A DNA stretch of 64,000 bases from Pseudonocardia sp. SCN 73-27 (lineage in GTDB: Bacteria > Actinomycetota > Actinomycetes > Mycobacteriales > Pseudonocardiaceae). The first letter of the stretch is position 1, and each line of letters opens with the position of its first letter. Below are positions 1 to 64,000 of this stretch, one piece after another. A program made the position numbers and the translations under genes. Under the pieces are notes generated by a model, which saw nothing but the letters and a program-made list of their open reading frames with translations, ran no database searches and had not been told where the DNA came from. The DNA is taken from NCBI GenBank assembly GCA_001725415.1, contig MEGH01000018.1:26503-90502 (forward strand), given 5' to 3'.

Positions 1-1542
1 GACGGCGGGCGCGGCGCCCACGTCCTGCTCGCGTCGTTCGGCGACGGCTCCCGCGCCGCCGACACGGCCGCACCCGCTGCCTCTCCGGACCGCTCCGAGC
101 GCACCGCGCGGCCACGCGTGCCACGCCGGGGCCGGGCCGAACCGGGCCACGGGTGGGCTGCGGTCGAGGCCGCCTGCCGCGTGCCGGTGTACCGGACGAC
201 CACCGGTGAGGTCGGTGGCCTGTTCCCGATGCTCGCCGCCGACGGGGTGCCGGCGGTCGGCGCACGCATGGGCTACGACGCCCTGTCCGGCGGCGCGTTC
301 TACTGCCATCCCGTCGAGTGGCTCCTGCGTGGGCTCGCGACCAACCCGAACATGGTCGTCTTCGGCGAGCCGGGGCGCGGGAAGTCGTCGACGGTCGTCG
401 CATTCTGCCTGCGCATGATGCTGTTCGGCATCAGGACGCTGGTGTCCGGCGACGTCAAGGGCGAGTACACGCCGCTGCTGCGCGCGCTCGGCATCACCCC
501 GGTCGAGCTCGGCACCGGCAGCGCCGCACGGCTCAACGCCCTCGATCTCGGTCCGCTCGCGGCGCGGTGGCCCGGCTGGTCGGTGGCCCGCCGCCGCGAG
601 GAGCTCACCGGGATCCTCGCCCGCTGGACGCGGTTGCTCGCCGCGCTCGCCGAGACCCAGGGCTACAGCCCGACGGTCACCGACGAACTGGTGCTCGCGG
701 TCCTCCTGCGGCGCCTCGTGGGTGGCGACAGCGGACTCGACGGGGACGCGACCCGGTTGCGCCCCATCACGATCCCCGACGTCGCGCGCGCCCTCGCCCA
801 CCCCGATCCCGATTTGTGGCGGCACGCCCGCTTCGCCGGGGAGCGCGAGTTCCTCGACCACACGCGACTGATCACCGACGCCCTGTCGAACCTGGTCCAC
901 GGGCCGCTCGCCGGTCTCTTCGACGCCCCGACGAACGTCGACCTCGACTGGGACGCGCCGATCCAATCGATGGACCTGTCGCGGCTGCGCTCACGCGGCG
1001 ACCAGGCCGTCGCGGTCGCGTTGACGTGCCTGGGCTCGTGGTCGTCGATGATCACCGATCTGCAGGACGACGGCGAGGTCCGCATCGTCGTACGTGACGA
1101 GGTGTGGCGGCAGCTGCGGCTCGGGCTGCGTGCAGTGCAGGCCGTCGACTCGGACCTGCGGCTCTCCCGCGCCGAGCGCCGCATCCAGCTGCTGGTCATG
1201 CACAAGCCGTCGGACCTGCTGTCGGTCGGCGAGGCCGGGTCGCAGGAGGTGGCGATCGCAAAGGACCTGCTGTCGCTGTGCTCGACGCGGATCCTGCTCG
1301 GACAGTCCACTCGGGTCGCCGACGAGCTGGCCGCCGAGCTGGCGCTGTCCGAGCGCGAGCAGGAGGCCACCACGGGCTGGGCGATGGAACGGCGCGGGCG
1401 GGCGCTGTGGAAGATCGAGAACCACCCGGGCCGCAAGGTGCAGACCGTCCTGTCACCGACCGAGCAGCGCCTCTTCGACACCGACGCCCCGCTGCGGGCG
1501 CCGGCCAGGGCCGGCGGTCGTCGGGTCGGGGCCGCGCGATGA
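1..1542 (+). CDS. VirB4/TraC-like conjugation ATPase (5' partial)
   Basis: P-loop ATPase of the kind found in actinobacterial conjugation or type IV-like export loci, where it would power substrate or pilus-protein movement at the cytoplasmic membrane. A Walker A motif (GEPGRGKS) lies at bases 364-387, followed by a VSGDVKGEYTPLL stretch typical of the VirB4/TraG superfamily. A Walker B-like IVVRDEVW segment lies near base 1090 and an LVMHKPSDL segment near base 1195. The frame is open back to base 1 without a stop, so the gene probably starts outside the window. The first in-window start is the GTG at 118, which would give 474 residues. It overlaps the next gene by 4 bases (ATGA), implying translational coupling. 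Family placement is inferred from motifs and neighbours. Confidence 0.72.
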   Translation, partial: DGGRGAHVLLASFGDGSRAADTAAPAASPDRSERTARPRVPRRGRAEPGHGWAAVEAACRVPVYRTTTGEVGGLFPMLAADGVPAVGARMGYDALSGGAFYCHPVEWLLRGLATNPNMVVFGEPGRGKSSTVVAFCLRMMLFGIRTLVSGDVKGEYTPLLRALGITPVELGTGSAARLNALDLGPLAARWPGWSVARRREELTGILARWTRLLAALAETQGYSPTVTDELVLAVLLRRLVGGDSGLDGDATRLRPITIPDVARALAHPDPDLWRHARFAGEREFLDHTRLITDALSNLVHGPLAGLFDAPTNVDLDWDAPIQSMDLSRLRSRGDQAVAVALTCLGSWSSMITDLQDDGEVRIVVRDEVWRQLRLGLRAVQAVDSDLRLSRAERRIQLLVMHKPSDLLSVGEAGSQEVAIAKDLLSLCSTRILLGQSTRVADELAAELALSEREQEATTGWAMERRGRALWKIENHPGRKVQTVLSPTEQRLFDTDAPLRAPARAGGRRVGAAR

Positions 1543-2840
1543 GCCGACGCGTCCTGGTGGTGGTCGTTGCGGCGATGGCGCTCCTGGCCGTCGTCGCGCC
1601 GGGCACCGCGTCCGCCGCGACGCAACCCCGCTGCGGCTGGCAGGCGACTGCTTCGGAGCTCGCCGCCGTGACCGCCCACTCGTCCGACGCCCGCGCACGG
1701 GCCGTCCATGAGGCCCTGGTCGCCGCCGGGATCGGCGCGGCGTCCACAAGAGACTGCGCAGAGAAGCAGCGCGGGAACCACACCGGCGTCGGGCCCGGCA
1801 AGGAATTCGACGACGGCGCCCCCGGCGGCGGCCGCACCCTGAAGGTCGGCTCCGGCGGGACGTACCGCGACATCGCCGCCGCGGTCGAGGCGTCGTCGCC
1901 CGGCGACACCGTCGAGGTCTCCGCCGGCACCTATCCCGGCTTCGCGGTCACCCGCGACGGTACGCCCGGCTCGTGGCTCACGATCGCCGCCGCACCGGGC
2001 GCCGAGGTCGTCATCGAGGGCGAACCCGGGTCGGGAAACGGCCTCGTCGGCATCGACGGCCGCTCCTGGGTGCGGCTCGTCGGGCTGCACGTGCGCGGAT
2101 CGTCGACGCACGGCGTGTACGGCGACAGGATCGACCACGTCGTGCTGCGCGACTGCGAGGTCTCGGGCTCCGCCGACGGCGGCATCGTCCTGTCCGGCGG
2201 CTCGCACGTGCTGGTCGACGGCTGCGAGGTGCACGGCAACAACGCCCGCGGCACCGACGCGAGCAACGAGGCGATCTCCATCGTCGGGACGACGACGTTC
2301 GAGGTCGTCGGCTCGGCCGTGCACGACAACGGCGAGGAGGGCATCGACGCGAAGTACGAGGCCGCCGACGGCGTCATCCACCACAACCGGGTGTGGGGCA
2401 ACCGCGGCCCGAACATCTACGTCGACTCCGCCCACGACATCACCGTGCGCGACAACGAGGTCTGGGGCGCGACGGAGGCGAGCAAGTCCGGGATCGGGCT
2501 GGCGGTCGAGGACTGGTCGGAGACCCGCCGGCTGGCCGGCGTCACGGTCAGCGACAACGTCGTGCGCGACAACGCGGGCGCCGGGATCGACTTCTGGGTC
2601 GAGTCCAGCGGCGACCTCTCCGACGTCACGATCACCGGCAACCACATCGGCGGCAACGGCCGCGGCGGGATCACCTTCAACACCGGCGCGCTCGCGGAGG
2701 TCACCGTCCGCGGCAACACCTTCGGCGAGGGCGACGGCCCGCCCCCCGGTCGGTCCGGGGTGACGCTGCTCGACAACGTCACCGGGGTGATCCCCGCCGT
2801 CACCGGGGCCGTCCTGGGGCGACGCGGCGGTGACCGGTGA
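1539..2840 (+). CDS. secreted right-handed parallel beta-helix protein
   Basis: 433-residue protein with an N-terminal signal peptide (hydrophobic residues 5-22, cleavage near ASA-AT). A mature N-terminal helical segment contains the two cysteines of CGWQ and RDCAEK. From about residue 105 onward there are repeats of the pectate-lyase-like right-handed beta-helix type: an LKVGSGGTYRDIAAAV entry motif, then rungs such as HDNGEEGIDAKYEAADGVIHHN and VRDNAGAGIDFW. Such folds bind or cleave polysaccharide; no catalytic set can be assigned by eye. The ATG lies inside the stop of the ATPase gene, and the stop overlaps the next GTG, so it is co-translated with a protease and a wall hydrolase. A role in breaching or decorating the cell envelope during export is inferred. 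Confidence 0.8.
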   Translation: MSRRVLVVVVAAMALLAVVAPGTASAATQPRCGWQATASELAAVTAHSSDARARAVHEALVAAGIGAASTRDCAEKQRGNHTGVGPGKEFDDGAPGGGRTLKVGSGGTYRDIAAAVEASSPGDTVEVSAGTYPGFAVTRDGTPGSWLTIAAAPGAEVVIEGEPGSGNGLVGIDGRSWVRLVGLHVRGSSTHGVYGDRIDHVVLRDCEVSGSADGGIVLSGGSHVLVDGCEVHGNNARGTDASNEAISIVGTTTFEVVGSAVHDNGEEGIDAKYEAADGVIHHNRVWGNRGPNIYVDSAHDITVRDNEVWGATEASKSGIGLAVEDWSETRRLAGVTVSDNVVRDNAGAGIDFWVESSGDLSDVTITGNHIGGNGRGGITFNTGALAEVTVRGNTFGEGDGPPPGRSGVTLLDNVTGVIPAVTGAVLGRRGGDR

Positions 2841-3667
2841 GCACCCGCGCCGGGCTCCTCGCGGCAACCGTGCTGGTTGCGCTGCTCGCGTGCCCGACCG
2901 CGCCGACGATCCGCGCCGTGGCGGGTCCTCCCCCGGCGGCGATCCTCACCGCTGCCGCGGACATCGGGGGCGGCGACGGGAGCGGCTCGCCGTTCCGGGC
3001 ACCGCACTCGGCGACGGTCGGGCAGCTGCGCACCGACCGGACCTCCTGCACCGCAACGGTCGTCGAGTCCCGCAGCGGCAGCGTGGCCGTCACGGCGGCG
3101 CACTGCGTCCACCGGCCCGAGCGGTCGCCGATGGAGCTGCCACCCGGCGCCGCGGGGCCGCTCACCGTCACCGGGTTCGTCCCCGGCCGCGAGGGCGACC
3201 GGGCGCCGTTCGGCAGTTGGCCGGTGGAGCGTGTCGAGGTCGACCCGCGCTGGGCCGGGTCCGGCGAGCCGACCCACGACGTGGCGTTCCTGCGGCTCGG
3301 CGAGGTCGCGGGCCGGACGGTGCAAGCGGCTGTGGCAGCACAGCGGATCGCGTTCGGCGCGGTCCCCACGGGCACCTCGATGACGGCGCTGGGCTACCCG
3401 GCTGCGGCTCCGTTCGACGGCCGCTCCCTGCGGCGGTGCACGAGCCCGGGCGTCACGGTCGGCCGGGCCGCGTTCGGCGCGCTGCAGATGCGCTGCGCGA
3501 TGACACCCGGCGTGTCGGGCGGACCGTGGCTGAGCGGGTTCGACCCGGCCACCGGTATCGGGACGGTCGCGGCCGTCACGAGCTTCGTCGACGAGTCGAA
3601 CGGACTGCTCAGCGCCGTCGCTCTCCATTCGCAGGCGCGCGAGCTGTTCGACGCGGCCGACCGTTGA
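2837..3667 (+). CDS. secreted trypsin-like serine protease
   Basis: 276-residue S1-family protease with a signal peptide (residues 5-27). The catalytic triad is visible: His89 in TAAHC, Asp148 in THDVAFLRL and Ser227 in PGVSGGPW. Paired cysteines flank the active site as in trypsin-like folds (SCTATV with AAHC; RRCTSP with RCAMTP). The GTG start overlaps the preceding stop (GTGA), so it belongs to the same coupled unit as the ATPase and beta-helix genes. It may process surface proteins or the neighbouring beta-helix protein; that is inference. Length and motif spacing look intact. Confidence 0.85.
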   Translation: MSTRAGLLAATVLVALLACPTAPTIRAVAGPPPAAILTAAADIGGGDGSGSPFRAPHSATVGQLRTDRTSCTATVVESRSGSVAVTAAHCVHRPERSPMELPPGAAGPLTVTGFVPGREGDRAPFGSWPVERVEVDPRWAGSGEPTHDVAFLRLGEVAGRTVQAAVAAQRIAFGAVPTGTSMTALGYPAAAPFDGRSLRRCTSPGVTVGRAAFGALQMRCAMTPGVSGGPWLSGFDPATGIGTVAAVTSFVDESNGLLSAVALHSQARELFDAADR

Positions 3668-3681
3668 GGCGTGGCCGGCCG

Positions 3682-4824
3682 GTGAGACGCGTGCGCCCTC
3701 GACCGGCGGTGCTCGTGGCCGTCGCGGTCTGGCTGGCGGCGTCGACGACGCTGTTCACCGGCGTCGCGATGGTTGCGGTCGCCGGGGGCGCGCTGGCGGG
3801 TGGCTGCGCCGGTGACGGCGGCCCCGGCGGTGGCGCCCGACAGCTCGGCGACCGCGCGTGGTCCGCCGAGCAGACCGACAACGCGCAGACGATCGTGCAG
3901 GTCGCGGTGTCGCGGCAGCTGCCGCGGCGTGCGGCGGTCGTCGCGGTGTCCGTGGCGATCGTCGAGTCCCAGCTGCGCAACGTCTCCCACGGCCACGCCG
4001 ACTCGCTCGGACTGTTCCAGCAGCGTCCGTCACAGGGCTGGGGCCCGCCCGAGACGGTGCTCAACCCCGCGCTCGCCACGGCTGCGTTCCTCGACCGGCT
4101 CGTCGACGTGCCGGGCTGGGCGGCGATGCCGCCCGGCGTGGCGGCGCAGACGGTGCAGCGGTCGGCGTACCCGCCGCGCTACGCCCCGGCCGAAGCGGCC
4201 GCCGCGGCCCTGGTCGCGTACCTGTGGCCGGGTCCGGACGAGGCCGTCGGGGACCCGCAGGCCGCCGTGGCCGCGACCTTGCGCTGCGCCGACCAGGGCG
4301 CGGCCGGCATCGCACCCGCCCGCGCTGCCGACGACCCACCCGCCCGGGGCGGCCCGCCGCGCTCGCCGGAGCGCCGCGCGAAGGACCGGATCCCACCCGG
4401 TTTCACGCTGCCCACCGACCCCCGGCAGCGCGCCGCCGTCGCCTACGCCATCTCCAAGATCGGCCGCCCGTACGTGTGGGGCGCCAAGGGCCCTGACGCG
4501 TTCGACTGCTCGGGCCTGATGACCGCGGCGTGGGCCGCGGCGGGCGTCCCGGTCCCGGCGGGCACGGTCACCCAGAAGACCGCGGGCACGCCCGTCGACG
4601 TCTCCCGCGTCGCGCCGGGCGACCTGCTGCTCGTCCCGGGCTCGCTGGGGTCACCGCGCAACCCGCGCCACGTCGGCATGTACATCGGCCACGGCCTGGT
4701 GATCGACGCCCACGACTCGCGGTCCGGCGTGATCGTGTCGTCGCTGTCGGCGTGGGTCCCGAAGATCGTGACGGTCCGCCACATCGCAGGTCCGAGCGGC
4801 ACCCCGACGGCCCGCGCGGCGTGA
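3682..4824 (+). CDS. lysozyme-like plus NlpC/P60 cell-wall hydrolase
   Basis: Bifunctional peptidoglycan hydrolase of the type carried by Gram-positive conjugation loci. After a membrane anchor (about residues 9-36) comes a lysozyme/transglycosylase-like region (AIVESQLRN, LGLFQQRPSQGWG). A proline/arginine-rich linker follows, then a C-terminal NlpC/P60 domain with catalytic Cys in FDCSGLM, His in RHVGMYIGHG and a third polar residue near VIDAHDS. It would open the wall locally for the export apparatus. Starts are ambiguous: the GTG at 3682 was chosen because it sits directly before the basic-hydrophobic N-terminus, while a TTG at 3664 overlaps the protease stop. It ends the coupled cluster. 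Confidence 0.83.
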   Translation: MRRVRPRPAVLVAVAVWLAASTTLFTGVAMVAVAGGALAGGCAGDGGPGGGARQLGDRAWSAEQTDNAQTIVQVAVSRQLPRRAAVVAVSVAIVESQLRNVSHGHADSLGLFQQRPSQGWGPPETVLNPALATAAFLDRLVDVPGWAAMPPGVAAQTVQRSAYPPRYAPAEAAAAALVAYLWPGPDEAVGDPQAAVAATLRCADQGAAGIAPARAADDPPARGGPPRSPERRAKDRIPPGFTLPTDPRQRAAVAYAISKIGRPYVWGAKGPDAFDCSGLMTAAWAAAGVPVPAGTVTQKTAGTPVDVSRVAPGDLLLVPGSLGSPRNPRHVGMYIGHGLVIDAHDSRSGVIVSSLSAWVPKIVTVRHIAGPSGTPTARAA

Positions 4825-4862
4825 CACCGATGAGTTCGGAACGCGGCGCACGTCTACCCGGC

Positions 4863-5696
4863 ATGCCCACCGCGAGCACCGCCCGTCGCATGTTCGAGCT
4901 CCTCGAGCCGATCTGCCTGGTCACCTACTTCGCCGACGAACCCAACGAGGAGCTGGCCGCGCTCGGCCACCGCACCTACTGGGACGGCTACTTCGCGAGC
5001 CGCGCCGCACCCCTGGGCCGGGTGCCGGCGGAGGTCGTGCACGCGGCGTTCTACAGCTTCGCCGAGGGCGAGGCCGCACGGCACATCCCGAGCGCGTGGG
5101 ACACGGTCCCGCCCGGGGCGTCGCGGGCCGCGTGGCAGCGGGGCAGCGTGAAGGCTCTGCGGCGCATCCTCGGCGCGGAGCTGGCCGGCTCCCCCGGCCT
5201 CGTGCGCGCCGCCGACCTGACGACGAAGGCCGCGACGGGCGCCCCGACGAACGGCCGCGTCATGTACGCGGGTATGCGGACGCTGCCGATCCCGGGCGAC
5301 CCGGTCGACCGGCTCTGGCACTCCGCGACGATGCTGCGCGAGCACCGCGGCGACGGGCACGTCGCCGCGCTGCTGGGCGCACAGATCGGCGGTACCGAGG
5401 CGCACATCCTCAGCGCGCTGGACTACGGCATCCACCCGGCCGAGTCGTTCGGTCGCGTCCACCACCTGCCGAAGGCACGCCTCGCCGCGGTCATCGCGGG
5501 CCTGCGCGAGCGCGGGCTCGTCGACACCGAGGGCCGGTTCACCGACGCCGGTCGCGAGACCAAGCGCCGCATCGAGGCCGTGACCGACGAGCTCGCCGCG
5601 CCGCCCTACGCCGCCCTGTCGGCCGAGGAGCTCATCGAGCTCCAGGCCGTTCTCGACCCGATCACGACGACGCTGGTCGCCACCGGCTCGAAGTGA
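4863..5696 (+). CDS. SCO6745/SalK-like helix-turn-helix protein
   Basis: 277-residue protein resembling the actinobacterial SCO6745/SalK family: an N-terminal ARRMFELLEPICLVTYF signature, a helical body, and a C-terminal winged-helix-like region (AAVIAGLRERGLVDTEGRFTDAGRETKRRIE). Members are described as MarR-like regulators or transport-associated proteins; biochemical function is poorly known. The ATG at 4863 matches the usual family beginning; an in-frame ATG at 4830 would add 11 residues. It follows the hydrolase by a short gap but does not look functionally linked to it. Its 3' end converges on ychF with 15 bases between stops. Confidence 0.75.
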   Translation: MPTASTARRMFELLEPICLVTYFADEPNEELAALGHRTYWDGYFASRAAPLGRVPAEVVHAAFYSFAEGEAARHIPSAWDTVPPGASRAAWQRGSVKALRRILGAELAGSPGLVRAADLTTKAATGAPTNGRVMYAGMRTLPIPGDPVDRLWHSATMLREHRGDGHVAALLGAQIGGTEAHILSALDYGIHPAESFGRVHHLPKARLAAVIAGLRERGLVDTEGRFTDAGRETKRRIEAVTDELAAPPYAALSAEELIELQAVLDPITTTLVATGSK

Positions 5697-5711
5697 GCAG
5701 GGGGTGCGGGA

Positions 5712-6785
5712 TCAGACGTTGAAGCGGAACTCGACGACGTCGCCATCGGCCATGACGTAGTCCTTGCCCTCGATGCGGACCTTGCCCGCGGCCTTGGCGG
5801 CGGCCATCGTGCCGGCCGCGACGAGGTCGTCGTAGGAGACGATCTCGGCCTTGATGAAGCCGCGCTCGAAGTCGGTGTGGATGACCCCGGCGGCCTGGGG
5901 GGCGGTGGCGCCCTGCTTGATCGTCCAGGCCCGCGCCTCCTTGGGCCCGGCGGTGAGGTAGGTCTGCAGGCCGAGGGTGTGGAAGCCGGCGCGGGCCAGC
6001 GAGTAGAGGCCGGGCTCGGTCTGGCCGATCGACTCCAGCAGCTCGCGGGCCGACTCCTCGTCGAGCTCCAGCAGCTCCGACTCGACCTTGGCGTCGAGGA
6101 AGACGGCGTCCGCGGGGGCGACGAGGTCGGCGAGCTCCTTGCGCTTCGCATCGTCGGTGAGGACGCCCTCGTCGGCGTTGAAGACGTAGAGGAACGGCTT
6201 CGTGGTGAGCAGCGACAGCTCACGCAGCGGCTCCTTGTCGACGCCCGCGGCGAACAGCGTGGTCCCGCCGTTGAGGATCTCGACGGCGGCCTCTGCGGCC
6301 TCGAGGACGACGCGGCGGTCCTTCTGCATCCGCGCCTCCTTGGTGAGGCGCGGGACTGCCTTCTCCAGGGTCTGGAGGTCGGCGAGGATCAGCTCGGTCG
6401 CGATCGTCTCGATGTCGGCGGCGGGGTCGATCCGGCCGTCGACGTGCACGACGTCGTCGTCGGAGAACACGCGCACGACCTGGCAGATCGCGTCGGACTC
6501 GCGGATGTTGGCGAGGAACTTGTTGCCGAGGCCGGCGCCTTCGGAGGCGCCCTTGACGATGCCGGCGATGTCGACGAACGACACGACGGCGGGCACGACC
6601 TTGGCCGACGAGTGGATCTCGGCGAGCTTGTCCAGCCTCGGGTCGGGCAGCGGAACGACGCCGACGTTGGGCTCGATGGTCGCGAACGGGTAGTTGGCGG
6701 CGAGCACGTCGTTGCGGGTCAACGCGTTGAACAGGGTCGACTTGCCGACGTTGGGCAGGCCGACGATGCCGAGGGTGAGGGACAC
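5712..6785 (-). CDS. ychF: redox-regulated Obg-family ATPase YchF
   Basis: Universally conserved 357-residue P-loop protein that binds ATP in preference to GTP and associates with ribosomes. The G1 motif GLPNVGKS is at residues 9-16. A DIAGIVKGASEGAGLGNKF G3-like segment and a coiled-coil region follow. The C-terminal TGS domain (LQTYLTAGPKEARAWTIKQG to DVVEFRFNV) is complete and length is standard. The M. tuberculosis counterpart, Rv1112, sits close to ispH (Rv1110), as here, supporting the conserved-block reading. Divergent from the small secreted-type gene at 6848. Confidence 0.97.
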   Translation of the reverse strand: MSLTLGIVGLPNVGKSTLFNALTRNDVLAANYPFATIEPNVGVVPLPDPRLDKLAEIHSSAKVVPAVVSFVDIAGIVKGASEGAGLGNKFLANIRESDAICQVVRVFSDDDVVHVDGRIDPAADIETIATELILADLQTLEKAVPRLTKEARMQKDRRVVLEAAEAAVEILNGGTTLFAAGVDKEPLRELSLLTTKPFLYVFNADEGVLTDDAKRKELADLVAPADAVFLDAKVESELLELDEESARELLESIGQTEPGLYSLARAGFHTLGLQTYLTAGPKEARAWTIKQGATAPQAAGVIHTDFERGFIKAEIVSYDDLVAAGTMAAAKAAGKVRIEGKDYVMADGDVVEFRFNV

Positions 6786-6847
6786 GACCGACCAGGGTAG
6801 TCGCCACTGTCACGAGACCTTCCGACACCACCGTTCGTCGCAATACG

Positions 6848-7339
6848 ATGAGCCGAAGAGATCAACGTCGACGAGATCTACGAGGAACGGCGGTCGTGGT
6901 GCGGGTCCCGAGTTCGCGCGTCCTGCTCACCGGAGCGGTCACGGCGGCTCTCGCGGTGACGACGGTGGTGGCGGTGGCGTTGACGGGCAGCCCGGAGGGG
7001 GCGGTGGCGCTGCCGCGGTTCGCGCCGTCGCCGCCGGGGTCGTCGCTGGTGCTGCCGACGGTCGACGCTCCCCCGCCGACGCTCGACGACCCGGGCACCG
7101 TGCCGCCGCTGCCGGCGCTGCCCGCGGAGACGCGCCCGCCTGCGCCGCGGCGCACCGCCGAGGCCCCGCCGACGACCCAGGCCCCGCCGTCGACGCGTGA
7201 GCGCCGGGAGCAGCAGTCGTCGGTTCCGCGGACGTCGCGGTCGCAGGTGGCGCCACCGTCGTCGGGTGCGTCGATGGACGAGCGGGTGCGGTTCGCGTGC
7301 GCGCAGGGCTACCTGAACGGGCCGATGTGCGGGCAGTGA
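6848..7339 (+). CDS. membrane-anchored proline-rich hypothetical protein
   Basis: 163-residue protein with a basic N-terminus, one transmembrane helix (about residues 22-46) and a long Pro/Ala/Thr-rich extracytoplasmic region. It ends with a compact motif containing two cysteines (RFACAQGYLNGPMCGQ). The C-terminal CxxGYLNGPMC pattern recurs in small actinobacterial envelope proteins, but no function is recognised. It is divergent from ychF, with about 60 bases for both promoters. ATG at 6848 is the first plausible start. Confidence 0.6.
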   Translation: MSRRDQRRRDLRGTAVVVRVPSSRVLLTGAVTAALAVTTVVAVALTGSPEGAVALPRFAPSPPGSSLVLPTVDAPPPTLDDPGTVPPLPALPAETRPPAPRRTAEAPPTTQAPPSTRERREQQSSVPRTSRSQVAPPSSGASMDERVRFACAQGYLNGPMCGQ

Positions 7340-7407
7340 ACCGCGCCTGACGCTCGTGTCCGATTCCCGCCGGAACCCGGACCGGCGGCACTGGCACGAT
7401 CGGTGTC

Positions 7408-8910
7408 ATGCCGCTCGACCAGGACCTTTGTTACCGCGCCGTCGCGTCCCGCGACTCGCGGTTCGACGGCCAGTTCGTCACCGCCGTCCGCACGACGGGC
7501 ATTTACTGCCGCCCGTCGTGTCCGGCGACGACCCCGTTGCGCCGCAACGTCGAGTTCCTGACGACGGCGGCGGCCGCCCAGCAGCGCGGCTACCGCGCGT
7601 GCCGACGGTGCCTGCCCGACGCCGTGCCCGGCTCACCGGAGTGGAACTGCCGCGCCGACCTCGCGGGCCGCGCGATGCGCCTGATCGGCGACGGGCTCGT
7701 CGAACGTGAGGGCGTGCCGGGCCTGGCCCGCGCGCTGGGCTACTCGGAGCGCCACCTCAATCGGGTTCTGACGAGCGAGCTGGGGGCGGGGCCGTTGGCG
7801 CTGGCCAGGGCCCATCGGGCGCACACCGCACGGATTCTCGTCGAGACGACGACGATGCCGATGGCCGACATCGCCTTCGCCGCAGGCTTCTCCAGCGTCC
7901 GGCAGTTCAACGACACCGTCCGCGAGGTGTACGCGGTGTCGCCGCGGACGTTGCGCACCGAGGCGGCCTCGCGGGGCGGACATCGTCCGACGCCGGTCGC
8001 GGGCGCGCTCGTGCTGCGGCTGCCCCACCGGCTGCCGTTCGACGCGGCCGGGGTGCTGGCCTTCCTGCGCGACAGGGCGATCGACGGCGTCGAGGCCCTC
8101 GACGGCACCCGCTACCGGCGCACGCTGCGGCTGCCGCACGGCCCGGCGACGGTCGCGCTCGACCTTCCCGACGGCGCCCCGCACGTGACGGCGACGTTGC
8201 GCCCCACCGATCCCCGCGACCTCGGGCCCGCGGTGGCGCGGCTGCGGAGGCTGCTCGACCTCGACGCCGACCCGGTCGCGGTCGACGAGGTGCTGGGTGC
8301 CGACTCCGCGTTGGCGCCGTCGGTCGCCGAGGTCCCGGGGGCGCGGGTGCCGGGTACCGTCGACCCGTTCGAGCTGGCGATGCGCACGCTGCTGGGCCAG
8401 CAGGTGTCGGTCGCGGGCGCGCGGACGACGACGTCGCGACTCGTCGCGGCACTCGGCGACCCTCTCCCCGAGAGCGACGACCCCGCCGACGACGACGGCC
8501 CGACCCTGCTCTTCCCCACGGCCGCAACGTTTGCCGAGCGTGGGGCCGAGTTCCTCACCGGTCCGGTGCGGCGCACGGCGTCGATCATCGGGTTCGCCGC
8601 CGCGGTGGCCTCGGGCGACCTCGTGCTCGACCCCGGCCGCGACCCCGCCGCGCTGCGCGCCGACCTGCTCGCGTTGCCGGGCATCGGCCCGTGGAGCGCG
8701 GGCTACCTGGCGATGCGCCTGCTCGGCGACCCCGACGAACTGCTGGCCGAGGACCTCGCCGTCCGCCGCGGCGCCGCCGCGCTCGGCCTCCCCTCCGACC
8801 AGGCCGCGCTGACCGCCCACGCCGAACGCTGGCGCCCCTGGCGGTCGTACGCGGCCACCCACCTCTGGCGCGCCTCCGCGCTGCGCCCCACCGTCAAGGA
8901 GACGTCATGA
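7408..8910 (+). CDS. alkA: Ada-type regulator fused to AlkA-like DNA glycosylase
   Basis: 500-residue adaptive-response protein. The N-terminal Ada metal-binding domain has the four zinc cysteines Cys34, Cys38, Cys65 and Cys68 (YCRPSC, RACRRC). An AraC-type helix-turn-helix covers about residues 85-185. The rest is an AlkA-type 3-methyladenine DNA glycosylase with a helix-hairpin-helix (LPGIGPWSAGYLAM) and the catalytic Asp in AEDLAVRR. Methylphosphotriester repair at the Ada cysteine would convert it into an activator, so sensor and base-excision enzyme are one polypeptide, a common actinobacterial arrangement. Its stop overlaps the start of ogt (ATGA), giving a two-gene alkylation-repair operon. 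Confidence 0.93.
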   Translation: MPLDQDLCYRAVASRDSRFDGQFVTAVRTTGIYCRPSCPATTPLRRNVEFLTTAAAAQQRGYRACRRCLPDAVPGSPEWNCRADLAGRAMRLIGDGLVEREGVPGLARALGYSERHLNRVLTSELGAGPLALARAHRAHTARILVETTTMPMADIAFAAGFSSVRQFNDTVREVYAVSPRTLRTEAASRGGHRPTPVAGALVLRLPHRLPFDAAGVLAFLRDRAIDGVEALDGTRYRRTLRLPHGPATVALDLPDGAPHVTATLRPTDPRDLGPAVARLRRLLDLDADPVAVDEVLGADSALAPSVAEVPGARVPGTVDPFELAMRTLLGQQVSVAGARTTTSRLVAALGDPLPESDDPADDDGPTLLFPTAATFAERGAEFLTGPVRRTASIIGFAAAVASGDLVLDPGRDPAALRADLLALPGIGPWSAGYLAMRLLGDPDELLAEDLAVRRGAAALGLPSDQAALTAHAERWRPWRSYAATHLWRASALRPTVKETS

Positions 8911-9407
8911 GCACGTGGTCCACCCTCGACACCCGGCTGGGTCCGTTCACCGCGGTCGTCGACGACGACGGCGCGGTCCTCGCATCGGGCTGGACGGGCC
9001 AGGTCGACGACCTGCTGGCGCTGATCCACCCGTCGCTACGGCCCGCCGAGCCGCGGCGGGTGGCCGACCTGGGGCCGGTCGGGAAGGCCGTGACGGCCTA
9101 TCACGACGGTGACGTGGGTGTGATCGACGGCGTGCCGGTGCGGCAGCGGTCGGGCGAGTTCCTGGAGCACGCCTGGCAGGTGCTGCGGACCGTCCCGGCA
9201 GGCGATCCGGTGACCTACACCGAGTACGCGACTCGCTCGGGGCGGCCCGCGGCGGTGCGGGCGGCGGCGTCGGCCTGCGCGCGCAACGCCGCAGCGCTGT
9301 TCGTTCCGTGCCACCGGGTGCTGCGGCTCGACGGGTCGTTGGGCGGCTTCCGCTGGGGCGTCGACGTCAAGCGGGCGCTGCTCGACCACGAGGCCCGTGC
9401 CGCCTGA
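8907..9407 (+). CDS. ogt: methylated-DNA--protein-cysteine methyltransferase
   Basis: 166-residue suicide enzyme that transfers alkyl groups from O6-alkylguanine or O4-alkylthymine to its own cysteine. The acceptor is Cys135 in the PCHRVL motif. Upstream are the DNA-recognition helix region (VTYTEYATRSGRPAAVRAAASACARN) and downstream the GGFRWGVDVKRALLDHE tail, both typical. The ATG overlaps the alkA-like stop, so direct reversal and base excision repair are co-expressed. Confidence 0.95.
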   Translation: MSTWSTLDTRLGPFTAVVDDDGAVLASGWTGQVDDLLALIHPSLRPAEPRRVADLGPVGKAVTAYHDGDVGVIDGVPVRQRSGEFLEHAWQVLRTVPAGDPVTYTEYATRSGRPAAVRAAASACARNAAALFVPCHRVLRLDGSLGGFRWGVDVKRALLDHEARAA

Positions 9408-9547
9408 CGCACCGTTGCAGTCGGTGTCGGCCGATTCGACCGTTTGTTCGACCGCTCGCCGACGTCCGGCCGCCGCCGACCGTGCACTCCGACGGGTGAC
9501 CGGCGTGGCTGGCCGGATCTGTCGGACCCGGGGTGCACCCTGGCGGT

Positions 9548-11152
9548 GTGGATCTCGTGACCGCGCTGAACGTGCTGCTCATCGGCCTGCTCGTGGGGTT
9601 GGTGGCAGGCGGCGGCGTGGCATGGCTGTTCCTCGGTTCGCGGCACAAGGTGGCCACCGCGGAGGCGGCGCGCCGGGTCGCGGAGGTGTCGGCCACCGCG
9701 CGGGCCGACACGGCGGCGTTGCGCGCCGAGCGGTCCGGGCTGCTGGAGCGCATCGAGGATCTGTCCGAAGAGGTCGACACGGCCGTGGAGCGGTTGCGCC
9801 GCGCCGAGAGCGAGGCGGCGGCCAACGGGGCGGCGTTGCGCAGCGAGCGTGAGGCGGGCGCCGCCCGCGAGGAGCTGCTCACCCGACGCGACGCCGAGCT
9901 GAAGGACGCGTTCCAGGCGCTGTCGGCGGATGCGTTGGCGCGCAACAACGAACAGTTCGTCGCGCTCGCCGAGGGCCGGATCAAGGAGGCCACGGCGGCG
10001 CTCACGGCGAAGGCCGCGGGCGACGAGGCGGCCCGCGCCGCGGCGCTCGACAAGCTGATCGACCCGATGACGGCCACCCTCGCCCGCGTCGAGGGTCAGC
10101 TGCGGTCGGTGGAGAAGGACCGCGAGTCGGCCTACGCCGGGCTGCGCGAGCAGGTCGTCGCGATGCACCGGTCGTCGCAGCAGCTGCAGAGCGAGACGCG
10201 GCAGCTGGTCAGCGCGCTGCGAGCGCCGCAGGTGCGAGGCCGCTGGGGCGAACTGCAGCTGGAGCGCATCGTGCAGCTCGCGGGCATGGTCGAGCACTGC
10301 GACTTCGACACCCAGGTCACCGGTACGGGAACGGGCGGGGATGCCGACGCGGGCGTCCGCCCCGACATGGTCGTGCACCTGGCGGGCGACAAGCAGATCG
10401 TCGTCGACGCCAAGGTTCCGTTCGCGGCCTACCTCGACGCGGTGGAGAGCCGCGACCCGCAGGTCCACACCGAACGCCTCGCCGCGCATGCCCGACAGCT
10501 GCGCCAGCACGTCGACTCGTTGTCCGCCAAGAGTTACTGGGCCGCGTTCGAGCCGTCGCCGGAGTTCGTCGTGCTGTTCGTGCCGGGCGACCCGTTCCTC
10601 GAGGCCGCACTGCAGTCCGACCCGTCGCTGCTGGAGCACGCGTTCGCGAGCAACGTCGTGATCGCGACGCCGACGACGTTGATCGCGCTGCTGCGCACGG
10701 TCGCATACACGTGGCGGCAGGAAGCGTTGGCGCGCAACGCTGCGCAGGTCCACCAGCTGGGCAAGGAGCTGCACTCGCGGCTCGCGACGATGGGCAACCA
10801 CGTCGCCAAGCTGGGCCGCAGCCTCGACACGGCGATCACCAGCTACAACCAGACGGTGTCCTCTCTGGAGTCCCGTGTGCTGGTCACCGCGCGCAAGCTC
10901 ACCGAGCTGCGGGTCGCCGACGAGGAGCTCGTCGCGCCGGGGCAGGTCGATCGCGCACCGCGTACGGTGGCCGCGCCCGAACTCGTCGCGTCGGCGGCCG
11001 ACTCGCTGATCGCGCTGCACGAGCTCGGCCGCGAGTCCTCACGCGACGGACGCGACCCGGGCCGCGATGTCCCCCGGGAGATCGCACGTGAGAACCCCAG
11101 GCCGCATGTCGGCGACGAGGACGGTGGGTCCCGGGCTAACGTGGCACGGTGA
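9548..11152 (+). CDS. rmuC: DNA recombination protein RmuC
   Basis: 534-residue RmuC-family protein, linked in E. coli to suppression of inverted-repeat rearrangements. One N-terminal transmembrane helix is followed by a long Ala/Glu/Arg-rich coiled coil (about residues 30-190). The C-terminal conserved nuclease-like domain contains RGRWGELQLERIVQLAGM, DMVVHLAGDKQIVVDAKVPF, SPEFVVLFVPGDPFLEAAL and ATPTTLIALLRTVAY. The GTG at 9548 gives the usual short VDLVTALNVLL beginning; a GTG at 9533 would add five residues. The last bases overlap the next GTG start. Confidence 0.93.
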   Translation: MDLVTALNVLLIGLLVGLVAGGGVAWLFLGSRHKVATAEAARRVAEVSATARADTAALRAERSGLLERIEDLSEEVDTAVERLRRAESEAAANGAALRSEREAGAAREELLTRRDAELKDAFQALSADALARNNEQFVALAEGRIKEATAALTAKAAGDEAARAAALDKLIDPMTATLARVEGQLRSVEKDRESAYAGLREQVVAMHRSSQQLQSETRQLVSALRAPQVRGRWGELQLERIVQLAGMVEHCDFDTQVTGTGTGGDADAGVRPDMVVHLAGDKQIVVDAKVPFAAYLDAVESRDPQVHTERLAAHARQLRQHVDSLSAKSYWAAFEPSPEFVVLFVPGDPFLEAALQSDPSLLEHAFASNVVIATPTTLIALLRTVAYTWRQEALARNAAQVHQLGKELHSRLATMGNHVAKLGRSLDTAITSYNQTVSSLESRVLVTARKLTELRVADEELVAPGQVDRAPRTVAAPELVASAADSLIALHELGRESSRDGRDPGRDVPREIARENPRPHVGDEDGGSRANVAR

Positions 11153-11943
11153 CCTCACCCCGACCCGCCGGCGCCCGTGCATCGGGCCACCCCGCAACGG
11201 GTTCGCCGAGCGCCTCGGGGGCCAGCGGGCAGTGGCCGATGCCCGACCGTTCGATCATCGGGACGGTGCTCGGCATCCCGCCGGTCGCCGCGCTCGGGGT
11301 GGCGGTGGCGTTCACGGGCCTGGGGGTGCTGATCGACGTGCTGCGCATGGGCACCGTCGGCGTGATCTTCAAGATCGGGTTCTTCCTGGGCTGCCTGCTC
11401 GCCGTGATGTGGGTGCGCCGGCGCAGTCTGTTCGGGCCGATGGTGCAGCCGCCGCTGCTGGTCGCGGTCCTCGTCCCGGTGATCGTCCTGCTCGTCGGGC
11501 CGCCGCGCTCCGGCGGCGGGATGACCGAGACGCTGCTGCTCGTCGGCGCACCGCTGATCAACTCGTTCCCGACGATGGCCACCACCACCGCCGTCGTCCT
11601 CGCGATCGGGATCGGCCGGCTGCTGCTGCAGCGCTACGACGCCCCGGAGCTGCGGCTGCGCCGCGCCACCGGCGACACCACCCCTGTGCGGTCCCCCTCT
11701 GCGAAGCGACCGGCGACCACCCCGTCGGGGCGGATCAGGCGCGACGGCCGCAAGCCGGGTCAGACCGTGGCCGATCGCGCTCGCGAACGGGCCCGGGAGA
11801 AGCGGCTCTACGCCGAACGCGCCGAGGCCGAGGGCACGACCGCCACCGAGCGGCCGGCGCGGCTGCGCGACGTCAGCGGGCGACGCGGCTCGGACGCAGC
11901 TCGCGGGGCAGCGAGAACGTCAAGGTCTCCTCGGCAGTCGTGA
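11149..11943 (+). CDS. DUF6542-type membrane protein
   Basis: 264-residue protein with a disordered N-terminus, four hydrophobic segments (roughly residues 40-60, 66-86, 97-120 and 128-160) and a long basic C-terminal tail rich in Arg/Glu. The membrane core resembles the actinobacterial DUF6542 family, commonly found beside ispH; function unknown. GTG start overlaps the rmuC stop by 4 bases. Its 3' end overlaps the convergent ispH gene by 71 bases, so the basic tail is encoded opposite the ispH C-terminus. Confidence 0.72.
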
Positions 11944-12832
11944 TCTCCTCGACCTCGCCCCAGCCGCGCTCGGCGAGATGGTCGAGGACGCCGCGGACCA
12001 GCACCTCCGGCACCGACGCGCCACTGGTGACACCGACGGTCCGCACGCCGTCGAGCCAGCTGTCGTCGATCTGGCGGGCGTAGTCGATCAGGTACGACGC
12101 CCCGGCGCCGGCGGCGAGGGCGACCTCGACGAGCCGCACCGAGTTCGACGAGTTGGCCGACCCGACCACCAGCACCAGGTCGCACTGCGGCGCCATCGCC
12201 TTGACCGCGACCTGCCGGTTCTGCGTGGCGTAGCAGATGTCGTCGCTCGGCGGGTTCTGCAGCGTGGGGAAGCGCTCGCGCAGCGCGTTCACCGTCTGCA
12301 TCGTCTCGTCGACGCTCAGCGTGGTCTGCGACAGCCACACGACCTTCTCCGGGTCGCGAACCGTCACCGAGGCGACGTCGGCGACGGAGTCGACGAGCTG
12401 CACGTTGTCGGGCGCCTCACCGGAGGTGCCCTCGACCTCCTCGTGGCCGCGGTGGCCGACGAGCAGGATGTCGTAGTCCTCGCGGGCGAACCGCTTGACC
12501 TCGCCGTGGACCTTGGTCACCAACGGGCAGGTCGCGTCGATCGTGCGGAGCTCGCGGTCCTTGGCCTGGTCGCGGACGGCCGGTGAGACACCGTGCGCCG
12601 AGAACACGACGATCGAGCCGGGCGGCACCTCGTCGGTCTCGTCGACGAAGATGGCGCCGCGGTCGCTCAGGGTCTGTACCACGTGGACGTTGTGCACGAT
12701 CTGCTTGCGGACGTACACCGGCGCGCCGTGCTTCTCCAGCGCCTGCTCGACCGCCTCGACGGCCCGGTCGACGCCGGCGCAGTATCCGCGCGGCTTGGCC
12801 AGCAGAACTCGCTTCGTCTCGGGTCCGGACAT
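11873..12832 (-). CDS. ispH: 4-hydroxy-3-methylbut-2-enyl diphosphate reductase
   Basis: Last enzyme of the non-mevalonate isoprenoid pathway, converting HMBPP to IPP and DMAPP with a [4Fe-4S] cluster. The three cluster cysteines are Cys18 (RGYCAGV), Cys102 (DATCPLV) and Cys200 ([11 protein letters not shown]). FSAHGVSP and GSANSSNS substrate-binding motifs are present. The start is the ATG at 12832, 319 residues; the longer open frame upstream lacks homology. Neighbouring lipid-droplet protein, xseA and xseB genes match the M. tuberculosis lytB2 (Rv1110) context. Confidence 0.97.
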
Positions 12833-13181
12833 GCCTCCAGCGTACGGGCGCCGCCGCGACCCGGCCGCCGGACGTGACCCACACCCACTCGACGCGCCTG
12901 CCCAAGCCGCGCGGCGGACGTGGAGCGGGGCGCCGCGTGGCTCGCTCCACTCCCGCCGCGCCCGCCTCCCGTGGAACGGGCTCGCCCTCGCGCCGAACCG
13001 GGCCTTCGTCGTCGTGATCGACGTTTCCCGAACAGGAACGCTGCTGATGTCGCAGAAGCGGCTACTCGCATGCCGAGACACAGACCCGGCGGCGACGCGA
13101 AGGGCGGTGTCGCGGAGAACCCGTAGTGGCGCAGCACCTCCCCCAGGTGACGCACCCGGCGTCGCAGGGGATGATGCGGTC
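12833..13181. other. intergenic region, divergent promoters
   Basis: 349 bases between the divergently transcribed ispH and lipid-droplet-protein genes. It must hold both promoters. No convincing -10/-35 pair, hairpin or repeat was recognised. An in-frame ATG at 13047 could extend the rightward gene by 45 residues (beginning [14 protein letters not shown]), but that segment looks like GC-rich leader rather than conserved protein. Confidence 0.4.
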
Positions 13182-13775
13182 ATGAAGCCGCTGCCGATGC
13201 CGGTGCGGATCGCCGCCGGCCTAGTCGCGACCGCCGTCGAGCAGGCCCGTGACCTGCCCCGCCTCGTCACCGAACTGCCGGTGACGGCCGTGAGCCAGGC
13301 GCTGCAGGCGTCGATGCGGGTGCAGCAGCGCGTCACCGAGCTGGCGATCAAGGGCGACCGCGCGCTGGGTGCGCTGCGCCCGGTCCCGGAGACCCCGAGC
13401 TGGGCGACGTTCGACGAGGACGAGCCCCCGTCGACGAACGGCGCATCGGTCACGTCGATGCGCGCCCGCGCCACGTTCGACGACGACGTCACACCCGCGA
13501 CCGAGGACGACCTCCCGGCCGACCCGTCCGATCCGATCGACGTCGCCGACCCTGCCGGCGAGGTCGCCGCCGAGACCCGCCGAGCCGAGCACGAGGACGG
13601 CCCCGACGTCCTACCCGGCTACTCCGGCATGACCATTCCGCAGCTGCGCGGGCACCTGCGCCGGTTCGGCGTGGAGGATCTGCGCACCCTGCTGCAGTGG
13701 GAGATCAGCCACGGCAACCGGCCGCCGTACGTGACGATGCTGGGCAACCGCATCGTGACCGTCACCGAGGAGTGA
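13182..13775 (+). CDS. lipid droplet-associated protein (Rv1109c-like)
   Basis: 197-residue protein. The N-terminal half is amphipathic ([35 protein letters not shown] split over residues 8-42) and could bind a lipid surface. The middle is acidic and disordered. The C-terminal segment ([31 protein letters not shown]) looks like a short SAP/Rho-N-like helical motif. It occupies the exact place of M. tuberculosis Rv1109c, between ispH and xseA; homologues are annotated as lipid droplet-associated in lipid-storing actinobacteria. The stop overlaps the xseA GTG (GTGA). Confidence 0.75.
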
Positions 13776-15043
13776 GCGAGGCCCCGACCTCGCCCGAGTC
13801 GCCGTGGCCGGTCCGCACGGTCGCGCGCAAGATCGCGGAGTGGGTGGACCGGCTCGGCGCCGTCTGGGTCGAGGGTCAGCTGGCGCAGGTCACGGCCCGG
13901 CCCGGGACGGGGACGGCGTTCCTGACGCTGCGCGACCCGGCCGCCGACGTGTCCCTGCAGCTCACGTGCCCGGTCGCGCTGGTCCGCGAGGGCGGCCCGG
14001 CGGTGGCGGAGGGCAACCGGGTCGTCGTGCACGGGAGGCCGTCGTTCTTCCTGGGGCGTGGGACGTTGAGCCTGCGGGTCGACCGCATCCAGGCCGTCGG
14101 CCTCGGTGAGCTGCTGGCGCGCATCGAGCGGTTGCGGCGGCTGCTGGCCGCGGAGGGTCTGTTCGACCTGGCTCGCAAGCGGCCGTTGCCGTTCCTGCCC
14201 GGGAGGATCGGGCTGATCACGGGCCGGGCGTCGGCGGCGGAGCACGACGTCGTCAGCAATGCGACGGCGCGCTGGCCGTCGGTGCGGTTCCGGATCGAGC
14301 ACACCGCGACGCAGGGGTCGTTGGCCGTGCCGCAGATCGTCGAGGCACTCGGGGTGCTCGACCGGGACCCGGACGTCGACGTGATCGTGCTGGCCCGGGG
14401 CGGGGGCAGCGTCGAGGACCTGTTGCCGTTCTCGGACGAGACGCTGTGCCGGGCGGTGGCCGACTGCCGCACGCCGGTGGTGTCGGCGATCGGGCACGAG
14501 CCCGACACCCCGCTCGTCGACCACGTCGCCGACCTGCGCTGCTCCACCCCGACCGAGGCGGGCCGCCGCCTGGTGCCCGATCTCGCGGAGGAGAGCGCGC
14601 GGATCGCCGGGCTGCGGGACCGGGCGCGGCGGGCGTTGCACGGCTGGGTCGACCGGGAGCAGCGGCTGCTGGCGGCGTTGCGGGCCCGGCCGGTACTGGC
14701 GGATCCGTTGCGCGCCATGCAGTCGCGCCACGACGAGATCGAGCGGTTGCGCGACCGCACCCACACCGCTGTCGAGCGGGGGCTGGCCGCGCGGACGACG
14801 GAGGTCGAGCACCTGCGCGCCCGGCTGACCACGCTCGGACCGGCGGCGACGTTGGCCCGCGGTTACGCCGTCGTGCAGCGCGTGCCACAGGACGGCGCAT
14901 CCGACCGCGGCGTCGCCTGGCCGGTGCTGCGCGCAACCGGCGAGGTCGGCGACGGTGACCGGCTGCGCATCCGGGTCGCGGACGGCGCGGTGACGGCCCG
15001 CGTCGTCGCGGACGGCGCCGCCCGGCAGGATGACCCGTCATGA
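13772..15043 (+). CDS. xseA: exodeoxyribonuclease VII large subunit
   Basis: 423-residue catalytic subunit of ExoVII, a bidirectional single-strand DNA exonuclease. An N-terminal OB-fold ([22 protein letters not shown]) is followed by the catalytic core with [29 protein letters not shown] and [27 protein letters not shown] long helical stalk and the C-terminal LARGYAVV motif complete it. Translationally coupled to the upstream lipid-droplet gene and, by ATGA, to xseB. Confidence 0.96.
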
Positions 15044-15264
15044 GCGACGCACGGCCCCCGGTCGAGAGCCTGGACTACGAGCAGGCCCGCGACGAGCTGG
15101 CCGAGGTGGTCCGCACGTTGGAGGTCGGCGGCCTGGGGCTCGACGAGTCCGTGGCGCTGTGGGAACGCGGCGAGGCGCTGGCCCGCCGCTGCGAGGAGCG
15201 GCTGGCCGGGGCGCGCGAGCGCGTCGAGAAGGCCCTGGACGAGGCCCGCGAGCAGGACGACTGA
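15040..15264 (+). CDS. xseB: exodeoxyribonuclease VII small subunit
   Basis: 74-residue helical subunit of ExoVII with the family pattern [43 protein letters not shown]. The ATG overlaps the xseA stop by 4 bases, giving coupled synthesis of the two subunits. It converges on the DUF4245 gene with 16 bases between stops; no terminator hairpin was seen in that gap. Confidence 0.96.
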
Positions 15265-15280
15265 TCCGGGGCCCCGCCGG

Positions 15281-16096
15281 TCAGGACGGTGTGCGGCCCG
15301 CCGGGAGCTGCCGGCCGTCGACGGTGGCCTGGGCGAGCGTGCGGAAGTCGGCGTCGGTGGCGCTGCCGGTGAGCAGCAGCCGTGACGGCGGGTCCGCCGA
15401 CGGCAGCTGCGCCACCCACATCGCTTCCTTGCGGGGCCCGACGATGTAGGTGACCCAGGTCAGGCCGGCGGCGTCGACGGTGCCGGTCGCGGTCTGCGGG
15501 CCGCCCGCCTCGGAGGCGACGAGGTTCTCCTCGGAGGCGTCGCTCTGGACGAGCCGCAGGTAGGCGCCGCCCCCGGTGATGTAGCCGACGCGCACGGAGC
15601 GGCCGCCGCCGTCGACGGGCCCGGAGTCGACGGAGTTGGCCCGCCAGGTCTCGGGGACGGTCGGGACGTGCAGCGCGAACGGCGTCACGGGCGCCGCGTC
15701 CTGGAGGCGGGCGACCGCGTCGACGACCGGGACCGACTCGGGGTCGACCGTGGGGCCGCCGGGACTGAACGAGCAGGACCGCGTGAACAGCACGGCGATG
15801 ACGATGATCACGCCCATCGCGACGAGCATGTCGCGTACGGAGAGCACGGAGCGGTGCGGTGTGACCGGCGGCTGGGACCCGGTGGCGACGGGGACGCGGG
15901 TGCGCGCCGGCTCGCCCGCCGCGGCGTTTCCGCCCGCCGGCTGGGCACCTTCAGCGCCCTCACCTGCGGCGACGTCGCCATCACCCTGCAACGGGGACGG
16001 GCCGGACGCGGCCGGCGCCGCGTCAGGGGCCGCGGGTTCGGTCCCGGCGCGGTCCTGCTCGGAGCGTGGCTCTTCGGGCGGCGGTGCACTGCTCAC
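15281..16096 (-). CDS. DUF4245 membrane protein
   Basis: 271-residue protein. The first 85 residues are acidic, Pro/Ala/Gly-rich and disordered; one transmembrane helix follows (about residues 89-107); then an extracytoplasmic domain of about 160 residues typical of DUF4245 ([73 protein letters not shown]). Function unknown. It lies divergent from glpX, as in M. tuberculosis (Rv1100 beside glpX Rv1099c). The long N-terminal extension is cytoplasmic by the positive-inside rule. Confidence 0.85.
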
Positions 16097-16188
16097 GTCA
16101 CCATCGTCTCAGGCGCTCGACGGGCCGGCGCGGGGCGCCGATCTGCGAGGATCGGAACCAGACACCCCCGACCCATGGAGGCGCCCCC

Positions 16189-17220
<1,032 letters not shown>

Positions 17221-17342
17221 TCCTGTCCCGTGGACCGACCTGCCCCGACGTGACCGAATCGTGAACATCCGGCGACACGATCGGGGCGGGTCGGCGTGGT
17301 GTGATCGTCCCGCGTCCGGGGGGCCGTGACAGGGGGTGCGGA

Positions 17343-17948
17343 ATGCGCACGTTTCGGGTGATCGTCGCGTTGCTCGCGGGCGTGGTCGTGCTCGCCGGAT
17401 GCGCCCGTGCGGGCGCGGAGCCGTCGAAGTTCCCGGACCGGGTCCCGCCCGCGGCCCCCACGTCGGCGCAGCACGCGGTCCCGCCCGCAACGTCGCCCCC
17501 GACGACGGCTCTCACGACGACCACCACGGCGCCGCCCACGACGACCGCCCCGAGGCCGACGACCGCGAAGCCTGCGGCCCCGGCCGGGCTCGCGCCCGGC
17601 ACCCCGTGCAAGGCGACGGTCTCGGCGTGCGTCCAGCTGTCGACGAAGAAGGCGTGGCTGATCACCGGCGGCAAGGTCTCCTACGGGCCTGTGCCGATCA
17701 CCAGCGGCCGCCCGGGGTGGCGCACACCGCCGGGCATGTTCGCGGTGACGTTCAAGAACATCAACCACAAGAGCAGCCTGTTCAACGACGCACCGATGCC
17801 GTACTCCGTGTTCTTCAACGGAGGCATCGCCTTCCACCAGGGCAGCCTGTCGCAGCAGTCGCACGGCTGCATCCACCTGTCCAAGGCGGCGGCGCAGACG
17901 TTCTTCTCGGCGCTGAGCAAGGGCGAACCGGTCCAGGTCGTCTCCTGA
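17343..17948 (+). CDS. lipoprotein L,D-transpeptidase (YkuD domain)
   Basis: 201-residue predicted lipoprotein: signal peptide with lipobox LAGC (Cys20), a Pro/Thr-rich spacer (residues 38-80, with runs of TTT and PTT) and a YkuD catalytic domain with His165 and the SHGCIHL motif (nucleophile Cys176). Such enzymes make 3-3 peptidoglycan cross-links or attach proteins. The domain is short, lacking the Ig-like modules of the mycobacterial Ldt enzymes. The ATG at 17343 is preceded by an AGGGGG ribosome site; an in-frame GTG at 17301 would disrupt the signal peptide. Confidence 0.9.
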
Positions 17949-18006
17949 GCAACCCGGTGGTGGCCGTCTCGTCGTCAACCGCGCCCTGCGGGGTAAGACT
18001 GGTTTC

Positions 18007-19410
18007 ATGACCGACTCCGACGGCAGCGGGTTCAGGATCGAGCACGACACGATGGGCGAGGTCCGGGTCCCCGCCGACGCCCTGTGGCGCGCGCAGACCC
18101 AGCGGGCCGTCGAGAACTTCCCGATCTCCGGCCGTGGCCTCGAGCGGGCCCAGATCCGTGCGCTCGGCCTGGTCAAGGCCGCGGCGGCGCGCGTCAACAA
18201 GAGGATCGGTGTGCTCGACGGGACCGTCGCCGACGCCGTCGCCGCCGCTGCGGACGAGGTCGCCGAGGGCCGCCACGACGACCACTTCCCCGTCGACGTC
18301 TTCCAGACGGGGTCGGGCACGTCGTCGAACATGAACGCCAACGAGGTCATCGCGACGCTCGCCTCCCGCACCGGGGTAGACGTCCACCCGAACGACCACG
18401 TCAACGCGTCGCAGTCGTCGAACGACGTCTTCCCGACGACGATCCACCTGGCCGCGACGGAGGCCATGGCCCGCGACGCCGCGCCGGCGCTCGACCATCT
18501 CGCCGCCGCGCTGCGCCGGCGCGCCGCCGACTGGACCGACGTCGTGAAGGCGGGCCGCACGCACCTGATGGACGCCGTCCCGATCACGCTCGGTCAGGAG
18601 GCCGGCGGCTGGGCGACACAGGCGGAGAACGGCGCGGCGCGGGTGCGTGACGTGCTGCCGCGGCTGGCGCAGCTGCCGATCGGCGGGACGGCCGTCGGTA
18701 CCGGGCTGAACGCGCCGACGGGGTTCGGCGCGGCGGTCGTCGACCAGCTGCGCGCGGCCACGGGCCTGGACGTGCTGGCGGAGGCGCCCGACCACATCGA
18801 GGCGCAGGGTGCGCGGGACGCGCTGGTCGAGGCGTCGGGGGCGCTGCGGACGGCCGCGGTGTCGCTGTACAAGATCGCGAACGACCTGCGGTGGCTGTCG
18901 TCGGGCCCGCGGACCGGGCTGGCGGAGATCCACCTGCCCGACCTGCAGCCGGGTAGCTCGATCATGCCGGGCAAGGTCAACCCGGTGATCTGCGAGGCGA
19001 CGATGATGGTCGCGGCGCAGGTCATCGGCAACGACGCGACCGTCGCGTTCTCGGGCAGCCAGGGCAACCTGGAGCTCAACGTGATGATGCCGGTGATGGC
19101 GCGCAACGTGCTGGAGTCGGCCCGGCTGCTGGCGTCGGTGGCGCGGCTGCTGGCCGACAAGGTCGTCGACGGGGCGGAGGCCGACGTCGAGCGGACGCGG
19201 GAGTACGCGGAGTCGTCGCCGTCGATCGTGACGCCGCTGAACAAGTACCTCGGGTACGAGGAGGCGGCGACGATCGCGAAGCAATCGCTGAAGGAGCGGC
19301 GCACGATCCGTGACGTCGTGCTGGAGCGGGGGCACGTCGAGGCGGGGCGGTTGACGCTGGAGCAGCTCGACGCCGCGTTGGACGTGTTGGCGATGACGCG
19401 CCCCAGCTAG
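18007..19410 (+). CDS. fumC: class II fumarate hydratase
   Basis: 467-residue iron-independent fumarase interconverting fumarate and malate in the TCA cycle. The family signature [11 protein letters not shown] is at residues 316-326, with the flexible catalytic serine loop; [14 protein letters not shown] and AGRTHLMDA (His186) are the other active-site blocks. Full length. Corresponds to M. tuberculosis fum (Rv1098c) next to glpX. The gene starts 58 bases after the L,D-transpeptidase stop and probably has its own promoter. Confidence 0.97.
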
Positions 19411-19483
19411 CAACTGAGGGTGACGCAGCCCACGTCTCGTACCTGATCTGTTCACCCAATCGTCAGACTGAGTCCCTCTACGC

Positions 19484-20722
19484 GTGACAACGTGTGACCG
19501 CTCCCCCGCGATCACCCTTCCCACGTTGGGACTCCGTATGGACGACGGGCACGAGAGGTTCGCGTTCGAACCGGTCTTCAACCTGCGCACGGCGCGCGTC
19601 GTCGGCTTCGAGGTCCGGCCACGGCACGCCCGGGACAACATCGCCGACCGGGCCGCGGGCTCGGTGTGGGGCACCCGGCAGGTCGTCGAGCTCGACGCGG
19701 CGGTCGCGCTGGCGTCGCTGGCCTTCGCCGCCGATGCCGACGCGACCATCCCGATGCACGTCGACGTCCTGGCCGACACGGCCGTCGCCGCCCGTCGCCG
19801 GCTGCGCGGCATCCTCGACGGGCTCGCCGAGCGGGGGCGCCCGGTGCCGCCGGTCGTGCTGGAGATCGGGCCGGCCGCCACGGCCGCGCCCACGCCCGCG
19901 CTGCTGCAGGCGCTGCGCGAGCTGCGGTCCTGGGGGTTCCGGATCGCCCTCGACGACGTGGCCGCCGGTTTCGGTCTCGACGTCCTCGCCGCCGCCCGTC
20001 CCGACCTGGTCAAACTCGACGCCCACCTCGTGGCCGGCCTACCCGCCGGAGGTCTGGAGCGCACGGTCGCGGGCGCGATCGTCGACGTCGCCAGGGCCGC
20101 GGGGTCCCGTGTCGTCGCCGTCGAGGTGAGCCGCCGCGAGGAGCTCACGGCGCTGGCCGAGCTCGGCGTGATGCTCGCCCAGGGTCCGCTGCTGTCGGCG
20201 CCGCGGCGCCGGGCGTCGATGAGCGGGGTGGCCCTGCCGATCGACCTCACACTGGCAGGCGTCGTCCCCGCCGCCGAGCCCGTACCGGCCGACCCACGCC
20301 TCCCCGCGCAGACCGGCCCGTCGTCGGTGCGCGAGCTGGCGCAGGCCGCGGTCACGCTGCCCGACACCGTCACCGCCGAGGACGCCCGCCGCGCGTTCGG
20401 CGACCATCCGCACGCCGGTGGCGTCGTCCTGCTCGGCCCGCACCAGGTGCCGACGTGCTACCTCGACCGCAACCGGTTCATGCTCGCGATCTCCGGCCCG
20501 TACGGCCGGGCCCTCTATGCCGCCCGCCCGGCGGCGACGCTCGGCGAGAAGCCGCGGATCCTCCCGGAGACCACCGTGGTGGCCGAGGCGTTGCGCTGGA
20601 GCCTCGCCGGGGACCCGGCGCGCAGCTACGACGACGTCGTCCTCGTCTCGGGCGAGGGCGCGTGCACCGGCGTGGTCCGGGTGGCCGACCTGCTGCGCAC
20701 CGCCACCACCGCGGCCGCCTGA
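19484..20722 (+). CDS. degenerate EAL domain fused to a CBS-like domain
   Basis: 412-residue cytoplasmic protein. Residues about 20-250 align with an EAL cyclic-di-GMP phosphodiesterase, but the signature motifs are eroded: GFEVRPR replaces GxEALxR, VVLEIGP replaces the ELTE block, and ALDDVAAGFGLDVL keeps only part of DDFGTGYSSL. The C-terminal region (VTAEDARRAFGDHPHAGGVVLLGP, then YLDRNRFMLAISGPYGRALYA) matches the CBS-like module of EAL-CBS proteins. A catalytically weak or binding-only c-di-GMP or nucleotide sensor is inferred. No GGDEF partner is nearby. ATG at 19538 is an alternative start; the GTG at 19484 gives a short unconserved leader. Confidence 0.72.
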   Translation: MTTCDRSPAITLPTLGLRMDDGHERFAFEPVFNLRTARVVGFEVRPRHARDNIADRAAGSVWGTRQVVELDAAVALASLAFAADADATIPMHVDVLADTAVAARRRLRGILDGLAERGRPVPPVVLEIGPAATAAPTPALLQALRELRSWGFRIALDDVAAGFGLDVLAAARPDLVKLDAHLVAGLPAGGLERTVAGAIVDVARAAGSRVVAVEVSRREELTALAELGVMLAQGPLLSAPRRRASMSGVALPIDLTLAGVVPAAEPVPADPRLPAQTGPSSVRELAQAAVTLPDTVTAEDARRAFGDHPHAGGVVLLGPHQVPTCYLDRNRFMLAISGPYGRALYAARPAATLGEKPRILPETTVVAEALRWSLAGDPARSYDDVVLVSGEGACTGVVRVADLLRTATTAAA

Positions 20723-20789
20723 TCACACCTTGGTATCGGTCCCAGCGGGGGTCGCACGGACGGACGACGATGAGCGCACCGTGCCGCGC

Positions 20790-20887
20790 ACCGGCCCGGA
20801 CCGCAGCGCTGCACCACTCGGACGGGTGAGGTACACCGTCCGGCAACCCTCGGCGGCGAGGCTCTCCCGGGCTCGTGACCACACGGC
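20790..20887 (+). promoter_or_regulatory. structured 5' leader, SAM-riboswitch-like (candidate)
   Basis: Upstream of the ABC importer. A perfect 7-bp stem (20819-20825 with 20836-20842, loop GTGAGGTACA) is followed directly by CCGGCAACC, a hairpin CCTCG-GCGG-CGAGG (20848-20861), and then CTCTCCCGGG and TGACC. CCGGCAACC followed by a short hairpin, CCCGGG and TGACC is the order seen in the core of SAM-I/SAM-IV-type riboswitches of actinobacteria. The 5' half does not fit those consensuses well, so ligand and class are uncertain. Confidence 0.3.
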
Positions 20888-20908
20888 CCACGCTGACCGA
20901 GGAGAACG

Positions 20909-22057
20909 ATGAAGAGGATGCGCAGCGCCGCGGCGGGGATCGCGGTCGCGGCCGTGCTGGGGCTGGCCACCGGCTGTGTCAGCTCGTCGAGCGGGTCCGG
21001 GAGCGGCGGCTCGTCGTCCGCGGACGGCACGAACTGGGCGACCACCAATTCGGCGCAGGCCGGCGGCGGGATGGACGCGCTCGTCGCGGCGGCCAGGAAG
21101 GAGGGCACGCTCAACGTCATCGCGCTGCCCCCCGACTGGGCCAACTACGGCGCGATCATCAAGGGCTTCGGGGACAAGTACGGCATCAAGGTCGAGTCGG
21201 CCAACCCCGAAGGCTCCAGCCAGGACGAGATCAACGCCGTCAAGCAGCTGGGCACGCAGGACCGCGCACCCGACGTGCTCGACCTCGGCCAGGCGTTCGC
21301 CAACGGCAACACCGACCTGTTCGCGCCGTACCAGGTGGCGACGTTCGGCGACATCCCCGCGGGCAACAAGGACGCCTCCGGAGCCTGGGTCAACGACTAC
21401 GGCGGCTTCATCTCCATCGGGTGCAACACCAAGCTCGTCCCCGTCTGCCCGACGACGATCGCCGACCTCGCCAAGCCCGACTACGCCGGCAAGGTCGCCA
21501 TCAACGGCGACCCGACCCAGGCCGCGGCCGGCTTCGCCTCGGTGTGGGCGGCAGCGCTGGCCAAGGGTGGCTCGCTCGACAACATCCAGCCGGGCGTCGA
21601 CTACTTCGGCTCCCTCTCGAAGAGCGGCAACCTGCTGAAGATCGACCCGACCCCGGCGACGATCGAGTCCGGCCAGACCCCCATCGTCCTCGACTGGGAC
21701 TACACGAACGTCGCGCAGGCCGAGAAGGTCAAGGCGTCGTTCACCTGGCAGGTCACCGTCCCGTCCGACGGGCTGTTCGCGCAGTACTACGCGCAGGCGA
21801 TCAACAAGAACGCCCCGCACCCCGCCGCGGCCCGGCTCTGGCAGGAGTACCTGTACTCCGACGAGGGCCAGAACCTGTTCCTCGCCGGCAAGGCCCGCCC
21901 GGTCCGCCTCGACAAGATGGAGGCCGCTGGCACCGCGACGCCCGCGCTCGTCGCCGCGCTGCCCAAGGTCGAGGGCGAGCCGCAGTTCCCGACGCAGCCG
22001 CAGACCGACAAGGCCAAGCAGGTCGTCGCGACCGGCTGGGCAGCGGCGACCTCGTAG
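20909..22057 (+). CDS. ABC transporter substrate-binding lipoprotein (family 1)
   Basis: 382-residue extracellular solute-binding protein with lipobox ATGC near residue 23 and a Ser/Gly-rich tether. The body resembles the iron(III)/2-aminoethylphosphonate/polyamine-type binders: DALVAAARKEGTLNVIALPPDWANYG, APDVLDLGQAF, KPDYAGKVAINGDPTQ, TPIVLDWDY and AARLWQEYLYSDEGQNLFL. Ligand cannot be read from sequence. ATG is preceded by GAGGAG. The stop overlaps the first permease start by one base, heading a four-gene operon: binder, permease, permease, ATPase. Confidence 0.88.
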   Translation: MKRMRSAAAGIAVAAVLGLATGCVSSSSGSGSGGSSSADGTNWATTNSAQAGGGMDALVAAARKEGTLNVIALPPDWANYGAIIKGFGDKYGIKVESANPEGSSQDEINAVKQLGTQDRAPDVLDLGQAFANGNTDLFAPYQVATFGDIPAGNKDASGAWVNDYGGFISIGCNTKLVPVCPTTIADLAKPDYAGKVAINGDPTQAAAGFASVWAAALAKGGSLDNIQPGVDYFGSLSKSGNLLKIDPTPATIESGQTPIVLDWDYTNVAQAEKVKASFTWQVTVPSDGLFAQYYAQAINKNAPHPAAARLWQEYLYSDEGQNLFLAGKARPVRLDKMEAAGTATPALVAALPKVEGEPQFPTQPQTDKAKQVVATGWAAATS

Positions 22058-22968
22058 TGAGCTCGCTGCTCGACACCCCCGTCGCCGCCCCGAAGGACGC
22101 TCTTCCGAGCCGTCCGGCGGGGCGGTGGCGGGCCGCACTCGGCCTGATCCCCTTCGTCGGCTACCTGCTCGTCTTCCTGGGTGGGCCGCTCTACTTCGTG
22201 GTCAGTGGCGCCCTGTCGGACCCCGACGGCCGGCCCACGTTCGACAACATCATCACGTCGCTGACGCAGCCGCAGTACCTCGCTGCGTTCCGGCAGAGCC
22301 TGCTGCTCTCGGGCGTCACCGCGGTGATCGGCGCCGTCTTCGGGACGTTCCTCGCCCAGGCGGTGCTGACCAGCAGGCCGGCAAGTCCGTTGCGGCGCAT
22401 CGTGTCCACGGCCTCGGGCGTGCTCGCCTACTTCGGCGGCGTGCCGCTGGCGTTCGCGTTCATCGCGGCCCTCGGCCAGACCGGGCTGGCGACGGCGTGG
22501 CTGCGTGGCGTCGGCATCGACCTCTACGCGTCCGGCTTCCGCATCGACTCCCTCACCGGCCTCGGCCTCACCTACGTCTACTTCCAGATCCCGCTGATGG
22601 TCATCCTGATCACCCCCGCGCTGGAGGGGTTGCTGCCGCAGTGGCGGGAGGCCGCGGAGAACCTGGGCGCGTCGTCGTGGGCGTACTGGCGCCACGTCGC
22701 GCTGCCGGTCCTCGCCCCCGCCTTCGCGGGCGCGACGCTCGTCCTGTTCGGCAACGCCTTCGCCGCCTATGCCACCGCGCTCGCCCTGACGTCGGGGTCC
22801 ATTCCCCTGGTACCGACGGCCATCGCGTCCGCGTTGTCGGGCAACGTGATCGCGGGCCAGGCGAACGTCGGCCTCGCTCTCGGGCTCGACATGGTCGTCG
22901 TGATCGCCGTCGTGATGGTGGCCTACCTGTGGCTGCAGCGCCGGGCCGCACGCTGGAACCGGCGATGA
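22057..22968 (+). CDS. ABC transporter permease 1
   Basis: 303-residue inner-membrane component with about six hydrophobic helices and the ATPase-docking EAA motif EAAENLGASSWAYWRHVALP in the penultimate cytoplasmic loop. Belongs to the CysTW/PotBC-like permease family (LIPFVGYLLVFLGGPLYFVVSGALSD at the N-terminus). GTG start overlaps the TAG of the binder gene, and its stop overlaps the next ATG, so the membrane subunits are coupled. Confidence 0.92.
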   Translation: MSSLLDTPVAAPKDALPSRPAGRWRAALGLIPFVGYLLVFLGGPLYFVVSGALSDPDGRPTFDNIITSLTQPQYLAAFRQSLLLSGVTAVIGAVFGTFLAQAVLTSRPASPLRRIVSTASGVLAYFGGVPLAFAFIAALGQTGLATAWLRGVGIDLYASGFRIDSLTGLGLTYVYFQIPLMVILITPALEGLLPQWREAAENLGASSWAYWRHVALPVLAPAFAGATLVLFGNAFAAYATALALTSGSIPLVPTAIASALSGNVIAGQANVGLALGLDMVVVIAVVMVAYLWLQRRAARWNRR

Positions 22969-23753
22969 GGGGCCGGCGCTGGCGCATCGTCGTCCTCGCA
23001 CTGGCGGCGATCTACTTCCTCGTGCCCCTCGTCGCGGCCGCGGAGTTCAGCTTCCGCAAGCCCGGAGGCGGCTACTGGTTCGGCAACTACCTCGCCATCG
23101 CCACCAACGACGCCCTGCTCACCGGCCTGCTGACGTCGCTGCAGATCGCGCTGTTCACGGCGATCGTCGTCATCGTGCTGGTGGTGCCGACGGCCGTCTG
23201 GGTGCGGCTGCGGTTCCCCTCGCTCGCGGGCGTCCTGGAGAGCGCGACGATCCTGCCGATCGTCATCCCGCCCGTCGTCATGGCCGCGGGTATCGCGTTC
23301 GTGCAGGCCAACCTGGACGCGCCGCTGTTCCGGACGTTGTTCTCGTCGTCGACAGCCGCGCTGACCCCGTTCTACGTGGTGCTCGCGCTGCCGTTCGCGT
23401 ACCGGGCCGTCGACAACGGGCTGGCCGCGATCCCCCTGCGCACCTTGGTCGAGGCGGCCCGCAACCTCGGGGCCGGGATGATCGGGGCGATCGTGCGCGT
23501 CGTGCTGCCGACGATCCGCAGCGCCGTCCTCGGTGCCGCGTTCCTGACACTCGCGCTCGTCCTCGGCGAGATCGTCATCGCCCGCATCCTGCTCTACACC
23601 GACACGTTCCCCGTCGCTGTCGTGGAGGTCGGCCGCAGCGCCGCGGGCGTCTCGGTGGCCCTGTCCCTCGCCAGCCTGGTACTCACGTGGGTGCTGCTGC
23701 TGGCGGTCTCGTTCGTCGGCGGCCGGCGCGTCGCCAGGAGGAGCTCGTCGTGA
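22965..23753 (+). CDS. ABC transporter permease 2
   Basis: 262-residue second membrane subunit with six predicted helices and the EAA loop LVEAARNLGAGMIGAIVRVVLP. The PotC-like N-terminus (FLVPLVAAAEFSFRKPGGGYWFGNY) pairs it with permease 1 as a heterodimer. It overlaps both flanking genes by 4 bases (ATGA upstream, GTGA downstream). Confidence 0.92.
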   Translation: MRGRRWRIVVLALAAIYFLVPLVAAAEFSFRKPGGGYWFGNYLAIATNDALLTGLLTSLQIALFTAIVVIVLVVPTAVWVRLRFPSLAGVLESATILPIVIPPVVMAAGIAFVQANLDAPLFRTLFSSSTAALTPFYVVLALPFAYRAVDNGLAAIPLRTLVEAARNLGAGMIGAIVRVVLPTIRSAVLGAAFLTLALVLGEIVIARILLYTDTFPVAVVEVGRSAAGVSVALSLASLVLTWVLLLAVSFVGGRRVARRSSS

Positions 23754-24826
23754 CCGCAACGTCGTCCGCCGCCACCTCCGGGGCTGCCGTCCAGGGGGAG
23801 GCGGCCGCGGTCGAGTTCCGCGGCGTCAGCCGGGTGTTCGGCAAGACCCGCGCACTCGACGGGCTCGACCTCGCCCTGCGTCCCGGCGAGCTGCTCGCCC
23901 TGCTCGGCCCGTCGGGCTGCGGCAAGACGACCGCACTGCGGCTGCTCGCCGGGTTCGACACGCCGTCGTCGGGCGAGATCCTGATCGACGGCCGCGACGT
24001 CACCGACACCCCGGCGAGCAAGCGCGACACCGGCATGGTGTTCCAGGCCTACAGCCTCTTCCCGACGATGACGGCCGCCGACAACGTCGCGTTCGGGCTG
24101 CGGATGCGCCGGGTCGCTCTCTCCAGAAGGAAGGCGCGGACCGCCGAGCTGCTGGAGCTCGTCGGCCTCGGCGACCGCGCCGGCTCCTACCCCCACGAGC
24201 TCTCCGGCGGCCAGCAGCAACGCGTCGCGCTCGCCCGCGCGCTGGCCGTCTCGCCGTCGGTGCTGCTTCTCGACGAACCGCTCTCCGCCCTCGACGCGCG
24301 CGTCCGCGTCCAGCTCCGCGACGAGATCCGGCGGCTGCAGCTGGCCGAGGGCATCACGACGCTGTTCGTCACCCACGACCAGTCCGAGGCGCTCGCCGTC
24401 GCCGACCGGGTCGCGGTGCTCAACGCGGGGCGGATGGAGCAGGTCGGGACACCGCTGGAGGTGTACGGCTCGCCGTCGACGACGTTCGTCTCCGAGTTCG
24501 TGGGCGTGGTGAACCGGCTGCCGGCCGTCGCGTCCTCGGGCCGGTCGGTCGAGGTACTGGGGTCGCGAGCGCAGCTCGACGGCGACACCCTCGACGGCCC
24601 GCTGACGGTCGCCGTCCGGCCCGAGGCGCTGACCGTCGGGGACTCCGGTGGGGTCGCCGGGACCGTCCTGACCAGCACGTTCCTCGGCCCGGTGACCCGC
24701 CTCGTCGTGACGACGGAGCTCGGCGAGCTGACCGTCGACGCCGTCAGCCGCGACACCCTGCCCGTCCCGGGCTCCACGACGCACGTCCAGCTCGACACGA
24801 CGACCGTCCGCCCGGCGCCGGCGTGA
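23750..24826 (+). CDS. ABC transporter ATP-binding protein (CUT/PotA-like)
   Basis: 358-residue ATPase of the importer. Walker A GPSGCGKTT, Q-loop VFQAYSLFP, signature LSGGQQQR, Walker B VLLLDEPLSALD and switch His in FVTHDQSEA are intact. The C-terminal TOBE domain (EVLGSRAQLDGDTLDGPLTVAVRPEAL to the end) is of the spermidine/iron/phosphonate importer type. A strong AGGAGGAG site precedes the GTG start. This completes the binder-permease-permease-ATPase set. Confidence 0.94.
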   Translation: MTATSSAATSGAAVQGEAAAVEFRGVSRVFGKTRALDGLDLALRPGELLALLGPSGCGKTTALRLLAGFDTPSSGEILIDGRDVTDTPASKRDTGMVFQAYSLFPTMTAADNVAFGLRMRRVALSRRKARTAELLELVGLGDRAGSYPHELSGGQQQRVALARALAVSPSVLLLDEPLSALDARVRVQLRDEIRRLQLAEGITTLFVTHDQSEALAVADRVAVLNAGRMEQVGTPLEVYGSPSTTFVSEFVGVVNRLPAVASSGRSVEVLGSRAQLDGDTLDGPLTVAVRPEALTVGDSGGVAGTVLTSTFLGPVTRLVVTTELGELTVDAVSRDTLPVPGSTTHVQLDTTTVRPAPA

Positions 24827-24885
24827 CCCTGTGAGCGGCCCGGTCCGGCGGGAAATCGTCGGTGGGCGCTGCCAGACTCCGTCCT

Positions 24886-26454
24886 GTGTTGCTCGCCGAC
24901 GTCGTGACCACGTCCGCCGCGGTCGCCGCCACCCGCTCCCGCAAGGAGAAGGCCGCCGCGATCGCAGCACTGCTGCGCGCCGCCCACGCCGCCGGCGTCG
25001 TCGAACCCGCCGCGTCGTGGCTCTCGGGCGAGACCCGGCAGGGCCGCATCGGCACCGGCTGGCGCACGCTGCAGGCCGCGGCCACCGATCCCGCCGCGGC
25101 ACCGTCGCTCACGATCGCGGAGGTCGACGCGACGTTCACCGAGCTCGCCGGCACCGCCGGCGCGGGCTCGGGGTCGGTCAGCACTTTCGGGTGCGCGGCG
25201 AGCAGTGCGCGGATTGCGGCCAGCGCGGCCGGCAGGTCGGTATCGACCGAGCCCGAGCAGGCCTTCCTCGCCCGGCTCATCGGCGGCGAGCTGCGCCATG
25301 GCGCACTCGAGGGCGTCATGCTCGACGCCGTCGCCGTCGCCGCCGAGGTCCCGCTCGCCACGGTCCGCCGCTCGTTCATGCTGTCGGGCCGGCTGCCCGA
25401 GACGGCGGCGACCGCCCTGACCGGCGGCGCCGAGGCCCTCGACGCGGTGGCGCTCACCGTCGGCGTCCCGGTGCGGCCGATGCTCGCCTCCCCGGGCGAC
25501 TCGCTCGACGCCGCGCTGGGCAACCTCGGCCCCGACGTCACCGTCGAGTTCAAGCTCGACGGCGCCCGCATCCAGGTGCACCGCGACGGCGACGAGGTCC
25601 GGGTGTGGACGCGGAGCCTGCGCGAGATCACCGCTGCCGTCCCGGAGCTGGTCGACCAGGTCCGCGCGCTGCCCTGCCGCACCGCGGTCCTCGACGGCGA
25701 GACCCTCGCCCTCGACGACGACGGCCGCCCCCGCGCATTCCAGGACACCATGTCGCGCTTCGGTTCCGACGACGGCGAGCAGGGCGGCCTGCTCAGCCCG
25801 TTCTTCTTCGACCTCCTGCACCTCGACGGCTGCGACCTGCTCGACGAGCCCCTCGAACAGCGGCTCGACGCGCTCGCCGGGCTGCTCGCCGCCGACGCGC
25901 ACGCCCACCTCCGGATGCCCGGCGTGCGCAGGCCCGATCCCGAACAGGCGGCCCAGGTGCTCGACGACGCCCTGACCGCCGGGCACGAGGGGGTCGTCGT
26001 CAAGTCGCTGGCGGCGCCCTACGCGGCGGGCCGGCGTGGCAAGGCGTGGCAGAAGGTCAAGCCCGTGCACACGCTCGACCTCGTCGTCCTCGGCGCGGAG
26101 TGGGGCTACGGGCGCCGCACCGGCAGCCTGTCGAACATCCACCTCGGCGCCCGCGATCCCGACGGCGGCGACCCCATCATGGTCGGCAAGACGTTCAAGG
26201 GCATGACTGACGAGCTGCTCGCCTGGCAGACCCGCACGTTCCCCGAGTACGCGCGGGAGCAGGACGACGGCGACGGGTTCGCCGTCATGCTGCGGCCGGA
26301 GCTGGTCGTCGAGATCGCGCTCGACGGCGCCCAGCGCAGCGTCCGCTACCCCGGCGGCGTCGCGCTGCGGTTCGCGCGGGTGCTGCGCTACCGCCCCGAC
26401 AAGACTGCCGCCGAGGCCGACACGATCGACAGCGTGCGTGCCCTGCTCGCCTGA
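24886..26454 (+). CDS. lig: ATP-dependent DNA ligase
   Basis: 522-residue nick-sealing ligase of the archaeal/LigB type used alongside NAD-dependent LigA. The nucleotidyl-transfer lysine is Lys223 in EFKLDGARIQVHR. Further motifs are LDGETLALDDDGRPRAFQ, FFFDLLHLDG, GHEGVVVKSL and AWQKVKPVHTLDLVV; the OB-fold follows. The GTG at 24886 fits the family start. Odd point: residues about 98-120 (VSTFGCAASSARI and on), where ligases usually have a charged helix before the EPEQAFLARLIGGELRHGAL block, look foreign, with codons such as ACT, AGT, ATT and GTA unusual for the gene (see findings). Confidence 0.93.
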   Translation: MLLADVVTTSAAVAATRSRKEKAAAIAALLRAAHAAGVVEPAASWLSGETRQGRIGTGWRTLQAAATDPAAAPSLTIAEVDATFTELAGTAGAGSGSVSTFGCAASSARIAASAAGRSVSTEPEQAFLARLIGGELRHGALEGVMLDAVAVAAEVPLATVRRSFMLSGRLPETAATALTGGAEALDAVALTVGVPVRPMLASPGDSLDAALGNLGPDVTVEFKLDGARIQVHRDGDEVRVWTRSLREITAAVPELVDQVRALPCRTAVLDGETLALDDDGRPRAFQDTMSRFGSDDGEQGGLLSPFFFDLLHLDGCDLLDEPLEQRLDALAGLLAADAHAHLRMPGVRRPDPEQAAQVLDDALTAGHEGVVVKSLAAPYAAGRRGKAWQKVKPVHTLDLVVLGAEWGYGRRTGSLSNIHLGARDPDGGDPIMVGKTFKGMTDELLAWQTRTFPEYAREQDDGDGFAVMLRPELVVEIALDGAQRSVRYPGGVALRFARVLRYRPDKTAAEADTIDSVRALLA

Positions 26455-26473
26455 CCACCGCCACCGGCAGCGC

Positions 26474-27505
26474 TCAGAGCAGTGCGGCCAGCGGACGCGC
26501 CACGCCGGTGTAGCCCAGCAGGTCCGCGATGTCGGACATCGGCAGCGACCGCGGCCGCTGATGGCGCTGCGCCACCGTCGCCAACCGGGCCTGCACCGCC
26601 TCGTTGAGGGGTGCGCGCAGCCCGTTCAGGCGTGCGAGCAGGACGATCTCGCCGTACAGGTAGTCGCCCTCCGCGCTGCCGCCGCGGGCAAGGCTCTGCC
26701 ACGTCGACGACCCGCCACGGCGGTGCCCCGGCACGTCCACCGACTCGAACCACGACCGGTCCAGCTCGTCCGGCGTCGACGACCGGTGCTCGTAGCCCGC
26801 CGCCTCCAGGACGATCTCCGCCTCGTCGCACAGCGCGTCGCCCAGCTTCGAGCGCAACCGGCTGCGCCGGTACAGCGCGTCGAGGTTCCAGAACAGGTTG
26901 GCCACCAGCTTCCCGGCCTTCCAGTGCGCGATGTCCGGCACGACCTGTACCGCGAACTCCGCCGCCCGCAGATCCGTCGCGATCCGCTGCGCCTGCTCAC
27001 CCGCACCCGACGGCGCGTCGCCCAGGTAGAACCCGCCGGCCAGCGGGCTCCCCGGCGACACGACCTCGCCCGGCCGCACGTGCGACGCCCCGCTCAGTAC
27101 CACCGAGTCGACGACGGTCGCGAACCGCCGCAACGCCGTCCGCGCCGTGTCCAGGCCGTTCTGCATCAGCACCACCGGTAGGACCGTCGCGGCTGGCCGC
27201 TCCTCGCCGTCGACGACGACCGGCTGCCACGCCCAGTCCGCCAGCGCCGCCTCCGCGTCCTGCGACTTCACCGCCAGCACCAGCACGTCCTCGGCGCGCA
27301 GGGCGAGCTCGCCGGCCCCACCGACCACCGGCAACGCCAACGTCCGCGCGCCGTCGGGGCGCAGGTAGCGCAAGCCCTTGGTGCGCAGCGCCTCAAGATT
27401 CTGCCCGCGGGCGACGAGCACGACGTCAATCCCCGCGAGGTGCAACTGCGCGGCGACGGTCGCGCCCACGGCGCCCGCGCCGACGACGACGTACCGTCCG
27501 GCCAT
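26474..27505 (-). CDS. ketopantoate reductase-like NAD(P)H oxidoreductase
   Basis: 343-residue protein of the ApbA/PanE family. The N-terminal Rossmann motif VVVGAGAVGATVAAQL is intact; VLAVKSQDAEAAL and VVLMQNGLD are family motifs, and the C-terminal helical domain includes HWKAGKLVANLFWNLDALYRR and EGDYLYGEIVLLARLNGLRAPLNEAV. PanE reduces ketopantoate to pantoate for CoA synthesis, but the family includes many enzymes of unknown substrate and no pan genes are adjacent, so the specific reaction is left open. Convergent with the ligase gene, divergent from guaB1. Confidence 0.85.
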   Translation of the reverse strand: MAGRYVVVGAGAVGATVAAQLHLAGIDVVLVARGQNLEALRTKGLRYLRPDGARTLALPVVGGAGELALRAEDVLVLAVKSQDAEAALADWAWQPVVVDGEERPAATVLPVVLMQNGLDTARTALRRFATVVDSVVLSGASHVRPGEVVSPGSPLAGGFYLGDAPSGAGEQAQRIATDLRAAEFAVQVVPDIAHWKAGKLVANLFWNLDALYRRSRLRSKLGDALCDEAEIVLEAAGYEHRSSTPDELDRSWFESVDVPGHRRGGSSTWQSLARGGSAEGDYLYGEIVLLARLNGLRAPLNEAVQARLATVAQRHQRPRSLPMSDIADLLGYTGVARPLAALL

Positions 27506-27643
27506 CCCTCAATGGTGGATGCGTAGGGTACTCGCGCGCACGCCGGGGTCCAGAGATTGTCGTCACCCACACGTGCTAACGAGGCCGGGATCACGACCCA
27601 CTGTGATCTTCTCGTCCCGCTGTGCGGACCCGGCGAACGCTGA

Positions 27644-29164
<1,521 letters not shown>

Positions 29165-29250
29165 AACCTGGTTGTCCACAGGGCTTGCGCTCCATCCACA
29201 GATGACGCCATGCCGCTCCGTCGCCGCCCGGGAGCGGCGATCGTCCGGCC

Positions 29251-30234
29251 ATGGGTCATCTCCGCAGGGCCGTGCTCGACGTCGTCGCGACCGAGCGACG
29301 CGATGAATGGCTCGCGTTGCTCGAGCGGCAGCACGGCATGGTCACGTTCCGTCAGCTCGATGGCTTCGCAGTCGGTTGGAACGTCGTCGTCGCGCAGATG
29401 TGCGCCGATCGCTGGAGCCACTACCTGCCCAGGGTGTACGCGACGTTCACCGGTCCGCCGGGGCGGGACGCCCGCGTGCAGGCCGCGCTCCTGTACGGAG
29501 GCGCCGCCGCGATCCTCAGCCATAGAACTGCCGCCGAGGTGTGGAACCTGCTCCGGACCACGGACGGCCCAGTGCACATCACCGTTCCGTACACGAACTC
29601 GGCGGTGTCCCAGGATTCCCGGGTCGTCGTGCACCGATCGCGGGCATACAGGCACATCGTCGTCGACGGTGACCCACCGCGGACCAGCAAGGCGGACACC
29701 GCGATCGACGTCGCGGTCGACGAGCCGGACGCGCTCGCAGCGCGGCGCACCCTCGTGGCGCTCGCCACGACCGGGCGTGTGAGGGTCGACGACCTCAGCC
29801 GACGGCTCGTCGAGCGGCCACCACGCCGCTATCGCCGCACGCTCGCCTCCGTGGTCGACATGGTCCGGCACGGCGTGCAGTCCGCTCTCGAAGAGCTGTA
29901 CGTGTCCGATGTCGAAGCCGCCCATGGCTTGCCGACGGGCCGACGCCAGGTGCCTTTCGCCGTCGACGGCGTGACGTTGTTCGAGGACGTCACCTACGAC
30001 CACCTCGGTATCGCGGTCACGGTCCGCCTGGACGGACGCACACACCTCATCGACAGCACTGCGTTCCGGGACCGACGACGCGACAACGCGGCAGAGCTGG
30101 CCGGCCGATCACGACTCGTCTACGGATGGCGCGACCTGTCCGCCGACCCTTGTGCCGCCGCCCGGGAGGTCGCGATCGTCCTGGGCCGCCGTGGCTGGCG
30201 CGGCCACCCAGGACGATGCGCCCGGTGCTCGTGA
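29251..30234 (+). CDS. AbiEi-like / DUF559-type protein
   Basis: 327-residue protein of a widespread actinobacterial type. The N-terminal half resembles the type IV antitoxin AbiEi winged-helix region (GMVTFRQLDGFAVGWNVV, LPRVYATFTGPPGRDARVQAALLYGGAAAILSHRTAAEVWNL). The C-terminal half has a Vsr/DUF559 endonuclease-like outline (ALEELYVSDVEAAHGLPTGRRQVPF, VRLDGRTHLIDSTAFRDRRRDNAAELAGRSRLVYGWRDL), although the usual acidic residues (YxDxxxxELDG) are replaced by YDHLGIAVTVRLDG, so nuclease activity is doubtful. No AbiEii toxin gene is adjacent. It has more A/T at third positions than its neighbours and is bracketed by near-identical palindromes, suggesting acquisition as a unit. Confidence 0.75.
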   Translation: MGHLRRAVLDVVATERRDEWLALLERQHGMVTFRQLDGFAVGWNVVVAQMCADRWSHYLPRVYATFTGPPGRDARVQAALLYGGAAAILSHRTAAEVWNLLRTTDGPVHITVPYTNSAVSQDSRVVVHRSRAYRHIVVDGDPPRTSKADTAIDVAVDEPDALAARRTLVALATTGRVRVDDLSRRLVERPPRRYRRTLASVVDMVRHGVQSALEELYVSDVEAAHGLPTGRRQVPFAVDGVTLFEDVTYDHLGIAVTVRLDGRTHLIDSTAFRDRRRDNAAELAGRSRLVYGWRDLSADPCAAAREVAIVLGRRGWRGHPGRCARCS

Positions 30235-30270
30235 GTGGCGTTATTGGCCATAGCCAATAACGCCACTCAC
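30231..30270. repeat. 40-bp palindrome, copy 2
   Basis: Left arm GTGAGTGGCGTTATTGGCCA, right arm TAGCCAATAACGCCACTCAC: perfect except one position next to the centre, and 39 of 40 bases identical to copy 1. TGA at 30232-30234 is the stop codon of the AbiEi-like gene. The convergent phoH gene ends 6 bases further on, so it lies at the meeting point of two transcripts. Confidence 0.95.
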
Positions 30271-30276
30271 GGGCCG

Positions 30277-31632
30277 CTAGGCCGAGGGCCCCTCCAGCAT
30301 CTCCGTCACCAGGGCCGCGATGGGGCTGCGTTCGCTGCGGGTGAGGGTGACATGGGCGAAGAGGGGGTGGCCCTTCAGCTTCTCGATCACCGCGGCGACG
30401 CCGTCGTGGCGGCCGACCATCAGGTTGTCGCGCTGGGCGACGTCGTGGGTGAGCACGACCCGCGAGGCGGTGCCCAGCCGGGAGAGCACCGTGAGCAGGA
30501 CGTTGCGTTCCAGCGACTGCGCCTCGTCGACGATCACGAAGCTGTCGTGCAGGGACCGGCCGCGGATGTGGGTCAGCGGGAGCACCTCGAGCATCCCCCG
30601 CGCCAGGATCTCGTCCATCACGTCCTGGCTGACCAGCGCGCCGAGGGTGTCGAAGACGGCCTGGGCCCAGGGGGCCATCTTCTCGCTCTCGCTGCCGGGC
30701 AGGTAGCCGAGTTCCTGGCCGCCGACGGCGTAGAGGGGCCGGAAGACGACGACCTTGCGGTGCTGCTGGCGTTCCAGCACGGCTTCGAGTCCGGCACAGA
30801 GTGCGAGCGCGGACTTGCCGGTTCCGGCGCGGCCGCCCAGCGACACGATCCCGACCTCGGGATCGAGCAGCAGGTCGAGGGCGACGCGCTGTTCGGCGGA
30901 GCGTCCGTGCAGCCCGAACGCTTCGCGGTCTCCGCGGACGAGCTTGACACGCTTGTCCGCGGTGACGCGGCCGAGTGCGGCGCTGGAGCCGCCGAGGAGC
31001 CGCAGCCCGGTGTTGCAGGGCAGGTCGCGGGCGGCGTCGTGGTCGATGCTGCCGTCGCGGAAGAGGGCGTCGACCTCCTCCGGGGTGACGTCGAGGTCGG
31101 CCATGCCGGTGAAGCCGGAGCTGACGACGTCCTGGGCGTGGTACTCGTCGGCGGGCAGTCCGACTGCGGCGGCCTTGACCCGCAGCGGCATGTCCTTGGT
31201 GACGAGCACGATCTCCCGGGTGCCTCCGGCCTCGGCCTGCAGGTTGAGCGCGCAGGCCAGGATGCGGCTGTCGTTGCTGTCGGTGCGGAAACCGGCGGGC
31301 AGGACGCTCGGGTCGGTGTGGTTGAGCTCGACGTGCAAGGTGCCGCCTGCGGTTCCGACCGGGATCGGGGCGTCGAGGCGGCCGTACTTGATGCGCAGCT
31401 CGTCGAGCTGGCGCAGCGCCGTACGCGCGAACCACCCGAGCTCGGGGTGGTTGCGCTTGCCTTCGAGTTCAGAGATCACCACCAGCGGCAGGACCACCTC
31501 GTGCTCGTCGAACCGGGTCAGGGACCACGGGTCGGACAGCAGCACGGAGGTGTCGAGCACGTAGCAGCGGGACGGAGTGCCAGACGGGGCGTCGGTGCTC
31601 TCCGGAACGAAGGCGTTGCGACGGTCGGTCAC
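30277..31632 (-). CDS. phoH2: PIN domain-PhoH ATPase/RNA helicase (PhoH2)
   Basis: 451-residue PhoH2-type protein. The N-terminal PIN ribonuclease domain ([13 protein letters not shown] with Asp27, [23 protein letters not shown]) is fused to a PhoH P-loop ATPase with GGRAGTGKS (residues 266-274) and Walker [15 protein letters not shown]. The M. tuberculosis orthologue Rv1095 is reported to unwind and cleave RNA. The GTG at 31632 was chosen because AAGGAG lies at good spacing; the longer frame upstream is not conserved. No separate PhoAT antitoxin-like ORF was recognised upstream. Confidence 0.94.
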
Positions 31633-31891
31633 GGGTGCTCCTTGTGGGCGCGACACCACGCCCAACTCTCTGGTGGGCCGGCCGGCCCCTGACGGGTCAC
31701 CCGACGACTTGCTGCTCGTCGCCCAGCGCCCGTGAGGGCCGGGTGCCGGCCCCCTCGGGTGCAACACACCACGACCAGGGCCTCCCCGGACGGTCCGCAT
31801 CGGGTGCGTCCCGTCCCCATGAACGCTACTAGCGGTCACCCGGGTGCGGTCAACAGCAACGCCGCGTGGCGAAGAACGCGCGTCGGCAGAT

Positions 31892-33217
31892 TTAACAGTT
31901 CGGACTACCGCTCGTCGCTCTCTGCTCACCGCTGATCGCCCGGTTTTCTGGTAGCGACGGGCCGCTGGTCCCGGATGGCGGCCGCCCGGCCGGAGCAACG
32001 GTGACTGCGCCTTGCGGGGCAGCGGCGATGTCGGCGCGCAGCTGCGCGGGGACGGTGGGGGCGTCGAGGAGCCGCCGGTACCGGGCGACGGGGCCGGTTC
32101 CGGCGGCGAGCCAGGTCCGCACGAGGGCCTCACCCTCGACGTAGGCGGTGGTGTAGCCGCGCCATCGGGGGTCGACGACGAAGCGCAGCAGCGTGTGGGC
32201 GCGGGTGTCGTCGACGAGGAGCCAGCGGCGCAGGTGCGCGGCGGCGTCGTCGAGCGGGCGGCCGCGGTCGTGGAGCATGAGGGCTGCGTCCTGCCGGACG
32301 GGCGCGAGGTCGCGCAGGGCGGCCTCGACGGCCTGGGAGAGCTGCCCGTCGCTGCGGATCCCGGTGTCGGCGAGGACGTCGGCGACCCAGATGCCCCACC
32401 CGGGTCCGGCGACGACCTCGAGGCCGGTGTCGGCGGCGCCTTCGGTGACGAGGCTGTGCGGCGAGGGGGTGACGACGATGTCGCGTTCCGGTTCGCCGGG
32501 TCTGCGGATGCCGCGGACGAGACAGTGTTCGGTGTGATGGCCGGGATAGGTCTCGTGGGCGACGAGGGCGGCGAGCTGGGTGGCGCGCAGGCCGGCGTCG
32601 GCGGTGATGCGGACGTGGGAGCGGAGTCCGCCGAGGTGGCGGGTGAGGCCGGTCCATGGCTGGTCGTGGACGAGCTCGAGGTCGACGTACTCGTCGTCGG
32701 GGAGGCCGTAGGTCGTGCGGGTGCGGTCGCGGAGGGCGGCGAGGAGGGTGTCGACGGCGGCGCCGATCCGGTCGGCCGGCACGGTCTCGCGGCGGCGGAA
32801 GGCGGCGAGGCGCCCGGCCAGGTCGCCGTGGCCGGGCAGGAGGGTGTCGAGCCTGGTGTGGGCGTCGCGGTAGCGGTCCTCGGCGGGTTCGACGCCGTCG
32901 AGGTCGACGTCGAGGGTGGCGCGGACGTGGTCGACGAACCCTATGTGCTCGCCCGCGGCTCGCCGCGCGTGACAGTGCAGGGCCGCCAGCTGGGCATCGA
33001 GCAGCCTCGTGCGGGTGACGTCGAGGCCTGCGTCGTGCAGCCGATGGCTCAGCCGGGTGGCGGTGCGGACGAGATCGACCGGGTCGGGGGTGGGGCCGTC
33101 GAGCGCATGCCTGCGTAGTGCCTGGTCACCGGTCCAGGTGTCGACGACCCCCGGGACGAGCCGGTCGAGTCTCAGCGCGAGCAACACGTAGTCACGAGGG
33201 ACCAGGCTCGGCAGCAT
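31892..33217 (-). CDS. DUF885-like zinc metallopeptidase relative
   Basis: 441-residue protein with an [11 protein letters not shown] motif near the centre ([22 protein letters not shown]), the HExxPGHxxE pattern of DUF885 and thermostable carboxypeptidase relatives. A later [13 protein letters not shown] segment provides a possible third metal ligand. There is no signal peptide, so a cytoplasmic peptidase-like role is inferred. The ATG at 33217 gives a normal start; the open frame runs 27 codons further without conservation. The last 40 residues are Pro/Ser/Gly-rich and probably disordered. Divergent from the chaplin-like cluster. Confidence 0.72.
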
Positions 33218-33383
33218 CGCCGCACCGTACGCGCAACCGACGGGTGACGGCGGGGCGTCGCGTAACCGGGCTGGAACTACACAGCGTGTACCCGGCAAAG
33301 GTTACTGGTCCGTTCGTGGGTAACGCATTGACTCTGTGTATCGAGACCTGCCACAGAACCGGACTCGAGCGCCTCACAAGTAC

Positions 33384-33560
33384 ACTCGATCGAGTGCGTA
33401 ACTAAACGTTAAGTACTTGCGTCACACGATAGTGGTACGGAAGTTGGTGTATGGGAAGGCGGCGGATAGCTTTTCCTCAGTCAGCGCGGGCTCCCCGGTC
33501 GGGCGTTGACACGGACGGCGTCGGCTTCGGTCGACACCAGAAGACCAACAGGAGATAAAC
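33384..33560 (+). promoter_or_regulatory. promoter/leader module of chaplin-like gene 1
   Basis: First of three related control blocks, within a 343-base AT-richer intergenic region (33218-33560). Elements in order: palindrome ACTCGATCGAGT (33384-33395), CGTAAC (33397-33402), a copy of the ACACGAT...GTAC box (33424-33438), GTTG-N14-GGCGGATA (33443-33468), and a leader stem CAGCGC/GCGTTG (33482-33508) around a CTCCCC loop. The ribosome site CAGGAG precedes GTG. CGTAAC resembles the -35 of sigma-BldN, which drives chaplin and rodlin genes in Streptomyces; the GCCGATA-like box resembles sigma-WhiG -10 sites. Promoter assignment is inferred. Confidence 0.55.
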
Positions 33561-33947
33561 GTGCTGAAGAAGGCTGGAATCGTCGCGGCCACCGCCACCG
33601 CGGGCCTGCTCGCGGTCAGCCCCCTCGCCTTCGCCGGCGAGGCCGGCCACGGCCACGGCGGTCACCACCACGGTGGCGCCGACCAGGTGAACTCCAACAA
33701 GGAGATCCACCAGGGTCTGGTCAACGTCTCGGACAACAACATCAACGTCCCGGTCACCGCGTGCGGCAACGACCTGCCGATCAACGTGCTGGGCGTCCAG
33801 GTCTCGGACGTCACCGCCGACCTGACCGGTGCCCTGGGCATCCTGGGTGGCGCTGACGCCAAGAGCAAGGCCGACCAGTCGCAGGACCGCTCCTGTGGCG
33901 TGGCCGCGGCCGCCGGCGACACCTCGTCGCAGAGCAACGACGACTGA
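33561..33947 (+). CDS. chaplin/rodlin-like small secreted protein 1
   Basis: 128-residue secreted protein. The signal peptide begins MLKKAGIVAATATAG and cleaves near AFA-GE (residue 25/26). A His/Gly-rich stretch GHGHGGHHHGG (residues 30-39) follows, then a conserved core QVNSNKEIHQGLVNVSDNN, VPVTACGNDLPINVLGVQV and a tail rich in Ala/Ser/Asp. Cys68 and Cys112 are shared by all three paralogues and could form a disulfide. The VPVTACGNxLPINV block recalls the VPVNVCGN...V core of chaplins, and the MLKK start recalls rodlins; both coat aerial hyphae and spores. Assignment to either family is tentative. This copy has the longest His tract. Confidence 0.7.
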   Translation: MLKKAGIVAATATAGLLAVSPLAFAGEAGHGHGGHHHGGADQVNSNKEIHQGLVNVSDNNINVPVTACGNDLPINVLGVQVSDVTADLTGALGILGGADAKSKADQSQDRSCGVAAAAGDTSSQSNDD

Positions 33948-33964
33948 GCTCTCCCTGCTCGGTA

Positions 33965-34000
33965 CGAAGGGCCCCGGACGATTTCGTCCGGGGCCCTTCG
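33965..34000 (+). terminator. terminator of chaplin-like gene 1
   Basis: 16-bp perfect stem (CGAAGGGCCCCGGACG and complement) with loop ATTT, 17 bases after the stop. It lacks a strong T-run, as is common in actinobacteria. Confidence 0.85.
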
Positions 34001-34070
34001 TCTATGCCCGCCGAACATTCGCGACGGCCACCTCCAGAATTGCCATGGTCGAGTTCACTCGAACGTGGGA

Positions 34071-34233
34071 CGTAACCCCGTGAGCAACACGTCAATTACA
34101 CGATCGGGTTACTCGGTTTGGCTCTCACGTACGGGGCCGATACATTTTCAACAGTCAGCACGGCTCCCCCGTCAGGTGCTGGCAACGTCCAGGAATCGGA
34201 TTTCCGGTTCCAGATGACCAACAGGAGATAAAC
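34071..34233 (+). promoter_or_regulatory. promoter/leader module of chaplin-like gene 2
   Basis: Second control block: CGTAAC (34071-34076), 13 bases, then CGTCAATT followed by ACACGATCGGGTTAC (34098-34112), GTTT-N16-GCCGATA (34116-34142), then the leader hairpin CAGCAC...GTGCTG (34156-34181) with a GGCTCCCCCGTCAG loop, and CCAACAGGAGATAAAC before GTG. The 23 bases from 34090 to 34112 are identical to the block of gene 3. The ACTCGATCGAGT palindrome is degenerate here. Confidence 0.55.
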
Positions 34234-34599
34234 GTGCTGAAGAAGGCTGGAATCATCGCGGCCACCGCGACCGCGGGCCTGCTCGCGGTTTCCCCGCTCG
34301 CCTTCGCGACGGAGGGCCACCACGGCCACGGCGACCAGGTCAACTCCAACGAGGAGCTGCACCAGGGTCTCGTGAACGTGTCTGACAACAACGTCAACGT
34401 TCCCGTCACCGCCTGCGGCAACAACCTGCCGATCAACGTGGCCGGTGTCCAGGTCTCCGACATCACCGCCGACCTGACCGGTGCCCTGGGCCTCCTGGGC
34501 GGCTCGGCCGACGCCGCGTCGAAGGCCGACCAGTCGCAGGACCGTGGTTGCGACGTCGCGGCTGCCGCCGGCGACACCTCGTCGCAGAGCAACGACTGA
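34234..34599 (+). CDS. chaplin/rodlin-like small secreted protein 2
   Basis: 121-residue paralogue of the protein at 33561, with the same signal peptide (MLKKAGIIAATATAG, cleavage near AFA-TE), a shorter His tract EGHHGHGD, the core VNVPVTACGNNLPINVAGVQ, a leucine/glycine-rich LTGALGLLGGSAD segment and the second cysteine in DRGCDVAAAAGD. The protein ends QSND, one residue shorter than copy 1. It lies 286 bases after gene 1 with its own promoter block and terminator, so the copies can be regulated separately. Confidence 0.7.
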   Translation: MLKKAGIIAATATAGLLAVSPLAFATEGHHGHGDQVNSNEELHQGLVNVSDNNVNVPVTACGNNLPINVAGVQVSDITADLTGALGLLGGSADAASKADQSQDRGCDVAAAAGDTSSQSND

Positions 34600-34615
34600 G
34601 CTTCTTAGCTCAGCA

Positions 34616-34650
34616 CGTAGGGCCCCGGACGATTCGTCCGGGGCCCTACG
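34616..34650 (+). terminator. terminator of chaplin-like gene 2
   Basis: 16-bp perfect stem CGTAGGGCCCCGGACG with loop ATT, beginning 16 bases after the stop. Compared with terminator 1 the A-T pair at stem position 3 is flipped (T-A), a compensated change showing that the hairpin is conserved as a structure. Confidence 0.85.
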
Positions 34651-34690
34651 TCTGTCCGAGCCACGTTTCGCTCGGGGTGTGAAATACACA

Positions 34691-34864
34691 CGATCGAGTG
34701 CGTAACCCGACGTCCGGCGCGTCAATTACACGATCGGGTTACGGAGTTTGGTTCGGACCCGATATGCCGGATAGGTTTTTCTCAGCCAGCACGGCTCCCC
34801 CGTCAGGTGCTGGCACGTGTCAGGAATCGGCCCAGGCCGTTCCACAGACCAACAGGAGATAACT
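34691..34864 (+). promoter_or_regulatory. promoter/leader module of chaplin-like gene 3
   Basis: Third control block: CGATCGAGTG (34691-34700) next to CGTAAC (34701-34706), 13 bases, then CGTCAATT and ACACGATCGGGTTAC (34728-34742), GTTT-N16-GCCGGATA (34746-34773), and leader hairpin CAGCAC...GTGCTG (34787-34812). CCAACAGGAGATAACT precedes the GTG start. Order and spacing match the blocks of genes 1 and 2. Confidence 0.55.
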
Positions 34865-35203
34865 GTGCTGAAGAAGGTCGGAATCGTCGCGGCCACCGCC
34901 ACCGCGGGCATGCTCGCGGTCGCCCCGCTCGCCTTCGCCCACGGTGGCGACCAGGTCAACTCCAACAAGGAGCTGCACCAGGGCCTCGTCAACGTCTCGG
35001 ACAACAACGTCAACGCGCCGGTCACGGCCTGTGGCAACAACCTGCCGATCAACGGCCTGCTCGCCGTCCAGGTCTCGGACGTCGTCGCGGACCTGACCGG
35101 TGCCGCGAACGGCAACGCGGCGTCCCTGGCCGACCAGTCGCAGGACCGCTCCTGCGACGTGGCCGCCGCCGCCGGCGACACCTCGGCTCAGAGCAACGAC
35201 TGA
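34865..35203 (+). CDS. chaplin/rodlin-like small secreted protein 3
   Basis: 112-residue third paralogue, starting VLKKVGIVAATATAG with cleavage near AFA-HG. The His-rich tract is almost lost (AHGGDQ). The core is VNAPVTACGNNLPINGLLAVQV, with one extra residue relative to copies 1 and 2. The Gly-rich LTGALGLLGG segment is replaced by the shorter LTGAANGNAASL, and the second cysteine is in DRSCDVAAAAGD. The GTG at 34865 was chosen because the ribosome site and the MLKK-type start match the other two copies; an in-frame upstream start at 34817 lies inside the leader. Confidence 0.7.
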   Translation: MLKKVGIVAATATAGMLAVAPLAFAHGGDQVNSNKELHQGLVNVSDNNVNAPVTACGNNLPINGLLAVQVSDVVADLTGAANGNAASLADQSQDRSCDVAAAAGDTSAQSND

Positions 35204-35229
35204 GCTCTTCCGCTCAGCGCCTGACGCGG

Positions 35230-35261
35230 AATGGCGCCGGACCTTCGGGTCCGGCGCCATT
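35230..35261 (+). terminator. terminator of chaplin-like gene 3
   Basis: 14-bp stem AATGGCGCCGGACC with a stable TTCG tetraloop, followed by TTT. It differs in sequence from terminators 1 and 2. It also lies just beyond the 3' end of the convergent uppS gene. Confidence 0.88.
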
Positions 35262-35298
35262 TTCGTGCGCGCCGAACGTAATTGCAGAGAGAAGAATT

Positions 35299-36066
35299 TC
35301 AGGAGCCGAAACGGCGGTGCCGCGCGGCGTAGTCACGCAATGCGCGCAGGAAGTCGACGCGTCGGAACTCGGGCCAGTACGCCTCACAGAACCAGAACTC
35401 CGAATGCGCGGACTGCCACAGCAGGAAGCCCGAGAGCCGTTGCTCTCCCGAGGTCCTGATGATCAGGTCGGGGTCGGGCTGGCCGGAGGTGTAGAGGTGC
35501 GCGGCGATGTGGTCGACGTCGAGGACGTCGGCCAGCTCCTCGATGGACGTCCCCGACTCGGCGTGCTGCAGCAGGAGCTTGCGGACGGCGTCGGCGATCT
35601 CCTGGCGGCCGCCGTAGCCGACCGCGACGTTGACCTGCAGGCCCGTGCGTCCGACGGTCCGCGAGGTGGCTGCGGCCAGCCGTGACCCGATCTCGGTGGG
35701 CAGCAGTTCGAGCGCGCCGACGACGCGCAGCTGCCACGGCCGTCCCGGTGCGGCGAGGTCGTCGACGACGTCGGCGATGATCCCGAGCAGGGGCTCGAGC
35801 TCGTCGGCGGCGCGGCTGAGGTTGTCGGTGGAGAGCAGGAAGAGGGTGACGACCTCGACGTCGGCCTCACGGCACCATTCGAGCAGGTCGCCGATCTTGG
35901 CGGCGCCGACGCGGTGCCCGTCGTTGACGTCGACGAGGCCGGCGTCGCGGGCCCAGCGGCGGTTGCCGTCGAGCATGAGGGCTACGTGACGTGGCCGTTC
36001 CGCGCTCTCGAGCCGCCGCGTCAGGCTGCGTTCGTAGAGCGAGTAGAGGAGGTCGCGCACGCCCAC
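35299..36066 (-). CDS. uppS: isoprenyl (cis-prenyl) diphosphate synthase, Rv1086-like
   Basis: 255-residue cis-prenyltransferase that condenses IPP onto an allylic diphosphate. Motifs: MLDGNRRWA (catalytic Asp33), FLLSTDNLSR, QVNVAVGYGGRQEI, PDPDLIIRTSGEQRLSGFLLWQS and EFWFCEAYWPEF. In M. tuberculosis the gene beside hemolysin III (Rv1085c) is Rv1086, which makes short-chain Z,E-farnesyl diphosphate for decaprenyl phosphate synthesis; the same neighbour here suggests the same product, though chain length cannot be read by eye. Divergent from the hemolysin III gene. Confidence 0.93.
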   Translation of the reverse strand: MGVRDLLYSLYERSLTRRLESAERPRHVALMLDGNRRWARDAGLVDVNDGHRVGAAKIGDLLEWCREADVEVVTLFLLSTDNLSRAADELEPLLGIIADVVDDLAAPGRPWQLRVVGALELLPTEIGSRLAAATSRTVGRTGLQVNVAVGYGGRQEIADAVRKLLLQHAESGTSIEELADVLDVDHIAAHLYTSGQPDPDLIIRTSGEQRLSGFLLWQSAHSEFWFCEAYWPEFRRVDFLRALRDYAARHRRFGS

Positions 36067-36185
36067 GGCCGGAGAGCCTACGCGCGGTCCGGCCGGAGGC
36101 TGAGATCCGGAGTCGCGAGTTCACGTCGGCGGCACGTCCGCGACATGGCTCGTGCCGTAATCTCGGTCGGGTGACAGCAGGGACC

Positions 36186-36854
36186 ATGGCCCAGCCACCG
36201 GTGCCGCCGTCGGTCAAACCACGGATGCGTGGCTGGCTGCACTTCTGGTCGTTCGCGGTGTCCATCCTGGCGGCGGCGGCGTTGATCTCGGTCGCCGCGT
36301 CGCTGGTCGGCACGGCTGCCGCACTGGCGACGGGGGTGTACAGCCTCACGATCCTGGGGCTGTTCGGGGTGAGCGCGCTCTACCACCGGCGGACGTGGAC
36401 GACGGTCCGGTCGCGGATGGTCATGAAGCGGCTCGACCACTCCATGATCTTCCTGTTCATCGCGGGCACGTACACGCCGGTCGCGGTGCTGTCGATGCAG
36501 CCGTCGACGGCCCGCTGGGTGCTGTTCACGGTGTGGGGCGGCGCGATCGCAGGCGTCGTGCTGAAGATGGCCTGGCCGGCCGCCCCGTCGTGGCTCGCCG
36601 TGCCCATCTACGTGGCGTTGGGCTGGGTCGCCGTCTTCGTGTTCCCCGAGATGCTGCGCACCGGGGGCGTCGCGGCGTTCGTGCTGGTCGTGGCGGGTGG
36701 TGCGCTGTACACGGCGGGTGCGGTGTTCTATGCGACGAAGTGGCCGAACCCGTGGCCCGCGACGTTCGGGTACCACGAGTTCTTCCACGCGGCGACTGTG
36801 CTGGCCGCCGCGTGCCACTACATCGCGATCTGGCTGGTGCTGTTCGCGGGCTGA
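36186..36854 (+). CDS. hemolysin III family membrane protein
   Basis: 222-residue seven-helix membrane protein of the YqfA/hemolysin III (PAQR-like) family. Hallmarks are SALYHRRTW in an early loop, MKRLDHSMIFLFIAGTYTPV in the middle and GYHEFFHAATVLAAACHYIAIW at the C-terminus; the His residues are the likely metal ligands. Function in bacteria is unclear despite the name. ATG at 36186 has AGGGA at fair spacing; GTG at 36171 would add five residues. Matches M. tuberculosis Rv1085c in position. Confidence 0.92.
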   Translation: MAQPPVPPSVKPRMRGWLHFWSFAVSILAAAALISVAASLVGTAAALATGVYSLTILGLFGVSALYHRRTWTTVRSRMVMKRLDHSMIFLFIAGTYTPVAVLSMQPSTARWVLFTVWGGAIAGVVLKMAWPAAPSWLAVPIYVALGWVAVFVFPEMLRTGGVAAFVLVVAGGALYTAGAVFYATKWPNPWPATFGYHEFFHAATVLAAACHYIAIWLVLFAG

Positions 36855-36876
36855 GGCCGAGCGGGTGCCGAGCGGG

Positions 36877-37482
36877 TCACTGCCCGGTCGGGCCCTTGGT
36901 GCGCAGCTCGTCGACCTTCGCCATGGCGTCGCGCAGCTCGCCCAGCCACTCTTCGGCGTGCTCGCCGACGAGCCGGACCGCCCAGGCCAGGGCGTCGGAT
37001 CGCGACCGGGCGACGCCGGAGTCGACCAGGGTGTCGAGCACGATCCGCTCGGGCTGGCGCAGTCGCGTCATGACGGGCACGGACGCCGTGGTGAAGAGCT
37101 CGGTGACGTCGCCGATGCGGGCACCCCAGGCGACCTTGCGCTGGTAGCGGTGCTCAGCCTGGCGGGCGATGTCGATGCGTTCGTCGCGGGTGTCCTCGCG
37201 GAAGCGTGAGATGCGTCCCGATGCGGCGGCGGCACGTTCGGTGCGGCCGGCCTCGGTGTCGTCGAACTCGCCGTCGGGGGCGGCGAGCTCGCCGACGATG
37301 ACGATCTCCTCGCGGTCGACGGTGACGTCCGGTGCTCCGACGAACCAGCCGTCGGGCAGTCGTCCGGAGAGCCAGGCGGCGGCGTCGTCGGCGCCGGGGA
37401 GGTCGGACTGCTGCCAGCCACCCCGTCCGGGGCCTCGGCCCCGTCCGCCGCCGTGCCATCCGCGGTGCATGCGTCCCGACAT
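36877..37482 (-). CDS. conserved actinobacterial hypothetical protein
   Basis: 201-residue protein. A His/Gly/Arg-rich basic N-terminus (MSGRMHRGWHGGGRGRGPG) is followed by an acidic globular part, a charged helix (ISRFREDTRDERIDIARQAEHRYQRKVAWGARIGDVTELFT) and a ribbon-helix-helix-like end (PERIVLDTLVDSGVARSRSDALAWAVRLVGEHAEEWLGELRDAMAKV). The end resembles the C-terminal dimerisation/DNA-contact unit of small regulators, but function is unknown. ATG at 37482 has an excellent AGGAGG site. Convergent with hemolysin III, 22 bases between stops. Confidence 0.7.
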   Translation of the reverse strand: MSGRMHRGWHGGGRGRGPGRGGWQQSDLPGADDAAAWLSGRLPDGWFVGAPDVTVDREEIVIVGELAAPDGEFDDTEAGRTERAAAASGRISRFREDTRDERIDIARQAEHRYQRKVAWGARIGDVTELFTTASVPVMTRLRQPERIVLDTLVDSGVARSRSDALAWAVRLVGEHAEEWLGELRDAMAKVDELRTKGPTGQ

Positions 37483-37618
37483 CGGGTCCTCCTCGTGTGT
37501 CGAGCCGCTCACCATCAAGCAGCTCGATTACGAGATTACACAGCAACAGATGCAACGCGCGTATGTTCGCCGATGGCGGACGCTGCCGACCCGAGCGCGC
37601 GACGGGACAACAGCCCTC

Positions 37619-37658
37619 GTGAGTGGCAACAGTCGCTACAGCGACTGTTGCCACTCAC
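37619..37658. repeat. 40-bp palindrome, copy 3
   Basis: Arms GTGAGTGGCAACAGTCGCTA and CAGCGACTGTTGCCACTCAC, complementary except for the central pair. The outer arms equal copies 1 and 2 while the inner part differs with compensating changes on both sides. The stop codon of the leftward DUF255 gene (complement of TCA at 37655-37657) is formed by the right outer arm, mirroring copies 1 and 2. Confidence 0.93.
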
Positions 37659-39655
37659 AGCGTCAACGCGGCCTCCAGCTCTGCCGGCCCGGTCACCGGC
37701 CGGTCGCACACGAACCCCCGGCACACGTACGCCGCTGCGGCACCGTCGACCAGCGGGCGTTCGGCCAGCAGCGGCACCCCGGAGGCGTCGGGGGCACCGG
37801 CGACGACGACCGTCCCCCCGACCGCCACTCGCCGCGCTGTCGCGACCAGGGAGGAGTCGTCCCCCACGACCGCCACCTGCACCGGCCCCGACGCCATCGC
37901 CTCGGCAGCGGTCAGCCAGTGCCCCGCGAAGCGGGGGTGGCGCTCGGCGAGGGTGCCGATCGTCGACACCGCGGCCTCGGCGGCGTCACGGTAGCGGGCC
38001 GACTCCCCGGGCGCGGCCAGTACCGATGCCGTGACCAGCGCGTTGGCCAGTGCGGACGCCCCGCACGGCGACGCGTTGTCGGTCAGCTCGCGGGGGCGGT
38101 GGAGAAGCTGCTCGGCGTCGTCGGCGGTGTCGTACCAGGCGCCGGGCGTCGACGGGTCAGGGAAGTGGGTGAGTGCGAGGTCGAGCAACCCGGTGGCGGC
38201 GGTGAGCCGGGCGGGGTCACCGGTGGCCTGGTGCAGGGCGAGGAGCCCGTCGGCGAGCAGGGCGTGGTCCTCCAGCACCGCGGCTGCGGCGCCGACGACC
38301 CCGCCGCGCGACGACCGTCGTAACCGGCCGTCGACGACGTGCAGCCGCAGCAGCAGGTCGGCGGCCTCACCGGCGGCGGTGACCCAGCCGGGCCGGTCGA
38401 GGACGGCGCCGGCCTCGGCGAGGGCGAGGATCGCCATCCCGTTCCACGACGTCACGACCTTGTCGTCGCGCGCGGGCTGCGGACGACGGTCCCGCGCCTC
38501 CAGCAACGTCGCGCGGACCGACGCCCACCGCAAGGGGTCGGGCGGGTCGGCGGGCAGCTGCAACGTCGACGTGCCGTGTTCGAAGGTCCCGGTGTCGGTG
38601 ACGGCGAGCAGCGAGGCCGCCCACGCCGCGTCCTCGCCCAGCACGGACTGCAGCTGCGCCGGCGTCCACGCGTAGGTGAGGCCCTCCACGCCGTCGGTGT
38701 CGGCATCGAGCGCGGAGGCGAAGCCGCCCTCGGGCGTGCGCAGGTCGCGCAGCAGGAACGCGGCGGTCTCGTCGGCGACCCGCAATGCGAACGCGGACCC
38801 GGTGCGTCGTGCGAGATGGGCGTACACGCGCAGGAGCAGGGCGTTGTCGTACAGCATCTTCTCGAAGTGCGGTACGACCCACTCGGCGTCGACGCTGTAG
38901 CGGGCGAAACCGCCCGCCAGCTGGTCGTAGAGGCCGCCACGGGCCATCCGCTCGGCCGTCACCGCGACCATGGACAGTGCGGGCTCCGAGCCGGTGCGTC
39001 CGTGGTGGCGCAGCAGGAACTCCAGCACCATCGACGGCGGGAACTTGGGCGCGCCCCCGAACCCGCCGGTGTCGGCGTCGAAGACCTGGGCGAGGGCGGC
39101 GACGGCCGCGTCGAGCGTGCCCTCCCCGACCACCGACGCCGGCAGCGCCGTGACCGCCGACTCCGCGAGCCGGGCCGCCATCTCCCCCGCGGCGCCACGG
39201 ACGCGGTCGCGGTCGTCGTCCCAGGCGGTGGTGACGGCGTCGAGCAGCTGTCGGAACGACGGCATGCCACGCCCGGGCGTCGCCGGGTAGTAGGTGCCGC
39301 AGTGGAACGGCTCGCCGACCGGGGTGAGGAAGCAGGTCATGGGCCAGCCGCCCTGGCCGGTCATGGCCTGGGTGGCGTTCATGTAGACGGCGTCGATGTC
39401 GGGCCGTTCCTCGCGGTCGACCTTGATCGCGACGTACTCGGCATTGACCTGGGCCGCGGTGGCCTCGTCGGAGAACGACTCATGGGCCATGACATGGCAC
39501 CAGTGGCAGGCGGCGTAGCCGACGGACAGCAGGATCGGGACGTCGCGGCGCTGGGCCTCCGCGAAGGCCTCGTCGGACCACTCCCACCAGTCGATGGGGT
39601 TGTCGGCGTGCTGGAGCAGGTACGGGCTGGTCGCCGCGGCGAGGCGGTTCGGCAT
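37655..39655 (-). CDS. DUF255 thioredoxin-domain protein (YyaL/Rv1084-like)
   Basis: 666-residue protein. The N-terminal thioredoxin-like DUF255 domain ([22 protein letters not shown]) has a Cys-His-Trp-Cys active site at residues 50-53, followed by an (alpha/alpha)6-barrel glycosidase/epimerase-like region ([56 protein letters not shown]). Family function is unproven (SPATA20 in animals). Full length, no signal peptide. Position beside hemolysin III and mca matches M. tuberculosis Rv1084. Its stop lies inside palindrome copy 3. Confidence 0.93.
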
Positions 39656-39724
39656 GGACCGAGCCTGTCAAAGTCGCCCGGCACGGGCTTGTCGGGGACG
39701 GTCGGGACCGACCAGAGTGACGTC

Positions 39725-39949
39725 ATGGTCGCCAGGAAATGGGACGAGCTCAGCCCCGGGGCACGCCGCCTCCTCATCGCCGCAGGGTCGGCCGACGCCG
39801 CGCTCCGGGCGGTGGCGTTGTTCGACCTGCGGCGTCGTTCGGCCGACCAGGTCCGCGGCCCGAAATGGGTGTGGGTGGTGGCGCTGAGCGTGGTCAGCTC
39901 GGCGGGGCTCCTGCCGCTGGCCTGGTTCCTCGTCGGCCGGCGGCGGTAA
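39725..39949 (+). CDS. small membrane protein
   Basis: 74-residue protein: an N-terminal soluble half (MVARKWDELSPGARRLLIAAGSADAALRAVALFDLRRR split by a hydrophobic patch), an RGPKWVW motif and one clear C-terminal transmembrane helix ending in arginines. The RGPKWxW motif recalls small phospholipase D N-terminal-like membrane domains. Function unknown. Divergent from DUF255, convergent with the next gene with 3 bases between stops. Confidence 0.68.
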   Translation: MVARKWDELSPGARRLLIAAGSADAALRAVALFDLRRRSADQVRGPKWVWVVALSVVSSAGLLPLAWFLVGRRR

Positions 39950-39952
39950 CGG

Positions 39953-40243
39953 TCAGTCCTTGCGCGTCTCGGACGAGGTGTCCTCGTCCGTGGACGACAC
40001 CGAGGACTCCGAGGTGGGCTCCTCCTCGTCGAACGACTTCGGCAGCTTCTTGAGCCGCCGCGTCATCGAGACGATCAGCACGACCGTCGAGATGCCCAGC
40101 AGGATGATGACGACGAGCGCGATCGGCGACGCCTTGCCGAACTCCTCGCCCTTGCCGGGCGGGGGCTCCGGGTCCTGGGCGGGGACGACGACCGCGGCGA
40201 CCTGGGCGTCCGCGGGCACCACCCCGAGATCGACCAGCAGCAC
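39953..40243 (-). CDS. Rv1083-like small membrane protein
   Basis: 96-residue protein starting at the GTG at 40243, with GGAGG six bases upstream. An N-terminal hydrophobic segment is followed by DPEPPPGKGEEFGKASPIALVVIILLGISTVVLIVSMTRRLKKLPKSF: a conserved GKGEEFGKASP-IGL-type loop, one transmembrane helix and an acidic Ser/Glu-rich cytoplasmic tail. Size, topology and location between DUF255 and mca fit M. tuberculosis Rv1083, which has no known function; a partner role to Mca is only suggested by conserved adjacency. Confidence 0.72.
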   Translation of the reverse strand: MLLVDLGVVPADAQVAAVVVPAQDPEPPPGKGEEFGKASPIALVVIILLGISTVVLIVSMTRRLKKLPKSFDEEEPTSESSVSSTDEDTSSETRKD

Positions 40244-40403
40244 CGCACACCTCCGTGACGACGTACCGCCGGCCGGCGGCACACCCCGACAACCTACGCA
40301 CCCGTCAGGGGCGCGCGCGTGGCGGCCCTGCTCAGCGGGTGGTCGGCACCGTTGTGGCACGCTCCGCCGGTCGCGACCGGATCTACACAGGAGGTCACCG
40401 ACC

Positions 40404-41018
40404 GTGGGCTCACCGTTGACGACGACCCGCCGCTCGCTGCACGGCGTCGCCGAGCTCCTGCTGGCCGGGCCGCAGTACCGGTCGTCGGGCACCATCCGGC
40501 TGCAGGTGACGACAGGCGGGTTCGGCCAGGTCGCCGGCCCCCTGCGCGTCCAGGGCGCGACCCTGGTGTGGGGGGACGACCAGGTTCCGCTCGGCGGCTC
40601 GATCCGGGATCTCGCGGTGTGGGCGGGCGTCGAGGCCGGCGCGCCGGACGGGCTCTACTCCGACGGCGCCGACGTCGACATCGACGAGGCCCTGGGCGTC
40701 GACCCGTCGGAGGCCGACGTGATCCACGGCTGGTTCGCGCTGGGCGACGCCGCGCTGCGGACGCTGGAGGGCGAGACCGAGCCGGTGCTGTGGCCAGAGC
40801 ACTTCGACCTCGCCGTCACCGTCGACAAGGTCAACTTCGGCGTCTCCCCCGGCGACGCGTCGCTGCCGGAGCCGTACGCGTACGTCAGCCCGTGGGAGCG
40901 TCACGAGGGCGAGTTCTGGAACGCGCCGTTCGGGGCGTTCTGCAGGGCGGCGGACCTGCCCCACGCCGATGCGCTGGCCGACTTCTTCCGGGCCGGCCAG
41001 GCCGCGGCACGCCGCTAG
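40404..41018 (+). CDS. hypothetical protein
   Basis: 204-residue soluble protein with no recognised family. It begins VGSPLTTTRRSLHGVAELLLAGPQYRSSGTIRL at a GTG preceded by AGGAGG. A beta-rich N-terminal part is followed by an acidic middle (YSDGADVDIDEALGVDPSEADVIHGWFALGDAALRTL) and an aromatic stretch (YVSPWERHEGEFWNAPFGAFCRAADL). Homologous sequences seem to occur as stand-alone actinobacterial genes; no function is assigned. Convergent with mca, six bases between stops. Confidence 0.62.
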   Translation: MGSPLTTTRRSLHGVAELLLAGPQYRSSGTIRLQVTTGGFGQVAGPLRVQGATLVWGDDQVPLGGSIRDLAVWAGVEAGAPDGLYSDGADVDIDEALGVDPSEADVIHGWFALGDAALRTLEGETEPVLWPEHFDLAVTVDKVNFGVSPGDASLPEPYAYVSPWERHEGEFWNAPFGAFCRAADLPHADALADFFRAGQAAARR

Positions 41019-41024
41019 GAGCGC

Positions 41025-41954
41025 TCAGCCGACCTTCGCCTTGTCGGCCGACGTCACCAGGCCGGAGAACAGGTCGTCCTCGGGAGTCGGCGAGTCGACC
41101 AGCGAGCGGACGAGCTCGTAGTCCTCCGTCGGCCACACGTCGCTCTGGATCTCCGGGGGCACGAAGAACCAGCGGCTCGTGGGGTCGATCTGGGTGGCGT
41201 GCGCCTTGAGCGCCTCGTCACGCACCGGGAACCACTGGTCGCAGCGCACCCGGGTGGTGACGCGCAGGCCGGGGTCCTTGCGGTCGCCGTCGTCCCAGCG
41301 CTCGAGCCATTCCGCGTACGGCGACTCCAGGCCGCGGGCCAGCAGCGCCTCGTGGAAAGCGACCATCCGCGCCTTGGAGAAGCCGTGCGAGTAGTAGAGC
41401 TTGAGCGGCTGCCACGGCTCCCCGGCGTCGGGGAAGCGGTCGGGGTCTCCCGCAGCCTCCCACGCCGCCATCGACACCTCGTGGGTGCGGATGTGGTCGG
41501 GGTGGGGGTAGCCGCCGTTCTCGTCGTAGGTGACCAGGACGTGCGGGCGCTCGGCCCGGATGAGCCGGACGAGACGCTCGGTGGCCTCCTCCAGGTCGAC
41601 CAGGGCGAAGCAGCCCTCGGGCAACGGCGGCTTCGGGTCGCCCTCGGGGAGCCCGGAGTCGACGAAGCCGAGCCAATGGTGGCGGACGCCGAGGATCTCG
41701 GCGGCGCGCGCCATCTCGACCTTGCGGACGGCGGTGAGATCGGCCACGACCTCGGGCCGGTCCATCGCCGGGTTGAGGATGCTGCCGCGTTCGCCGCCGG
41801 TGCAGGTCACGACGGTGACCTCGTGGCCCTCGGCGACGTAGCGGGCGCTGGTGGCCGCGCCCTTGCTGGACTCGTCGTCCGGGTGGGCGTGCACGGTCAT
41901 CAGCCGGAAGCGCGGCCCGGCCGCGTCGGCGGCTCGCATCTCGGGGTGGCTCAT
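41025..41954 (-). CDS. mca: mycothiol S-conjugate amidase
   Basis: 309-residue LmbE-like zinc amidase that cleaves mycothiol S-conjugates of toxins and antibiotics, releasing the mercapturic acid for export. The zinc motif AHPDDE (His24, Asp27) is followed by a third-ligand region [27 protein letters not shown] and [12 protein letters not shown] support Mca over the related deacetylase MshB. Its presence implies mycothiol as the main thiol. Matches Rv1082, divergent from greA. Confidence 0.94.
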
Positions 41955-42241
41955 GGGTGGGACGTCGGTCCTTCCGGTCACGTCGGTGTGGCAGCGGGAC
42001 TCCTGGCCCCGCGCCGGTGCGATGGTTGCAGACTCCACCGACACCTTCCGACCTGACCAACGCGCACCGGCCCCGACCTCTTCCCGTGGGCCCGTCCGCA
42101 CAGGTGGCGGGCCGTCTCGATCACGACCGCCTGACGTGCCGTTCGTCGCCGCACGGTGTCGTGAGGACGGTCGCAACATCGTCGGACAGGAGCTGTCTAC
42201 CTGCGAATACAGGAGACCCGGGAACTCTCCGGAGACCCCGA
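41955..42241. other. mca-greA intergenic region, upstream part
   Basis: Divergent promoter region for mca (leftward) and a rightward transcript toward greA. Less GC-rich than the surrounding genes near 42160-42280. A direct repeat-like GGAGACC/GGAGACC occurs around 42209-42238. No confident promoter pair was assigned. The rest of the region to 42416 holds the two hairpins listed separately. Confidence 0.4.
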
Positions 42242-42269
42242 CCGTTCGTCGAAAGAACACGACGAACGG
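42242..42269 (+). other. hairpin in greA leader
   Basis: Perfect 10-bp stem CCGTTCGTCG / CGACGAACGG with loop AAAGAACA, 25 bases before the intrinsic terminator. Together they look like a small structured RNA or attenuator. Confidence 0.6.
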
Positions 42270-42294
42270 CAAGCCTCGTGTTACGGTGAGCGAC

Positions 42295-42323
42295 ACACGG
42301 CCCGCACCGCGGGTCGTGTTTTT
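42295..42323 (+). terminator. orphan intrinsic terminator upstream of greA
   Basis: 11-bp stem ACACGGCCCGC / GCGGGTCGTGT (one G-T pair) with loop ACC, running directly into TTTTT at 42319-42323. It is the best rho-independent terminator in the window, yet no gene precedes it on the plus strand. It lies about 94 bases before greA, so it either ends a small RNA or attenuates greA. Confidence 0.75.
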
Positions 42324-42416
42324 CCTTACTCGGGGCATGCCAATACTGCGGCATGGCCTCACTGTGCCGCGGCAACCGGTCCTTGCCCATGCGGGACCCG
42401 GACGGCTGGAGGAGTG

Positions 42417-42908
42417 ATGACCGTGACGGACACCCAGGTGACCTGGTTGACCCAGGACGCTTTCGATCGGCTCAAGAGCGAGCTCGACCAGCTGATCGCC
42501 AACCGCCCCGTCATCGCTGCCGAGATCAACGCCCGCCGCGAGGAGGGCGACCTCAAGGAGAACGGCGGCTACCACGCGGCGCGCGAGGAGCAGGGCCAGC
42601 AGGAGGCCCGCATCCGCCAGCTCCAGGAGCTGCTCCGCACCGCCCAGGTCGGCACCGCCCCCACCAGCACCGACGTCGCCTCCCCCGGCACCGTGCTCAC
42701 CGTCAGGTACGACGACGACGACACCGAGAAGGTGCTGCTGGGCTCCCGCGAGGAGGGCTCCCACGGCGACCTGCAGGTCATCTCCCCGAACTCCCCGCTC
42801 GGTGCGGCGCTGCTGGGCGCGAAGGTCGGCGAGACCCGCGAGTACAGCTTGCCCGACGGCGGCACGATGAAGGTCACGCTGGCCGGCGTGGAGCCGTTCA
42901 CCGGCTGA
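42417..42908 (+). CDS. greA: transcription elongation factor GreA
   Basis: 163-residue Gre factor that rescues backtracked RNA polymerase by stimulating transcript cleavage. The N-terminal coiled coil ([41 protein letters not shown]) carries the acidic tip residues around EEGDLKEN. The C-terminal FKBP-like domain includes [21 protein letters not shown] at 42417 sits close behind GGAGGAG; GTG at 42414 is possible. Corresponds to Rv1080c. The leader contains two hairpins (see 42242 and 42295). Confidence 0.95.
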
Positions 42909-42911
42909 CGG

Positions 42912-44171
42912 CTACGACGCAGAACCCCACGGCGCTCCGGCCACGTCGAACACGGCGTGGCCGGAGTTCCGTAGTGCGCCCACGATCGCCGCGCAGTGCT
43001 CCGCGCCGCGCGTCTCCAGGCTGATCTCGACGTCCACGTCGCCCAGCGGGATCGCGGCCGAGATCCGGGTGTGCTCGACGTCGACGACGTTCGCGCCCAG
43101 ATCGCCGACCTGCGTCAACAGCTCGGCCAGGGCGCCGGGCCGGTCGTCGACGCGCACCCGCATCGACAGGTAGCGCCGCGCCGCCGCCATGCCGTGCTCG
43201 ATGACGTGCAGCAGCACCAGCGGGTCGATGTTGCCGCCCGACAGGACGGCGACGGCGGGCGTCGGGAACCGGTCGGGGTTCTCCAGCAGCGCCGCGACGG
43301 CCGCCGCGCCCGCGGGTTCGACGAGCACCTTCGCCCGTTCCAGGCAGTGCAGCAACGCGCGGGCCAGCGCGTCCTCGCCGACGACGACGAACTCGTCGAC
43401 CAGGGCCGCGACCTGCGGGTACGTGACGGCACCGGGCACGCCGACCGCGATGCCGTCGGCGATGGTGCGCATCCGGTCGAGTGCGACGGGTCCGCCGTGG
43501 CGCAACGACTCAGGCCACGCGGCGGCCGCCTCGGCCTGCACGCCGACGATCCGCGCGTCGGGCCGCCGGCCCTTGATCGCGGCGGCGACCCCGCCGAGCA
43601 GGCCACCGCCCCCTGTCGGGACCAGCACCGTCGCCACGTCGGGTACGTCCTCCAGAATCTCGAGGCCGACGGTGCCCTGACCGGCGATGACGTCGACGTG
43701 GTCGAACGGGTGCACCAGAACGGCACCGGTCTCGGCGGCGAACGCGGTGGCCGCGGCGAGGCTGCCGTCGATCGTCTCCCCGACGAGGCGGACGTGGGCG
43801 CCGTAGCCGCGGGTGGCGTCGACCTTGGGCAGCGCGGCCCGTTCGGGCATGAACACCGTGGCGTCGACGCCCAGCAGCCTGGCCGCGAGCGCGACGCCCT
43901 GGGCGTGGTTCCCGGCACTGGCCGCGACGACACCGCGGGCGCGCTCGTCGTCGTCGAGGCGGGCGAGGCGGGTGTAGGCGCCGCGGATCTTGAACGACCC
44001 CGTCCGCTGCTGGTTCTCGCACTTGAGCCACACAGGGCCGCCGACCTTCTCGCCGAGCGCCCGCGCCGACAGCGTCGGGGTACGCCGGACGACGCCGACG
44101 AGCAGGTCACGGGCCGCTTCGACGTCCTCGATCGCGACCGGGGGCGGCGTGGGCCGGGGGTTGGCGGTCAC
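42912..44171 (-). CDS. ilvA: threonine ammonia-lyase with ACT domain
   Basis: 419-residue PLP enzyme converting threonine to 2-oxobutyrate and ammonia. PLP lysine Lys61 in TGSFKIRGA; phosphate loop VPTGGGGLLGG; FVVVGEDALARALLHCLE and AVLSGGNIDPL are typical. The C-terminal ACT-type region (SMRVRVDDRPGALAELLTQVGDLGANVVDVEHTR) is the short one-domain form, so feedback control may differ from E. coli IlvA. GTG at 44171 is the chosen start. Convergent with greA by 3 bases. Confidence 0.9.
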   Translation of the reverse strand: MTANPRPTPPPVAIEDVEAARDLLVGVVRRTPTLSARALGEKVGGPVWLKCENQQRTGSFKIRGAYTRLARLDDDERARGVVAASAGNHAQGVALAARLLGVDATVFMPERAALPKVDATRGYGAHVRLVGETIDGSLAAATAFAAETGAVLVHPFDHVDVIAGQGTVGLEILEDVPDVATVLVPTGGGGLLGGVAAAIKGRRPDARIVGVQAEAAAAWPESLRHGGPVALDRMRTIADGIAVGVPGAVTYPQVAALVDEFVVVGEDALARALLHCLERAKVLVEPAGAAAVAALLENPDRFPTPAVAVLSGGNIDPLVLLHVIEHGMAAARRYLSMRVRVDDRPGALAELLTQVGDLGANVVDVEHTRISAAIPLGDVDVEISLETRGAEHCAAIVGALRNSGHAVFDVAGAPWGSAS

Positions 44172-44260
44172 CTGGGCATCCTCGCAGGCGGGCCCGGGGC
44201 GGCGCGGGTAGCCTCGGCGGCACACGCCGCGGGAGTCGTCGGCGTGATCGGGGAGGTCGG

Positions 44261-44482
44261 ATGACACGGCTGCGGGCAGTGGTCCCGCTGCTGGCCGCCG
44301 GTGTGCTGGCGGTGCTGGCGATCCTCACGGTGCGCAGCGCGGGCTGCGACGACCCGGGCCACTACGAGCTGCGTGGCGGCACCTACGAGCTGGTCGGCGG
44401 CTGCATCGCGCCGGGCGACGTGCTCGTGCCGCAGCCGACGCCGGCGCCCCCCACGGACGCCGACGCCCCCGCGAAGAGCTAG
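44261..44482 (+). CDS. small secreted or membrane-anchored protein
   Basis: 73-residue protein: N-terminal hydrophobic segment (VVPLLAAGVLAVLAILTV), then a short extracytoplasmic domain with two cysteines (SAGCDDPGHYELRGGTYELVGGCIAPGDVLVPQ) and a Pro/Ala tail. The C...YELRGGTYELVGGC arrangement suggests a small disulfide-bonded beta hairpin. Similar short genes sit beside metB in other actinomycetes; function unknown. Its TAG overlaps the convergent metB stop by 4 bases. Confidence 0.7.
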   Translation: MTRLRAVVPLLAAGVLAVLAILTVRSAGCDDPGHYELRGGTYELVGGCIAPGDVLVPQPTPAPPTDADAPAKS

Positions 44483-45621
44483 ATACGTCCCAGCGCCCCG
44501 CGCAGGTCCTCCAGCAGGTCGTCGACGTCCTCGATGCCGACCGAAAGCCGGACCAGGTCGTCGGGGACCTCGAGCGCGGATCCCGCGACCGAGGCGTGCG
44601 TCATCGCGGCCGGGTGCTCGATCAGCGACTCCACGCCGCCGAGCGACTCCGCCAGGGTGAACAGCTCCGTCCCGGCGCACACCGCGAGCGCGGCCTCCCG
44701 GCCGGCGGCGACGCGGAACGACACCATCCCGCCGAAGCGGCGCATCTGCTTGGCAGCGACCTCGTGACCGGGGTGGCCGGGCAGCCCGGGGTAGAGCACC
44801 TTCGACACGGCGGGGTGCGCGGCGAGCATCTCGGCGACGCGCTCGGCGTTGTCGCTGTGGCGCTCCATCCGCACCGCCAGGGTCTTGGCACCGCGCAGGG
44901 TGAGGAACGCGTCGAACGGGCCGGGCACCGAGCCGACCGAGTTCTGGGTGAACCGGATCTGCTCGGCGAGCTCGTCGTCGCTGGTCACCAGCGCGCCGCC
45001 GACGACGTCGGAGTGCCCACCGACGTACTTGGTCGTCGAGTGCAGGACGACGTCGGCGCCCAGGGTCAGCGGCGTCTGCAGATACGGCGACGCGAACGTG
45101 TTGTCGACGACGAGCTTCGCGCCGCCCGCGTGGGCGGCCTCGGCGACGGCGGCGATGTCGGCGATGCCGAGCAACGGGTTCGTCGGCGTCTCGCACCAGA
45201 CGGCCTTCGTCGTGGGCCGCAACACCGCGCGCAGGGCGGCGACGTCACCGAGGTCGGCGGTGGAGTACTCGATGCCCCACTGCGTCAGGACCTTGTCGAC
45301 GAGGCGGAACGTGCCTCCGTAGGCGTCGTGCGGGATGACGATGTGGTCGCCGGGGCGCAGCAGCACCCGCAGCAGCACGTCGGACGCGCCCATGCCGGAG
45401 CCGAACGCGAAGCCGTGCCGGCCGCCCTCGAGCGCGGCGAGACACTCCTGCAGGGCGGTCCGCGTGGGGTTGGCGCTGCGGGAGTACTCGTAGCCGTCCC
45501 GGAGGCCACCGACGCCGTCCTGGGCGAAGGTCGACGACGCGTGGATGGGGACGATCACCGCACCCGTCGTGGGGTCCGGTTCCTGTCCCGCGTGGATGGC
45601 GTTGGTGGAGAAGCCGCGCAT
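44479..45621 (-). CDS. metB: cystathionine gamma-synthase
   Basis: 380-residue PLP enzyme of the Cys/Met metabolism family. PLP lysine Lys198 in HSTTKYVGGHSD; YEYSRSANPTRTALQ, FGSGMGASD and ETPTNPLLGIADI are family motifs. Adjacent cbs and the M. tuberculosis order (Rv1079 metB, Rv1077 cbs) indicate transsulfuration. MetB makes cystathionine from an O-acylhomoserine and cysteine, but gamma-lyase activity is possible from sequence alone. Downstream of cbs on the same strand with an 84-base gap. Confidence 0.92.
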   Translation of the reverse strand: MRGFSTNAIHAGQEPDPTTGAVIVPIHASSTFAQDGVGGLRDGYEYSRSANPTRTALQECLAALEGGRHGFAFGSGMGASDVLLRVLLRPGDHIVIPHDAYGGTFRLVDKVLTQWGIEYSTADLGDVAALRAVLRPTTKAVWCETPTNPLLGIADIAAVAEAAHAGGAKLVVDNTFASPYLQTPLTLGADVVLHSTTKYVGGHSDVVGGALVTSDDELAEQIRFTQNSVGSVPGPFDAFLTLRGAKTLAVRMERHSDNAERVAEMLAAHPAVSKVLYPGLPGHPGHEVAAKQMRRFGGMVSFRVAAGREAALAVCAGTELFTLAESLGGVESLIEHPAAMTHASVAGSALEVPDDLVRLSVGIEDVDDLLEDLRGALGRI

Positions 45622-45705
45622 GGGGGCACGCTACGCGGACCCCGACGACCAGCTCCGACCGGCCGGATGGAGCACCCCGGTCGGTCGGGAGCGCACCGGT
45701 CGGGG

Positions 45706-47076
45706 TCAGTGCAGCGACCCCAGGAACGCCAGCACGTCCGAGCGCGTCACGACGCCGGCGGGCATGCCGTCGACGATGACCAGCGCCGCGTCGGCGGAGA
45801 CGAACGCCCCCATCGCGCTCTCCAGCGACTCCCCGGAGCCGAGCGTCGGCAGCGCGGGCGACATGTGCTTGTCGAGCCGGTCGGTGAGCTGGGCGCGGCC
45901 GGTGAACAGCGCGTCGAGCAGGTCGCGCTCGACGACGGCACCGGCGACCTCGGCCGCCATCACCGGCGGCTCGGCCTTGACGACCGGCATCTGCGAGACG
46001 TGGAACTCCCGCAGGTAGTGCACGGCGTCGGCGACGGTCTCGTTGGGGTGGGCGTGGACGAGGTCGGGGATCGAGCCGTCCTTGCGGCGCAGCACGTCGC
46101 CGACGGTGGCGCCCTCCGTCGGCGGGAGGAAGCCGTAGCCCGACATCCAGGCGTCGTTGAAGACCTTGCCGAGGTAGCCGCGGCCGCCGTCGGGCAGCAG
46201 CACGACGACGACGGAGTCCTCGGGTGCCTTCTCCGCGACCCGCAGCGCGGCCACGGTGGCCATGCCGCAGGAGCCGCCGACGAGCAGCGCCTCCTCCCTG
46301 GCCAGCCGGCGCGTCATGTCGAACGAGTCGCCGTCGGTGACCGCGAGGATCTCGTCGCAGATCTCCTTGTCGTAGGTCGACGGCCAGAAGTCCTCTCCGA
46401 CGCCCTCCACCAGGTACGGACGTCCGGTCCCACCGCTGTAGACCGAGCCGACGGGGTCGGCGCCGATGATCTGGACACGACCGTCGGACACCTCCTTGAG
46501 GAAGCGACCGGTGCCGCTGATGGTCCCGCCGGTGCCGATGCCCGCGACGAAGTGCGTGATCCGCCCCTCCGTCTGCTCCCAGATCTCCGGGCCCGTCCCC
46601 CTGTAGTGCGATTCGGGGTTGGCGGGGTTGGCGTACTGGTTGGGCTTCCAGGCGCCTTCGATCTCGGTGACGAGCCGGTCGGAGACGTTGTAGTACGAGT
46701 CGGGGTGCTCGGGCTCGACCGCCGTCGGACAGACGACGACCTCGGCGCCGTAGGCCTTGAGAACGTTGCGCTTGTCCTCGCCGACCTTGTCGGGGCACAC
46801 GAACACGCACTTGTAGCCACGACGCTGGGCGATCATGGCCAGGCCGACGCCGGTGTTGCCGGAGGTCGGCTCGACGATCGTGCCGCCGGGCCGCAGCTCG
46901 CCCGACTTCTCGGCGGCGTCGATCATGCGCTCCGCGATCCGGTCCTTCACGCTGCCGCCGGGGTTGAAGTACTCGACCTTGGCCAGCACGGGCACGTCGA
47001 TACCCGCGCTCACCTGCCCGAGCTTCACCAGCGGGGTGTTCCCGACCAGCTCTGACACGTGCTCGACGTAACGCAT
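45706..47076 (-). CDS. cbs: cystathionine beta-synthase
   Basis: 456-residue PLP enzyme that joins serine and homocysteine into cystathionine. PLP lysine Lys44 in NPGGSVKDRI; TSGNTGVGLAM and AGIGTGGTISGTGRFL bind the cofactor. The C-terminal Bateman module of two CBS repeats covers about residues 335-456 (GATVGDVLRRK, HVSQMPVV, HMSPALPTLGSGESL, GMPAGVVTRSDVLAFL). Full length without the haem domain of animal enzymes. The ATG at 47076 is chosen; the upstream open frame belongs to the decayed gene next door. Forms the cbs-metB transsulfuration pair. Confidence 0.93.
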   Translation of the reverse strand: MRYVEHVSELVGNTPLVKLGQVSAGIDVPVLAKVEYFNPGGSVKDRIAERMIDAAEKSGELRPGGTIVEPTSGNTGVGLAMIAQRRGYKCVFVCPDKVGEDKRNVLKAYGAEVVVCPTAVEPEHPDSYYNVSDRLVTEIEGAWKPNQYANPANPESHYRGTGPEIWEQTEGRITHFVAGIGTGGTISGTGRFLKEVSDGRVQIIGADPVGSVYSGGTGRPYLVEGVGEDFWPSTYDKEICDEILAVTDGDSFDMTRRLAREEALLVGGSCGMATVAALRVAEKAPEDSVVVVLLPDGGRGYLGKVFNDAWMSGYGFLPPTEGATVGDVLRRKDGSIPDLVHAHPNETVADAVHYLREFHVSQMPVVKAEPPVMAAEVAGAVVERDLLDALFTGRAQLTDRLDKHMSPALPTLGSGESLESAMGAFVSADAALVIVDGMPAGVVTRSDVLAFLGSLH

Positions 47077-47107
47077 GGGGTAATCGTCGCACCCCGCACC
47101 GAGGCGC

Positions 47108-48436
47108 TCACGGACAGGGATTCCGGTACGGGGTGTCCGCCAGGAAGCGGTGCCACTCCTCCGGGGTGACGGCATCGCCCGCGCCCGTACCGCAGCGTGC
47201 CGTCGGCGGACACGGCGGTCAGCGTCCGCGAGTCCGGGCTCCACGCCGCCCCGAACACGTAGCTCGCCGGGCCGGTCAGCGTCGCCACCGGCGGGCCGGG
47301 CGGGCGCGTCATGTCGAAGAGCCGCACCGCGTCGTCGTCACCGGCCGCGGCGAGCGTGCGCCCGTCAGGGCTCCACACGACCTGTTCGACGAGCGCGCCG
47401 TCCCCGGGCAGCGGAGCCCTCGCGACCGCACCCGCGGGGCCGACGTCCCAGACCTGCACGCCGCCGTCTGTGGCACCGGAGGCGACCACACGCCCGTCCG
47501 GGCTGGTCGCGACCGATCCTGAGAGCCCGGGGGTCCCGGTGGGCGCGCCGAGCGCCGGGGGTGAGCGGTGCGGGCGCGCGGGGGTCGTCGACCTTCCAGA
47601 GCCGCACGGTCCTCGCCGACCCACCGACGCCGAGGGCGACGGAGTCCGACCTCGCGGACCATCCGCGGGAACCTGTCGCGCTCGGCCGCGCCCGTCACAC
47701 CGGTGAAGACCTGTTCGAGCTGGTCGACGACGATCACCGCGGGCCCGCCGCCCGCCGACACGATGTGCTCGGCGAGGGTCGTCGCCGGGTCCTCTCCCGG
47801 CACGAAGACGGCGACGTGCCACGGCGCCCCGTCCGGCGCCGGGACGTCCCCGCGCAGCAGCGCCGGCACCAGCCCGGCGTGCAGCAGCGACGACTTGCCC
47901 GACCCCGACGGTCCGACGACCGTCAGCAGCCCGCCCGTCGTGGCGAGCGGGCCGAGCCGGTGCAGCAGGTCGGCCAGCAGCCGGTCGCGGCCGTGGAACA
48001 GCTCCGCGTCCTCGATCCGGTTGGCGGCCAGACCCCTGTACGGGCACGGCGCCACTGTCCGTTCCGTCAGGGCCGACCCGGGCGCGGACTCGTCGGGCCC
48101 TGCCGCCGGGGCGCGGGCGGCATCGCGCACCCGGCGCAGCGCGGCCAGCCAGCCCTCGACGGCCGTCTCGCTCTCGCCCAGCGCTCGTACGATGCGCCCG
48201 AGCCGGTCCGCCGGGGGCAGGCAGGTGCCGCTGACGTAGTCGCGGATCGACGTGAAGGGCAGCGGGTGCTCGGCCTTGCTGCCGCCGCCGGTACCCCGGG
48301 CGATGTCGCGGAAGCTCAGGCCGCTGCGGTCCTTCAGGAGCTGGAGCTCGCCGACGAAGGTGTCACGGTCGTTCACCCGGGAGGGGTCGGCCCGGTCGGG
48401 CCGGCCCGGGTCGGAACCGTGCACGTCGTGCACCAT
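47108..48436 (-). pseudogene. decayed STAND NTPase with WD40 repeats
   Basis: Remnant of a large signalling protein. From the ATG at 48436 the first 280 codons are intact: an XRE-like N-terminal region (LQLLKDRSGLSFRDIARGTG, SIRDYVSGTCLPPADRLGRIVRALG) and an nSTAND1 P-loop (PYRGLAANRIEDAELFHGRDRLL, VVGPSGSGKSSLLHAGLVPALL, VIVVDQLEQVFT). Near 47680 most of the NTPase domain is missing. WD40 blades then continue in two other frames (RLWKVDDPRAPAP near 47600, VATSPDGRVVASG near 47510, VVWSPDGRTLAAAG near 47370, AAWSPDSRTLTAVS near 47240). A typical C-terminus (TPEEWHRFLADTPYRNPCP) ends at 47108 in the first frame. At least three frameshifts plus an internal deletion are needed, so it is a pseudogene. 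Confidence 0.82.
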
Positions 48437-48808
48437 CACACCCCCTTGGACCATTCGCGGGCGGCGATCGTACGACGCGAGAGATGTGGCTCCGAACGGT
48501 GTCCACCGACTGTACGAATCTGTACGGATCCGCATCACCGTCGGGTGGATCGGCCCCGAAAGGGTGTCCGAGCCGCTACGCTCTGCCTCCTCACGGTGGC
48601 GGTGTCCGCGGAGGGCACGCCGAGGGGGAACGCCATCACCGTGGCACTCCGTTCACGCGCCGACGCCTCGGCCGCGGACGGACCGCGACTCCGCGGCGCC
48701 CGTCCACCGCCGGGCGCCGCGGAACCCCGGAACCGACCCGGTCGACGCTCCCCGCGTGCCACCGAACGACGAAGGGCAGGTGGCCCGCCGGTGCACCCGA
48801 TCGGCGGC
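48437..48808. other. intergenic region before shbA
   Basis: 372 bases, divergent between the decayed STAND gene and shbA. AT-richer around 48470-48545 (CTGTACGAATCTGTACGGATCC repeats a TCTGTACG/CTGTACGA unit). The frame of shbA is open through much of this region, so the true start may lie here, for instance at GTG codons around 48640. No firm promoter was identified. Confidence 0.4.
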
Positions 48809-49969
48809 ATGGACGGCGACGACGACCCCGAGGACGCCGGGCAGCCGAACGGCGGCGCACGGCTCCCGGGCGCGCGCCCGCCCGGTCCTTCGATCGGCCC
48901 CGCAAGACCAGGGGCCGGGCCACGGCGTGGCCGCCGCAGCGGCCCCGAACACAGCAGGGCCCAGCACGACGGTGAGGGCGGCAACCGTCCTGGCCGGTTC
49001 GACAACCCGGACTCCGGCTCCGGCGCGGGCGGGGGCCGCGCCGGAGCCGGGCCTACCCCGCCACCGCCCGCTCCGTCCCCGACCGGTGGGCGCGGCACGG
49101 CCGCGGGGCGCCCCGGCCCGGCGTTCCCGCCGCGGCCCGACGACGACCCTCCCGGCCGGGCCCCGGACGCCCTCGAGCCGCACCCCGACCCGGGCGCCGA
49201 CGCCACGGACACCGACGCACCCGACGCCGCAGGCCCACCCGTCGCACTCCCGCCCGATCTGATCGCCGGCGGCATCCTCGACGGCCTGCTCGGGGCACGC
49301 GCCGGGGATCCGGCCGGCACCGGCCCGACCGACGCCGATCCTGCGGAGCCCGCCGAGCCGGCCGGCACCGCCGCGCCCGCGAAGGGCCGGCGCTCCACCC
49401 ACTCCCGCGACGACGCGCTCATCGACGGCCTCGCCCACCGCGCCGCCGCCGGCGACCGCACTGCGCTCCACGAGCTGCTGCGCCTCGTCGACCCTCTCGT
49501 CGTGCGCTACTGCCGCGCCCACGTCGGCGGCAACCGGATCGGTCTGGCCGGACCCGACGACGTCGCCCAGGAGGTCATGGTCGCCGTCTGCAAGGCGCTG
49601 CCCAGCTTCGACCGGGGCCGCAGCGTCTTCATGGCGTTCGTCTACGGCATCGCGGGCAACAAGATCGCCGACGCCTTCCGGGCCGCGGCCCGGGACCGGT
49701 CGGTGAGCACCGACGAGCTGCCCGAGGGTGTCGACATCGCGGGCGGCCCCGAGGCCGAGGCCCTGCGCGACGATGCCGCCCGCCAGATCGGACGGCTCCT
49801 CGGGAAGCTGCAGGAGTCGGCCCGGATGATCCTTGTCTACCGGCTCGCCCTGAACTACTCCGCCGAGGAGACGGCCGCGCTCGTCGACATGACGCCCGGC
49901 GCCGTCCGCGTGGCCCAGCACCGCGCGCTGCAGAAGCTGCGCGACTGGATCGCCGAGGGCGAGTTCTGA
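48809..49969 (+). CDS. shbA: ShbA-type sigma-70 family sigma factor with long N-terminal extension
   Basis: The conserved part is the last 195 residues: region 2 (LHELLRLVDPLVVRYCRAHVG, GPDDVAQEVMVAVCKALPSFDRGRSVFMAFVYGIAGNKIADAFRAAARD) and region 4 (RMILVYRLALNYSAEETAALVDMTPGAVRVAQHRALQKLRDWI). This matches ShbA of Streptomyces, which drives the principal sigma gene hrdB, and mycobacterial SigD. Before it lie about 190 low-complexity residues rich in Pro/Gly/Ala/Asp. No alternative start exists between 48809 and region 2, so the extension is probably translated. Start choice is uncertain. Confidence 0.8.
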   Translation: MDGDDDPEDAGQPNGGARLPGARPPGPSIGPARPGAGPRRGRRSGPEHSRAQHDGEGGNRPGRFDNPDSGSGAGGGRAGAGPTPPPPAPSPTGGRGTAAGRPGPAFPPRPDDDPPGRAPDALEPHPDPGADATDTDAPDAAGPPVALPPDLIAGGILDGLLGARAGDPAGTGPTDADPAEPAEPAGTAAPAKGRRSTHSRDDALIDGLAHRAAAGDRTALHELLRLVDPLVVRYCRAHVGGNRIGLAGPDDVAQEVMVAVCKALPSFDRGRSVFMAFVYGIAGNKIADAFRAAARDRSVSTDELPEGVDIAGGPEAEALRDDAARQIGRLLGKLQESARMILVYRLALNYSAEETAALVDMTPGAVRVAQHRALQKLRDWIAEGEF

Positions 49970-49987
49970 CCCGGCACAGCACCACCT

Positions 49988-50027
49988 GTGAGCGGTAACG
50001 GTCGCTATGGCGACCATTACCGCTCAC
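49988..50027. repeat. 40-bp palindrome, copy 4
   Basis: Arms GTGAGCGGTAACGGTCGCTA and TGGCGACCATTACCGCTCAC, with two non-Watson-Crick positions. The outer arm is the GTGAGC/GCTCAC variant, and T-A at position 9 replaces C-G of copy 5, both compensated. It lies 18 bases after shbA and 11 bases from the stop of the convergent ECF sigma gene, so it probably serves both transcripts. Confidence 0.9.
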
Positions 50028-50038
50028 GACCCCGCCGC

Positions 50039-51298
50039 TCACGACCCCGGTGTCACCTCGTCGAGCCGGGTCCTCAGGAAGTCGCGCTCCGCGTCGTTGC
50101 CGACCGTCTCCAGCGCCGCCCGGTACTCCGCCGCGGCCTCGTCGGTACGGCCGAGGCGGCGCAGCAGGTCGGCCCGGGCCGCGGGCAGCAGGTGCCCGCC
50201 TCGCAACCGCGGGTCGTCGCGCAGCGCGTCGAGCAGCGCCAGCCCGGCGGTGGGCCCGTCGCGCATGGCGACGGCGACGGCCCGGTTGAGCTCCACCGCG
50301 GGCGACGGCTCGATCCGGGCGAGGACGTCGTAGAGGGCGACGATCTGCGGCCAGTCGGTCGTCTCGACGCCGGCGGCCTCGACGTGCAGCGCCGCGATGG
50401 CTGCCTGCACCGCGTACGGGCCGGGATCGCCGCCGGTCAGCGACCGCACGACGAGTGTCTGTCCTTCCTCGATCAGGGCGCGGTCCCAGCGGCCGCGGTC
50501 CTGGTCGGCGAGCAGCACGAGTCGGCCGGAACCGTCGACGCGGGCGTCGCGGCGGGCGTCGACCAGCAGCATCAGCGCGAGCAGCCCGGCGACCTCGCGT
50601 TCGGCGGGCAGCAGCCGCAGCAGGATGCGGGTGAGCCGGACGGCTTCGTCGACGAGGTCGAGCCGTTGCAGCCCGGTGCCCGTGCCGGCGGCGTAGCCCT
50701 CGGTGAACACCAGGTAGAGCACGCGCAGGACGCCGGGCAGCCGGTCGGCGAGCTCGCCGGCGGCGGGGACGCGGAAGGGGATGCGGGCGTCTCGGATCTT
50801 GCGTTTGGCCCGGACGATCCGCTGCGCCATCGTCGCGGTCGGGACGAGGAACAGCCGCGCGACCTCGGGAGTGTCCATGCCGCCGAGGCAGCGCAGGGTC
50901 AGCGCGGTCCGGGCCTCCATCGGCAGCGCGGGGTGACAGCAGGCGAAGAACAGCCGCAGCCGCTCGTCGGGGACGTCCTCGTCGTCGCCGGCGGGTGCAG
51001 CGACGACCTCGGCGCGTTCGGCGTCGGCCCGCAGCAGCGCGAGCCGGGCGGCGTGGTTCCTGTCGCGCCGCAGCCGGTCGACGGCCTTGCGCCGCGCCGT
51101 CGTCAGCAGCCAGGCGCCGGGCCTGCGGGGGACGCCGTCGCGGGGCCAGGTGACGAGCGCCGCCTCGATGGCCTCGGCGGCGACCTCCTCGGCGAGGTCG
51201 AGGTCCCCGAAACCACGGACGAGCGTCGCGAGCAGGCGGCCGTGCTCCTCGCGGAACACGGCCGCCACCCCCGCGACGACCCGTCCGTCGTCGGGCAC
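50039..51298 (-). CDS. ECF42-type RNA polymerase sigma factor
   Basis: 419-residue ECF sigma factor with a long C-terminal extension. Regions 2 and 4 are in the first 190 residues (FREEHGRLLATLVRGFGDLDLAEEVAAEAIEAAL; PMEARTALTLRCLGGMDTPEVARLFLVPTATMAQRIVRAKRKIRDA). The following 230 residues include the DUF6596 region and TPR-like helices (ARADLLRRLGRTDEAAAEYRAALE). This architecture is that of ECF42, in which the C-terminal domain controls activity and no anti-sigma factor is used. A DGPF/YCII protein gene lies 4 bases upstream, the standard ECF42 partner. Confidence 0.92.
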   Translation of the reverse strand: MPDDGRVVAGVAAVFREEHGRLLATLVRGFGDLDLAEEVAAEAIEAALVTWPRDGVPRRPGAWLLTTARRKAVDRLRRDRNHAARLALLRADAERAEVVAAPAGDDEDVPDERLRLFFACCHPALPMEARTALTLRCLGGMDTPEVARLFLVPTATMAQRIVRAKRKIRDARIPFRVPAAGELADRLPGVLRVLYLVFTEGYAAGTGTGLQRLDLVDEAVRLTRILLRLLPAEREVAGLLALMLLVDARRDARVDGSGRLVLLADQDRGRWDRALIEEGQTLVVRSLTGGDPGPYAVQAAIAALHVEAAGVETTDWPQIVALYDVLARIEPSPAVELNRAVAVAMRDGPTAGLALLDALRDDPRLRGGHLLPAARADLLRRLGRTDEAAAEYRAALETVGNDAERDFLRTRLDEVTPGS

Positions 51299-51302
51299 GT
51301 GC

Positions 51303-51665
51303 TCAGCCCGTGGGGAACTCGACGAGCGGGCGCAGCTCGATGCTGCCGCCGTTCTGCGAGCCGGGGCAGCGGGCCGCCCAGTCGAGCGCCGAGTCGAGGT
51401 CGGGGACGTCGAGGATGTAGTAGCCGCCGAGGATCTCGCGCGTCTCGGCGAACGGGCCGTCGGTGACCAGGCGGGTGCCGCCGTCGTCGACCTTGACGGT
51501 GGTGGCGGTGTCGGTGCCGTGCAGCGCGTCGCCCGCGATCCAGACGCCGGCCTCGGCGACGGCCTTGTTGAAGTTCTCGTAGGCCTCCATCATCGGCCCC
51601 ACCTCGGCGGGGTCGGGGGCGGCGGTGCGGCTCTCGGGAACGTAGATGAGCAGCATGTACTTCAC
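51303..51665 (-). CDS. DGPF/YCII-related protein, ECF42 partner
   Basis: 120-residue single-domain protein of the YCII/DGPF superfamily: KYMLLIYVPE, EAYENFNKAVAEAG, RLVTDGPFAETREILGGYYILDVPDLDSALDWA and ELRPLVEF. The DGPF tetrapeptide that names the family is present. The GTG at 51665 has GGAGG upstream and gives the KYMLLI start. Proteins of this class are typical targets and neighbours of ECF42 sigma factors; their biochemical role is unknown. Confidence 0.92.
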   Translation of the reverse strand: MKYMLLIYVPESRTAAPDPAEVGPMMEAYENFNKAVAEAGVWIAGDALHGTDTATTVKVDDGGTRLVTDGPFAETREILGGYYILDVPDLDSALDWAARCPGSQNGGSIELRPLVEFPTG

Positions 51666-51755
51666 GGGGTCCTCCGGTTCGTCCGTGCCGCGCGGCGGGG
51701 TGCCGCACATCATGACGACGATCGGGCGGCGCCGGAATCGACAGCCCGGCCGGAC

Positions 51756-52220
51756 TCATTCCCGTTCGACGCGCCGCAGCCCCTTCCCGGGGTGCCAGAA
51801 CTCGATGACGAGCCGGTCGCCGGCCTCGTTGAGGTGGGTGTGCACGACCTCGTGGAGGTCGGCGGTGAACGACAGCCCCTCGACGGGTCCCCCCAGGTCA
51901 CCGGTGTACCGGGCGGTCCCGGCCACCTTGACCTCCCCCGGCCACTGCGCGGGTGCGCCCTCCTGCGGGTCGACCGTCGCGCTGTGGAGGGCGAAGCGGG
52001 GGTCGCGCAGCAGGTCGGCACCCTTGCGGGCGTGCGGCATGGAACCGAAGGTGAGCTCGCCGTCGGCAAAGGTGATCTCGATGCCGCTGATGCGTGGCGC
52101 CCCGTCGGCGCGCAGAGTGGCAAGGGTGAGGTGTTTGTACGCGGTGAGGATGCGTCGCGCCGTGGTGGCGAACTCCGGTTCGGCCTGCTCGACGTCGCTC
52201 CACGAGGTCATGGACGTCAT
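51756..52220 (-). CDS. pyridoxamine 5'-phosphate oxidase-fold protein
   Basis: 154-residue split-barrel flavin or F420-type binding protein: FATTARRILTAYKHLTLATLRADGAPRISGIEITFADGELTFGSMPHARKGADLLRDPRFALHS is the standard beta-barrel start of this superfamily. A second half with KVAGTARYTG and VHTHLNEAGDRLVIEFWHPGKGLRRVERE follows. Cofactor cannot be decided by eye; many actinobacterial members use F420. In-frame ATGs at 52220 and 52211 are both possible. Confidence 0.85.
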   Translation of the reverse strand: MTSMTSWSDVEQAEPEFATTARRILTAYKHLTLATLRADGAPRISGIEITFADGELTFGSMPHARKGADLLRDPRFALHSATVDPQEGAPAQWPGEVKVAGTARYTGDLGGPVEGLSFTADLHEVVHTHLNEAGDRLVIEFWHPGKGLRRVERE

Positions 52221-52333
52221 CCTGCCGCGCTTGCCTGACAGAACCCGTCAGGGATGTTCTCGGGCGTCCCACGACGTAGGCTGCTGACAACCGTCCGACC
52301 GTTCGTTCGTCTGAGTCGCCAGAGGAGCCTTTG

Positions 52334-53563
52334 ATGCCCGACGCCGTCATCGTCGCCGCCGCCCGGTCCCCGATCGGCCGCGCCCACAAGGGATCGCTCG
52401 CGAGCATCCGGCCCGACGACCTCACCGCGCAGATCATCACCGCGGCCCTCGCACAGGTGCCCGGCCTCGATCCCACGACGATCGACGACCTCATGCTCGG
52501 CTGCGGCCTCCCCGGCGGTGAGCAGGGCTTCAACATGGCCCGGGCCGTCGCCGTCGAGCTCGGCCTCGACACCGTCCCGGGCACGACGATCACCCGCTAC
52601 TGCTCGTCATCGGTGCAGACCACCCGCATGGCCCTGCACGCCATCCGCGCCGGCGAGGGCGACGTGTTCGTCTCGGCAGGCGTCGAGACCGTCTCCCGGT
52701 TCACCAAGGGCAGCTCCGACAGCCTCCCCGACACCCACAACCCGCTGTTCGCCGACGCCGAGGCCCGCACGGTCGCCACCGCGGAGTCCGGGACCGACAC
52801 CTGGACCGACCCGCGCACCGACGGCAACGTCCCCGACGTCTACATCGCGATGGGGCAGACCGCCGAGAACGTCGCCCGGCTCGAGAACGTCACCCGCGAG
52901 GACATGGACCGCTTCGGCGTCCGCTCGCAGAACCTCGCCGAACAGGCCATCGCCGACGGCTTCTACGCCCGCGAGATCACGCCCGTCACGCTGCCCGACG
53001 GCACGGTCGTCTCCACCGACGACGGACCCCGCGCCGGCGTCACCTACGAGGGCGTCGCCGGCCTCAAGCCGGTCTTCCGGCCCGACGGGCGCGTCACCGC
53101 CGGCAACTGCTGCCCGCTCAACGACGGCGCCGCCGCCCTCGTCGTCATGTCCGACACCCGCGCCCGCGACCTCGGCATCACCCCGCTGGCCCGGGTGATC
53201 GCCACCGGCGTCACCGGCCTGTCGCCCGAGATCATGGGGCTCGGCCCGATCGAGGCCAGCCGGCAGGCGCTCGCCCGCGCCGGCATGACCATCGACGACG
53301 TCGACCTCGTCGAGATCAACGAGGCCTTCGCCGCCCAGGTCATCCCCTCGGCACGGCACCTCGGCATCGACCCGCTCGACAACGACAAGCTGAACGTCCA
53401 CGGCGGCGCGATCGCCGTCGGCCACCCGTTCGGCATGACCGGCGCCCGCATCACGAACACGCTGCTCAACGGCCTGCGCACCAAGGACAAGACCATCGGC
53501 CTGGAGACGATGTGCGTCGGCGGCGGGCAGGGCATGGCGATCCTGTTCGAGCGCCTCAGCTGA
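52334..53563 (+). CDS. thiolase (acetyl-CoA acetyltransferase family)
   Basis: 409-residue degradative thiolase. Nucleophile Cys90 in TRYCSSSVQTT, His in NVHGGAIAVGHPFGMTGAR and second Cys in ETMCVGGGQGMA form the catalytic set; EINEAFAAQV is also typical. Releases acetyl-CoA from 3-ketoacyl-CoA. The position near cbs corresponds to fadA3 (Rv1074c) in M. tuberculosis. AGAGGAG precedes the ATG at 52334. Confidence 0.94.
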   Translation: MPDAVIVAAARSPIGRAHKGSLASIRPDDLTAQIITAALAQVPGLDPTTIDDLMLGCGLPGGEQGFNMARAVAVELGLDTVPGTTITRYCSSSVQTTRMALHAIRAGEGDVFVSAGVETVSRFTKGSSDSLPDTHNPLFADAEARTVATAESGTDTWTDPRTDGNVPDVYIAMGQTAENVARLENVTREDMDRFGVRSQNLAEQAIADGFYAREITPVTLPDGTVVSTDDGPRAGVTYEGVAGLKPVFRPDGRVTAGNCCPLNDGAAALVVMSDTRARDLGITPLARVIATGVTGLSPEIMGLGPIEASRQALARAGMTIDDVDLVEINEAFAAQVIPSARHLGIDPLDNDKLNVHGGAIAVGHPFGMTGARITNTLLNGLRTKDKTIGLETMCVGGGQGMAILFERLS

Positions 53564-53567
53564 CCCT

Positions 53568-53607
53568 GTGAGCGGCAACGGCCGCTGTAGCGACCATTGC
53601 CGCTCAC
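53568..53607. repeat. 40-bp palindrome, copy 5
   Basis: Arms GTGAGCGGCAACGGCCGCTG and TAGCGACCATTGCCGCTCAC, with three imperfect pairs that become G-T wobbles on one strand or the other. It lies four bases after the thiolase stop and between convergent genes. Shares the GTGAGCGG outer arm with copy 4. Confidence 0.9.
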
Positions 53608-53655
53608 GACCGCCGACCTGCGGAAATGGCGCCGCAACGGCTTCGGGAACGGCGA

Positions 53656-53692
53656 GCGCCGCGGACCCGGCTCGTGAGCGGGTCCGCGGCGC
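53656..53692 (-). terminator. terminator of the Bax-inhibitor-1 gene
   Basis: Perfect 14-bp GC stem GCGCCGCGGACCCG with a 9-base loop, 54 bases beyond the leftward gene's stop. No T-run. Confidence 0.7.
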
Positions 53693-53746
53693 CGTCGGCC
53701 GGGAAGGGGGGATGTTCCCCGGCCGGCCTCGGATCGGGGGCTGCGG

Positions 53747-54559
53747 CTAGTTGGAGCGGAAGTACGACAGCAGCCGCAGGATCTCGATGTAGAGCCAGAC
53801 GAGCGTCGTCATCAGGCCGAAGGCGATGTACCAGGCGAACTTCGCCGGGGCACCCTCGCGGACCGCGCGGTCGGCCTGGTCGAAGTCGAGCAGCAGGCTG
53901 AACGCCGCGACACCGATGCAGACGATGCTGAACAGGTACGCGAGCGGCGAGGCGTCGCGCAGGCCGATGCCGCCGATGGTGAAGAAGCTGACCACGAGGT
54001 TCACCAGCATCAGCACGACGACGCCGATCATGGCGCCCATCAGCCACTTGGTGAACCGCGGCGTCACGCGCACGGCGCCCGTCTTGTAGACGATCAGCAT
54101 GCCGATGAAGACACCGACGGTGCCGACGACGGCCTGGAAGCCGATGCCCTCGAAGTTGGTGCCGGACAGCTCGAGTGCGCCGGTGATGCCGCCGAGGGCG
54201 ACACCCATCGCGGCCGAGTAGAGCAGCACCAGCGCGGGGTTGGTGCTCTGCTTGAAGATGACGATGAGCGACACGACGAAGCCGACGATGAACGCCGGCA
54301 GCGTGAGCACGAACAGACCGGACATCGCCGTGCCGATACCGGTCGCGAGCGCGACACCGCCGCTGATCGCCGTCTTCATGACGACGTCGTCGATGGTCAG
54401 GCGGCGCTCACCGGTCGCCGCGGGCCCGAAGCCGCCCTGCGACGCGCGTGCATCGGCCGCGGCCGCACCGGCGCCCATCGCGCCGGCCTGGCGGTCGAAG
54501 TTGGCGTATCCGCCCTGCTGGGGCAGGTTGCGGAACGCCGGGTTGCTGGTGGTGCGCAC
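53747..54559 (-). CDS. Bax inhibitor-1/YccA-family membrane protein
   Basis: 270-residue membrane protein with seven predicted helices after a disordered Gly/Ala-rich N-terminus (about 55 residues). Family features include AFIVGFVVSLIVIFKQSTNPALVLLYSAAMGVALGG and the C-terminal FAWYIAFGLMTTLVWLYIEILRLLSYF. BI-1 proteins act as calcium-leak channels or membrane-stress modulators; YccA of E. coli inhibits FtsH. GTG at 54559 has GGAGG upstream. Confidence 0.93.
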   Translation of the reverse strand: MRTTSNPAFRNLPQQGGYANFDRQAGAMGAGAAAADARASQGGFGPAATGERRLTIDDVVMKTAISGGVALATGIGTAMSGLFVLTLPAFIVGFVVSLIVIFKQSTNPALVLLYSAAMGVALGGITGALELSGTNFEGIGFQAVVGTVGVFIGMLIVYKTGAVRVTPRFTKWLMGAMIGVVVLMLVNLVVSFFTIGGIGLRDASPLAYLFSIVCIGVAAFSLLLDFDQADRAVREGAPAKFAWYIAFGLMTTLVWLYIEILRLLSYFRSN

Positions 54560-54668
54560 CCTGGTCCTCCTACAGAACGGTCGGGCCTTACGTGCTGTTC
54601 AACGCACGGTCCCCGCGATCGGTTCCCGGTACGTAAAGGTCACTTTACCCATGACGGGGTGACGGTTC

Positions 54669-55091
54669 TCACGCCGCCGCGCGGCCTCCGCCCGCCGGGT
54701 CGAGCTCGATCCCCGACGACTCCAGGTCTGCCTCGGCGACGAGCCGGGCGAAGGCGCGTTCCGATCCTTGTTCCGGGGTGGCGGCGAGCCGCGCGGTGTC
54801 GACGCCGACGGCCTCGCACACCTCGAGCAGCACGTCGTCGTAGGCGGACTGCAGCGCGACCCGTCGGACCCGGCTGCCCGAGGCGCCCGAGCACAGGTTT
54901 CGCCGCAGTCGTCTCAGGTCGGCGACGAGGTCCTCGATGGGCGGCCGGGGCGGCGGGCCGACCGGCCGGCGACGGCGGCGCGCGGCGACGGCGGCCGGCA
55001 CCTTCAGGGCCGCCCAGAAGATCAGCGTCGGCGCGAGCGTGACCAGCGCATAGAACGTCAGCCCCACCCACAGCGGACTGGTTTCCGCCAC
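54669..55091 (-). CDS. small membrane-anchored hypothetical protein
   Basis: 140-residue protein: one N-terminal transmembrane helix (LWVGLTFYALVTLAPTLIFWAAL), an Arg-rich stop-transfer, then a soluble helical region with PPIEDLVADLRRLRRNLCSG and YDDVLLEVCEAVGVDTARLA, ending in a short acidic segment (ADLESSGIELDP). The pattern is conserved in actinobacterial proteins of unknown function. It lies upstream of BI-1 in the same direction, but the gap holds that gene's promoter. Confidence 0.68.
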   Translation of the reverse strand: MAETSPLWVGLTFYALVTLAPTLIFWAALKVPAAVAARRRRRPVGPPPRPPIEDLVADLRRLRRNLCSGASGSRVRRVALQSAYDDVLLEVCEAVGVDTARLAATPEQGSERAFARLVAEADLESSGIELDPAGGGRAAA

Positions 55092-55154
55092 GCCCGCGAC
55101 ACTACCGCGCGCCGCCCCCCGCAGACCCCCTCCGACCGGCGCTTTTCCGTCTCC

Positions 55155-56378
<1,224 letters not shown>

Positions 56379-56392
56379 GACTCACTCCCAGG

Positions 56393-57220
56393 TCAGGATT
56401 CGGGACCGAGCAGGGACGCCTGGTAACGGCGCATCCCGCGCAGCCAACGGTCGTAGTCGGAGCCCTTGCGCCGGTACATCTCCAGCACCTCGGGGTGGGG
56501 CAGCACGAGGAAGCGCTCGTCCTCGATCGCGGCGAGGACCGTCTCGGCGACCTCGGCGGGCTGCAGCACCGTGCCCGCCTCGGTGACCGACCGGCCGGCC
56601 GCCGCGCCCATGGGGTCGTCGGAGCCGGTGGCGGCGCGCAGCATGGCGGTGTCGACGCCCATGGGGCACAGGCAGCTCACCCGCACGCCCGCGTCGCCGT
56701 AGGTGATCGAGAGCCATTCGGCGAAGCCGACGACGGCGTGCTTGGTGACGGCGTAGGCCGCCGACCCGATCTGTGACAACAGCCCGGCCGCCGACGCCGT
56801 GGCGACGAAGTAGCCCTCGCCCCGCTCGACCCAGCCGGGGACCAGCAGCTTCGCGGCCCGGACGTGGGCGCGGACGTTGACGTCGAACGAGCGGTCCCAC
56901 TCCGGCTCGGGGGCGTCGAGGCCGCCCCTGGGGCCGATGCCGGCGTTGGCGCAGTAGATGTCGACGGGCCCGAACTCCCGCTCGGCCAGCGCGATCAGGC
57001 CGGCGATGGCGTCGGCGTCGGCCGCGTCGGCGGCGGCTCCCACGGCGACGTGCCTGCCCACGGCGTCGTCCGCGTCCGCGGCGACCCGCTCGGCCGCGGC
57101 CCCGTCGATGTCGGAGACCACGACCCGCGCACCCGCCCCTGCCAGTGCGGCCGCGAGTGCGGCTCCGATCCCACCCCCGCCGCCGGTGACGACGGCGACC
57201 TTGCCCCGGACCTGCACCAC
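56393..57220 (-). CDS. short-chain dehydrogenase/reductase
   Basis: 275-residue SDR. Nucleotide motif VTGGGGGIGAAL, CANAGIG block, catalytic Ser in ATASAAGLLS and the YAVTK active site are present. The C-terminus (FLVLPHPEVLEMYRRKGSDYDRWLRGMRRYQ) resembles SDRs found in lipid or steroid gene clusters. It precedes the acyl-CoA dehydrogenase by 14 bases and probably shares its transcript. A dyad at 57254 lies in its promoter, suggesting control by the adjacent TetR protein. Confidence 0.93.
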   Translation of the reverse strand: MVQVRGKVAVVTGGGGGIGAALAAALAGAGARVVVSDIDGAAAERVAADADDAVGRHVAVGAAADAADADAIAGLIALAEREFGPVDIYCANAGIGPRGGLDAPEPEWDRSFDVNVRAHVRAAKLLVPGWVERGEGYFVATASAAGLLSQIGSAAYAVTKHAVVGFAEWLSITYGDAGVRVSCLCPMGVDTAMLRAATGSDDPMGAAAGRSVTEAGTVLQPAEVAETVLAAIEDERFLVLPHPEVLEMYRRKGSDYDRWLRGMRRYQASLLGPES

Positions 57221-57253
57221 GACCTCCTCGTCGGTAACACGCTCACGCTAACT

Positions 57254-57267
57254 TGAAAACAGATTCA
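57254..57267. promoter_or_regulatory. candidate TetR operator in the SDR promoter
   Basis: Dyad TGAAAACAGATTCA, 33 bases upstream of the SDR start. In the opposite orientation the second site at 57916 matches it in 12 of 16 positions when extended by two bases (TGAA-NNCNG-ATTCAG). Confidence 0.55.
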
Positions 57268-57270
57268 GGT

Positions 57271-57900
57271 TCAATGCTGACGCGGCGTGATCCGCAGCGC
57301 GTTCGTCCACAGCCGGGTGAGCGTCTCGACGAGCTCGTCGAGCTCCCACGGCTCCCCGTGCACGAACGTCAGCTGCGCCATCCGGCTGACCATGCTCGAC
57401 AACGCCGTCGCCGACAGCAACGAGTCCAGCTCCGGGTCGGCCACCCCACGCACCTGCAGCTCCCGGATCGCGCGGGCGTTGCGCTTGGTGAAGGCCTCGC
57501 TGCGCCGGCGCCGCAACGCCCGCACACCCTCGTCGATCTCCGCGACCTGGTCGAGCAGGCGCATCAGCTTCGCGTTGCGCGCGTAGGACTCCAGGTAAGC
57601 GCGGTTCGCAGCCCGGATGACGGCGACCGGGTCGTCGGTACCCGTCATCTCCCGGACGTTCGGGTGGAGCATCTCCTCCTTGGCCTCCTCCAGGACCGCG
57701 GCGAAGATCTCCTCCTTGTTCGTGAAGTACGTGTAGAAGGACCCGACGGCGCACTGCGCCTCGCGCGTGATGTCGGTGAGCTTCGCGTCGAGGTAGCCCT
57801 TCCGTTCGAACACCCGCCGCGCCGCTGCCACCAGCGTCGCCCGGGTGCGCAGCCCCCGCGCCGTCCGCGGCGGCTCGCGCACGTCCCGTCCCACGTCCAT
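57271..57900 (-). CDS. TetR/AcrR family transcriptional regulator
   Basis: 209-residue repressor. The N-terminal helix-turn-helix is RATLVAAARRVFERKGYLDAKLTDITREAQCAVGSFYTYFTNKEEIFAAVL; the rest is an all-helical ligand-binding domain. Located directly upstream of the SDR and acyl-CoA dehydrogenase genes, and divergent from the cupin gene. A 14-bp dyad occurs both in front of this gene and in front of the SDR, so autoregulation and control of the lipid genes are inferred. An acyl-CoA-type ligand would fit but is not shown. Confidence 0.92.
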   Translation of the reverse strand: MDVGRDVREPPRTARGLRTRATLVAAARRVFERKGYLDAKLTDITREAQCAVGSFYTYFTNKEEIFAAVLEEAKEEMLHPNVREMTGTDDPVAVIRAANRAYLESYARNAKLMRLLDQVAEIDEGVRALRRRRSEAFTKRNARAIRELQVRGVADPELDSLLSATALSSMVSRMAQLTFVHGEPWELDELVETLTRLWTNALRITPRQH

Positions 57901-57915
57901 TCGACAACCCTATGC

Positions 57916-57929
57916 TGAATCCGAGTTCA
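57916..57929. promoter_or_regulatory. candidate TetR operator between TetR and cupin genes
   Basis: Dyad TGAATCCGAGTTCA, 16 bases upstream of the TetR start and 51 bases upstream of the cupin ATG. Placed to control both divergent genes. Related to the dyad at 57254. Confidence 0.55.
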
Positions 57930-57979
57930 TCATCAGGAGAACACTTGCCGACGGTGCAGCCCGGCGCGACACTGACCCG

Positions 57980-58399
57980 ATGGCCGACGCCCCGCGTCAC
58001 ATCCCCTACGCCGGCGAGACGGTCCCCGTCCTCGGCGCCACCGATGCCCTCGCCTTCTGCGAGATGACCATCCCCGCCGGGTTCGGCGGCCCACCACCGC
58101 ACATCCATCACGGCTTCGACGAGGCGCTCTACGTCCTCGACGGCGAGCTCAGCTATGTGACCGACCGGAACGACCCGGTCCCCGCGCCGCCCGGCACGCT
58201 GATCCTCGCCGAACGCGGAGTCCGGCACACCTTCGCCAACCCGGGATCGACCCCGGCAAAGGTGCTCGGCGTGTGGAGCCCGGCGTCGGCGCTCGACTTC
58301 ATGGCCGAGATCGGCGCCGCCCTGCCCGCAACGGGCCGCCCCGACCCCGACGTCGTCGCCGACATCTACCGCCGCCACAACGGCGTCATCGTCCCCTGA
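57980..58399 (+). CDS. cupin-domain protein
   Basis: 139-residue single cupin barrel. Motif 1 is PPPHIHHGFDEALYVLDGELSYV, with His-x-His and Glu metal ligands; motif 2 is GVRHTFANPGSTPAKVL. Small cupins of this kind include isomerases, dioxygenases and sensors, so no reaction is assigned. Divergent from the TetR gene, with a shared operator region. Confidence 0.88.
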   Translation: MADAPRHIPYAGETVPVLGATDALAFCEMTIPAGFGGPPPHIHHGFDEALYVLDGELSYVTDRNDPVPAPPGTLILAERGVRHTFANPGSTPAKVLGVWSPASALDFMAEIGAALPATGRPDPDVVADIYRRHNGVIVP

Positions 58400-58447
58400 C
58401 CCCGTGTGCGACCCCGGGGCCCCGCGGGGTGAGCCGAAGAACCCGCA

Positions 58448-58495
58448 CGCAACCTCATTGCTGTCCGCGGGCGGAAAAACAGCAATGAGGTTGCG
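58448..58495. repeat. inverted repeat, 17-bp arms
   Basis: Perfect arms CGCAACCTCATTGCTGT (58448-58464) and complement (58479-58495) around a 14-base loop ending in GGAAAA. A possible terminator for the cupin gene, 49 bases after its stop, and the first of two related inverted repeats here. Confidence 0.8.
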
Positions 58496-58510
58496 CGCGA
58501 CATTCGGGAA

Positions 58511-58558
58511 GCAACCTCACCGCTGTACCGCGGCGGAATCGGAGCAGCGAGGTTGTGC
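58511..58558. repeat. degenerate inverted repeat related to 58448
   Basis: Left arm GCAACCTCACCGCTG (58511-58525) shares GCAACCTCA--GCTG with the previous repeat. The right arm CAGCGAGGTTGTGC (58545-58558) has lost two bases of complementarity. It lies immediately before the truncated alcohol dehydrogenase remnant. Confidence 0.65.
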
Positions 58559-58574
58559 GCGGAGCAGGTCAGTC

Positions 58575-59067
58575 GCTCGGCGACGCGAGGCTGCCCGCGC
58601 CTACGGCGGCGTCGTCACGGGGGTGTGCGGGCCGGGCAAGGCCGATGTCGCGCGGGCGGCGGGTGCCGAGCACGTCCTCGACCACACGCGCGACGCGGTC
58701 ACCGGCCGGTTCGACGTCGTGATCGACATCGGCGGCAACCGGACCCTGCGGACGTTGCGCCGCGTGCTGGCCCCGCGCGGGACGCTGGTGGTCGTCGGCG
58801 GGGAGACCGGGGGCAGGATCGTCGGCGGGGTGGACCGTCAGCTGCGCGCGGTCCTGTTGTCGCCCCTCGTCTCCAGCGGCTGACGATGATGCTCTCGTCG
58901 GAGAACGCCGCCGATCTGCGGGTACTGGCGGACTGGCGGCGGCGGGCACGGTGCGCCCGATCATCGATCGCGCGTTCCCGTTGGATGAGGCGCCGGCGGC
59001 GATCGACGCCCTTGCGGCGGGCCGTGCCAGGGGCAAGTTCGTCATCAGGGTCGCCGGCGCGCGCTGA
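58575..59067 (+). pseudogene. zinc-type alcohol dehydrogenase (MDR) remnant
   Basis: C-terminal half of an NAD(P)-dependent medium-chain dehydrogenase. Rossmann part: VTGVCGPGKADVARAAGAEHVLDHTRD, FDVVIDIGGNRTLRTLRRVLAPRGTLVVVGGE, stopping at TGA 58881-58883. Reading continues after a shift as LTMMLSSENAADLRVLAD and, after another shift, as VRPIIDRAFPLDEAPAAIDALAAGRARGKFVI to the stop at 59065. The whole N-terminal catalytic domain is missing and two frameshifts are present. The 5' break abuts the inverted repeats at 58448-58558. Confidence 0.88.
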
Positions 59068-59119
59068 CCACTTGATTTCGCCAGTCTCCTGTCGAACTCG
59101 GCGCGGACGGGACGGCGGG

Positions 59120-59614
59120 TCAGCGGCGCGGAGCGGGGAACGTCGCCATGAGGACGTCGTCGACGAGATGGCCGTCGACGCGGAACTCCCCACGCAGCAC
59201 GCCCTCGACCTCGAACCCACACGTCTCGTAGAGGCGGCGGGCGGCGGCGTTGGGGCCCAGGACCCGCAGGGTCACCTTGACCGTCCCGGCGCGGGCCTCG
59301 CGGTCGACGGCGGCGGTGACGAGGGCGCGGCCGATGCCGTTGCCGGCGTAGTCGGGGTCGACGGCGAGGCCTCGGATCTCGCGGACGTGGCGGTGCGCGG
59401 GCACGGGCAGCGAGTTGCCGACGGCGACGTATCCGGCGACGACGCCGTCGGCCTCGGCGACGATGACGGCTCCGGGGTCGACGCGGTCGTCGAAGAACGG
59501 GGTGCCGGGCGCGGGTGGCGGTGCGGGCGAGACGTCGGGTGTCCAGGTGAGCCGGTCGATGCGGGCGAGTGCGACCTCGTCGTCCGCGCGGGCGGTCCGC
59601 ACCTCGATCTGCAT
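59120..59614 (-). CDS. GNAT family N-acetyltransferase
   Basis: 164-residue acetyltransferase. Motif A (VREIRGLAVDPDYAGNGIGRALVTAAVDREA) contains the acetyl-CoA pyrophosphate loop; motif B is RVLGPNAAARRLYETCGFEVEGVLRGEF, typical of RimI/small-molecule acetyltransferases. Substrate unknown. ATG at 59614 preferred; ATG at 59623 adds three residues. Divergent from the serine hydrolase gene. Confidence 0.9.
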   Translation of the reverse strand: MQIEVRTARADDEVALARIDRLTWTPDVSPAPPPAPGTPFFDDRVDPGAVIVAEADGVVAGYVAVGNSLPVPAHRHVREIRGLAVDPDYAGNGIGRALVTAAVDREARAGTVKVTLRVLGPNAAARRLYETCGFEVEGVLRGEFRVDGHLVDDVLMATFPAPRR

Positions 59615-59809
59615 GCGCGGCATCCTGCCTGGTGGGGGCCCCGCGGGCGCACGGGGTGTCGTCGAGCGGTCGTGAGTGCGCGCCCCGGGGGCGGTTACCC
59701 GCCACTTGGCGGGTCGGGCGGCGGATGCCGCGCATGATCGTCGGTACCGCACGGCCTCGGGGTTCGCCACGATGCACCGGACGACGAGCATCGGCCAACG
59801 GAGGTCAGG

Positions 59810-60985
59810 ATGACCAGGTCCATCGACGGCAGCGGGATCGACCGGGTGCTGAGCGGCGCGGTCGAGGCCGGCGACGTCCCGCACGTGGTGGCGATCGCGG
59901 CCGACCGGGACGGTGTGTTCTACGAGGGCGCCGCCGGGGTGCGCAGCGTCGGGGCGGACGAGACGCCGGTCGACACGTCGTCGCAGTTCCGGATCATGTC
60001 GATGACGAAGATGGTCGCGACGGCGGCGGCGTTGCAGCAGGTGGAGCGGGGTGCACTCGAACTGGATGCGCCGGTCGAGGAGTACTGCCCGCAGTTCGCG
60101 GACGTGCAGCTGCTGGTCGGGTTCGACGGGGACACCCCGAAGCTGCGCCAGCCGGCGACGCGGGCGACGGTGCGCCAGCTGATGACGCACACGTCGGGGT
60201 TGAGCTACTGGTTCTGGAACGCCGACATGGTGCATTTCGAGGCGGTGACGGGGGTGCCGAACGTGGTGCCGGGGTCGGCGCGGGCGTTCGAGGCGCCGTT
60301 GGTGTCGGAGCCGGGCAGCAGGTTCGAGTACGGAATCAACACCGACTGGCTGGGCAGGGTCGTGGAGGCGGTGGCCGGGCAGACGCTCGACGTCGTCGTG
60401 AAGGAGGGCATCACGGGCCCCTTGAGCATGGACGACACCATGTTCCGGCTGGATCCGCAGCGCTACGGCAACTGCGTCGCGATCCACGTGCGCGACGAGG
60501 ACGGCAACTGGACGTCGGCAGGCGAGATCCTCAACCAGGACCCGGACTACTGGGCGGGCGGCCACGGCCTGTACTCGACGCCACTCGACTACGTGCGGTT
60601 CGAGCGGGCCCTGCTGCGCGGCGGCGAGCTCGACGGTGAACGGATCCTGCGCGAGGACACGGTGGATGCGGCGTTCACCAACCAGATCGGCGACCTCGAC
60701 TTCCCCGCCGAGATCGTGACGGCCGACCCGCCGATCACCGACACGTTGCGCGTGGGCCCGGGCTGGAAATGGGGCTACGGGCTGCTGCTCAACACGAACG
60801 ACGTGCCGGGCGGGCGCCGCGCGGGCACGGGTGCGTGGGCGGGGCTGTTCAACACGCACTTCTTCGTCGACCGGGCGACGGGCATCTGCGCGTCGATCTA
60901 CACGAACTCGTTGCCGTTCATCCCGGAGCACGAGGCGTGGAAGATGTACGTGGACTTCGAGCAGGCGTTGTACGCCGCGCTCTGA
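59810..60985 (+). CDS. beta-lactamase-fold serine hydrolase (EstB/class C type)
   Basis: 391-residue cytoplasmic hydrolase of the class C beta-lactamase/esterase family. Nucleophile Ser64 in SMTK (residues 64-67), Tyr174 in the YGIN motif, and a C-terminal GWKWGYGLLLNTNDVPGGRRAGTGAWAGLFNTHFFVD block in place of the KTG loop (AGTGAWAG). No signal peptide, which argues for an esterase rather than an antibiotic-resistance enzyme. Followed after 11 bases by an HSL-family hydrolase, probably an operon. Confidence 0.92.
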   Translation: MTRSIDGSGIDRVLSGAVEAGDVPHVVAIAADRDGVFYEGAAGVRSVGADETPVDTSSQFRIMSMTKMVATAAALQQVERGALELDAPVEEYCPQFADVQLLVGFDGDTPKLRQPATRATVRQLMTHTSGLSYWFWNADMVHFEAVTGVPNVVPGSARAFEAPLVSEPGSRFEYGINTDWLGRVVEAVAGQTLDVVVKEGITGPLSMDDTMFRLDPQRYGNCVAIHVRDEDGNWTSAGEILNQDPDYWAGGHGLYSTPLDYVRFERALLRGGELDGERILREDTVDAAFTNQIGDLDFPAEIVTADPPITDTLRVGPGWKWGYGLLLNTNDVPGGRRAGTGAWAGLFNTHFFVDRATGICASIYTNSLPFIPEHEAWKMYVDFEQALYAAL

Positions 60986-60996
60986 GGGGAGCGCAC

Positions 60997-61956
60997 GTGT
61001 CGGTCGCCCGGCCTGAGTTCGACCCGGAGCTCAAGGCCGGGCTGGCCGTCGTCGGCGGGGTGTTCCCGCCGACGATCACGCCGGACCTGATCCCGTTCAT
61101 GCGCCGCTCGTACGCGTCGCCGCCGATCGAGGAGACGTTGCGCGGCCGGGCGATCGAGCGTGAGGAGCACACGGTCGCCGGGCATCGCGGCGACCCGGTG
61201 GACGTGTCGGTGCTGCGCCCCACCGACGCCGCGGACGCCCGGCCGTGCGTGCTGTTCGTGCACTCGGGCGGGCTGATGTTCGGCGACCGGTTCAGCGGGG
61301 CGGATCTCGTACTGGGCTGGGTGGAGACGTTGGGCGCGGTGCTGGTGACGGTCGAGTACCGGCTGGCGCCGGAGTTCCCGGACCCGTTCCCGCGTGAGGA
61401 CTGCTACGCCGCGCTGGAGTGGGTGGCGGCGAACGCGGAACGGCTCGGGGTGCGACGGGACCGGCTGCTGGTGGCGGGCGCCAGCTCGGGCGGTGGGCTG
61501 GCGGCGGGGACGGCGCTGGCGGCGCGCGACCGGGGTGGCCCGGCGTTGTGCGGGCAGGTGCTCGACTACCCGATGCTCGACGACCGGGGCGTCACGTCGT
61601 CGACCGGGCAGTTCGACGGGGTCGGGGTGTGGGACCGGGTGAGCAACGAGACGGGCTGGTCGGCGCTGCTCGGCGAGGCCCGCGGCGGCCCGGACGTCTC
61701 CCCCTATGCCGCGCCGGCTCGCGCGCTCGACCTCTCCGGGCTCCCACCGGCGTTCGTCGACGTCGGCGCCGCCGAGATCTTCCGCGACGAGGCCATCGCG
61801 TACGCGGGGCGCATCTGGGCGGCGGGTGGCGACGCGGAGCTGCACGTCTGGTCGGGCGGGTTCCACGCGTTCGACATCTTCGCCCCGCACACGGGTCTGG
61901 CCAGGGGCATGATCGCGGCGCGCGACGCCTGGGTGGAGAAGATCCTGGCCGACTGA
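60997..61956 (+). CDS. alpha/beta hydrolase, hormone-sensitive lipase family
   Basis: 319-residue esterase of the HSL (family IV) type. The oxyanion motif is HSGG (residues 89-92, in place of the usual HGGG). The nucleophile elbow is GASSGG with Ser163, in place of GDSAGG. The catalytic Asp lies near PPAFVDVGAAEIFRDEA and His in GGFHAFDIF. Both signature motifs are slightly off consensus but the triad looks intact. GTG start behind GAGGGGA. Confidence 0.92.
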   Translation: MSVARPEFDPELKAGLAVVGGVFPPTITPDLIPFMRRSYASPPIEETLRGRAIEREEHTVAGHRGDPVDVSVLRPTDAADARPCVLFVHSGGLMFGDRFSGADLVLGWVETLGAVLVTVEYRLAPEFPDPFPREDCYAALEWVAANAERLGVRRDRLLVAGASSGGGLAAGTALAARDRGGPALCGQVLDYPMLDDRGVTSSTGQFDGVGVWDRVSNETGWSALLGEARGGPDVSPYAAPARALDLSGLPPAFVDVGAAEIFRDEAIAYAGRIWAAGGDAELHVWSGGFHAFDIFAPHTGLARGMIAARDAWVEKILAD

Positions 61957-61995
61957 TCGGGGCCGAGGAGTGACCCGGACCACTAGGATGACGAC

Positions 61996-63045
61996 GTGCA
62001 GGAGCTGCTCGGCAGGCTCTCCGCCCTCGACCCGCGGGCGAGCCTCGGGCTGCGCGTGATCGCGTGTTTCGACGAGCTGGTGGTCGGCAACGTGAACTCC
62101 CGCGGGCTGCTCAGCGCGGCCGCGTCGCTGGCGGGCTGCAACGCCGGCTACTGCCAGGACCTGCCCGCGCGGATGATGCGGGTGACGCCGCGGGGCGAGC
62201 TGGTCGACGGGCCGGTGGTGCCGCCGCCGGGGTCGTCGACGACGGCCGACGGGCTGACGGTGTGGCTCGAGCGGTCCGGCCCGGCGCACGCCAACGACGC
62301 GATCATCCTGGAGCGGCTCACGCTGTCGATGCGCATCCGGCACGGGCGGGGCCTGCGCGATCTCGACAACCGTCGCGCGCTGGGCCTGGTCCTCGACCCG
62401 GGTGTGCCCGTGGCGGACCGCCGCACGGCGGCGACCCGGCTGGGCTTGGCGCCGGGCACCCGGCACCGGGTCGTCGCGGCGCCGCTGTTCGCGGTGTGGG
62501 AGGAGCATCCGACGGCGGCGGAGGACGTCGTGCCCACGCCGTACGGGCCGATCCACGCGCTCGTGGTGCCGCACGACCATCCGCCGGTCGCAGCGGGCCC
62601 GATCGGGACCGGGGTGGCCGCGGGTGTCGACCATCTGCACCGGTCGTTCCGCACCGCCGTCGTAGCGCTGCGGCTGTGCGCGCCGCCGGACACGCCGTCG
62701 GTCGACGCCGACACCTACGGCGGCCTGATCGGGCTGCTCGCCGACCTCCCGCCCGACGCCGACCAGCCCGACGTCGACGCGTTGGCCGAGGTCATGGTGC
62801 ATCCGTGGGGGCCGTCGACGGTCGACGCGCTGGTCCGCGCGGGCTCGGTGCGGCAGGCGGCGCGGCGGGCCGGGGTGCACCACAGCACGTTGCAGCAGCG
62901 GCTCGACAGTGTATCGGGCACCCTGGGTTTCGACCCCTTCGACGACGGGATCGGCCGCACCCGCCTGGGCATCGCGTACCTGGCGTGGCGGCTGCGCACG
63001 TCGCGGGTGCTCGACCTGCCTGCGCCCGGCCGTCCCAGGAGCTGA
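61996..63045 (+). CDS. PucR-type helix-turn-helix regulator
   Basis: 349-residue protein. The N-terminal half begins LGLRVIACFDELVVGNVNSRGLLSAAASLAGCNAGY, a GAF-like or CdaR-like sensor segment. The C-terminal helix-turn-helix (VDALVRAGSVRQAARRAGVHHSTLQQRLDSVSGTLGFDPFD) matches the PucR/CdaR class. It follows two hydrolase genes in the same direction and may control them. GTG start at 61996. Confidence 0.85.
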   Translation: MQELLGRLSALDPRASLGLRVIACFDELVVGNVNSRGLLSAAASLAGCNAGYCQDLPARMMRVTPRGELVDGPVVPPPGSSTTADGLTVWLERSGPAHANDAIILERLTLSMRIRHGRGLRDLDNRRALGLVLDPGVPVADRRTAATRLGLAPGTRHRVVAAPLFAVWEEHPTAAEDVVPTPYGPIHALVVPHDHPPVAAGPIGTGVAAGVDHLHRSFRTAVVALRLCAPPDTPSVDADTYGGLIGLLADLPPDADQPDVDALAEVMVHPWGPSTVDALVRAGSVRQAARRAGVHHSTLQQRLDSVSGTLGFDPFDDGIGRTRLGIAYLAWRLRTSRVLDLPAPGRPRS

Positions 63046-63119
63046 CGGCCCATATCTGCGCCCGTCAGAGGCCGAACGGTGGTCGCAACTGCGCCTGATT
63101 GCTCCTAGAATGTCCGATT

Positions 63120-63743
63120 GTGGATCTTCGGACGGTAGGTCGTCGGGGCGGGCCGCGGCTCGACGCCGACGGCTGCGTCCTGCGCGCGTTCCGCGACGAC
63201 GACGTGGGACTCGTCCTCGCGGCGTCGGCCGACGCGGCGATCACCCGGGTCACGACGGTGCCGCCGTGCGCCGACGAGTACGCCGCGCGCACGTGGATCC
63301 GGTTGCAGCACGCGCGGGTAGTGGACCGGGTCGGGCTGCCGTTCGCGATCGCCGACGCGGTGACCGACGAGCCGCTGGGTCAGATCGGGCTGTGGTTCAG
63401 CGGGGTCGGGGCGGGGCGGGCGCGGGTCGGGTACTGGGTGCCGGCGGCGAATCGCGGCCAAGGGCTGGCAAGCAGGGCGTTGCGGGCCCTGTGTCCCTGG
63501 GCCTTCGAGGAAGGTGTCGAGCGGCTCGAGCTCTACGTCGAACCGCACAACCTCGCGTCGCAGCGGGTCGCGGAGGGTGCGGGTTTCCGCTGGGAGGGCC
63601 TGCTGCGGGCCTGGGAGACGATCGGCGCCGAGCGTCGCGACATGGTCATGTACTCGCGGCTGCCGTCGGATCCCGCTACGCCATGCCGCGCAACTCCTCT
63701 CACGTCGAGCACCACCGGGCCGGCGCCTGCGCGGGGTCGGTGA
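63120..63743 (+). CDS. RimJ/RimL-type GNAT acetyltransferase
   Basis: 207-residue GNAT: LRAFRDDDVGLVLAASADAAITRVTTVP at the N-terminus, motif A (RVGYWVPAANRGQGLASRALRALCPWAFEE) and motif B (LELYVEPHNLASQRVAEGAGFRWEGLLRAW) as in RimJ/RimL protein N-terminal acetyltransferases. The last 25 residues are low-complexity. GTG at 63120 is the likely start because the upstream open frame is only seven codons long. Confidence 0.88.
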   Translation: MDLRTVGRRGGPRLDADGCVLRAFRDDDVGLVLAASADAAITRVTTVPPCADEYAARTWIRLQHARVVDRVGLPFAIADAVTDEPLGQIGLWFSGVGAGRARVGYWVPAANRGQGLASRALRALCPWAFEEGVERLELYVEPHNLASQRVAEGAGFRWEGLLRAWETIGAERRDMVMYSRLPSDPATPCRATPLTSSTTGPAPARGR

Positions 63744-63863
63744 GCCGGAACTGCGGCCGCGCGCAACGCCCACACGCGGCCGCGCACGTCGGACACCGAC
63801 GCGGCGCACGTTCTCCCCGCCGGCGGGGATGCGGACACGACCGGAGGGCCCCTGACACACGAC

Positions 63864-63898
63864 GATGCGCGCCCGGGCGGTCGGCCCGGACGCGCATC
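63864..63898 (-). terminator. terminator of the gene at the right edge
   Basis: 14-bp stem GATGCGCGCCCGGG with one wobble position and a 7-base loop, 18 bases beyond the stop of the leftward partial gene. Confidence 0.8.
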
Positions 63899-63915
63899 TC
63901 TCGTGGTCATCGGAT

Positions 63916-64000
63916 TCAGCTGTTGTAGGACCAGTCGTCGTTCTTGCCGCCGTAGCCGCCGTCCCACTTGTCGTCGCACTTGCCGTACTTGTCGTCGCAG
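63916..64000 (-). CDS. C-terminus of a small DDK-repeat protein (partial)
   Basis: Reading leftward from the window edge the last 27 codons give CDDKYGKCDDKWDGGYGG then KNDDWSYNS and a TGA stop. The residues form a KCDDKxxG-type repeat rich in Asp, Lys, Gly and Tyr with regularly spaced cysteines, typical of small secreted actinobacterial proteins. A perfect terminator stem follows. The start and any signal peptide lie beyond base 64000. Confidence 0.65.
   Translation of the reverse strand, partial: CDDKYGKCDDKWDGGYGGKNDDWSYNS

Follow-up and report, generated by a model that had tools for sequence, protein, structure and literature searches.

Three tandem paralogs and their duplicated cassette

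We analysed a window of 64,000 nt, meaning the whole stretch of DNA considered here, from Pseudonocardia sp. SCN 73-27 (assembly GCA_001725415.1, contig MEGH01000018.1, positions 26,503-90,502, forward strand). Three tandem paralogs lie on its + strand between positions 33561 and 35203 (Table 1). All three ORFs are intact, begin with GTG and share a signal-peptide-like start of 25 residues, in agreement with a sequence-only reading that had described three tandem genes for secreted-looking proteins of these lengths. By inspection, the starts follow the KK / hydrophobic / AFA pattern of a Sec signal peptide on a small mature protein. Pairwise identity among the proteins is 83-88%, and two cysteines (C68 and C112 in copy 1 numbering) are invariant. 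The core VPVTACGN, which the same reading gave to all three, is present in copies 1 and 2, whereas copy 3 reads APVTACGN. Beyond the three copies, a protein search of the same genome gave a single match at chance level (E 0.18), and a search for a plasmid relative of copy 2 found none.

Table 1. Features of the three-copy module and its neighbours (positions in the window)
Feature	Position	Strand	Remark
Left neighbour	31892..33298	-	Conserved; no Pfam family at E<=0.001
Copy 1 upstream box	33422..33437	+	TCACACGATAGTGGTA; BldM-like
Copy 1 promoter-like pair	33444..33472	+	TTGGTG - 17 nt - TAGCTT; putative, from conservation; unlisted by consensus scan
Copy 1 leader hairpin 1	33480..33510	+	Contains GCTCCCC
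Copy 1 leader hairpin 2	33517..33538	+
Copy 1 ribosome-binding site	33550..33554	+	AGGAG; from sequence
Copy 1 chaplin-like protein	33561..33947	+	128 aa; signal peptide; His-rich mature start
Copy 1 terminator-like hairpin	33964..34001	+	Perfect 18-bp stem
Copy 2 upstream box	34096..34111	+	TTACACGATCGGGTTA
Copy 2 promoter-like pair	34118..34146	+	TTGGCT - 17 nt - TACATT; putative
Copy 2 leader hairpin 1	34154..34183	+
Copy 2 leader hairpin 2	34192..34211	+
Copy 2 chaplin-like protein	34234..34599	+	121 aa; signal peptide
Copy 2 terminator-like hairpin	34615..34651	+	Perfect 18-bp stem
Copy 3 upstream box	34726..34741	+	TTACACGATCGGGTTA
Copy 3 promoter-like pair	34748..34777	+	TTGGTT - 18 nt - TAGGTT; putative
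Copy 3 leader hairpin 1	34785..34814	+
Copy 3 leader hairpin 2	34823..34843	+	Single-sequence fold only
Copy 3 chaplin-like protein	34865..35203	+	112 aa; signal peptide; almost without His-rich stretch
Copy 3 terminator-like hairpin	35230..35261	+	Perfect 14-bp stem
Right neighbour	35299..36066	-	Conserved; undecaprenyl diphosphate synthase family (uppS-like, PF01255)

Every copy has its own set of elements: upstream box, promoter-like pair, leader with two hairpins, ribosome-binding site and terminator-like hairpin. Direct repeats extend over the leader and the 3' region as well as the ORF, so that duplication took in more than the coding sequence, which bears out the earlier suggestion that the whole cassette was duplicated. 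The terminator assigned to each copy stands as a perfect-stem hairpin 3' of the gene, but these hairpins have no T tract and are unlisted by a scan for rho-independent consensus terminators. Nucleotide identity from copy to copy is 65-70% in the upstream block, 77-84% in the leader, 89-92% in the signal peptide, 85-87% in the mature part and 74-87% in the 3' region. Codon differences fall mostly at third positions, and dN/dS is 0.19-0.52 over nine pairs; the ORFs are therefore real and under constraint.

Relationship to chaplins and rodlins

The mature proteins were compared, with signal peptides removed, to a profile of 17 chaplins, using column shuffles as the control. A family-wide profile of 45 sequences scored 33.6 (0/200 shuffles, maximum 22.0), a genus-only profile of 17 sequences 36.9 (0/120, maximum 23.2) and a profile of the three window proteins 26.3 (0/120, maximum 21.4); in five comparisons shuffles of the chaplin profile reached the score in 0/200, 0/150, 0/150, 0/120 and 0/120 cases. 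The chaplin resemblance noted from the sequence is thus upheld. It spans 18-36 columns and comes down to one short core surrounding the first cysteine, NVNVPVxxCGNxxxxV. Chaplin profiles in reverse scored 16.7-22.7, near the highest shuffle scores, and the gap is modest for the window proteins alone (26.3 against 21.3); another alignment mode gave the family-wide match to chaplins a probability of 44. These comparisons point to common ancestry with chaplins for the domain core, and for that short core only.

A mature-only family HMM matched, at E<=0.05, 46 distinct non-family ORFs that are chaplins by a chaplin HMM, out of 81 distinct chaplin ORFs; its six other distinct matches are own-domain family ORFs or window genes. 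A 24-sequence model matched 26 class-wide genomes, and 21 of these also belong to the 23 genomes where PF03777 matches strongly. In the other direction, no Pfam chaplin match to the window proteins appeared at E<=10, and no Pfam or NCBIfam model, PF03777 included, reaches its cut-off; a chaplin HMM built here gave E=0.4 for copy 3 and nothing at E<=1 for copies 1 and 2. PF03777 matched six of 24 family members at E<=1 (best 2.6e-4). The proteins do not fit the chaplin family cleanly, as had been surmised. The proposal of a distinct class of aerial-surface protein had been said to fall if an unrelated family matched strongly, and searches of Pfam, NCBIfam and the sequences of solved structures gave no such match. 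No solved-structure relative was found by sequence, and sub-threshold matches to GldM, HIG_1, CbtB, DmeF and similar families were rejected as noise.

Like the short chaplins ChpD-H (within PF03777, which also covers ChpA-C), the window proteins are small, with one domain, a signal peptide and no sorting signal seen; the two groups also share two cysteines, the core V-VPV--CGN---V and several copies per genome. Unlike chaplins, the window proteins are longer, acidic or His-rich and hydrophilic overall, with mature GRAVY values of -0.28 to -0.42 (mean of the 17 chaplins, +0.51), and they lack the SPGVLSGN start and LNPAFGN end. A resemblance is also offered by the chaplins of the actinobacterial family f18 (L106-L108, L112-L114, L122), which carry an MLKK or VLKK signal peptide and the core CGN-I-[IVL][LI]G and score 36.7 against the family profile; they differ in that their chaplin domain is short and opens with SGNG or SGKG. 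Six of the seven f18 genomes also have PF03777 matches at E<=1e-8.

Two other interpretations of these proteins were weighed. Convergent origin, rather than common descent, of a short secreted segment rich in Val and Asn would suit the short alignment, the biased composition, the hydrophilic remainder of the proteins and the reversed-profile scores of up to 22.7, but we regard it as distinctly unlikely given that shuffles fail in all five chaplin-profile comparisons and that an MLKK-type signal peptide is common to the f18 chaplins. Extracellular metal binding, with the His-rich segment as the working part, would explain the HGHGGHHHGG stretch of copy 1 and the longer ones of L036, and single members weakly match families with His-rich stretches (CbtB, DmeF, UreE). 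At the mature start of copy 3, however, that segment is down to a single His while the CGN core is constant, and a metal-binding function seems very unlikely.

A likeness of the three proteins to rodlins had also been noted, from their MLKK start. Kinship with rodlins did not survive comparison: the score of the window profile against the rodlin profile was reached by 50/80 shuffles and that of the genus profile by 54/80, the rodlin motifs NKPC and QQCxENSTQ are absent from the three proteins, and the f18 chaplins carry MLKK too. With neither the window nor the genus profile rising above shuffles, we rejected kinship of these proteins with rodlins. RdlA and RdlB do share with the window proteins an MLKK-type start, two cysteines and similar hydropathy, at mature lengths of 102-110 against 87-103 residues. 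The family-wide profile scored 25.8 against rodlins (0/200 and 0/300 shuffles; reversed 22.2), and some family members in other genera have rodlin-like VPIQD and VPILS stretches.

Upstream boxes and leader hairpins

A scan for sigma-70 consensus promoters found none. The upstream box reached a shuffle p<=0.005, at 119-143 nt from the start codon, in 18 of 41 other upstreams, 13 of these 18 being from outside the genus Pseudonocardia; p<=0.005 was not reached in 22 of the 41. The box is similar to the BldM site known from Streptomyces development. Over 75 related upstreams, the published palindrome of the BldM group I regulon, TCACcCgnncGgGTGA (PMC4125116), outdid 150/150 permuted palindromes in fit, yet every upstream departs from the full consensus at three or more positions, and BldM-like matches across the window number 9 against 10.6 expected. 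The permutation control covers the BldM palindrome; patterns for BldD, MtrA-like, GlnR, CRP and WhiA regulators were simply counted, so these regulators stay candidates for the box.

The likeness of this conserved box to a developmental regulator's site weighs against a role outside aerial growth, in which chaplin-descended surface proteins would serve attachment or general envelope coating. The hydrophilic mature proteins favour such a role, as does a review that assigns chaplins a further part in attachment and reports them from a non-aerial rod-coccus (PMC4255298); we judge such a role unlikely.

In leader hairpin 1, 98.2% of cells are paired, and its covariation was reached by 0/500 shuffles. 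The element GCTCCCC occurs in 24 of 30 upstreams read, and 21 of these 24 form the leader alignment (L041_1817, L045_6897 and L045_9360 were left out). For hairpin 2 the pairing count covered 14 of the 24, with hand-cut arms and omission of bulged or unclear ones, and is therefore biased upward. The leader scored above the gathering threshold of no Rfam family, and its assignment to a known RNA family was rejected. In its own genome the hairpin 1 model matched at the three window leaders only. Across 100 genomes the leader model matched 49 places at E<=0.1, with just 68 first-look candidates per genome scored. Nine of the 11 matches in the genus lie directly upstream of family genes; the remaining two, both in G050 (E 0.019 and 0.054), matched no listed family gene, in a list that omits two of that genome's six family matches. 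The 38 matches outside the genus all have E>0.001. Many copies in genus genomes had no leader found before them: family genes against leader matches number 7 and 2 in G082, 6 and 4 in G050, and 3 and 2 in G004.

A conserved leader and signal peptide before variable bodies might mark diversifying secreted antagonists or signals. In P. lacus (L045), eight genes keep the signal peptide with bodies of another type, and seven of the eight have the GCTCCCC element. Purifying selection on the window copies and the chaplin similarity both argue against this reading, which we consider extremely unlikely.

Distribution and a proposed role

Many Pseudonocardiaceae raise aerial hyphae. With the family model, relatives turned up in 108 of the 150 Pseudonocardiaceae genomes sampled, representing 36 of 46 genera, so the suggestion of a distinct class in Pseudonocardia-like actinomycetes was right in substance and its range is wider. 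The family is present in six of the seven genomes of the genus Pseudonocardia and was not found in the seventh, G104 (96% complete); canonical chaplins and rodlins were each found in 0/7, and rodlins in 1/150 genomes of Pseudonocardiaceae. Of 45 mature family sequences, 41 have exactly two cysteines and four have four.

A survey from 2013 that took in some 100 actinobacterial genomes, including Saccharomonospora, Saccharopolyspora, Amycolatopsis and Actinosynnema, names, in its available portions, chaplin-like proteins in other groups only and obvious rodlins in streptomycetes only (PMC4255298). Our literature search, which covered few subscription papers, found no published description of the family. 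A divergent chaplin branch in 36 of the 46 sampled genera would, if true, fill this gap.

We consider it probable, though well short of certain, that the module encodes divergent chaplin-superfamily surface proteins, probably developmentally expressed: a tandem three-gene set for small Sec-exported proteins of a branch widespread in Pseudonocardiaceae. After cleavage at AFA, mature proteins of 87-103 residues would leave the cell. Their Val/Asn-rich core around CGN, which a disulfide bond linking the invariant cysteine pair probably holds together, would assemble as beta structure at the surface of the hyphae, with the acidic and His-rich ends exposed. A BldM-like developmental regulator, bound immediately 5' of the -35 element, would activate a promoter whose transcripts begin some 75-85 nt ahead of the GTG, and the two-hairpin leader may set mRNA stability or translation. 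Extra copies may raise the dose and add variants, as do the chaplin sets of Streptomyces. A more speculative and, to our minds, distinctly unlikely extension is that the Pseudonocardiaceae family, with its rodlin-like members in other genera, unites chaplins and rodlins as one actinobacterial sheath-protein superfamily. In the genus Pseudonocardia it would then stand in for the two, controlled by a BldM-type switch and by a novel leader RNA of two hairpins, the GCUCCCC loop of which could pair with the Shine-Dalgarno sequence.

If the chaplin-branch reading is correct, it provides a defined locus beside uppS that is open to gene deletion tests, together with two directly testable candidates, a developmental box and a leader RNA. 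The family array often adjoins uppS, and the array itself is variable.

Duplication of the cassette and constraint on its ORFs

Comparison of the three copies placed the leader, the ORF and the 3' hairpin of each cassette within the repeats, and the upstream block common to the copies is 65-70% identical; the whole cassette was duplicated. The ORFs all start with GTG, each preceded by an identical AGGAGATAA site, and their products, with signal-peptide-like starts, share 83-88% identity. A protein search found no fourth paralog in the genome at E ≤ 0.1. Codon differences among the paralogs show a third-position excess and dN/dS ranges from 0.19 to 0.52 over nine pairs, indicating that the ORFs are constrained and pointing to translated genes.

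Coordinates of the paralogous ORFs in the window
Feature	Position	Strand	Relation
Copy 1 ORF	33561-33947	+	paralog of copies 2 and 3
Copy 2 ORF	34234-34599	+	paralog of copies 1 and 3
Copy 3 ORF	34865-35203	+	paralog of copies 1 and 2

Comparison with chaplins and rodlins

No Pfam or NCBIfam model reached its cut-off with the window proteins, and no solved structure matched them. With a three-sequence model, 68 of 150 Pseudonocardiaceae genomes contained relatives (E ≤ 0.01); a 24-sequence model detected them in 108 of 150, spanning 36 of 46 genera (E ≤ 0.001), a count that may include some chaplins because this model detects chaplins too. It matches 26 of 197 genomes of the class, and 21 of these belong to the 23 with PF03777 (chaplin) matches at E ≤ 1e-8.

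Since the class-wide matches included the signal peptide, it was cut off before profiles were compared. The mature family-wide profile (45 sequences) scored 33.6 against 17 chaplins, a value reached by none of 200 column shuffles (11.3 ± 2.7, maximum 22.0) nor by the reversed profile (18.0). The corresponding scores were 36.9 for Pseudonocardia sequences alone (n = 17; shuffle maximum 23.2, 0/120; reversed 22.7) and 26.3 for the three window proteins (maximum 21.4, 0/120; reversed 21.3). Nine chaplins from another actinobacterial family gave 36.7 alone and 36.5 when added to the chaplin set (0/150 shuffles each), scores biased upward because these chaplins were chosen from genomes that the family model had found. 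The core is thus similar to that of chaplins at the profile level, NVSDNNVNVPVTACGNNLPI aligning with NVVQVPVHVPVNVCGNTVNV. The common core is short, a different hhalign setting gave a probability of 44, and no single window protein reaches the chaplin models. The mature window proteins are hydrophilic (hydropathy -0.28 to -0.42, versus +0.51 for chaplins and -0.16 for rodlins). The mature proteins may assemble at the surface and form a disulfide.

When the mature-only family model was run with hmmsearch on the fetched loci, which hold 4,866 ORFs (4,458 of them distinct), it gave 69 matches at E ≤ 0.05 in loci counted as non-family. By the chaplin HMM, 62 (46 distinct) are chaplins; four are ORFs repeating the family's own domain (L104, L105, L130, L131), and three are the window's own genes, present again as L129. 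The model recovers 46 of 81 distinct chaplin ORFs from a set enriched in chaplins, as loci were fetched via chaplin or family models; 31 of the 46 sit in PF03777-fetched loci. Loci L104 and L105, from two genomes of another family, carry three tandem copies of the mature domain in one ORF. In L106-L108, L112-L114 and L122, the last with three such genes, chaplins whose signal peptide is of the MLKK or VLKK type look like intermediates linking Streptomyces-type chaplins to the window family.

Across seven Pseudonocardia genomes PF03777 matched nothing at E ≤ 0.01, and it stayed below cut-off in the window's own genome. Its cut-off was passed in 68 of 150 Pseudonocardiaceae genomes and, among the matches listed, from L054-L072, most lie in open frames of ~1,000 residues; one 514-residue frame (L057) has an LAQTG-like sorting signal, as in long chaplins. 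The available text of a 2013 survey names chaplin-like proteins solely in other groups (PMC4255298).

The rodlin model matched one of 150 Pseudonocardiaceae genomes. Against rodlins taken from chaplin-bearing loci, the family-wide profile scored 25.8, above all shuffles in two runs (0/200, maximum 24.8; 0/300, maximum 21.0), with 22.2 for the reversed rodlin profile. The Pseudonocardia-only and window-only profiles scored 9.8 and 11.2, values reached by 54 and 50 of 80 shuffles, respectively; therefore any rodlin link depends on members outside Pseudonocardia, some with the sequence VPIQD...VPILS...C. Direct comparison of chaplins with rodlins gave a score reached by 28 of 200 shuffles, and by 7 of 150 in a second run. 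We rate the window family as a divergent branch of the chaplin superfamily, neither PF03777 chaplin nor rodlin. A 223-residue frame in one Pseudonocardiaceae genome (L166, G114) contains a rodlin-like segment, NKPCIGLPEKVN...QHQQC.

Leader RNA and upstream box

The hairpin motif GCTCCCC occurs in 24 of 30 upstreams, and is missing from L042 and L048 (the two Actinomycetospora leaders read), L047, both leaders of L051 and one of eight in L045. It is invariant by selection in the 21 aligned leaders (16 distinct), which were picked for it. The leader covaries: 98.2% of cells pair (at most 51.5% in slid registers), both sides change in four of seven pairs (reached by 16/500 shuffles), and the covariation score is 0.405 versus 0.238 (0/500), with the caveat that kin sequences can beat such shuffles without structure. 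Six further pair types showed no excess over shuffles (425/500). In the window's genome, a covariance model matched the three cassette leaders and nothing else at E ≤ 0.1. The leader RNA may have a functional role. Its loop CUCC might base-pair with the GGAG in the ribosome-binding site.

Directly upstream of the TTGG / TANNTT pair sits a box of 16 nt with the approximate sequence TCAC[AC]C[GA]ATNG[TG]GT[TA]A. The genome contains three instances of the pattern TYACMCGATNGNGKTA, all of them before the window family genes, a count that demonstrates rarity alone because the pattern was derived from those sites. A matrix built from Pseudonocardia and Actinomycetospora sites was tested against base shuffles on 41 upstreams of other loci; 19 scored at p ≤ 0.005 and 22 fell short. 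For all but one of the 19, the distance from box to start is 119-143 nt, and 13 of these 18 belong to loci outside Pseudonocardia. The accessible text of PMC4125116 gives the group I palindrome of BldM, a regulator of Streptomyces development, as TCACcCgnncGgGTGA. Across 75 upstreams, which are not independent because the genes are related, the mean was 4.48 mismatches to this palindrome, versus 6.02 for 150 permuted palindromes, none as low; every upstream had at least three. BldM is a lead as the regulator that might act at the box, and the genes may be developmentally activated.

Recurrence of the locus and gene number

The neighbours of the cassette are uppS (PF01255), a gene of the hemolysin-III family and genes for a PhoH/PIN protein and for a product that matches no Pfam family. 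The locus is recurrent: a uppS homolog was found in 23 of 46 family loci, many with just ~1.5 kb of flank, and homologs of the left-hand neighbours in many of the 46, Actinomycetospora included. None of L053-L132 and L166 (re-fetched own loci aside) has these neighbours within similarly limited flanks. At the corresponding place, seven Actinomycetospora loci (L042-L044, L046, L048-L050) encode MLKK-type His-rich proteins, five with duplicated NNTN-QAPINQLG-LS segments and two (L048, L049) without.

Both P. sulfidoxydans (L036) and Pseudonocardia sp. N23 (L038) have counterparts of copies 1-3 in the same order, and P. dioxanivorans (L037) has two at the corresponding place. The protein tree gives good support to a copy-3 clade (100/99) and weak support to a copy-2 clade (80/93), while type 1 copies form no resolved clade; in the nucleotide tree the type 1 copy of the window clusters with those of L036 and L038 (support 0.871). 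From the ordered counterparts and these groupings, the triplication most likely predates all three species. P. acidicola (L040) has a tandem pair of its own (100/100). Gene number varies, with 11 matches in one Pseudonocardia genome (G139) and eight genes in P. lacus. The P. lacus array (L045:5001-9707), at the corresponding locus, consists of MLKK-type secreted genes with a conserved signal peptide, GCTCCCC in seven of eight leaders, and mature bodies of a different type.
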